This document shows positions 1 to 32,226 of a DNA stretch of 32,226 bases, one piece after another. The notes under the pieces are model-generated. The model saw only the letters and a program-made list of their open reading frames with translations, was not told the DNA's origin and made no database searches. Source of the stretch: Persephonella sp. (GTDB lineage: Bacteria > Aquificota > Aquificia > Aquificales > Hydrogenothermaceae). The position numbers and the translations under genes were made by a program. Each line of letters starts with the position of its first letter. The first letter of the stretch is position 1. The DNA is taken from contig JALVKE010000167.1 of the NCBI GenBank assembly GCA_027028005.1, positions 1 through 32,226 on the forward strand. Reading direction: 5' to 3'.

Positions 1-1
1 T

Positions 2-460
2 GTGTTTTTTTATTTGTTACTTTATAGAACAAGACCTAAAATTGAAATATCAGATAAAATTGCAAAAACGCCAAGTGGTAAAAGTTATGTAATAAAAGTT
101 ATCAATAAATCAAAAAGAGATGCAATTAATATAAAAGCAGAATTATTGTTAATGAAACCAGTTAATGTTTCCAACGGAATAATTTGGAGACGTAAGAAAA
201 TACCTTTAAATAGAGAATATCTATTTGTATTAAATAAGTTCTCCAACAATGATCAAGAAACAAACTATGCTTTCAGATTTACAACCAATGAAGATATAGA
301 AAAGCTCTGGAATGATGAAAACCAATATCTTTTTTTTCAAGTATATGCAAAAGATGAGCTTTCAGGATTTGGAAAAGTTTTTTCTAAAAAGTACTATCGA
401 AAAAACTCTGCTATAAAAAAAGGTAGATTTAAACTTGGAGATACATTTGAAATTGAATAA
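2..460 (+). CDS. Hypothetical membrane-anchored protein, 5' end outside window
   Basis: The reading frame is open from the window edge, so the GTG at position 2 is probably not the true start and the gene is cut at its 5' end. What remains is the end of a hydrophobic segment (residues 1-8), a basic stop-transfer stretch (RTRPK) and a hydrophilic, beta-rich domain of about 140 residues with conserved-looking phrases such as YVIKVINKSKRDAINIKAEL. This suggests a cytoplasmic or periplasmic beta-sandwich domain on a single membrane anchor. I do not recognise the family and assign no function. It ends in TAA at 458-460 and no terminator hairpin follows. Confidence 0.6.
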   Translation: MFFYLLLYRTRPKIEISDKIAKTPSGKSYVIKVINKSKRDAINIKAELLLMKPVNVSNGIIWRRKKIPLNREYLFVLNKFSNNDQETNYAFRFTTNEDIEKLWNDENQYLFFQVYAKDELSGFGKVFSKKYYRKNSAIKKGRFKLGDTFEIE

Positions 461-844
461 AACCCCCTAATCTTTTTTCCTATCCAGATGGACTTTTAGA
501 ATAGTACGTTCAAAGTGTTATTGAGAAAGCTTTTTCCCATAACATTGGAAAATCTACAGAGTTTTTTTCAAAAATACATAACAGGTAAGGTTTCGCAGGA
601 TCTACTTAAAATGCTATACAGTTTAAAATTCGACGGGGAATGGGCAAAAGGAAAAATTAACTCTATTAATGATTTTGTGCTGATTGAAGAAGATGTTTTC
701 ATAGAACTTGACGAAGAAGCAAAAGATATATGGCAAGAGTTTTCAAAAATCTGGTAGATTTCCGGTGTTTTAGAAAGAAAAAAAGCGTTTGATAGCATCA
801 AAAATACATATTTTAAGATATTTTATAAAACTATTTTTCAAAAA
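461..844. other. Sparse intergenic stretch around the doubtful small ORF
   Basis: Apart from the weak ORF at 515-757, this stretch holds no recognisable promoter, RNA gene, repeat or transposon end. It separates the plus-strand gene at the window edge from the minus-strand aclBA operon, whose terminator begins at about 845. Confidence 0.5.
515..757 (+). CDS. Doubtful small hypothetical protein, possibly a gene remnant
   Basis: An 80-codon ORF beginning with GTG. The frame is open only from position 500, just after a TAG at 497-499, and no Shine-Dalgarno sequence precedes the GTG. An internal ATG at 611 would give a shorter product. The C-terminal half (FDGEWAKGKI ... IWQEFSKIW) has a normal, acidic protein-like composition, which speaks for real or formerly real coding sequence. 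The poor start suggests the 3' remnant of a decayed gene or a weakly translated small gene. No family recognised. Confidence 0.3.
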   Translation: MLLRKLFPITLENLQSFFQKYITGKVSQDLLKMLYSLKFDGEWAKGKINSINDFVLIEEDVFIELDEEAKDIWQEFSKIW

Positions 845-862
845 AGGGGCTTTTTAGCCCCT
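839..862 (-). terminator. Rho-independent terminator of aclBA
   Basis: On the minus strand AGGGGCT (862-856), a four-base loop, and AGCCCCT (851-845) form a perfect 7-bp stem followed by a run of six T. It lies 10 bases after the aclA stop codon. Confidence 0.9.
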
Positions 863-871
863 GAAAGAGAT

Positions 872-2719
872 TTATTCAACGTCACACTGAACGTTATAAA
901 GAATATCATCTGTTGGGTGTCTGTATAGTGGCATATCAAGTCTTTTCTCATCAAGGTAGTGTCCGATAAATCCGATTGTTCTACCAAGAACAAAGAATGC
1001 GTTGAATGCTCCTGCATTTATAAGCTCGTCTATTTCTGCATCAGAGTATCCGAGGGCTCTAAACATATCCACAAGGAGAACACCAATTGTTCCGTCAACG
1101 TTAAGGATAAGGTTTTCTTTTTTAGATGTTGTAACTTTTTCTACTTCAAGGGCATAATCTAAAAGCTCTGTGCTTGGGAAGTGTTCTTTAGCATATTTTT
1201 TAAGGAGTTCAACCCTTTTATCTGGGTTTTTAGTAGATTTTATTCTGTGTCCAATACCTGGTATTGGAATCTTTTCAACTCTTTTCATATAGTCAACAAA
1301 CTCAACAGGGTCCATTCCTTTTTCTTTTGCCATTTTGAAGTATTTAGCAGCACCGTCAATAGCACCACCAAATCTTGGTCCAATTGTGAGAATACCTGTA
1401 ACAATAGAAGACATAAGGTCTTTTCCTGCTCTTGCAGTAACTTTAGTGTTGTGGGCACCTGAAACAGCTGGTCCGTGGTCTGCAACTACTTTAATAACCA
1501 TATCTATGAAATTAGATGCCCATTCTGGGAATTTTTTCTTAAACCATAAGAGACCTATAACATCGGCAATTGAGTATCCTTTTTCTATAACTTCAGATAT
1601 AGGCACTCCACAGTATGTAGCTTCTTCTCCTCTATCATCAGAGATTGTACAGATGAAGTTCGTAGGTCTTCTTACTTTTCCTTCTTTTACTGCTTTTGCG
1701 TAATCTTCTGGAATTGGAGGTACCTCTGGTTCTTTTATATCTGGAATTTCACCTTTCGCATGAAGTTCTTCATAAACTCCTCTTATCATTTCAGGAAGAT
1801 CGTTAAATGATTGTGGAACATAAGCTCCAGCTTCTCTTAATGCTGCATTTTTTGCATCTGCTGTTTCAGCTTCAGCTCCAGCTTTAGCTCCTGCGTGTCC
1901 AAACTGAACTTCTCCACCAAAGTATTTTGAAATTGTTCCAATACACCAAGCAATCACAGGTTTTTTAATTCTTCCGTCTTTTATAGCTTCAGCAACTCTG
2001 TATTCAAGGGTTCCTCCAACTTCACCAAGAAGAACCATCATTTTAACTTGTGGGTTTTTCTCATATCTAAGCATATGGTCAAGGAAGTCTGATCCTGGAT
2101 ATCTGTCACCACCAATGGCAATACCTTCAGCAAGACCATTCGCATTTCTTGCTATAACGTTTGAAAGCTCGTTAAAAAGGCCTCCAGATCTTGTAACAAG
2201 ACCTACGGAACCAGGTCTATGAAGTTTTGAATTGATAATATTTTCAATTGTTCCACCTGTATTTGCTATTCTAAATGCACCTGGTGCAATACCACCAACA
2301 GTAGCAGGACCAATAATCCACTTTCCAAGCTCTTTAGCCTTAATTCTCATTATTCTTGCAAATCTTTCAGGAATACCTTCAGCTGTGATAGCAATTGTTC
2401 TTATTGTTGGTATATCAAGAGCTTCCATTGTTACATCATAAGCTGTTCTGAAAGATGCAAAGTTAATAAGAACATCTGCTTCTGGAAAATCTTTGGCTGC
2501 CTCAGTTGTTGATTTATAGATAGGTATCATTATTTCCTGTGTTCCGTAGAAAAACTTATCAAATTTTCTTGATTGTGTTGGTGCAACAATTGCAGCAATA
2601 GATGGCTCTCTTCCAACTACATAATCATAGTCAAGCATTCTTTGAATTGCGTTTCTGTTTAGGTTCCAGAATATTGCTTTTGTGTTCCTATCAAAAAGTA
2701 AGTAATCAGGTTTGCTCAT
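872..2719 (-). CDS. aclA: ATP-citrate lyase, AclA subunit
   Basis: Catalytic subunit of two-subunit ATP-citrate lyase, which with AclB splits citrate using ATP and CoA into acetyl-CoA and oxaloacetate. This is the key cleavage step of the reductive TCA cycle, in the cytoplasm. Residues about 1-330 match the CoA-binding and ligase folds of succinyl-CoA synthetase alpha; His275 in VQFGHAGAKAG is the phosphohistidine. Residues about 345-615 are the citrate-synthase-like lyase domain, with His415 (DHGPAVSGAH), His491 (PGIGHR) and Asp542 (NVDG) in the positions expected for the citrate-synthase-type active site. At 615 residues it has the length of Chlorobium AclA (about 608). It starts at ATG 2719 with AAGGAGG just upstream, 56 bases after aclB, in the same transcription unit. 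It is not a plain succinyl-CoA synthetase alpha subunit, which would be about 290-300 residues and lack the second half. Confidence 0.97.
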   Translation of the reverse strand: MSKPDYLLFDRNTKAIFWNLNRNAIQRMLDYDYVVGREPSIAAIVAPTQSRKFDKFFYGTQEIMIPIYKSTTEAAKDFPEADVLINFASFRTAYDVTMEALDIPTIRTIAITAEGIPERFARIMRIKAKELGKWIIGPATVGGIAPGAFRIANTGGTIENIINSKLHRPGSVGLVTRSGGLFNELSNVIARNANGLAEGIAIGGDRYPGSDFLDHMLRYEKNPQVKMMVLLGEVGGTLEYRVAEAIKDGRIKKPVIAWCIGTISKYFGGEVQFGHAGAKAGAEAETADAKNAALREAGAYVPQSFNDLPEMIRGVYEELHAKGEIPDIKEPEVPPIPEDYAKAVKEGKVRRPTNFICTISDDRGEEATYCGVPISEVIEKGYSIADVIGLLWFKKKFPEWASNFIDMVIKVVADHGPAVSGAHNTKVTARAGKDLMSSIVTGILTIGPRFGGAIDGAAKYFKMAKEKGMDPVEFVDYMKRVEKIPIPGIGHRIKSTKNPDKRVELLKKYAKEHFPSTELLDYALEVEKVTTSKKENLILNVDGTIGVLLVDMFRALGYSDAEIDELINAGAFNAFFVLGRTIGFIGHYLDEKRLDMPLYRHPTDDILYNVQCDVE

Positions 2720-2750
2720 TTAAAAACCTCCTTTTTCTTGTTTTAAGTTT

Positions 2751-2771
2751 AAAAAAGGGCAAAAAGCCCTT
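2751..2771 (-). terminator. Intercistronic hairpin/terminator between aclB and aclA
   Basis: Minus-strand AAGGGC (2771-2766), a five-T loop, GCCCTT (2760-2755) and four further T (2754-2751) make a short but complete intrinsic-terminator shape. It starts 5 bases after the aclB stop codon and precedes the aclA ribosome binding site. It could lower aclA transcription relative to aclB or protect a processed aclB 3' end. The 6-bp stem suggests partial rather than complete termination. Confidence 0.65.
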
Positions 2772-2775
2772 CTTT

Positions 2776-4086
2776 TTAAGCTGCTTCCTTTTCAGCTTCC
2801 TGGATAGCTTTTTTAACTATTTCTGTCATATGTGTTTCAGGTCCGTAAACCTCTATTGGAATTCCAAGTTCTTCAGCTGCTTCTTTTATTTTCTTAAGAC
2901 CGATTTCATAGTTTGGACCACCTCTTCTTACGTATATCTTAACGCCGACTTCCCTAAGTTTGTCAGCATATTCTTTCATAGCATCTATGATACCTTCAAA
3001 TGTTTTAGCAACGTCTGTAAAGTTAGCAATAGCACCACCGATGATTAAGATTTTATGCCCTTTTGGATGCTTGCTTCTTGTCATAAGGTCAAAAACAGTT
3101 TTTACATACTCTCTTGTTTCTGCTCTTGAAGGGTTACCTGAGTATTCACCGTAATTTGCAAGCTCTTTAACGTATCCAAGGTCTGCAACGGTATCAGCAT
3201 AAACAACTGAAGCACCTCCACCTGCAACAAGTGTCCAGATTCTTCCTTCAGGATTTAATATCGTAAGTTTTAATGAAGCACCGGATTTTTCATCCATCTC
3301 TTTGATATATTTTTCTTCTGGAGAAAGTTCTCTTCCAAATCCTGCTGGAAATTCAAGCTCTCCCCATTTTTTTCCTACAACAAACTGTGCAGTATCATCA
3401 ACTCTTCCAACAAAGTCAAGAGGATAAACTTTATTTCCAACCATTACAAGTGGGTTAATTTCAAGATATGTAAAGTGAAGATCTCTAAAGAGTTTATAAA
3501 GTCTGTATACAAAATCTGCAAATTTTTCTTTGTCTTTTATTTCAGCTGGAACATTTTCTACTATAAGTTTTTTAATCTCTTCATCTGAAGCTGTGATAGG
3601 TATTCTCACTTCAACAACTTTGTCCCAGTTTTCTTCTACATCTATTCCACCAAAAGCAGACATATAGATAATATCTTCATCTTCATCTGTTGTAATTGCT
3701 ACATAGTACTCTTCTTCAGGTTTGTGTGGAACAAAAGGCTCTACTAAAAAGTGAGTTAAATGTCCTTTTACTCCGTTAATCTCAACCTCTTCAGCCATTT
3801 TTTGTTTTATCCACTCTTTAGCATCTTCCCATGTAACATCCCCAGGTTTTTCCTTTTTGAAGAAAATAAGTCCAAGTTTTCCTCTTTTTCCAAAAAGCAT
3901 GTCTGGTTTCACAACAAGTGGAGTTTCTTTTACCCAAGGATACTGTTCAGGAATCTTATCAAGATCTGTTTCAGGTGTGATTAAGATTGATTTGAAATCA
4001 TACTCAAAGGCACCATCAAAGTACTCATCCCAATTTTGGGCTAAAATTCTTTTTCCATCATACTCTCTAATACCTCGTTGAGCCAT
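2776..4086 (-). CDS. aclB: ATP-citrate lyase, AclB subunit
   Basis: Partner of AclA in ATP-citrate lyase. The N-terminal half (about residues 1-245) is an ATP-grasp domain as in succinyl-CoA synthetase beta, ending in the DLHFTYLEINPLVM motif that carries metal/ATP-binding Glu and Asn. The C-terminal half (about 260-425) is a CoA-ligase/flavodoxin-like domain containing VAGGGASVVYADT and ILIIGGAIANFTDVA. At 436 residues it is slightly longer than Chlorobium AclB (about 398). The start ATG at 4086 follows GGAGG. It is first in the aclB-aclA unit, behind its own predicted promoter, and is separated from the upstream isocitrate dehydrogenase by a terminator. The presence of AclA and AclB points to Hydrogenothermaceae rather than Aquificaceae, which use citryl-CoA synthetase and lyase. 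Confidence 0.96.
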   Translation of the reverse strand: MAQRGIREYDGKRILAQNWDEYFDGAFEYDFKSILITPETDLDKIPEQYPWVKETPLVVKPDMLFGKRGKLGLIFFKKEKPGDVTWEDAKEWIKQKMAEEVEINGVKGHLTHFLVEPFVPHKPEEEYYVAITTDEDEDIIYMSAFGGIDVEENWDKVVEVRIPITASDEEIKKLIVENVPAEIKDKEKFADFVYRLYKLFRDLHFTYLEINPLVMVGNKVYPLDFVGRVDDTAQFVVGKKWGELEFPAGFGRELSPEEKYIKEMDEKSGASLKLTILNPEGRIWTLVAGGGASVVYADTVADLGYVKELANYGEYSGNPSRAETREYVKTVFDLMTRSKHPKGHKILIIGGAIANFTDVAKTFEGIIDAMKEYADKLREVGVKIYVRRGGPNYEIGLKKIKEAAEELGIPIEVYGPETHMTEIVKKAIQEAEKEAA

Positions 4087-4122
4087 TTATATCCTCCTTA
4101 AATGTTTGAATTTCAAAAGAAA

Positions 4123-4149
4123 ATTATATCAGTAAAATTGCATAAACAA
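4123..4149 (-). promoter_or_regulatory. Predicted sigma-70-type promoter of aclBA
   Basis: On the minus strand, TTGTTT (4149-4144) and a perfect TATAAT (4128-4123) are separated by 15 bases; shifting to TTTGTT gives 16. Transcription would start near 4116, about 30 bases before the aclB start codon. It lies just past the idh terminator. Confidence 0.6.
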
Positions 4150-4187
4150 AAAATAAGGGACGCTTCCCATTTTTGAGAAACGTCCCT
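4148..4187 (-). terminator. Rho-independent terminator of isocitrate dehydrogenase gene
   Basis: Minus-strand AGGGACG (4187-4181) pairs with CGTCCCT (4162-4156), with three further base pairs inside past a single mismatch, and a T-rich tail (TATTTTTTG) follows. It lies 36 bases after the idh stop codon and separates idh from aclBA. Confidence 0.9.
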
Positions 4188-4222
4188 ATAAAAAAGCTTT
4201 TAGTAAAATAAGTGTTTTTCAA

Positions 4223-6469
4223 TTAGCTTTCTAAAAGTGAATCAATTATTCTGTTAAATGTTTCAGAAGGTCTCATTGCTTTTGTAGCTTTTTCATCATC
4301 TGGATGATACCATCCACCAATATCTGTAGGTTTACCTTCTGCAGCTTTTATCTCTTCAAGGATTTTTTCTTCATTCTCTTTCAAGTCTGCATATACTTTT
4401 GCAAATTTTAAAGACAACTCTTTGTCTTTATCTTGAGCAGCAAGTGCTTCAGCCCAGTAGAGAGCAAGGTAGAAGTGAGAACCTCTTGTGTCTAACTCCC
4501 CAACTTTTCTCTTAGGTGTTTTATCGTTTTCAAGGTACTTTCCAACAGCCTGATCTAAAGTTTCAGCAAGAACAAGTAATCTTGGATTTTCTTCTTGGAA
4601 AAGAGCCTTTATCTGTTTGTATGCATGTTTTAATGATTCAACAAATGCAAGGAATTCTCCAAGGGAATCCCATCTAAGATGCCCTTCTTTTATAAACTGT
4701 TCAACATGTTTTGGAGCAGAACCACCTGCACCTGTTTCAAATAGTCCACCACCAGCAATAAGTGGAACAATAGAGAGAGATCTTGCAGATGTTCCAACTT
4801 CAATAATTGGGAAGAGGTCTGTAAGGTAATCCCTTAAAACGTTACCTGTTACAGATATTGTATCTTCACCATTTCTAAATCTTGCTAGAGTAAACTTCAT
4901 AGCATCCTGAGGAGCTTTTATGTAGTAATCAACTCCTTCAAGGTCGTATTTTGGAAGCTCTTCTTTTACAATTTCAATAAGGTTTCTGTCGTGAGCTCTA
5001 TACTCATCAAGCCAGAAAACAATTGGAAGACCACTTTCTTTTGCTCTGTTAACAGCAAGTTTAATCCAGTCTCTTATAGCAAGGTCTTTAGTGATACAGC
5101 TTCTCCAAATATCTCCTTCGTTTACGCAATGCTCTATTAAAACATTTCCTTCTTCATCAACAACTTTCATTTTTCCATCTGCAGGTGGGAAGAATGTTTT
5201 GTCGTGGGAACCGTATTCTTCTGCTTTCATCGCCATAAGACCAACGTTCTGAACAGTTCCTATTTTTGTTGGATCAAACTGTCCCCTTGCTTTTATGTCT
5301 TCAACAATCTCTTTATACATTGTTGCATAAGATCTGTCTGGAATAGAGAGAACAACATCATCTACTTCTCCAGATGGTCCCCATCCTTTTAGACCATTTT
5401 TGATTACAGCTGGAACTGATGCGTCAATAATAACATCATTTGGCCTATGAAGATTTGTTATGCCTTTATCAGAATCAACCATATACATTCTTGGTCTTTC
5501 TTTATATATTTCCTCTATTGTTTTCTTAATAGCCTCTCTTTCTTCTTCTGGAAGCGTTTCCAATCTCTGTTCTAAATCCGCAAGACCAGATTCTGGTTTC
5601 CATCCAAGTTTTTCCAGAATTTCACCATGTTTTTCAAAGAGTTTTGCATAATAAACTCTTATAGCATCACCAAAGATAACAGGATCTGAAACTCTCATCA
5701 TTGTAGCTTTTACATGAAGAGAGAAAAGGATATCTTCTTCTTTAGCTGTGTTTATAACTTCTTCAAAATATTTTCTAAGTTTTTTTCTGTCCATGTATGT
5801 TCCATCTACAACATCACCTTTCCCAACTTCTACTTCTTTTAAAACTGTTTGGTTTCCGTTTTCATCTTCAAATATATATTTGATTTTTGTGTCTTTTTCT
5901 ATAATTACAGATTTTTCATGCTCATAGAAATCACCTGTTTTCATATGAGCAACGTGGGATTTTGAGTGAGGAGAAACATCTCTAAGCTTGTGTGGATGTT
6001 TTCTTGCATACTCTTTAACAGATTTTGCAAGTCTTCTGTCTGAGTTACCCTGTCTGAGAACTGGGTTAACTACAGAACCAACACATCTGTCATATCTCTC
6101 TTTAATCTGTTTTTCTTCCTCAGTTTGAGGATTTTCTGGATAATCTGGTAATGGGTATCCCTGTTTTTGAAGCTCTGCAATAGCTTCTTTAAGCTGTGGA
6201 ACAGATGCAGAGATGTTTGGAAGTTTCATTATATTAGCTTCTGGCTTCCATACAAGCTCACCAAGATATGCAAGGTCATCTGGAACTCTTTTATCTTCAG
6301 GAAGAAGGTCTGGGAATTGTGCAAGAATTCTTCCTGCAAGGGAGATATCTCTTACTTCAATTCCAATATTTGCATCCTTGGTAAATGCCCTCATAATAGG
6401 TAAAAGTGAATAACTTGCAAGCTGTGGTGCCTCGTCGACTTTCGTCCAAACAATGTTAAATTTAGCCAT
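4223..6469 (-). CDS. icd: Monomeric NADP-dependent isocitrate dehydrogenase
   Basis: Interconverts isocitrate and 2-oxoglutarate with NADP(H). Next to ATP-citrate lyase it presumably runs in the reductive, carboxylating direction of the reductive TCA cycle. At 748 residues it has the length of the monomeric (type II) enzyme, not the about 420-residue dimeric form. Visible family residues are Ser143 in VLRQGNSDRR, Lys254 in LHVKATMMRVSDP, Asp349 in VIIDAS, Tyr419 in EEYGSHD, the WLDEYRAHDRN metal/substrate motif (486-496), and the cofactor-region motif GGLFETGAGGSAPKHV. These match, as I recall, the active site of the Azotobacter enzyme. The ATG at 6469 has GGAGG 7 bases upstream. It has its own promoter, a long structured leader and a terminator, so it can be regulated apart from aclBA. 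Confidence 0.96.
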   Translation of the reverse strand: MAKFNIVWTKVDEAPQLASYSLLPIMRAFTKDANIGIEVRDISLAGRILAQFPDLLPEDKRVPDDLAYLGELVWKPEANIMKLPNISASVPQLKEAIAELQKQGYPLPDYPENPQTEEEKQIKERYDRCVGSVVNPVLRQGNSDRRLAKSVKEYARKHPHKLRDVSPHSKSHVAHMKTGDFYEHEKSVIIEKDTKIKYIFEDENGNQTVLKEVEVGKGDVVDGTYMDRKKLRKYFEEVINTAKEEDILFSLHVKATMMRVSDPVIFGDAIRVYYAKLFEKHGEILEKLGWKPESGLADLEQRLETLPEEEREAIKKTIEEIYKERPRMYMVDSDKGITNLHRPNDVIIDASVPAVIKNGLKGWGPSGEVDDVVLSIPDRSYATMYKEIVEDIKARGQFDPTKIGTVQNVGLMAMKAEEYGSHDKTFFPPADGKMKVVDEEGNVLIEHCVNEGDIWRSCITKDLAIRDWIKLAVNRAKESGLPIVFWLDEYRAHDRNLIEIVKEELPKYDLEGVDYYIKAPQDAMKFTLARFRNGEDTISVTGNVLRDYLTDLFPIIEVGTSARSLSIVPLIAGGGLFETGAGGSAPKHVEQFIKEGHLRWDSLGEFLAFVESLKHAYKQIKALFQEENPRLLVLAETLDQAVGKYLENDKTPKRKVGELDTRGSHFYLALYWAEALAAQDKDKELSLKFAKVYADLKENEEKILEEIKAAEGKPTDIGGWYHPDDEKATKAMRPSETFNRIIDSLLES

Positions 6470-6492
6470 AAAACAACCTCCTTTTATAGGAT

Positions 6493-6582
6493 TTATTTTG
6501 ATTGCGAATTTAGAAAATAGGTAAATGAAGTAGCAACAGATAGAAAGATCCTATTTGATTTTTTATATAACCTAATAGCCAT
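6493..6582 (-). CDS. Possible 29-residue leader peptide upstream of icd
   Basis: A 30-codon ORF with ATG at 6582 preceded by AAGGAG at 5-base spacing, ending TAA at 6495-6493, 23 bases before the icd start. The predicted peptide starts MAIRLYKKSNR and ends NSQSK. It is mildly hydrophobic in the middle and not enriched in any one amino acid, so classical amino-acid attenuation is unlikely. It lies wholly inside the predicted icd leader. Its ribosome binding site and start codon are paired in a 13-bp helix. Translation is unproven; it could be a chance ORF. Confidence 0.35.
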   Translation of the reverse strand: MAIRLYKKSNRIFLSVATSFTYFLNSQSK

Positions 6583-6592
6583 TGCTACTCCT
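6534..6592 (-). promoter_or_regulatory. Structured 5' leader of icd: 13-bp helix over a ribosome binding site
   Basis: In the minus-strand transcript GGAGUAGCAAUGG (6591-6579) can pair without a gap with CUGUUGCUACUUC (6539-6527): 13 pairs, three of them G-U. The loop is about 39 bases. The 5' arm contains the Shine-Dalgarno and ATG of the 29-residue ORF. The predicted transcript start (about 6606) puts this helix near the 5' end of a leader of about 136 bases. It resembles a translation- or temperature-controlled leader more than any riboswitch class I know. Confidence 0.45.
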
Positions 6593-6612
6593 TAGAATTT
6601 TAGGACAACAAA

Positions 6613-6641
6613 ATTGTAATTTATTCTCATTGAAAAATCAA
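6613..6641 (-). promoter_or_regulatory. Predicted sigma-70-type promoter of icd
   Basis: Minus-strand TTGATT (6641-6636), a 17-base spacer, and TACAAT (6618-6613). Four of six and five of six bases match the consensus, with ideal spacing. Transcription would start near 6606, leaving a leader of about 136 bases before the icd ATG at 6469. Confidence 0.6.
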
Positions 6642-6729
6642 ACAGTGTTTTATTTTGGAAATAAATCTATATAAAGTAAGATGGTTTATTCTAAGCTATG
6701 AAATAATGTTAAAAAGTTAGATTATTTAC

Positions 6730-6735
6730 TATAAT
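6730..6735 (+). promoter_or_regulatory. Predicted -10 box of the EF-hand protein gene
   Basis: A perfect TATAAT lies 32 bases before the ATG at 6767, with only a weak -35 (TGTTAA region) about 17 bases upstream. Transcription would begin near 6742. It is divergent from the icd promoter; the two lie about 90 bases apart. Confidence 0.45.
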
Positions 6736-6766
6736 TTGAATAATTAATGAAGTAGGAGGAAATTTT

Positions 6767-7159
6767 ATGAGTCTAAGAAATATTTTAATTGTTTTAGGTT
6801 TTATTTTTGTTATTTTCCTTGGGTTATTTATTGCATATAGATTATTTTTTGCCCCTGAAAGATTAAATCTTATAGGAAGAACTATTGAAACAACATTAGG
6901 ATTTGATAACGGGGTTGTTGAGTTTTATAGCTGTGGAAAACTTATAAAGAGATTTTTGAAAGTAGAAAAGCTTACAACGGCAAGGGGAACATATGATAAA
7001 AAAGTAAGGCCTTACAGATTTGGATACGGATATATAGATTTTAATTTAGATGGTATATTAAACAAGGACGAAAAAAAACTTGGTAAAGTTTACTTTGAGG
7101 TACCTTCTTACAGAGACTATATATATTACGATGCTAAAATTATTCCAGAGGAAAAGTGA
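6767..7159 (+). CDS. Membrane-anchored protein with one EF-hand-like loop
   Basis: A 130-residue protein of unknown function. Residues about 5-27 are a strong transmembrane segment, followed by an extracytoplasmic domain. Residues 91-102 (DFNLDGILNKDE) fit the EF-hand/dockerin calcium loop pattern D-x-N-x-D-G-x-L-x-x-x-E, so calcium binding is plausible. A single Cys (residue 56) is present. The gene starts at ATG 6767 behind AGGAGG, is monocistronic, and ends inside a perfect hairpin shared with the converging gene. No known family name comes to mind. Confidence 0.75.
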   Translation: MSLRNILIVLGFIFVIFLGLFIAYRLFFAPERLNLIGRTIETTLGFDNGVVEFYSCGKLIKRFLKVEKLTTARGTYDKKVRPYRFGYGYIDFNLDGILNKDEKKLGKVYFEVPSYRDYIYYDAKIIPEEK

Positions 7160-7179
7160 CATCTAAACGATGTCACTTT
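7153..7179. terminator. Bidirectional hairpin terminator between converging genes
   Basis: AAAGTGACATC (7153-7163), a five-base loop and GATGTCACTTT (7169-7179) form a perfect 11-bp stem. It contains the stop codons of both flanking genes. The minus strand continues into TTTTCC, and the plus strand has a weaker T-rich tail. Confidence 0.85.
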
Positions 7180-7670
7180 AGCATCTGTTTTTCCTTCTTT
7201 ATATCCCAGTATATACTGTCAAGAATGTCAGATATTTCTTTTGAAAAGCTTTCAGCTAGTTCATCAATAACTGAGTTTGGATAAACAATATCCCATATAT
7301 ATGGATTGTTTCCAATAACAGCAGTTCCATCTCCTAAATCATATATAACAAGGTTTATAATTGCCAAAGGTGCAACCTGAGGAGATATAGATAAAATTTC
7401 ATCTAGTTTTTTATCATTTATTAGCTGAATAAGAAAGTATCCTCTATCATGTCTAAGCTCTATAATTCTAAGATTATTCCTTTTTGCTTTTAACTTTAGA
7501 TGGTTTAAATATTCTTGAGGTTTTATATGAGGATATGCCTTTTCTAGTAGTACAGAACTTCTAACAGTATTTATAGCCATGTTTTGAACAAAGATAAATA
7601 TAAAGATAAGAGTAGCTACAATTCCAACTCCTGTAATAATAATAAAAGGCCAATTCCTATCCTTTTTCAT
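7173..7670 (-). CDS. Membrane-anchored DUF302-like protein
   Basis: A 165-residue protein with a cytoplasmic KKDR start and a transmembrane helix (about residues 9-29), then a domain of about 130 residues. The stretch around PLAIINLVIYDLGDGTAVIG, followed by NNP, resembles the core of the DUF302 fold (a Pro-Leu-x-hydrophobic strand, an acidic turn, then an Asn-Pro), followed by an amphipathic helix. The match is by eye and tentative; the biochemical function of that family is unclear. Its ATG overlaps the stop of the upstream 62-residue gene (ATGA), so the two are translationally coupled. Confidence 0.65.
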   Translation of the reverse strand: MKKDRNWPFIIITGVGIVATLIFIFIFVQNMAINTVRSSVLLEKAYPHIKPQEYLNHLKLKAKRNNLRIIELRHDRGYFLIQLINDKKLDEILSISPQVAPLAIINLVIYDLGDGTAVIGNNPYIWDIVYPNSVIDELAESFSKEISDILDSIYWDIKKEKQMLK

Positions 7671-7855
7671 TGCTGTTGCCCTTGGGTTTCTTGGTTTTTA
7701 GCTTGTGCTTCCTGTTGTTTCTTTTTCTGCTCTCGCTCTTGATTGTAACTAGCCTTAATAGCTAATGCCCATATAAGACCTACTGTAATTACCATAAAAG
7801 TAAAAAATACTATTCCTATTAAATCCCACCAGGTGGTTTCCATTTGTTCCTCCAA
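7667..7855 (-). CDS. Small single-span membrane protein with Gln/Lys-rich tail
   Basis: Sixty-two residues: a short N-terminus with WW, one transmembrane helix (about residues 12-33), then a highly charged, Gln-rich cytoplasmic tail (QEREQKKKQQEAQAKNQ). The start ATG at 7855 follows TTGGAGG; an alternative start is Met5. The layout recalls small accessory subunits of membrane complexes, but I cannot assign one. It overlaps the next gene by 4 bases (ATGA), implying linked roles with the DUF302-like protein. Confidence 0.65.
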   Translation of the reverse strand: MEEQMETTWWDLIGIVFFTFMVITVGLIWALAIKASYNQEREQKKKQQEAQAKNQETQGQQQ

Positions 7856-7868
7856 AAGTTAGTTTTTA

Positions 7869-7898
7869 TTAACTTAAAGTATTATTGGATATTATAAA
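7869..7898 (+). promoter_or_regulatory. Predicted promoter of the small ORF-trpS unit
   Basis: TTAACT (7869-7874), an 18-base spacer and TATAAA (7893-7898) precede the small ORF at 7940. The region is very A+T-rich, so a chance match is possible. Confidence 0.4.
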
Positions 7899-7939
7899 AT
7901 AATATAGTTAAAATTCTAAATCTTAATGAGGAATAAAAA

Positions 7940-8035
7940 ATGAAATTAGCATTAGTTATTATCGTATTTTTACTGATAGTTGTAATTGCTGTTTTTATGG
8001 GAATGAAAATAAGCTCAAATTCATCAAATAAATAG
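7940..8035 (+). CDS. 31-residue single-span membrane peptide
   Basis: ATG at 7940 with GAGG 8 bases upstream and TAG at 8033-8035. The product is one hydrophobic helix (about residues 2-22, Leu/Val/Ile-rich), followed by MKISS and a polar Ser/Asn tail ending in Lys. It lies 17 bases before trpS in the same direction and probably shares its transcript. The clean ribosome binding site and complete transmembrane design favour a real small protein. No known counterpart is recognised. Confidence 0.55.
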   Translation: MKLALVIIVFLLIVVIAVFMGMKISSNSSNK

Positions 8036-8052
8036 AAAAATGGAGGATATTA

Positions 8053-9303
8053 ATGAAAATTCTCAGTGGAATGAGACCTACAGGAAAACTACACCTTGGA
8101 CATTACTTTGGAGTTATAAAGAACTGGCTTGAACTTCAAGATAAATATGATTGTAAGTTTTTTATAGCAGATTGGCACGCTTTAACAAATAAATATAAAG
8201 AAACTGAACATTTAAAAGAAAATATTAGACAGATGATGATAGATTGGCTTGCCTGTGGAATAGATCCAGAAAAAGCCACGTTGTTTGTTCAGTCTGGAGT
8301 TAAACAGCATGCAGAGTTAGCATTGCTTTTTTCAATGATTACTCCAAAAAGCTGGTTAGAGCTTAATCCATCCTATAAAGATTTAAAGTTTAATCTTTAC
8401 TACCAGTATTTAAAAGATTTTTTAGCAGGAAAACAGATAAAGATTATCTTAACTCCACCCCCTGAACCATTTGATGAAGCTTTAGAAAAAGCAACAGGAA
8501 AGCAAAGATCAAAAATCTTTGAAGAATACTTAAGAGAAGCTTTTCACAGAGCTTTTTACAATCAAAAGGGTATAGACTTTAAATGGTTGAAAGAGGTTCT
8601 CTTAAAGTTTGGTATACAGAAAAAGATTGTAGAAGAGGTTATTAAAAATCTAGAGGAAGGAGATGTTGGAAAAGATATAGATACGTTAGGTTTCCTTGCA
8701 TATCCTGTTCTTCAGGCGGCAGACATACTTATCTATAAAGCAGATGCTGTTCCTGTAGGAGAAGATCAACTTCCTCATATAGAACTTACAAGAGAGATTG
8801 CAAGAAGATTCAACAATCTCTATGAATCTATATTTCCTGAACCAAAAGCTTTACTTACAGAAGAAGCTAAGCTTCCTGGTATAGATGGAAGAAAGATGTC
8901 TAAATCTTATAACAATGCGATTTATCTTTCAGATAATAAAGAAACAGTTGAAAAGAAAGTTTTAGAGATGAAAACAGACCCTCAAAGAGTAAGGAAGACA
9001 GATCCAGGAAATCCAGAGGTCTGCATAGTCTTTGATTATCACAAGATATTTACAGATAAGGAAACAAGAAAAGATATTGACATTAAATGCAGAAAAGCTG
9101 AGATAGGATGTGTTGAGTGTAAAAAAATATTAGCAGAAAACTTAAATAAATTTTTAGAACCTATTAGGGAGAGAAGAAAAGAGATAGAAAGCAATATAGA
9201 AAAATATGAAAAAGTCTTTATAGATGGGACTTTTCTAGCAAGGGGTATTGCAGAAGATACAATGAGAGAAGTTAGAAAAGCTATGAAACTATGGGAGTTG
9301 TAA
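8053..9303 (+). CDS. trpS: Tryptophanyl-tRNA synthetase, probable [4Fe-4S] type with insertion
   Basis: Charges tRNA-Trp with tryptophan using ATP (class Ic synthetase). The HIGH-type motif is HLGH (residues 14-17) in PTGKLHLGHYFG; the KMSKS motif is residues 281-285. At 416 residues it is longer than the usual 330. The excess lies at about residues 112-208, between NPSYKDL and the family motif YPVLQAADILIY, where most bacterial enzymes have about 20 residues. The C-terminal part has Cys324, Cys346, Cys353 and Cys356 (C-x21-C-x6-C-x2-C), almost the same as the C-x22-C-x6-C-x2-C motif that holds a [4Fe-4S] cluster in Thermotoga maritima TrpRS. A cluster near the anticodon-binding region is therefore likely. 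The start ATG follows TGGAGG. Confidence 0.95.
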   Translation: MKILSGMRPTGKLHLGHYFGVIKNWLELQDKYDCKFFIADWHALTNKYKETEHLKENIRQMMIDWLACGIDPEKATLFVQSGVKQHAELALLFSMITPKSWLELNPSYKDLKFNLYYQYLKDFLAGKQIKIILTPPPEPFDEALEKATGKQRSKIFEEYLREAFHRAFYNQKGIDFKWLKEVLLKFGIQKKIVEEVIKNLEEGDVGKDIDTLGFLAYPVLQAADILIYKADAVPVGEDQLPHIELTREIARRFNNLYESIFPEPKALLTEEAKLPGIDGRKMSKSYNNAIYLSDNKETVEKKVLEMKTDPQRVRKTDPGNPEVCIVFDYHKIFTDKETRKDIDIKCRKAEIGCVECKKILAENLNKFLEPIRERRKEIESNIEKYEKVFIDGTFLARGIAEDTMREVRKAMKLWEL

Positions 9304-9397
9304 AATCCATACCTTCTTAGAACTATGGTGTCTATTAAAGTGCACCCTGAATTTATTTAAAAATTTGCTTAATTGTTTAATAAGGATTTTAAAGAAT

Positions 9398-9422
9398 AAA
9401 AAGGCTCGTTACGAGCCTTTTT
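9398..9422. terminator. Bidirectional terminator between trpS and slyD
   Basis: AAAAAGGCTCG (9398-9408), loop TTA, CGAGCCTTTTT (9412-9422). The stem is perfect with T runs on both strands, so it serves trpS (plus) and slyD (minus). Confidence 0.92.
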
Positions 9423-9424
9423 AT

Positions 9425-9913
9425 TTAATGATGATGTTCACCTTCTTCGTGAACATGACCATGTTTAATTTCTTCTAATGTAGCATCTCTCACATCAACA
9501 ACTTCAACATCAAAAACAAGATCCTTACCGGCTAAAGGGTGGTTCATATCAACAGTAACTGTGTTATCATCAAAGTCAACTACAACCATGTTTATTATCT
9601 GACCTTCTGGTGTTTGAGCTTGAAGAGGAAGACCTTTTTCTAACTCAACACCTTGGAAATACTCTCTAGGTGCCTGCTGAACCAGATTAGGATCTTTTTC
9701 TCCATAAGCTTCAGCAGCTGGAACCTCTATAGTTTTTTTCTCTCCTGGTTCCATACCTTCCATTCTCTTTTCCAAGCCTGGAATAATATTTTGTGCCCCA
9801 AAGAGAACAGTTAAAGGTTGCCCATAAGCTTGACTACTGTCTAGAACTTCACCTGTTTCCTTGTCTCTAAGAGTGTAGTGAAATGTTACAACTTTGTTTT
9901 TTTCTGCTTTCAT
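9425..9913 (-). CDS. slyD: SlyD-type FKBP peptidyl-prolyl isomerase
   Basis: Cytoplasmic peptidyl-prolyl cis-trans isomerase and chaperone. The N-terminal FKBP part (about residues 1-70) includes LFGAQNIIPGLEKRMEGMEPGEKK; the insert-in-flap domain (about 70-125) and the motif NHPLAGKDLVFDVEVVDV follow, all standard for SlyD. The C-terminus ends in a His-rich tail (KHGHVHEEGEHHH), which in SlyD binds nickel and can serve hydrogenase maturation; no hydrogenase gene lies in this window. Length 162, with start ATG at 9913 behind AAAGGAG. It follows hisZ by 50 bases and may be read with it. Confidence 0.93.
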   Translation of the reverse strand: MKAEKNKVVTFHYTLRDKETGEVLDSSQAYGQPLTVLFGAQNIIPGLEKRMEGMEPGEKKTIEVPAAEAYGEKDPNLVQQAPREYFQGVELEKGLPLQAQTPEGQIINMVVVDFDDNTVTVDMNHPLAGKDLVFDVEVVDVRDATLEEIKHGHVHEEGEHHH

Positions 9914-9963
9914 AAAAAGCTCCTTTATTAAAATAATCGAAATTGAATTAGCTTTTAATATTA

Positions 9964-11217
9964 CTACACTTTTTCAAGAAAATCTTTGATTTTGATTTTC
10001 TCTTCCTGTGTAGATGTGAAAATATATATACTTTCTGTATCTTTGTCCAGTCCTATGACAATAATATTTTTAAAACCTTCTTCAAATGCAGATTTTATAG
10101 ATGTTTGATAGTCTTCATATGTAATATCTCTAGAAACAATGTAACCTTTTTCCCTTAAGATACGAGCTAGCTGCAAAGCAACTTCCTTGTCTTCAGAGAG
10201 ATTGATAATGAAGAAATCTTTTTTCTTTTTCTTTGGGAGAATATCTATTCTATTTCCATACTCCCAGATATTTAAAATATCAAAGGCAAAGCCTGTAGCA
10301 GGATAGTTTCCGTTGTATTTTGATATAAGATTGTTGTACCTACCACCTTGAGCTAAAGGTCTGGAAAACCCTTTTGCAAAAACTTCAAATATTATTCCTG
10401 TGTAGTATGAAAATTCTTTTGGTTCTCCTAAATCAAATCTGATTTTAGAGACACCGTAAAGATTAAGAATTGAATAGATATTTTCTAGTTCTTCCAAAAC
10501 AGCGTATATTTCTGGAATATCTTTTGCTTTCTCCTTTAAAGAAAGTATAAAATCAATATCTCCCTGATAGTTTGGTATATTTACAATGAACTCTTTTAAA
10601 AAGCCTTCTATGCAGTTTTCATCACAAAATTTTTCAAGATTAAAAATTTCTCGATTTTTAATAAAATCCATAAATTGTAGATATTTTTTATTATCTAGAT
10701 TTAAAAGTTTTTTTAGGTTGTTAAAAAGTTTTATGTTATTAATATCTATCTGAAAATCTTCTATACCTAGAGACTTTAACGAGTTGTATGCTATAGATAC
10801 GACTTCTGCATCAGCTTCAAGTTTATCTGAACCTATTAACTCTATTCCAGCCTGCAGTCTTTCCCACAGATTACCTGCTTTTGGCTCTACATATCTGTAT
10901 ATATTTCCAATGTAATAGTATCTTTTTGGAAGAACTTTTCTCTTTAATGAAGAAAAATATCTAGCTATCTGTGAGGTAAAATCTGCCCTTAAAGAGAGAA
11001 TTTTTCCTGAGGATCTATCAACAAGTTTAAAAGCTTTTTCTGAAACATCTTTACCTATACCTTTTTCGTGAACATGCATATACTCAAAAGAAGGTAGAAT
11101 GATCTTTTCATAACCCCATTTTTGGAAAACATCCTCTATTTTATTTAGTATAGTGTCTATCTGATATGTTTCTTTTCTGTTAAAAACACGAACACCATCA
11201 GGAATTTCAATACTCAA
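9964..11217 (-). CDS. hisZ: ATP phosphoribosyltransferase regulatory subunit (HisZ)
   Basis: A paralogue of histidyl-tRNA synthetase that activates the short form of HisG in the first step of histidine synthesis. The class II fold is visible: LSLRADFTSQIARY (HisZ-like; HisRS would have a LRPE-type motif), ERLQAGIELIG, and PLAQGGRYNNL (motif 3). The HisRS histidine-binding signature RGLDYYTG is altered to KEFSYYTG, which supports HisZ over a true synthetase. The C-terminus (about 335-417) is a degenerate anticodon-binding-like domain. It starts with TTG at 11217, preceded by AAGGGG. No other his gene is nearby. Confidence 0.85.
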   Translation of the reverse strand: MSIEIPDGVRVFNRKETYQIDTILNKIEDVFQKWGYEKIILPSFEYMHVHEKGIGKDVSEKAFKLVDRSSGKILSLRADFTSQIARYFSSLKRKVLPKRYYYIGNIYRYVEPKAGNLWERLQAGIELIGSDKLEADAEVVSIAYNSLKSLGIEDFQIDINNIKLFNNLKKLLNLDNKKYLQFMDFIKNREIFNLEKFCDENCIEGFLKEFIVNIPNYQGDIDFILSLKEKAKDIPEIYAVLEELENIYSILNLYGVSKIRFDLGEPKEFSYYTGIIFEVFAKGFSRPLAQGGRYNNLISKYNGNYPATGFAFDILNIWEYGNRIDILPKKKKKDFFIINLSEDKEVALQLARILREKGYIVSRDITYEDYQTSIKSAFEEGFKNIIVIGLDKDTESIYIFTSTQEEKIKIKDFLEKV

Positions 11218-11347
11218 AGTGTTACCCCTTAGACTTTTTAGCTTTATTATACATTACAGGGAAAAGACTCGTTTATAAAAACAGTAAATATGAAAAATAT
11301 CTTATGTATAATTTTATATTGTTCTAGTTTTAGAATATGGAGAGATA

Positions 11348-13132
11348 TTGAAATATCCCTTTAAAAATATTTTCGATGAGAGTGCAATTAAGGATATAGG
11401 TTATAAATCTTTTTTAATACCTATTGTTATAGGTATTTTTGCCGGTACATTTGCTGTTATATTCTTAAAAAGCATACATCTTTTCTCAAATATCTTTCTT
11501 GAAGGTATTGTTCATTATAAACAGCCTCTACCTCTTGGAGAAGGAGGCACATTAGATTATAAATTTGAGATGAGAAATCCTTTTATGCTCCCCTTTGTTA
11601 CTGCTTTAGGCGGATTAATTGTTGGAATTCTCGTCTATCTTTTCTCTCCAGAGTCTGCAGGGGTTGGAACAGATGCAGCTATTAGAGCTTTTCATCACAG
11701 AAAGTACCTTGGAATAAAAACATCTATATGGAAACTTATAACGTCTGCTATTACTATTGGTAGTGGTGGAGTATCTGGAAAAGAGGGACCTATAGCTTTA
11801 ATTGGTGCTGGATTAGGGACATTTATTGGAAAAATCTTTAAGCTTACAGATAAAGAGAGAAATCTTGCCCTTGCTGTAGGACTTGGGGCAGGTATTGCAG
11901 GAGTTTTTAAAGCTCCTTTTGCTGGAGCTATTATAAGTTCAGAGGTTTTTTATAAAAAGGATTTTGAAACAGAGGCTTTAGTTCCAAGTTTCATAGCTTC
12001 TTTTGTATCCTTTATGGTTGTTGCATCTATCTTAGGTTTTTCTCCTCTGTTTCATATAAAATTACCTGAGTTTTCCGGTTTTTCAGTTAAAGATGGACTG
12101 GCTTATCTTATACTTGGAGTAGTTACTTCTGTTATAGCTCGTTTAATGATCTTTTCTTTAGATACAGTAAAAAACCTATTTTCTAGATTGGAAGTTCATC
12201 CTGTTTTTAAACCTGCAGTTGGTGGATTTTTTGTAGGTCTTATGGGTATGCTTACTCCCCTTGCAATAGGATGTAGCTATGGATGGTTACAGTTAATAAT
12301 GCTTGGAAAACTAGAATACCTTTCCCCATATCTTATCTTTGTAAGTATATTTGTTGTTTTACTTGCTTTTTCCTTTACCCTTGGTTCTGGTGGTTCTGGT
12401 GGAGTGTTTGGTCCTTCATTAGTAATTGGTGGTCTTACTGGTGCAACTGTTTATAATATCCTTTCAGCCTTAGGATTTCCTGATACTTCTTCATTTAATA
12501 TAACAGCTCTAACTGTTGTTGGAATGGTTTCTACCTTTGCAGCTGCTGCAAAAGCACCTTTATCCACTATTATACTTGTTGCCGAAATAACAGGTGGATA
12601 TCAACTTCTTATTCCAGCTACTATTGCCGTTGCTGTAGCCCATTTTCTATCTGGTGAGAAGAGTATATTTAAAAGTCAGGTTAATTATAAGATTGACTCC
12701 CCAGCTCACTACGACGAGTTCAAATTTTTAATTCTAAATCAGTATAAAGTTAAAGACGTTATGACTAAAAAAGTTATAACTATAACAAAAGATGCTTCAG
12801 TATTAGAAGCTGGGGAACTTTTAAGAGAGTACAACATATCTGCTCTTCCTGTTATAGAGGAAGATATTGTTATAGGACTTATAACAGACTCAATTCTTGT
12901 AAAAGCTTGCTCCCACAATTATGGAAACCTTAAAGTAGAGGATATTATGATAAAAGAGCCTGTATGTGTTATTCCAGAGCTTACACTTTTTGATACTCTA
13001 AGTCTTCTTATAGAAAATGATATTGGAGTTGCTCCTGTTGTAAACTCTTTAAGTGAAAGAAAGTTAGTGGGAATTATATCAGATTTTGATATAGGGAAAA
13101 TTCTTACAAAAAAATCAACAGTTGCGGCATAA
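11348..13132 (+). CDS. CLC-family chloride channel/transporter with two CBS domains
   Basis: Integral membrane anion channel or transporter: a membrane domain of about 440 residues, then two CBS domains (about 467-520 and 530-587) that typically sense adenine nucleotides. The gating glutamate is kept (Glu146 in GSGGVSGKEGP), as is the GxFGP motif (residues 352-356). The selectivity-filter serine motif GSGIP is replaced by AGVGTD (Val106 at the serine position). The intracellular proton glutamate of exchangers is Val200 (SSEVF), and the central tyrosine is probably Phe441. This pattern favours channel-like, proton-uncoupled function, but alignment is by eye. It starts with TTG at 11348 behind GGAGA and is monocistronic. 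It converges on gyrB with a shared hairpin. Confidence 0.9.
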   Translation: MKYPFKNIFDESAIKDIGYKSFLIPIVIGIFAGTFAVIFLKSIHLFSNIFLEGIVHYKQPLPLGEGGTLDYKFEMRNPFMLPFVTALGGLIVGILVYLFSPESAGVGTDAAIRAFHHRKYLGIKTSIWKLITSAITIGSGGVSGKEGPIALIGAGLGTFIGKIFKLTDKERNLALAVGLGAGIAGVFKAPFAGAIISSEVFYKKDFETEALVPSFIASFVSFMVVASILGFSPLFHIKLPEFSGFSVKDGLAYLILGVVTSVIARLMIFSLDTVKNLFSRLEVHPVFKPAVGGFFVGLMGMLTPLAIGCSYGWLQLIMLGKLEYLSPYLIFVSIFVVLLAFSFTLGSGGSGGVFGPSLVIGGLTGATVYNILSALGFPDTSSFNITALTVVGMVSTFAAAAKAPLSTIILVAEITGGYQLLIPATIAVAVAHFLSGEKSIFKSQVNYKIDSPAHYDEFKFLILNQYKVKDVMTKKVITITKDASVLEAGELLREYNISALPVIEEDIVIGLITDSILVKACSHNYGNLKVEDIMIKEPVCVIPELTLFDTLSLLIENDIGVAPVVNSLSERKLVGIISDFDIGKILTKKSTVAA

Positions 13133-13144
13133 AAAGCCGCAACT
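13120..13144. terminator. Hairpin terminator between CLC gene and gyrB
   Basis: AGTTGCGGC (13120-13128), a seven-base loop, GCCGCAACT (13136-13144): a perfect 9-bp stem that includes the end of the CLC coding sequence. The minus strand continues GTTGATTTTTTTG. It mainly suits termination of gyrB and also caps the plus-strand message. Confidence 0.8.
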
Positions 13145-13147
13145 AAT

Positions 13148-15568
<2,421 letters not shown>

Positions 15569-15586
15569 TCACCTCTCTAATAGTTT

Positions 15587-15775
15587 TTAAGCGTAAATAG
15601 ATACTTTTGTTCCCTCTACAATATTTTCAACAGCTTTTGATGTTTCAACGTCTATTTTTGAATTTTGAACTCCTTGAAGATTTTCAGCTAAAAACTGCTC
15701 CATAAGCTGTTTTTGAAAATCAAGCATATCTTTGTAAAGAGCTAGATTAAACTGAGCTTTTACATTATCAATCAT
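15587..15775 (-). CDS. Small helical protein, YjfB-like (tentative)
   Basis: Sixty-two residues between dnaN (13 bases away) and gyrB (24 bases), with AGGGGAGAG just before its ATG. It is mostly amphipathic helix (LYKDMLDFQKQLMEQFLAEN) with a beta-prone end. The size and helix pattern recall the YjfB 'putative motility protein' family, but the resemblance is weak and the family has no firm biochemical role. It must be co-expressed with the sliding clamp and gyrase B by position; that may be only an operon accident. Confidence 0.6.
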   Translation of the reverse strand: MIDNVKAQFNLALYKDMLDFQKQLMEQFLAENLQGVQNSKIDVETSKAVENIVEGTKVSIYA

Positions 15776-15788
15776 CTTTCTCTCCCCT

Positions 15789-16883
15789 TTATGTTATTTC
15801 CATTGGCATAACAATGGCTTTATATCTATCTGTTTCCTCTGAAGGTAAAAATAACGTCTGTGCATTTGGGCTTGTAAATTTAATAATAACCTTGTCTGTA
15901 TCAATAACTTCAACTGCTTCAATAATATACTTGGCATTAAAACCTATACTAAACTCTTCATCATTATAATCAATAGTAAGCTCATCTATAGCTTCTCCAT
16001 ACTCAGGAGAAGCACTTTTTAGCTCTAAAGTCCCTGGCTTTAACGTTAATTTTAACGGTTTTGTGTCTCCTTCAATAACAGCAGAAACCCTTTTAACTGC
16101 GTCTAAAAACTCCTTTTTTTCAACTTCTATCTCTCTAGAGAACTCTTTCGGTATAACCTGCGTGTAGTCAGGAAAAGCTCCCTCTAATAGCCTACTCATT
16201 AGTATCCATTCTTTAGTTCTAAAAAATACGTACTGGTCTGTAGCTGCAACTTCTACATCTTCAAGACCTGTAAGGAGCTTTTTTAGTTCATTTAAAGCTT
16301 TTTGAGGGACAATAATATTTATATCCCCTGTTCCTGTTCTATCTATGGTATAAAGAGCTAGTCTATGCCCATCAGTTGCAACAACATCTATAGTTCCATC
16401 TAAAGACTTAAATAAAACGCCCTGCAGAGCAAACCTACTTTCTTCTTTTGAAGTAGCATATAACGTTTTAGAGATTGCCTTTTGAAGATTTTCTCCAGAT
16501 ATGACAAAAGCATTTTCCTCTGGAAAAGGATAAAGATTTGGAAAATCTTCTGCTGGAGATACAGGAAGATTATATTTAGTCCTTCCTGATTTTATCTTTA
16601 ATGTATTACCTTCAAGCTTTATGTAAACCTCATTACTTGGAAGAAGTCTTGAAATATCTGTTAGCTTCTTTGCATTTACACACGCAACCCCTTCCTCTTC
16701 AACTTTTGCAAATACAGAAACAGATACATGAACCTCAAGGTCTGTTCCCTGCACTATAAGTTTATCCTCTTTAGCTTCAAGTAAAAAATTTGAAAGGATT
16801 GGAAGGGCTGATTTTTTTTCTGTAGCTGAGATAGCTTTCTTCAGAACATTTTGGAGATCAGATTTATCTATAACAAGTTCCAA
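15789..16883 (-). CDS. dnaN: DNA polymerase III beta sliding clamp
   Basis: Ring-shaped processivity clamp of the replicative polymerase. At 364 residues it has the standard three-domain length. Family phrases include MELVIDKSDLQNVLKKAISA, SALPILSNFLLEA, GTDLEVHV, DFPNLYP, ATDGHRLALY and, at the C-terminus, the VIMPMEIT-like end in the peptide-binding pocket. It starts with TTG at 16883 behind AAGGAGG. It lies 91 bases after cvpA. The small YjfB-like gene and gyrB follow in the same direction. dnaA and recF, the usual partners, are absent, so this is not a classical origin cluster. Confidence 0.97.
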   Translation of the reverse strand: MELVIDKSDLQNVLKKAISATEKKSALPILSNFLLEAKEDKLIVQGTDLEVHVSVSVFAKVEEEGVACVNAKKLTDISRLLPSNEVYIKLEGNTLKIKSGRTKYNLPVSPAEDFPNLYPFPEENAFVISGENLQKAISKTLYATSKEESRFALQGVLFKSLDGTIDVVATDGHRLALYTIDRTGTGDINIIVPQKALNELKKLLTGLEDVEVAATDQYVFFRTKEWILMSRLLEGAFPDYTQVIPKEFSREIEVEKKEFLDAVKRVSAVIEGDTKPLKLTLKPGTLELKSASPEYGEAIDELTIDYNDEEFSIGFNAKYIIEAVEVIDTDKVIIKFTSPNAQTLFLPSEETDRYKAIVMPMEIT

Positions 16884-16974
16884 AACAGATATCCTCCTTA
16901 TAAGAAAATTAAGAATTAATCTATTTTACCACGTATCAACTAAAATATTATAAGTTTTTGATTTTTCAATAATT

Positions 16975-17409
16975 TTATTTAGATATATGGAATATTTCCA
17001 CAATTTTAGAGTGCTTTAATATTTTATAGACAGAAGGATATTTATATGAAAAATCAACAAGGAAAAATAGGAAAACAGCAAAAGCAAAAAGAGAGAAAAT
17101 ACCACCTAAAATTTTATTAAAAATAGATAAAGATCTTTTTTTTCTTATACCTTTATGAATAAAGGAGTTAAACCATATTGAAAATCCTAAAAATGGTAAA
17201 AATAAAAGAAAAAAAGATAAAAAATCTAAAACAGGCTTTTTTGCATCAAAATAGTGAGATAAAAAAGAGGATAAAGAAGGGAAGTATCTAAAAGATATCC
17301 AGACACCTCCACCTAATACAACGGCTTTTATAAGTATTTCAAAAAATCCTCTGTGAACCCCTAAAACAAAAAGATATAAAAGTAATGAGCCTAGAAATAT
17401 ATCAACCAT
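16975..17409 (-). CDS. cvpA: CvpA family membrane protein
   Basis: A 144-residue protein with about four transmembrane helices (roughly residues 3-20, 24-43, 60-83 and 105-126), an N-terminal GVHRGFFE loop and a GGIFSLFAF segment typical of CvpA/colicin V production proteins. These are envelope proteins of unclear molecular role. Its ATG overlaps the end of yqeY by 8 bases, so the two are translationally coupled. rpsU-yqeY-cvpA in one direction is a frequent bacterial arrangement. Confidence 0.8.
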   Translation of the reverse strand: MVDIFLGSLLLYLFVLGVHRGFFEILIKAVVLGGGVWISFRYFPSLSSFLSHYFDAKKPVLDFLSFFLLFLPFLGFSIWFNSFIHKGIRKKRSLSIFNKILGGIFSLFAFAVFLFFLVDFSYKYPSVYKILKHSKIVEIFHISK

Positions 17410-17857
17410 TTCCAGAGAGCTTTTTCTTTACTATAGAACTTACCACGCTCCCTTCTGCTTTTCCTTTTACTCTTTCCATAACAGCTTTCATAACTTTTCC
17501 CATATCTTTTATAGATGAAGCTCCAGTTTCAGCTATTACCTCATCTACAATTTTCTCTATCTCCTCTTCTGAAAGCTGTTCAGGTAGAAACTCCTGAACA
17601 ATCTTTAACTCTTTTTCTTCTTTTTCAGCTAAATCTTCTCTACCAGCTTCTCTATACTGTTTTATAGACTCTCTTCTCTGTTTCGCATATCTTTGAATGA
17701 TCTCTGTAATCTCTTCATCAGATAACTCTTTTTTCTTATCTATCTGAACTTTTTTTATCTCAGATATTAGCATACGAATAGTAGAAAGTCTTTCTTTATC
17801 ACCGCTTTTCATAGCGGCTTTCATCTCATCCTGAAGCTTTTTCAAAAGCTCTGCCAT
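17402..17857 (-). CDS. yqeY: YqeY/GatB-like domain protein
   Basis: Stand-alone YqeY protein, homologous to the C-terminal tRNA-binding domain of GatB. Its exact function is unsettled, with a link to tRNA-dependent amidation suspected. It is all helical: an N-terminal domain (LSTIRMLISEIKKVQIDKKKEL, about residues 26-47) and a C-terminal domain (IKDMGKVMKAVMERVKGKAEGS) with the family's conserved Gly/Lys pattern. A GTG two codons earlier (17863) is possible, but AGAGG is 5 bases from the ATG at 17857, which I therefore prefer (151 residues). It sits 9 bases after rpsU. Confidence 0.9.
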   Translation of the reverse strand: MAELLKKLQDEMKAAMKSGDKERLSTIRMLISEIKKVQIDKKKELSDEEITEIIQRYAKQRRESIKQYREAGREDLAEKEEKELKIVQEFLPEQLSEEEIEKIVDEVIAETGASSIKDMGKVMKAVMERVKGKAEGSVVSSIVKKKLSGNG

Positions 17858-17866
17858 CTTCACCTC

Positions 17867-18067
17867 TTATAAGAGACCTTTTTTCTTAAGAGCTTTAATA
17901 AGTCTCTTTCTAGCTGCCCTTTGCTTTCTCTTTCTCTTTACAGAAGGTTTTTCATAAAACTCTCTTCTTTTCATTTCTGTAATAATACCTTCTTTTTCAC
18001 ATATCTTTTTAAATCTTTTTAAAGCTTTTTCAAAACTTTCGCCTTCTTGAACCTTAACGATTGCCAT
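17867..18067 (-). CDS. rpsU: 30S ribosomal protein S21
   Basis: Small-subunit ribosomal protein, 66 residues, very basic. The N-terminal pattern [21 protein letters not shown] and the Arg/Lys-rich end ([14 protein letters not shown]) are diagnostic. It starts at ATG 18067 with AAGGAGG upstream. It is first in the rpsU-yqeY-cvpA unit. Confidence 0.96.
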
Positions 18068-18103
18068 AAATATCAGTCCTCCTTGTTTTAGATTTTATTT
18101 ACT

Positions 18104-18133
18104 AGAATAATTCATATATAGGGAGAAAGTCAA
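18104..18133 (-). promoter_or_regulatory. Predicted promoter of rpsU-yqeY-cvpA
   Basis: Minus-strand TTGACT (18133-18128), an 18-base spacer and TATTCT (18109-18104) lie in the 86-base gap before rpsU. The -10 is weak. Confidence 0.4.
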
Positions 18134-18153
18134 TTTCTTCAAATATTTTAGCA

Positions 18154-18849
18154 TTATATATTTCTTATATCCACATAAGAACCTGAAGGAAACGCTTTTA
18201 ATGTATCTAATTTATCAAATAAAAGCCTTGCTGCTTCTTCAGGTGTCATCTTTGGAGCATTTTTTATCCTTTTAACTGATGGGAATTTATTTTCATCTGC
18301 TGATAAAACAAACTTTTCTAACATTGGTGTAAGAATAAGCCCAGGAGCTAGAGATATAAGGTGAGTATTCTCCATTTCCCTAGAATAGAGTTTTATAAGC
18401 ATGTTCAGAGCAGCTTTTGATATAGAGTATCCATGCCATCCTCTATTTCCGTTTACAGATGCTCCAGAGGATATAGCAATAACTCTGTCTACCTTTATTT
18501 TCATATCAATAAGAGCATCTAGTATTACCTTGTTAGCCCATACATTTATATCCATCATCTTTTCCATCTCATATATAGGAGTATCGTGAATATCCTTAAG
18601 CTCTGTGAGAAGACCTGCATTTAAAATCACAAAGTCTAAATTTTTAACATCTTTTAAAAGTTTTTCAACTGCAGGATACACAGTTTCTAATGCTTCTAAA
18701 TCACATTTAATAAACATTATCTTCCCTTTTAAATCTTCTGGGAGATGTCTACTTAAAGCAAAAACGTTATAGCCTTTCTCTAAAAAAAGTTTTGCAATAG
18801 CTTTTCCGTATCCAGAACCTATTCCTGTAATAAAAACATTTTTTTCCAT
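18154..18849 (-). CDS. Short-chain dehydrogenase/reductase of unknown substrate
   Basis: NAD(P)-dependent oxidoreductase of the classical SDR family, 231 residues. The cofactor motif is TGIGSGYG (residues 8-15), the structural NAG is at 77-79, and the catalytic Ser/Tyr/Lys are in AISSGAS (126-131), Tyr141 and Lys145 (YSISK). Ser33-Arg34 after the second strand favours NADPH. The substrate cannot be told from sequence. It starts at ATG 18849 with AAGG upstream and is divergent from speE. Confidence 0.88.
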   Translation of the reverse strand: MEKNVFITGIGSGYGKAIAKLFLEKGYNVFALSRHLPEDLKGKIMFIKCDLEALETVYPAVEKLLKDVKNLDFVILNAGLLTELKDIHDTPIYEMEKMMDINVWANKVILDALIDMKIKVDRVIAISSGASVNGNRGWHGYSISKAALNMLIKLYSREMENTHLISLAPGLILTPMLEKFVLSADENKFPSVKRIKNAPKMTPEEAARLLFDKLDTLKAFPSGSYVDIRNI

Positions 18850-18916
18850 AGTTTAACCTTTTTAAAAAAGTTAAATGTTATAAGATTATTATAGTTAAAA
18901 ATAAATTAGGAGGGCT

Positions 18917-19750
18917 GTGTTGATTTGGTTTACAGAATACTGGACTGAAAATGTAGGTCTTACAGTTAAAGCAAATGAGGTGAAAAGGATAAAGTCTAAA
19001 TATCAGGAGATATTAATCCTAGAAACCCCAGAATTTGGAAGAATGCTTGTGTTAGATGGACTTATTCAAACAACAGAAAGAGATGAATTTATTTACCATG
19101 AGATGCTTGTTCATCCTGCAATGCTTGCCCATCCAGATCCTAAAAGAGTTTTAATTATTGGTGGGGGAGATGGTGGAAGCGTTAGAGAAGCTTTAAAACA
19201 TCCTTCAGTTGAGGAAGTTCATCTTTGTGAGATAGATGAAGAGGTTATCATTGCCTCTGAAAAATACTTTCCATCAATAGCAGGAAAATTAAGAGACCCT
19301 AAAGTAAAGATCTTCATAGCAGATGGAAATGCCTTTTTAGAAGAAAAAAAAGATTACTATGATATCATTATTTTAGATTCTTCTGATCCTGTGGGAGCTT
19401 CAGAAGTTCTCTTTACAAAAGAGTTCTACAGTAAAGTAAAAGCTTCCTTAAGAAAAGATGGTGTCATGGTTGCTCAAACAGAGTCCCCTATGATACAGGA
19501 AGAGTACTTTAAAAAAGCTATTTCAGAGATAAGAAAAGTTTTTAGGAATTTTGGAGTTTATCTTGCTTTTATTCCAACATACCCTTCTGGAATGTGGAGT
19601 TTTACAATAGCATCAGAATATATAGATGTTATAAATACAAAAAGGATGGAAAAGGTTAAAGAATTGAAAACAAAGTATTTTTGTGATAGTATTTACGCTT
19701 GTTTATTCACTGTTCCAAAATTTGTAGAAGATATAATCAAAAAATCTTAA
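18917..19750 (+). CDS. speE: Polyamine aminopropyltransferase (spermidine synthase)
   Basis: Transfers an aminopropyl group from decarboxylated S-adenosylmethionine to putrescine or a related polyamine. Typical motifs are LDGLIQTTERDEFIYHEMLVHPAM, the SAM-binding GGGDGGSVREALKH, EIDEEVI, and the catalytic LDSSDPVGASEVLF, followed by AQTESPM. Length is 277. GTG at 18917 lies only 3 bases after AGGAGG; the next codon, TTG at 18920, has better spacing and may be the real start. It lies 16 bases before bpsA, which uses its product, so the two form a polyamine operon. Confidence 0.93.
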   Translation: MLIWFTEYWTENVGLTVKANEVKRIKSKYQEILILETPEFGRMLVLDGLIQTTERDEFIYHEMLVHPAMLAHPDPKRVLIIGGGDGGSVREALKHPSVEEVHLCEIDEEVIIASEKYFPSIAGKLRDPKVKIFIADGNAFLEEKKDYYDIIILDSSDPVGASEVLFTKEFYSKVKASLRKDGVMVAQTESPMIQEEYFKKAISEIRKVFRNFGVYLAFIPTYPSGMWSFTIASEYIDVINTKRMEKVKELKTKYFCDSIYACLFTVPKFVEDIIKKS

Positions 19751-19766
19751 AAAAGGAGGTAAACAA

Positions 19767-20858
19767 TTGGCCGAAGCTTTGAAAAATGAAGTTTTAAAAA
19801 AGATAGCAGAAAGAGCTACAGAGAAAACAAACATCAAACTAATTGCAAGAAATGTAGAAAGAGTATTAGCTGCATTGCAGGTAACATCTGACTTTTGGAA
19901 AGTAGTAGATTACTCTGACCTTCCTGTTCCAGCTGCAGCAGAAATTATTAGAGGGCTTATTGAGGAAGGTTTTGTAAAAGTTGAAAATGATGAACTTTAC
20001 CTTACTGAAGCAGGTTGGAATCTTGTAAAAGAGTTAAATATTCCTCCTTATGTTGACTATACATGTCAAGCTTGTGAAGGAAGAGGAATTCCATTTTATG
20101 CAAATAAAGAGTGGTATAGAACTTTTGTGGAACTTGCTAAAGATAGACCTAAAGCTATTCAGGAGTATGACCAAGGTTCTGTTACTCCTGAAACAACTAT
20201 TTCAAGGGTTCTATTCCTTGACTCTAGAGAAGATTTAAGAAATAGAGATATTCTTGTTATGGGTGCAGAAGACGATTTAACAGGTCTTGCAGTTGCTTTA
20301 ACACGTCTTCCTAGAAGAGTTCTAATCCTTGATATTGATGAAAGAGCTATAGACTTTGATAATAGAATATTCAAAGAACTTGGAATAGATAACGCTGAAG
20401 CTATTAGATTTGACCTTAGAAATCCATTCCCAGAAGAATGGATTGGAGCTTTTGATGTGTTTATAACTGATCCACCAGAAACAGTTAAAGCATTTAAAGC
20501 ATTTATTGCAAGAGGAATTGCAGCTCTTAAAGGAGAAGGAGCCGCAGGATACTTTGGTTTAACTCTTAGGGATTCTTCTTTAAACAGATGGCAACAATTC
20601 CAGAAAGCTCTTATTAATGACTATGGAATGGTTATCACTGATATTATTCAGGACTTTAATGCTTATATGAACTGGGAATATCACGAGGAAACAAGAGCTC
20701 AAAAAATAGCTCCTGTAAATAAAGGTCCATCTGATATATGGTACCGTTCTGCATGGTATAGAATTGAGGCAATGCCTGGATTCAAAGGTGAAAACGAACA
20801 GATAAAAGATGAAGTTTTTAGAGAGCTTTATCTAGATGAAGAAGGTTCTACTACATAA
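19767..20858 (+). CDS. bpsA: Branched-chain polyamine synthase BpsA
   Basis: Adds two aminopropyl groups to the secondary amine of spermidine, giving N4-bis(aminopropyl)spermidine, a branched polyamine that protects nucleic acids at high temperature. It has an N-terminal winged-helix-like region (about 25-90), a CxxC pair (Cys100, Cys103), the SAM-site motif GAEDD (166-170) and the signature DPPET (235-239), as in Thermococcus kodakarensis BpsA. Length 363. It starts with TTG at 19767, preceded by AAGGAGG. It directly follows speE and ends at a strong terminator. Confidence 0.92.
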   Translation: MAEALKNEVLKKIAERATEKTNIKLIARNVERVLAALQVTSDFWKVVDYSDLPVPAAAEIIRGLIEEGFVKVENDELYLTEAGWNLVKELNIPPYVDYTCQACEGRGIPFYANKEWYRTFVELAKDRPKAIQEYDQGSVTPETTISRVLFLDSREDLRNRDILVMGAEDDLTGLAVALTRLPRRVLILDIDERAIDFDNRIFKELGIDNAEAIRFDLRNPFPEEWIGAFDVFITDPPETVKAFKAFIARGIAALKGEGAAGYFGLTLRDSSLNRWQQFQKALINDYGMVITDIIQDFNAYMNWEYHEETRAQKIAPVNKGPSDIWYRSAWYRIEAMPGFKGENEQIKDEVFRELYLDEEGSTT

Positions 20859-20864
20859 ATATAG

Positions 20865-20887
20865 AGAGGGCTTAAAGCCCTCTTTTT
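20865..20887 (+). terminator. Rho-independent terminator of speE-bpsA
   Basis: AGAGGGC (20865-20871), loop TTAAA, GCCCTCT (20877-20883), then a T run to 20887. It starts 6 bases after the bpsA stop codon. Confidence 0.92.
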
Positions 20888-20922
20888 CTTTAAAAATTTT
20901 TGACAACCTGTTTCTTTAAATC

Positions 20923-20951
20923 TTGACAAAAAAAAATAAAAGTAATATATT
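20923..20951 (+). promoter_or_regulatory. Strong promoter of tRNA-Met (and murF)
   Basis: A perfect TTGACA (20923-20928), a 17-base A-rich spacer and TATATT (20946-20951). Transcription would start near 20958, just before the mature tRNA. A second TTGACA at 20900-20905 has no matching -10 box. Confidence 0.8.
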
Positions 20952-20963
20952 ATTCTTCCCTAG

Positions 20964-21036
20964 GGGCTCGTAGCTCAGTTGGCAGAGCAGACGGCTCATA
21001 ACCGTCCGGTCGGAGGTTCGAGTCCTCCCGGGCCCA
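20964..21036 (+). tRNA. tRNA-Met (anticodon CAT), elongator type
   Basis: A full cloverleaf: acceptor GGGCTCG/CGGGCCC, D arm GCTC...GAGC, anticodon stem GACGG/CCGTC around CTCATAA, and T arm GGAGG-TTCGAGT-CCTCC, with discriminator A. The anticodon is CAT. The initiator hallmarks (three G-C pairs flanking the anticodon loop and an unpaired first acceptor base) are absent, so it is elongator tRNA-Met, or possibly tRNA-Ile with a lysidine-modified CAT. The 3' CCA is not encoded. Confidence 0.93.
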
Positions 21037-21063
21037 TTAATCTATTATCTAACTGAGAAATCA

Positions 21064-22380
21064 ATGAAAATCAAAGAACTCTTAAATATCATTAATGGAA
21101 TCCTATTAAATCCTTCAAAAGATTTCCTTGAAAAAGAAATAAAAAAATTCTCTATTGATAGTCGAAATGTTAAAAAGGAAGAAGTATTTATTCCTCTAAA
21201 AGGTGAAAAGTTTGATGGACATTTCTTTATAGAAGATGCATTAAAAAAAGGAGCTTTAGCTTATCTAACAGAAAGAAATACAGGTTTTAACAATGGAATA
21301 CTAGTTGAAAACACATACGAAGCTCTTGTTAAAATCGGAAAGTACAAAAGAAAGCAGCTTGAGTTAGCTATTGGGATAACAGGTACAAGCGGTAAGACAA
21401 CAACAAAAGAGCTTTTAAAACTTGTTTTATCTCAATACGTTAAAACATATGCAACAGAAGGAAATTTTAACAATGAAATAGGTGTTCCTTTAACCTTATC
21501 AAATATTCCTGAAGATACTGAAGTAGGAATATTTGAGCTTGGTGCAGGAAAAATAGGAGATATAGATTATCTTTCTGAAATTGTAAAACATGATATTGGA
21601 GTTTTAATATCTGTAGGTCATGGACATACAGAAAAGTTTGGTTCGTATGAAAATGTAATTAAAGGAAAGGGGGAAATATTTAATCCTTCTAAAAAAGTAG
21701 TATTACCAGAAAACCTTTTAAATTTTTATAAGGAAAAACTAATTGATAAAAAATATATAACATTTGGAACAGATGGAGATATTAAAATTCAGAGTATTTC
21801 TTTAACTGAAGAAGGGACTGAAGGCATATTGTCTTACAAAGATGAAAGGATAAAACTTTATATTCCTGTCTACAACAGAGCTATATTTCAAAATGTTGGA
21901 GCGGTAGCTGGAGTTTTATACCACCTTGATATAAATCCCATAAAAGCCCTTAAGATTCTAAAGGATTATACGCCTTTAAAAGGAAGAGGAAATATTTACA
22001 AAAAAGGAAATTTAACCATAATAGACGACACTTATAATGCAAATCCTTTATCTGTGAAGAATGCTATCAAAACTCTTGGTCTCTTAAAAGGGAAAAAAAT
22101 AATTGTTCTTGGAGATATGCTAGAACTTGGTAAACATTCCAAAATATTACATCAGGAGATTGGAAAACTTATAGAAAAATCTAACATAGATGTTGCTATC
22201 TTTTACGGAAAAGAGATGAAGTATGCGTACCAAAAGACAAAAAAAGGAATCTATACAGAAAGTAAAAAAGAGATAGCGGAAAAGATAAAAAAGATTGCTG
22301 GAGATGATAGATCTTATATCCTGATAAAAGGTTCTAGAGGAATGAAGATGGAGGAAGTTTTAAACTATCTTTTAGGATAA
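21064..22380 (+). CDS. murF: UDP-MurNAc-tripeptide:D-Ala-D-Ala ligase (MurF)
   Basis: Last cytoplasmic Mur ligase of peptidoglycan synthesis: adds D-Ala-D-Ala to UDP-MurNAc-tripeptide with ATP. It has an N-terminal substrate domain with IDSRNV and VFIPLKGEKFDGH (residues 31-53), the ATP-binding GITGTSGKTTTKE (about 104-116), the MurF-specific EGNFNNEIGVPLTL, and the C-terminal DDTYNANPLSVKNA and GDMLELGKHS motifs. Length 438, with ATG at 21064 and only a weak ribosome binding site. It begins 27 bases after the tRNA with no terminator between, so it probably shares the tRNA promoter. Other mur/dcw genes are absent. It overlaps the convergent gene by 9 bases. Confidence 0.95.
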   Translation: MKIKELLNIINGILLNPSKDFLEKEIKKFSIDSRNVKKEEVFIPLKGEKFDGHFFIEDALKKGALAYLTERNTGFNNGILVENTYEALVKIGKYKRKQLELAIGITGTSGKTTTKELLKLVLSQYVKTYATEGNFNNEIGVPLTLSNIPEDTEVGIFELGAGKIGDIDYLSEIVKHDIGVLISVGHGHTEKFGSYENVIKGKGEIFNPSKKVVLPENLLNFYKEKLIDKKYITFGTDGDIKIQSISLTEEGTEGILSYKDERIKLYIPVYNRAIFQNVGAVAGVLYHLDINPIKALKILKDYTPLKGRGNIYKKGNLTIIDDTYNANPLSVKNAIKTLGLLKGKKIIVLGDMLELGKHSKILHQEIGKLIEKSNIDVAIFYGKEMKYAYQKTKKGIYTESKKEIAEKIKKIAGDDRSYILIKGSRGMKMEEVLNYLLG

Positions 22381-23085
22381 CTCCTGAATTTTGGCATCTA
22401 TCCATCTAATTAAAATCTCAGGTTTGTATGTAATTCCATACTTTTTTAATATTTTTTCAGCTTCTAGCATATTTTCCTGTATATACTCTTTAGCTTCTTT
22501 TAGTTTTTCAATGATTATATTTTTAGATACAGGAAATCCTTTTTTTAGCATCTTTTCTTCAAAGGAAGAAACAAAATCTATAAGATGAAGTTCATTATCT
22601 ATACTGGCGATATCAAATATAGTGAGGATATCTATAGGATTATTTATAAACCTTATCAGGAGCTTAAATAAAATCTCTTCTATATCAGAAATAAATAATC
22701 CATTTTCCAATCTAAACTTTTCAAGATCTTCCCAAAATATATCAGGACATATATTTACATAAATCTTATTGGCTCCTTTTATGTCTGTTAACTCTCTAAT
22801 GGAGAAAGATATGCAATCAACATTTTTAGGAAAAGTATACTCTCTTTTAACTGAAATCTCATTAAGAATATATTTTCCCCTAAAGGCTTTTTTTATCTCT
22901 TCTAGCAAAGTATCTAAATCTGTATTTTCTGGAACAAATATCTCTATTTCATCTGTATCTCTGTGAGATAAATAACCCCTGGATAAAAGTGTTTCTCCTG
23001 AAAATAAAAATCTATCTCTTCCTAAAGAACTCAGTGTCTCTAAAAACTCATCTTGAAGCTTATATACTTTTTCTATGTTCATCAT
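22372..23085 (-). CDS. Divergent AbiEii-like nucleotidyltransferase, without partner
   Basis: A 237-residue protein whose N-terminus resembles the nucleotidyltransferase core of the AbiEii/MenT (DUF1814) family: FLFSGETLL (residues 27-34) takes the place of the GGTAL motif, and HRDTDEIEIFV (41-51) the place of HR-x-S-x-DIDLF. Both metal-binding aspartates would be glutamates here (Glu46, Glu48), and the second Gly of the first motif is Glu31. The rest is helical (EEKMLKKGF...). No antitoxin-like gene adjoins it. It may be a degenerate or altered enzyme rather than an active toxin. The family call is by eye. It starts at ATG 23085 behind AAGGA. Confidence 0.6.
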   Translation of the reverse strand: MMNIEKVYKLQDEFLETLSSLGRDRFLFSGETLLSRGYLSHRDTDEIEIFVPENTDLDTLLEEIKKAFRGKYILNEISVKREYTFPKNVDCISFSIRELTDIKGANKIYVNICPDIFWEDLEKFRLENGLFISDIEEILFKLLIRFINNPIDILTIFDIASIDNELHLIDFVSSFEEKMLKKGFPVSKNIIIEKLKEAKEYIQENMLEAEKILKKYGITYKPEILIRWIDAKIQELS

Positions 23086-23168
23086 TTCTTTCCTTAAGAA
23101 TTGTTTTATAAAATATGCAAATGATATTATATATACTTCATATCACAAAATATTTATAAGGAGTTAAA

Positions 23169-23450
23169 ATGGTAGCAGATTTTATCTTAAAGTACTGGAA
23201 GTTTCTTGTAGCTCTTGGAGTTATTTTGGCTATTGGAGCTTTATTCATACCTAACAATATAGTATCAAGAATTGTTGAATTTACAGGTTTTTCTATTCTA
23301 GCTGTCAGTGCTTATGTTTTAGGTTATAAAATGGCAACAGATGAGGCAGAAAAGTATATAAAATCTGAGTTAGAAAAACTTGCTAAGAAAGATATCAGAT
23401 ATAAAATTGCAGCAGAGAGAATGACAAAACACATTAAGAGTAAGTTCTAA
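23169..23450 (+). CDS. Small two-span membrane protein with charged helical tail
   Basis: Ninety-three residues: two hydrophobic segments (about 10-27 and 35-54), then a charged helix (DEAEKYIKSELEKLAKKDIRYKI). Function unknown. It starts at ATG 23169 behind AAGGAG. Its TAA overlaps the ATG of the next gene by one base (TAATG), so translation is coupled. First of a four-gene plus-strand group that includes an MFS transporter. Confidence 0.65.
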   Translation: MVADFILKYWKFLVALGVILAIGALFIPNNIVSRIVEFTGFSILAVSAYVLGYKMATDEAEKYIKSELEKLAKKDIRYKIAAERMTKHIKSKF

Positions 23451-23647
23451 TGTCAGAATTAAGTAAGAACAACAAGACCATAACTGTAAAACAGTTGAGG
23501 AATTATCTAAAAGAGAAGTACCCGAACAGGTTTGTAGCTCAAATATATCTGGAAACGTTAGAAAATTTTGAAGATGATGAACTTGTTCCTGATCTGATAT
23601 TGGAAAACCTACTTCTAACAGAGGAAGACTTTAAAGAGGACAGATAG
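23450..23647 (+). CDS. Small acidic soluble protein of unknown function
   Basis: Sixty-five residues: a polar N-terminus (KNNKTITVKQLRNYLKEKYP) like a small helical domain, and a very acidic C-terminus (LLTEEDFKEDR). No motif recognised. It overlaps the upstream membrane gene by one base and ends 3 bases before the transporter gene, so all three are probably made together. Confidence 0.6.
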   Translation: MSELSKNNKTITVKQLRNYLKEKYPNRFVAQIYLETLENFEDDELVPDLILENLLLTEEDFKEDR

Positions 23648-23650
23648 AAG

Positions 23651-24931
23651 ATGGGAACTATAAAAGCGCTAAACAGTCACTCTAAGACACTATTTGCAGG
23701 AATGATTGGTAACGTTTTAGAGTGGTATGACTTTGTTGTTTATGGATTTCTAGCTGTAATTCTTGGGGAGTTGTTTTTCCCTTCAACAGATCCAATGGTT
23801 TCTCTTATAAAATCCTTTGCTGTATTTGCAGTAGGATTTTTAATGAGACCTATTGGAGCTATTGTTTTTGGTTATATAGGTGATAGGTTTGGGAGAAAGA
23901 AATCTTTAACAATATCCATTGTCCTAATGGCTATTTCTACAACAGCAATAGGTTTACTTCCAACATACCAGCAGATAGGAATTCTTGCTCCTATATTACT
24001 TGTTACACTGAAACTTCTTCAAGGATTATCCGTTGGTGGAGAGTATACAACCTCTGTATCTTTTATCGTTGAGCATGCACCTGAAGATAAAAGAGGACTT
24101 TTTGGAAGTGTTGCTATATTAGGTGCTGTTTTTGGAATTCTTTTAGGCTCAGCATCAGGGGCTTTTATCACAAAGATTTTAACAGAAGAAGCTTTATATT
24201 CTTGGGGATGGAGAATATTATTCTTTACAGGTGTTCTTCTTGGATTTGTTGGATACTATGTTAGAAAAAATATAGATGAAACTCCTAAGTTTCTTGAGCT
24301 TGAATATGAGGAAATGGTTGATAAAAAACCTATAAGAGATCTATTTAAATATCACAAGAAAGAGTTTTTAAAAACCTTTTTATTAAGTACATTTCAGGCT
24401 GTAGGTTTTTATACTATATTTGTCTATATAGCAAATCATCTAAGTGTATTTGTTAAGTTTCCTAAAGCAGAAGCTCTAACAATAAATACTATAAGTATGA
24501 TTGTTCTTGCCGTTTTAATCCCATTTTTTGGATTTATATCAGACAAAGTAGGAAGAAAACCATTAATCTTATCATCAACAGGATTAACTGTTTTACTTGC
24601 ATATCCACTGTTTGTCCTTCTGTCTAAAGGAACATTTGAGGCAGCATTGGCTTCACAGATTATATTTGCTCTTATTGTTGCTGGGTTTATGTCAATACTA
24701 CCAACAACGTTAGTTGAGATATTTCCTACAAAGGTAAGAAACAGTGGATACTCTATTGGATATAATCTTCCCTTTGCGATATTCGGTGGAACAGCACCTC
24801 TTATAGCTACATACTTGATAAAAGTTACAGGAGATATAAATTCTCCCTCATTCTATTTAATATCAGCTGCATTGGTAGCATTTATTGTTGGTCTTACATT
24901 AAAGGAAACAGCAAAAGAACCATTAAGATAG
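23651..24931 (+). CDS. MFS transporter, metabolite:H+ symporter (MHS) family
   Basis: Inner-membrane proton symporter of 426 residues with 12 predicted helices. MHS-family marks are GMIGNVLEWYDFVVYGFLA (residues 17-35), the loop 2-3 motif GDRFGRKKSL, LLQGLSVGGEY, and the second-half loop SDKVGRKPL. Relatives transport dicarboxylates, 2-oxoglutarate, proline/betaine or shikimate; the substrate cannot be chosen from sequence. In an organism using the reductive TCA cycle, a di- or tricarboxylate would be a reasonable first guess. The start ATG lies 3 bases after the upstream stop codon. Confidence 0.9.
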   Translation: MGTIKALNSHSKTLFAGMIGNVLEWYDFVVYGFLAVILGELFFPSTDPMVSLIKSFAVFAVGFLMRPIGAIVFGYIGDRFGRKKSLTISIVLMAISTTAIGLLPTYQQIGILAPILLVTLKLLQGLSVGGEYTTSVSFIVEHAPEDKRGLFGSVAILGAVFGILLGSASGAFITKILTEEALYSWGWRILFFTGVLLGFVGYYVRKNIDETPKFLELEYEEMVDKKPIRDLFKYHKKEFLKTFLLSTFQAVGFYTIFVYIANHLSVFVKFPKAEALTINTISMIVLAVLIPFFGFISDKVGRKPLILSSTGLTVLLAYPLFVLLSKGTFEAALASQIIFALIVAGFMSILPTTLVEIFPTKVRNSGYSIGYNLPFAIFGGTAPLIATYLIKVTGDINSPSFYLISAALVAFIVGLTLKETAKEPLR

Positions 24932-24939
24932 GTGTTTAT

Positions 24940-25302
24940 ATGAACAATAAGATTTTTTTCTCTGAGCTTTTGCAAGATTTACCTCTATGGGTAGCTCTTA
25001 TTATGAGTGTTTACCCAAATTTGCAAAATCCTTATATATTTTATGTTTCTCTTTTTATTGGAATAGGAGTTTCTATCTACATATGGTATTTAATGCGAAA
25101 AGGGGAATACAATATAGAAAAATTAATGGAAAAGCCTTCTGAAGTTTTACCTTTTGTAATATATTCGTTTTCCCTTTTACTGTTTTTGCTCTTTTTAACA
25201 ATAGAAAATAAACTTTATATGAGTGGTTATGTTTGGAGCTATGTAATAATAACAGCGGCTGGCGAGCTTCTTCTAATGAAAAAAACGTCTCCTCAAGAGT
25301 AA
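24940..25302 (+). CDS. Hypothetical membrane protein, about four spans
   Basis: A 120-residue hydrophobic protein with helices at about 15-30, 33-50, 69-87 and 93-112, and a short polar loop containing KGEYNIEKLMEKPSE. Function unknown. It starts 8 bases after the MFS gene, so is probably co-expressed. Its 3' end overlaps the convergent minus-strand gene by 10 bases, with no visible terminator. Confidence 0.6.
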   Translation: MNNKIFFSELLQDLPLWVALIMSVYPNLQNPYIFYVSLFIGIGVSIYIWYLMRKGEYNIEKLMEKPSEVLPFVIYSFSLLLFLLFLTIENKLYMSGYVWSYVIITAAGELLLMKKTSPQE

Positions 25303-25616
25303 CTTTCCATTTCTATATTTAATTTTTCCTCTACTATAGAGTATGTTTTTGGATTTTCCACTTTTTCTTTTTCAACAAAGAGTTTTTCTATCTTTCTAAT
25401 AGCTTTTTCTTCATCTTCAAAAAGAATAGGAATTCTTTCTGCCGGCGTTTCATATATTACTTTTATGTACCTGTTTTTTATAGGTCTAACTAGTAGATCA
25501 AACTTAATTCCGTAATTGTTCCCGGTTATCCACACTTCCTTTTTCTCTTCATACAGAAAAAACTCAAAATTCTTTTCTTCTGATAATTCCTTTAAAAACT
25601 CTAAAAGTTTTTCCAT
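25293..25616 (-). CDS. Small hypothetical protein at the end of the envelope/redox operon
   Basis: I place the start at ATG 25616 (107 residues), which has GAGGGG 6 bases upstream; the longer frame from 25670 would overlap the preceding gene and has no such site. Soluble, charged, alpha/beta pattern (EVWITGNNYGIKFDLLVR, IKVIYETPAERIPILFEDEE). No family recognised. Last gene of the eight-gene minus-strand group that begins at 28988. Confidence 0.55.
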   Translation of the reverse strand: MEKLLEFLKELSEEKNFEFFLYEEKKEVWITGNNYGIKFDLLVRPIKNRYIKVIYETPAERIPILFEDEEKAIRKIEKLFVEKEKVENPKTYSIVEEKLNIEMESYS

Positions 25617-25650
25617 AGATAACCCCTCATATATTAAAAACAAAATAATA

Positions 25651-26142
25651 TTATATGCCTTTTTTATCAATTATTTCATACTTTCTTAATGCTTCATCAA
25701 GAAATTTTTTTAAATTTTCCTCTGTAACAGCTCCAAAGATAAAAATGAGTTTTTTACCCTTTGGAGTTATCACATACGTTGTTGGTGTTCCAGGAACAGG
25801 AAATCTAACAAAATTTGCCCTATTACAGGAGTAAAAAGGAAAATCTTTATCCTTTAAATCATCTTTATCTGCATCAATGACACATCCTATAAATGAAAAT
25901 TTATCTCTATATTTTGAAGAAGACAAAACTTTTTTTATAACTGGTAACTCTTTCATACAGGAACCACAGGAATAAGCCATAAAATTTATAACTATTAGCT
26001 TACCTTCAGGAAGAGGAATAGGTTTTCCTTCTTTATTTATCAGTATATGTTTTGAAACTGTTATACTTTCTTTTTTCTCTTTACATCCTGCATTAAAAAG
26101 AAAAAGGATAAAAGTTAAACATACAGAAAGAGCTTTTAACAT
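25651..26142 (-). CDS. TlpA-like thioredoxin-fold lipoprotein
   Basis: Envelope thiol-disulfide protein, 163 residues. A signal peptide with lipobox LFNAGC makes Cys20 the likely lipidated residue. The thioredoxin fold follows: VINFMAYSCGSCMKELPVI with active-site Cys59-x-x-Cys62, and the cis-proline loop GTPTTYV (Pro120). Relatives reduce or resolve disulfides of exported proteins, often for cytochrome c maturation; no ccm gene is in the window. It starts 7 bases after the upstream gene. Confidence 0.85.
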   Translation of the reverse strand: MLKALSVCLTFILFLFNAGCKEKKESITVSKHILINKEGKPIPLPEGKLIVINFMAYSCGSCMKELPVIKKVLSSSKYRDKFSFIGCVIDADKDDLKDKDFPFYSCNRANFVRFPVPGTPTTYVITPKGKKLIFIFGAVTEENLKKFLDEALRKYEIIDKKGI

Positions 26143-26149
26143 TTTTATA

Positions 26150-26527
26150 CTAAACCCTCTCCTGAACTCTTAAAACTTTCCCGTAAAGCTCAAGCTGATC
26201 TAAAACTTCTTTAGGAACTTTTGTTTTTCTTTCACCTTTTGCATCTTCTAGAATAACATTATCTCCTTCTTTACCTGAAAATTTAAAAAGTCCCCATTTA
26301 CCTTTTTCTTTAAAAAGAACAATATCTCCTTCCTCAACAGAAAGAGGTGGTATCTTTCCTACAAGAACCCAAAGCCCTCTTATCTTCATCCAAAAAACAT
26401 TCTCTTTAAAATTTTCAATATTCTCAACAAGTACTAGAGGGGTTTCTATCTCTTGAAGCTTATCTATATGTTCTTCATCTATAAGCTCATAACTTTGGAG
26501 AAAGATAGTAGGGATTGTTCTCTCCAT
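26150..26527 (-). CDS. Hypothetical protein, possibly S24/LexA-like beta domain
   Basis: A 125-residue soluble protein. The second half (EEGDIVLFKEKGKWGLFKFSG ... LELYGKVLRVQERV) has the rhythm of the S24/LexA C-terminal beta domain (a GD-I-V strand, a basic strand, and a final 'GKV-x-x-V' strand). I see no convincing catalytic Ser/Lys pair and no DNA-binding domain, so this is at most a non-peptidase relative. The fold call is tentative. Its ATG shares one base with the stop of the upstream gene (TAATG). Confidence 0.5.
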   Translation of the reverse strand: MERTIPTIFLQSYELIDEEHIDKLQEIETPLVLVENIENFKENVFWMKIRGLWVLVGKIPPLSVEEGDIVLFKEKGKWGLFKFSGKEGDNVILEDAKGERKTKVPKEVLDQLELYGKVLRVQERV

Positions 26528-26790
26528 TACTTTCCTTCTCTCGTTTGAGCCTTTCTTGTAGGTATAAGCGCATTTCTTGTCTGTTCTTTTAATATGTTTA
26601 TAGATTGAGCTACCATAAAGAAAGCATGTTCTACATTTATAAGAGCAGCTTCTAAATCTCTATCTTTTGTATTAAATCTAAGTTCTCTAAACTGTCTATG
26701 CAGTTCATCAAGGTTTGTTCCAAGTTCATAAGCTAAAGTAAATGCCCTCATTACAAGATCATCAAGTTTACTTTTTTCTTCAGGGGTCAT
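26527..26790 (-). CDS. Small helical protein of unknown function
   Basis: The start is placed at ATG 26790 (87 residues), because AAAGGAGG lies 5 bases upstream; a frame from 26817 would run into the cupin gene. Nearly all helical: TPEEKSKLDDLVMRAFTLAYE, EALINVEHAFFMVAQS-like amphipathic stretches and a basic end (ALIPTRKAQTREGK). It could be a small helical bundle or adaptor. No family recognised. Confidence 0.6.
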   Translation of the reverse strand: MTPEEKSKLDDLVMRAFTLAYELGTNLDELHRQFRELRFNTKDRDLEAALINVEHAFFMVAQSINILKEQTRNALIPTRKAQTREGK

Positions 26791-26803
26791 TCTTTCCTCC
26801 TTT

Positions 26804-27091
26804 TTATTTACTTCCACAGATATAACAAACGCCTTTTTCTGATTTAGCCCAGTGTCTTGTTCCTGCAGGTAAATTTAACCTATCTCCAGGTTTCAAAATA
26901 ATTTCTCCTTCTTCTGTTCCCATAACTACTTCACCTTCATAAACCCATCTAACCTCTTCATATGGATGAGTATGCCAGTCATAAAAAGAACCAGGACTAT
27001 CGCACCAGCTAAAAATATTAAAGTAACCTTCTTTTTCTAAAATTTTCTTTATTTCCTCAGGATCTGTTATACCTGTATGAACAACACTCAT
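26804..27091 (-). CDS. Small single-domain cupin
   Basis: A 95-residue cupin with both motifs: WHTHPYEEVRWVYEG (the His-x-His...Glu metal set) and LKPGDRLNLPAGTRHWA (second-motif His). It should bind one metal ion. The reaction or ligand cannot be told from sequence; relatives include small dioxygenase-like and sensor proteins. Its ATG overlaps the end of the upstream membrane gene by 4 bases (ATGA). Cys residues at 30 and near the C-terminus (VCYICGSK) are an unusual pair for such a small cupin. Confidence 0.8.
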   Translation of the reverse strand: MSVVHTGITDPEEIKKILEKEGYFNIFSWCDSPGSFYDWHTHPYEEVRWVYEGEVVMGTEEGEIILKPGDRLNLPAGTRHWAKSEKGVCYICGSK

Positions 27092-27534
27092 TTTTTACCT
27101 ATTAAACTCCATGTTTCGTGGTCTATATTATGAAGTATATACTCTGGTGCGTTAACTTCTATGACATACTTTCCATCTACCTTCAAGATATTTCCGTTTT
27201 CATCTGTCCTGAAAATAACCTCTCCAATTTTATGTTTACCTTTAAAAAACTCTATTTTTTTATCTGTTTCTACAATCTTATTAGCTCCATGCATATTCAT
27301 CTGTCTGGTAATAACATCGTGTATAAAGTTTTTATCTTCTATAGAAAATATTCTTTGGCTAGGATATTCATGGAAGTATTTATCATTAAGCCATGTTAAA
27401 AATGCAAATATAACAACAGATAAATCAATAATAGCTAATGAAACACTGTATTTTGAAGGTAAAAAGAAAAAGGAAGAAACTGTAAAAATAGTAAAAATAA
27501 CTATAGCTGTAACAACTATCTTTCCAAAACTCAT
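27088..27534 (-). CDS. Hypothetical two-span membrane protein
   Basis: A 148-residue protein with two N-terminal transmembrane helices (about 5-25 and 30-48) and a soluble domain of about 95 residues. The soluble part has a beta-rich pattern (KKIEFFKGKHKIGEVIF, ILKVDGKYVIEVNAPEY). No family recognised. It starts 9 bases after lolA, suggesting an envelope role. Confidence 0.6.
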   Translation of the reverse strand: MSFGKIVVTAIVIFTIFTVSSFFFLPSKYSVSLAIIDLSVVIFAFLTWLNDKYFHEYPSQRIFSIEDKNFIHDVITRQMNMHGANKIVETDKKIEFFKGKHKIGEVIFRTDENGNILKVDGKYVIEVNAPEYILHNIDHETWSLIGKK

Positions 27535-27543
27535 TTTTTATCC

Positions 27544-28152
27544 TTAATAATTAATTATTTCAACATTTTTAGGAAGTTTCAATCTTATATCTAAATTCTT
27601 ATCTAAACATGAAAATTTAGAGAAGAAAATTTCTACCTTATTATTGCTACTGTCTATTATCTGTATCTTAGAAAGATTGTTATTTCTATCTAAGAATATA
27701 TATATATATTTCACCTGCTTATCATTGGATTTTAAAAATATCTTTTTTCCGTTATCTGCATCTTTTTCCTCTATATTCTTAAACACAGAAGATAAATCCC
27801 TGTTTTCTGCTAGGTTTTTAAAAATCTTCCCTACTAAAAAACTTTTATCAAGCTTAGATACAATAGCTTGCTTTTCTTCAGGAGAGTAAATAATACTTTT
27901 TTCTCCTTCTACATATATTATCTGAGATACAGGAGATGTATACTCAATCTTTATCTTATCTGGTTTAACAATAATAATCTTTCCTTTAAAAATCTGTGGG
28001 GAATTGTCCCCACTTATGTAAGTTTTTTGTATAAAGGAACCTTCAATAGATTTACATTCTTTATACTTATTTTCAAACTCTTTTAATGCATTAGAGGCAT
28101 TTGCACTGAAGATATATAGAGAAAAAAGAAAGATAAAAACTAATCTCTTCAT
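27544..28152 (-). CDS. lolA: LolA-family periplasmic lipoprotein carrier
   Basis: Carries lipoproteins across the periplasm to the outer membrane. A signal peptide (cleavage likely after SANA, residue 19) precedes the LolA half-barrel pattern: SIEGSFIQKTYIS, GKIIIVKPDKIKIEYTSP and IYVEGEKSIIYSPEEKQA. Length 202. It implies a Gram-negative outer membrane. It lies 14 bases after the thioredoxin-TPR gene and 9 before a membrane gene in the same operon. Confidence 0.85.
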   Translation of the reverse strand: MKRLVFIFLFSLYIFSANASNALKEFENKYKECKSIEGSFIQKTYISGDNSPQIFKGKIIIVKPDKIKIEYTSPVSQIIYVEGEKSIIYSPEEKQAIVSKLDKSFLVGKIFKNLAENRDLSSVFKNIEEKDADNGKKIFLKSNDKQVKYIYIFLDRNNNLSKIQIIDSSNNKVEIFFSKFSCLDKNLDIRLKLPKNVEIINY

Positions 28153-28166
28153 TAATTCACCTCATT

Positions 28167-28988
28167 TTAATAAAGCCACATAGCAAGTTTTCTTCTATAC
28201 TCTTTTGTTAAAGGATTTCCTTCTCCTAGAAGGTTGAATATTGCAACCATCGCTTTTCTTCCAGCTTCATCTTTATACGTTTTATCCATCTGAACGACCT
28301 TTAAAAACTTATCAAGGGCATCCTTATAGTTCCCTTGTAAAGCTAAACAAGCTCCCTCTTGTAAAAGTTTATCAAGTTCATTCTCAGGTTTCAATTCTTC
28401 ACACCATCTTTTAAAGTTTATTAACTCTTTTACCGCTTGTGCTTTTGTAAAGTATTCTTTGTGATACTCTTTTATGCTATTTAGAAGTTCCTGGGCTTTA
28501 TCAAGTCTTCCTTCTTTTATAAAGAATTCCGCAGCCTCAAGAGCAATCTTTTTATTCTCAGGATACTTTTCAAGGAGATCCTCATATATCTTTTCAGCTG
28601 TTGCCAGCTTTCCAGACATATACTCCATTTTTGCTTCTTCTAACATTTTGTCTGCTTCAGATTTTATATATTTAGATAAAACTTCTCTTAATTTTGGTTC
28701 AGGAAGAGCTCCAACAAATCTATCTACCTCTTTTCCGTTTATAAATATTCTTACATCAGGAATTCCACTTACTCCAAACTCCTGAGCTATATGTGGATTT
28801 TCATCAGTATTTATCTTCGCAAGAATAAAACCATACTCATTAGCAAGTTTTTCAAGTATAGGTTTTAAAACTCTACAGGGTCCACACCAAGGTGCCCAGA
28901 AATCTATAACCACAGGTCTTTCATAAGACTTTTCTACAACAACTTCTTCAAAGTTGTCATCTGTAACATCGTATATAAGATTGCTCAT
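28167..28988 (-). CDS. cnoX: Thioredoxin domain-TPR protein (CnoX/YbbN-like)
   Basis: A 273-residue cytoplasmic protein. Residues 1-108 are a thioredoxin with active-site WCGPC (34-38) and the cis-Pro loop VSGIPDVRIF. Residues about 110-270 are TPR-like helical repeats (AEKIYEDLLEKYPENKKIAL, GRLDKAQELLNSI, QGNYKDALDKFLKVVQMDK). This is the CnoX/YbbN architecture, a chaperone-redox protein that guards GroEL and EF-Tu clients from oxidation. E. coli CnoX lacks the CxxC, but the residues here suggest active redox chemistry. It starts at ATG 28988 behind GAGGAGG, first in its operon, downstream of a conspicuous inverted repeat. Confidence 0.88.
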   Translation of the reverse strand: MSNLIYDVTDDNFEEVVVEKSYERPVVIDFWAPWCGPCRVLKPILEKLANEYGFILAKINTDENPHIAQEFGVSGIPDVRIFINGKEVDRFVGALPEPKLREVLSKYIKSEADKMLEEAKMEYMSGKLATAEKIYEDLLEKYPENKKIALEAAEFFIKEGRLDKAQELLNSIKEYHKEYFTKAQAVKELINFKRWCEELKPENELDKLLQEGACLALQGNYKDALDKFLKVVQMDKTYKDEAGRKAMVAIFNLLGEGNPLTKEYRRKLAMWLY

Positions 28989-29048
28989 TTTTTCCTCCTC
29001 TTAAGATATTCGTATATACTAATAATATATCACCTTAGTAAATAAAGT

Positions 29049-29085
29049 AATTAAAATTTTAGTGAATATTACTAAAATTTTAATT
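29049..29085. repeat. Perfect 15-bp AT-rich inverted repeat between rnc and cnoX
   Basis: AATTAAAATTTTAGT (29049-29063), spacer GAATATT, ACTAAAATTTTAATT (29071-29085). It lies about 60 bases after the rnc stop and about 60 before the cnoX start. It could be a weak A-U hairpin ending the fab-rnc transcript, or an operator just upstream of a plausible cnoX promoter. A related half-site TTAGTAAATA occurs at 29035-29044. Confidence 0.8.
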
Positions 29086-29145
29086 TAAGAACTGTAAATT
29101 TATACTAGACCTTCTTTGAAATAAAACTAATGATAAAAGACATAT

Positions 29146-29889
29146 TTAATCTTTACTTTCTTGTGCTTTATCTCTCAATTTCATATATGCTTTTTGTGCG
29201 GCTTTTGTTTCTGCTTCCTTTTTTGAACGACCTGTTCCTGTGGTTTTTAGGTCTTCTGTGATTATGCATTCCATTGTAAAAATCTTTTCATGTTCAGGGC
29301 CTTTTGCAGATATAAAACGATATTTAGGAACAGTTCCAAATACTTTTTGGGTTATTATCTGAAGAAGAGATTTATAATCTCTAGGGATTTCTCCTTTTTC
29401 TATATCTTTTAAAAGTCTATCTTTAAAGAGCCTATTAAAAATCTGCCTTGGTGGATCTATATAGTACCCACAATCTACATATACTGCACCAAAAACTGCT
29501 TCAAAAACATCACACAGCAAAGAGTCTCTTTCCATTCCTTTTTGCTGTATCTCACCTTTACTTAGTAGAACTAGTTCATTTAAGCCTATTTCCCTTGCAA
29601 GTTTTGATAGATAGGTTTCACTGACAACAGCAGATCTTATCTGGGAAAGTTCCCCCTCTTTTGCATTGGGATAAGCTTTTATAAGAATTTCACTGACTAT
29701 TAATGATAAAACTGCATCTCCTAAAAACTCTAAAACTTCGTAATCTTTTAATTTTTTAGGATACTCTGCAACAAAAGAGCGATGAGTAAGAGCAGTAAGA
29801 GGTAAAGATTTATCTTTAAATGTATATCCTATCTTATCTTCAAGCTTTTTTATTCTATCTAAAAACTCTTTAGGAATATCACTCTTCAT
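29146..29889 (-). CDS. rnc: Ribonuclease III
   Basis: Double-strand-specific endoribonuclease for rRNA processing and RNA decay. The nuclease domain has the signature [18 protein letters not shown] and the second acidic cluster [16 protein letters not shown]-terminal double-stranded RNA binding domain (about 165-240) ends in [18 protein letters not shown]. Length 247. The ATG at 29889 overlaps the end of fabF by 11 bases; fabF-rnc coupling is common in bacteria. Confidence 0.96.
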
Positions 29890-31123
29890 AAGCTTTAAAT
29901 GCTAGGCATGCGTTTGTACCACCAAAACCAAAAGAGTTTGATATTGCTACTTTTACAGGATATTCCACTGCTTTATTTGGAGTATAATCTAGATCACATT
30001 CTGGATCTGGATGTTCATAATTTATAGTAGGAGGAATAATACCTGTTTCAATAGTTTTTACAGTTGCAACTGCTTCTACAGCTCCTGCTGCACCTAAAAG
30101 ATGGCCAATCATTGATTTAATTGAGCTTATTTTAAGTTTATAAGCATGGTCTTTAAATACTTTCTTAATAGCAAGAGTTTCAACTTTATCATTTAAAGGT
30201 GTTGATGTTCCGTGAGCATTTATATAATCCACTTCATCTGGATTTATACGTGCATCATTTAAAGTCATCTCCATAACTCTAACAGCACCATCTCCATCTT
30301 CACTTGGAGCTGTTATATGATAAGCATCTCCTGTCATTCCATAACCTATAACTTCTGCATATATCTTTGCACCTCTTTTTTTAGCGTGCTCTAACTCCTC
30401 TAGTACAAGAATTCCAGCTCCTTCTCCCATTACAAAACCATCTCTTTCAGCATCAAAAGGTCTAGATGCTTTTTGAGGTTCATCATTTCTAGTAGAGAGA
30501 GCTTTCATGTTAGCAAATCCAGCTATTCCTAAAGGAGTTATAGCTGATTCTGTCCCACCTGCAATCATAACGTCAGCATCACCACGTTGAATAATTTTAA
30601 AAGCATCTCCTATAGAGTGTGTACCAGTAGCACATGCAGTAACAACACATGAATTTGGACCTTTAAAGCCAAATTCTATAGATATATAACCTGAAGCCAT
30701 ATTTGAGATACCAGATGGAATAAAGAAAGGAGAAACCCTTCTTGCTCCTTTTTGAAGAAGAAGAGTCTGTTGTTCTTCAATATCTCTAAGGCCGCCGATA
30801 CCAGTTCCAACAATAACACCTGCTTTTGTAAGATCAATTTTGTCAAGTTCTAAACCTGAGTCTGCAACAGCTTCCTTTGCAGCAACCATGGCAAACTTAA
30901 CAAAATCACTCATTCTTTTTGCATCTTTAGGATTTAGATATTTCTTTGGGTCAAAATCTTTTACTTCCCCTGCAATAACAACAGGTAGATTATAAGAGTA
31001 AGGATCGAAACGCTTAATTACATCGATCCCACTTTTACCTGATATAAGACCTTCCCACGTTTCTTTTACGTTGTGCCCTAAAGGTGTTATTGCTCCTATA
31101 CCGGTAACGACGACCCTTCTCAT
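29879..31123 (-). CDS. fabF: Beta-ketoacyl-ACP synthase II
   Basis: Condenses malonyl-ACP with acyl-ACP in fatty acid elongation. The catalytic triad is visible: Cys164 in [11 protein letters not shown], His304 in [12 protein letters not shown] and His341 in [18 protein letters not shown] (with Lys336). Length 414, the standard for FabF. It starts at ATG 31123, 5 bases after acpP, with GGAGA overlapping the acpP stop region. Confidence 0.97.
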
Positions 31124-31128
31124 ATCAA

Positions 31129-31359
31129 TTATTCTCCTTTTTTCTCTTTGATGTAGTTGATTACATCAGCAACTGTTTGAATTTTTTCTGCATCTTCATC
31201 AGGAATTTCTACATCAAATTCTTCCTCAAAAGCCATTATAAGCTCAACAACATCTAAAGAATCAGCTCCCAAGTCTTCAACAAACTTAGATTCAGGTTTT
31301 ATTTGGTTTACATCAATTCCAAGCTGATCTGCAATAATCTCTTTAATTCTTTCTTCCAT
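31129..31359 (-). CDS. acpP: Acyl carrier protein
   Basis: Seventy-six-residue acidic carrier of growing acyl chains. The phosphopantetheine attachment motif is [11 protein letters not shown], with Ser34. It starts at ATG 31359 behind GGAGGT. It lies between fabG and fabF in the usual fabG-acpP-fabF order. Confidence 0.98.
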
Positions 31360-31402
31360 TCTTTTGAAACCTCCGATTAAATTTTTGATTAATTATTGAA
31401 AA

Positions 31403-32137
31403 TTAGTACATTCCACCGTTAACGTGAATTGTTTCTCCTGTTATATAAGAAGCTAAATCTGATGCTAAGAAAATAACAGCATAGGCAACATCTTCAGGTT
31501 TTCCAAACTTACCTAAAGGTATCTGCTCAAGATATTTTTCTTTTATCTCTGCAGGAAGTTTTTCAGTCATATCTGTTTCAATAAATCCAGGAGCTACAGC
31601 ATTAACTGTTATATTTCTAGAGGCTAGTTCCTTAGCTAAAGATTTTGTAAAGCCAATTAAACCTGCTTTTGTGGTTGCATAGTTAACTTGACCTGCATTC
31701 CCTGTAAATGCAACTACTGACGATATATTAATAATCCTTCCCCACTTCTTCTTCATCATTCCTTTAACAACAAGCTTTGTTATCTTAAACGTTCCAGTGA
31801 GGTTGGCATTTATAACTTCTTCCCAGTCTTCATCTTTCATTCTAATAAAGAGAGTATCCCTTGTTAATCCTGCATTATTAACAAGAATATCAATATTTCC
31901 AGCTTCTTTTTCAATCTCCTTCCACTGTTGAGGTACATCTTCAGCAAAATCTAGTTTAAATCCATAAGCCTCAACGCCAAATTCATTTTTTATATTTTCA
32001 GCGACAAGTTCTGCAGTTCCTCTATTTCTGCCAGTTATAACTACATTCGCACCCCTTTTAGCAAACTCAACAGCTATAGCTTTTCCAATACCTCTTGTTG
32101 AACCAGTAACGAGAGCTGTTTTTCCATTGAAATTCAA
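31403..32137 (-). CDS. fabG: 3-oxoacyl-ACP reductase
   Basis: NADPH-dependent reduction of 3-ketoacyl-ACP in type II fatty acid synthesis. SDR motifs are TGSTRGIG (11-18), NNAG (87-90), Asn112, Ser140 in NISSVVAF, Tyr153 and Lys157 (YATTK), and the GFIETDMTEKLP segment typical of FabG. Length 244. It starts with TTG at 32137, with GAGG 8 bases upstream. It is first in the fabG-acpP-fabF-rnc operon. fabD, often upstream, does not begin within the remaining 89 bases. Confidence 0.96.
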   Translation of the reverse strand: MNFNGKTALVTGSTRGIGKAIAVEFAKRGANVVITGRNRGTAELVAENIKNEFGVEAYGFKLDFAEDVPQQWKEIEKEAGNIDILVNNAGLTRDTLFIRMKDEDWEEVINANLTGTFKITKLVVKGMMKKKWGRIINISSVVAFTGNAGQVNYATTKAGLIGFTKSLAKELASRNITVNAVAPGFIETDMTEKLPAEIKEKYLEQIPLGKFGKPEDVAYAVIFLASDLASYITGETIHVNGGMY

Positions 32138-32172
32138 GTATTTACCTCACAGGGAAAAATTAAATATTGAAT

Positions 32173-32181
32173 ATTATATCA
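32173..32181 (-). promoter_or_regulatory. Predicted extended -10 promoter of fabG operon
   Basis: Minus-strand TGATATAAT (32181-32173) is an extended -10 element (TG-n-TATAAT) with no good -35 box. Transcription would start near 32166, about 29 bases before the fabG start codon. Confidence 0.55.
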
Positions 32182-32226
32182 TAAAACTAGTGCTTCTTAC
32201 ACACACAATATATATCTGTCCTTTTG

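Follow-up and report, generated by a model that had tools for sequence, protein, structure and literature searches.

In Persephonella sp., the −35 box of the icd promoter lies within a 21-bp palindromic operator, and, judged by the genes beside which it recurs, this shared palindrome looks like the mark of a regulon spanning the Hydrogenothermaceae, in which a putative repressor would control the reductive TCA cycle. Between the operator and icd lies a long leader that is specific to the genus, and comparison of relatives supports its long helix as a structure kept through compensatory change; the helix is regarded as a real conserved RNA structure with a plausible regulatory role. The operator around the promoter is the stronger and wider result of the two. 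In what follows, the window is the whole stretch of DNA that was analysed (32,226 nucleotides), and all features located in it lie on its minus strand.

The operator AAATAAAACACTGTTTGATTT (6635–6655) shows 0 mismatches to the pattern AAATMAAACANTGTTTKATTT and is the sole site in the window within four mismatches of it. It is a dyad with a 7-1-7 core, TMAAACA-N-TGTTTKA, placed over −35 or −10 regions, and its layout resembles that of Fur/PerR boxes, although its letters differ from theirs. The right half of the palindrome contains the −35 box TTGATT (6641–6636), which is followed after 17 nt by the −10 box TACAAT (6618–6613), a box with the same letters in the two other genomes of the genus. 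This promoter had been pointed out in the first-pass annotation and is present as described there, but the position of its −35 box inside a family-wide palindrome had been missed. Taken singly, its match to 9 of 12 consensus letters means nothing, since shuffled sequences contain 2.4 such sites on average; the spacing, however, recurs within the family, and a −10-like box lies 16–18 nt behind the operator's TTKATT position at 18 of 25 palindrome-bearing icd loci. The leader length of about 136 nt agrees with this predicted promoter and is itself a predicted value.

At two mismatches or fewer, AAATMAAACANTGTTTKATTT was found in 41 of 41 family genomes with 1–14 sites each, giving 262 sites in total against 8 for the reversed control. 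At three or fewer, five genomes gave 10–21 sites each compared with 2–7 for the control, and sites with three mismatches are therefore unsafe because the reversed control also matches at that level. At one or none, 3–9 sites were present in each of 17 family genomes (17/17), while among 44 genomes from elsewhere in the order, three had a single site. Upstream of icd, the operator is found with up to three mismatches at 25 of 27 loci; in the icd upstream DNA of more distant relatives (22 of 80 loci), the best operator match has five mismatches. What is shared with the palindromic operators of bacterial repressor regulons is a 21-bp dyad recurring at functionally linked genes, and here the palindrome recurs at the promoters of linked genes more often than its control (262 versus 8).

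Genes with operator sites next to them include icd, acl, acn, kor, frd, mdh, acs, nuo, nadA and argF; the palindrome thus lies at promoters of iron-sulfur genes as well as at those of the reductive TCA cycle. Among the products of site-adjacent genes, NadA, thiol peroxidase, the alpha subunit of 2-oxoacid:acceptor oxidoreductase, NuoH, AcnB, malate dehydrogenase, subunits A and B of fumarate reductase or succinate dehydrogenase, ornithine carbamoyltransferase, acetate-CoA ligase, HemW, a 4Fe-4S ferredoxin, a BFD-like protein, a CO-dehydrogenase-beta-like protein, ATP-citrate lyase and icd itself scored above the model cut-off. Others fell below the cut-off or were named by their sequence, and these are presumably a second NADP-isocitrate dehydrogenase, Ni-superoxide dismutase, a second aconitase, other NADH-dehydrogenase subunits and a porin. 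The sample came from genomes chosen from part of the 262 sites; 87 of its 97 operator loci gave 115 site-gene pairs in 28 protein clusters, with 108 pairs in clusters present at two or more loci, and the remaining 10 loci yielded no gene under the pairing rule. Some of these genes are divergent neighbours and may be non-targets. At L258, L276 and L293 (G005, G006 and G013), operators separate two divergent genes, one encoding a relative of the CO-dehydrogenase-beta-like protein and the other an NADH-dehydrogenase-like membrane subunit; PF02552 is found in the CO-dehydrogenase-beta-like protein of L209.

The operator covers the −35 box at icd and at some other genes. A fixed position of the kind used by activators was considered and set aside: at icd the operator is mostly 16–18 nt before the −10 box, yet in 20 of 60 oriented site-gene pairs no more than 33 nt separate the end of the operator from the start codon. 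Because its position is variable, a repressor fits better than an activator.

The search for the regulator covered Rrf2, HTH_Crp_2, LysR HTH_1 and FUR models in five genomes (G000, which is the window genome, G024, G004, G009 and G053), with one Fur-family match having no locus. Crp, LysR and Fur members were present in 5/5 genomes, and Rrf2 members in 4/5, G000 being the exception. None of the loci fetched for these families in the five genomes carried the operator with three mismatches or fewer, while four of them have a site with four mismatches. Several regulator loci carry the AAACANTGTTT core alone, such as L243 at a LysR gene of G009 and L311 ahead of a Fur-family gene of G053. In L311, a perfect AAACAGTGTTT core without operator flanks is located at position 1250, about 250 nt before the Fur-family match, which is PerR-like by eye. 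No transcription factor was recognised among the site-adjacent gene clusters, part of which were scanned against a model library. As a separate observation, a different palindrome-like stretch, CAAATGCAAATCATTTGCAAAA, is found upstream of one Fur-family paralogue in three genomes (L306, L307 and L309) and looks like an autoregulatory box.

In the window, icd (4223–6469) encodes a monomeric NADP-dependent isocitrate dehydrogenase (TIGR00178, 1087.7 bits, cut-off 950). It is followed after 136 nt by a gene for the subunit of ATP-citrate lyase that carries ATP-grasp and citrate-binding domains (2776–4086; PF16114, PF24948) and, after another 56 nt, by one for a second subunit (872–2719; PF00285, PF00549, PF13607); we take these to be aclB and aclA, respectively. 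The two ATP-citrate lyase genes behind icd were absent from the first-pass annotation. Since they follow icd on the same strand, the leader probably heads an icd-aclB-aclA transcript, with co-transcription of the three genes presumed from this arrangement. A gene with the aclB N-terminal motif is located near icd at 18 of 26 family loci checked. At L031, L032 and L033 (G055, G009 and G056), two tandem operators stand at icd and the acl motif was not found there; in G055 and G009, the acl gene is elsewhere, with its own operator beside it.

The long helix of the leader is formed by a left arm, GGAGUAGCAAUGG (6591–6579), and a right arm, CUGUUGCUACUUC (6539–6527), both assessed by pairing, shuffle and cross-genome comparison. 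All 13 of 13 positions pair, three of them as G-U, around a loop of 39 nt, and the 65-nt hairpin has a minimum free energy of −18.1 kcal/mol (z −3.95) that 0 of 200 shuffles equalled. The left arm holds most of a Shine–Dalgarno sequence (SD; AAGGAG, 6593–6588) and the ATG of a 29-codon upstream open reading frame (uORF), MAIRLYKKSNRIFLSVATSFTYFLNSQSK (6582–6493), whose stop lies 23 nt ahead of the icd ATG at 6469. The 13-bp helix, its cover over the SD and ATG of this small frame and the distance between the frame's end and icd, all claimed from the window alone in the first-pass annotation, were thus borne out.

The leader with its helix was present in 3/3 genus genomes examined, namely G000, G002 and G001, the last being the most divergent. 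For the first nine pairs, the window uses GGAGUAGCA and UGCUACUUC, and G001 uses GGGGUUUUG and CAAAACCCC. Between the two, 11 of these 18 bases differ (five in the left arm and six in the right), and 9/9 pairs are still formed: three are unchanged, one is changed on one side and five are changed on both sides. When five and six substitutions were placed at random, the nine pairs survived in 86 of 200,000 trials. The window helix has four further pairs, of which G001 lacks two and G002 one. The best helix of each leader, determined independently, falls in the same place, with 13, 11 and 10 bp in the three genomes. G000 and G002 differ at 8 of 39 loop positions and are identical over the 23 nt between the uORF stop and the icd ATG. 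Three genomes amount to only two well-separated lineages, so the covariation represents, in effect, a single comparison.

Across the family, icd was found by protein search in 30 of 41 genomes, and its upstream DNA was read at 27 loci; G051:C10, G046:C116, and L035, L037 and L038 (no N-terminus) were left out. At these 27 loci, the long leader is absent from the icd upstream DNA of other genera, and the distance from the end of the palindrome to the icd start codon is 164–165 nt in the window genus versus 29–89 nt at other palindrome-bearing loci. A DNA search with the leader gave matches in 22 of 41 family genomes, and the leader-spanning ones were confined to G000, G001 and G002; the remaining matches are short stretches of the operator surroundings, the icd start and other AT-rich parts. 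One match of 27 nt in G003 (93%, E 3.2e-4) overlaps the 5′ end of the leader ahead of the helix. In addition, a covariance model of the leader (R2, built from alignment A3 with only six pairs in register, and searched under stricter filters) matched 3/41 family genomes, all upstream of icd and all among the sequences from which it was built. The alignment of icd upstream regions of the Hydrogenothermaceae that had been proposed in the first-pass annotation supports covariation of the arms, with nine pairs kept, and restricts the leader to one genus rather than the family.

In 3/3 genus genomes, the uORF retains its place and length: it has 29, 29 and 28 codons, starts inside or next to the left arm and stops 23 nt before icd in all three. 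An SD-like AAGGAG or AGGGG precedes its ATG in each, the AGGGG of G001 being weaker. Its peptide is a different matter. Between G000 and G002, the uORF shows nine nonsynonymous and five synonymous differences, with a pN/pS of 0.134/0.252 = 0.53, while the first 413 codons of icd give 0.023/0.356; the uORF ratio lies far above that of icd, which indicates at most weak selection on the peptide. The G001 peptide has little similarity to the other peptides of the genus, and no match to Pfam was obtained for the uORF. A constraint on a leader peptide or on stalling codons was not detected, given the pN/pS of the G000–G002 pair and the divergent peptide of G001. A frame as long as the uORF is open in 8–11% of shuffles. 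The place of the uORF is thus kept and its peptide does not appear clearly conserved; the synonymous bias for which a test had been proposed in the first-pass annotation is at most weak.

Prediction and covariation together point to a conserved structure over a ribosome-binding site, namely that of the uORF, whose start is predicted to be mostly paired (0.13–0.28 unpaired at 37 °C and 0.23–0.31 at 70 °C). In minimum-energy folds, a second, small hairpin, UCCU-AUAAA-AGGA (6491–6479), pairs part of the icd SD (AGGAGG, 6482–6477). The predicted access of the icd SD at 70 °C is 0.41 in G000, 0.42 in G002 and 0.64 in G001. Folded over −60 to +30 at the same temperature, the icd SD is unpaired at 0.49, 0.49 and 0.55 in the genus compared with a median of 0.77 in other genera (24 icd loci, same span), and 1 of the 24 is as low as the genus. 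At 37 °C, G000 and G002 are unremarkable, with 14/24 others as low or lower, and G001 is low (2/24).

A ribosome footprint placed on the uORF stop is predicted at 70 °C to raise the access of the icd SD from 0.41 to 0.73–0.77 in G000, from 0.42 to 0.56–0.67 in G002 and, as a small gain, from 0.64 to 0.69–0.72 in G001. Overall, access goes up by 0.05 to 0.36 at 70 °C and goes down in 10 of 12 cases at 37 °C. The footprint was set to end ahead of the icd SD, because one reaching into the SD gave overstated values of 0.86–0.90 at 70 °C. When the long helix is blocked, the predicted access of the icd SD hardly moves in two genomes (G000 and G002) and drops in G001, and a simple two-state switch is thereby disfavoured.

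The operator, the promoter spacing, the helix with its compensatory conservation and the kept uORF frame can be read from the DNA itself. The reading that uses all these parts is a genus-specific leader in which a helix-limited uORF is translationally coupled to icd on an operator-controlled icd-aclB-aclA transcript; it is put forward tentatively, as one that may well prove wrong. A repressor at the operator would switch the operon in step with the other parts of the reductive TCA cycle. The long helix would hide the SD and ATG of the uORF and limit its translation, perhaps conditionally, with heat, ribosome supply, a protein or a small RNA as candidate openers. A ribosome translating the uORF would stop at the UAA 23 nt before icd and could disturb the small hairpin on the icd SD, and icd translation might then be raised by coupling or re-initiation. 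It had been suggested earlier that translation of the small frame, or temperature or a ligand opening the helix, could control icd. The helix compensation and the kept place and length of the uORF give this suggestion partial support; nothing singles out temperature or a ligand as the trigger.

The coupling model leads a close rival by a small margin only. In that rival, the hairpin is an element for 5′ stability or protein binding, and the uORF arises incidentally because the leader is AT-rich and one arm is rich in purines. The helix would then protect the end of the mRNA or bind a protein, and translation of the uORF would not be needed. This account is possible, though we doubt it somewhat more. 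It is consistent with a helix whose first base lies about 15 nt into the predicted transcript and whose pairing is kept through compensatory change, with the weak constraint on the peptide, with the open frame found in about one in ten shuffles and with the modest size of the predicted coupling effect; it requires, however, that 3/3 genomes share by coincidence an SD with an ATG at the arm, a frame that stays open and a stop at the same position.

A chance inverted repeat, or an element acting at the level of DNA such as a protein site or a mobile-element end, is improbable. Three related genomes limit the power of any such comparison, and in dinucleotide shuffles of the leader (n = 3000 per genome), each genome taken alone, an equally strong helix arose anywhere in 13 (G000), 98 (G002) and 216 (G001) cases, the latter two values leaving room for chance. 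At the same place, however, the score was reached in 0, 3 and 1 of 3000 for G000, G002 and G001, respectively. A DNA site would be expected to conserve its letters, whereas the arms swap letters and still pair, and no second copy of the leader was found by covariance model search across 41 family genomes.

An RNA thermometer, in which the helix would melt at high temperature and expose the start of the uORF, is rated lower still. In G000, the predicted access of that start is 0.13 at 37 °C and 0.41 at 80 °C, but the rise is gradual, it is small in G001 (0.28 to 0.38) and G002 (0.19 to 0.31), the same behaviour would be expected of any helix this long, and the hidden start is that of the uORF and not that of icd. 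A transcription attenuator, with the hairpin as a conditional intrinsic terminator, is the least credible of these explanations, for although the right arm of G001, CAAAACCCC, is followed by TTTTTCTTCTC, the loops are long (39, 43 and 49 nt) and no comparable T-run comes right after the arm in G000 or G002. A scan for intrinsic terminators found nothing resembling one on the transcript strand of the window or of L017, whose one match lies on the other strand.

Leaders of the ermC type and coupling of the trpE-trpD type are examples of translation attenuation and of uORF-coupled control. The icd leader resembles them in having a short leader ORF, hairpinned ribosome-binding sites and a uORF stop near the next start; it differs in that its long helix hides the start of the uORF and not that of the main gene, in lacking a conserved stalling peptide, and in the genes that would be controlled, which are icd and probably ATP-citrate lyase. 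Structured thermosensor leaders such as fourU and ROSE likewise have a helix across an SD and ATG, but the helix of the icd leader is not on the start of the main gene and its predicted response to temperature is only gradual. A search of Rfam over 6400–6760 gave nothing above the gathering score, and the sole match up to E 1 was RF04343, a plastid psbA-2 3′UTR RNA, which was rejected as chance (18.5 bits, E 0.61; gathering score 55.8). In open-access literature, with subscription papers mostly outside the search, no icd leader, reductive-TCA operator or regulon, or leader RNA was found for these bacteria. In the accessible portion of a paper on non-coding RNAs of the Aquificales (PMC4227106), the word 'isocitrate' does not occur, and the only passage containing 'palindrom' is a CRISPR reference.

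At its widest, the picture would be that of a dedicated repressor controlling reductive-TCA CO2 fixation throughout the family by way of one operator, to which one genus would have added a helix-gated uORF layer that couples translation of the operon to the state of the cell; that both halves hold as put here is unlikely. The operator may serve as a DNA bait and, through the promoters at which it recurs, as a catalogue of targets in the search for whatever switches this pathway of carbon fixation, and the leader would offer a compact reporter test of uORF control in the central carbon operon of a thermophile.
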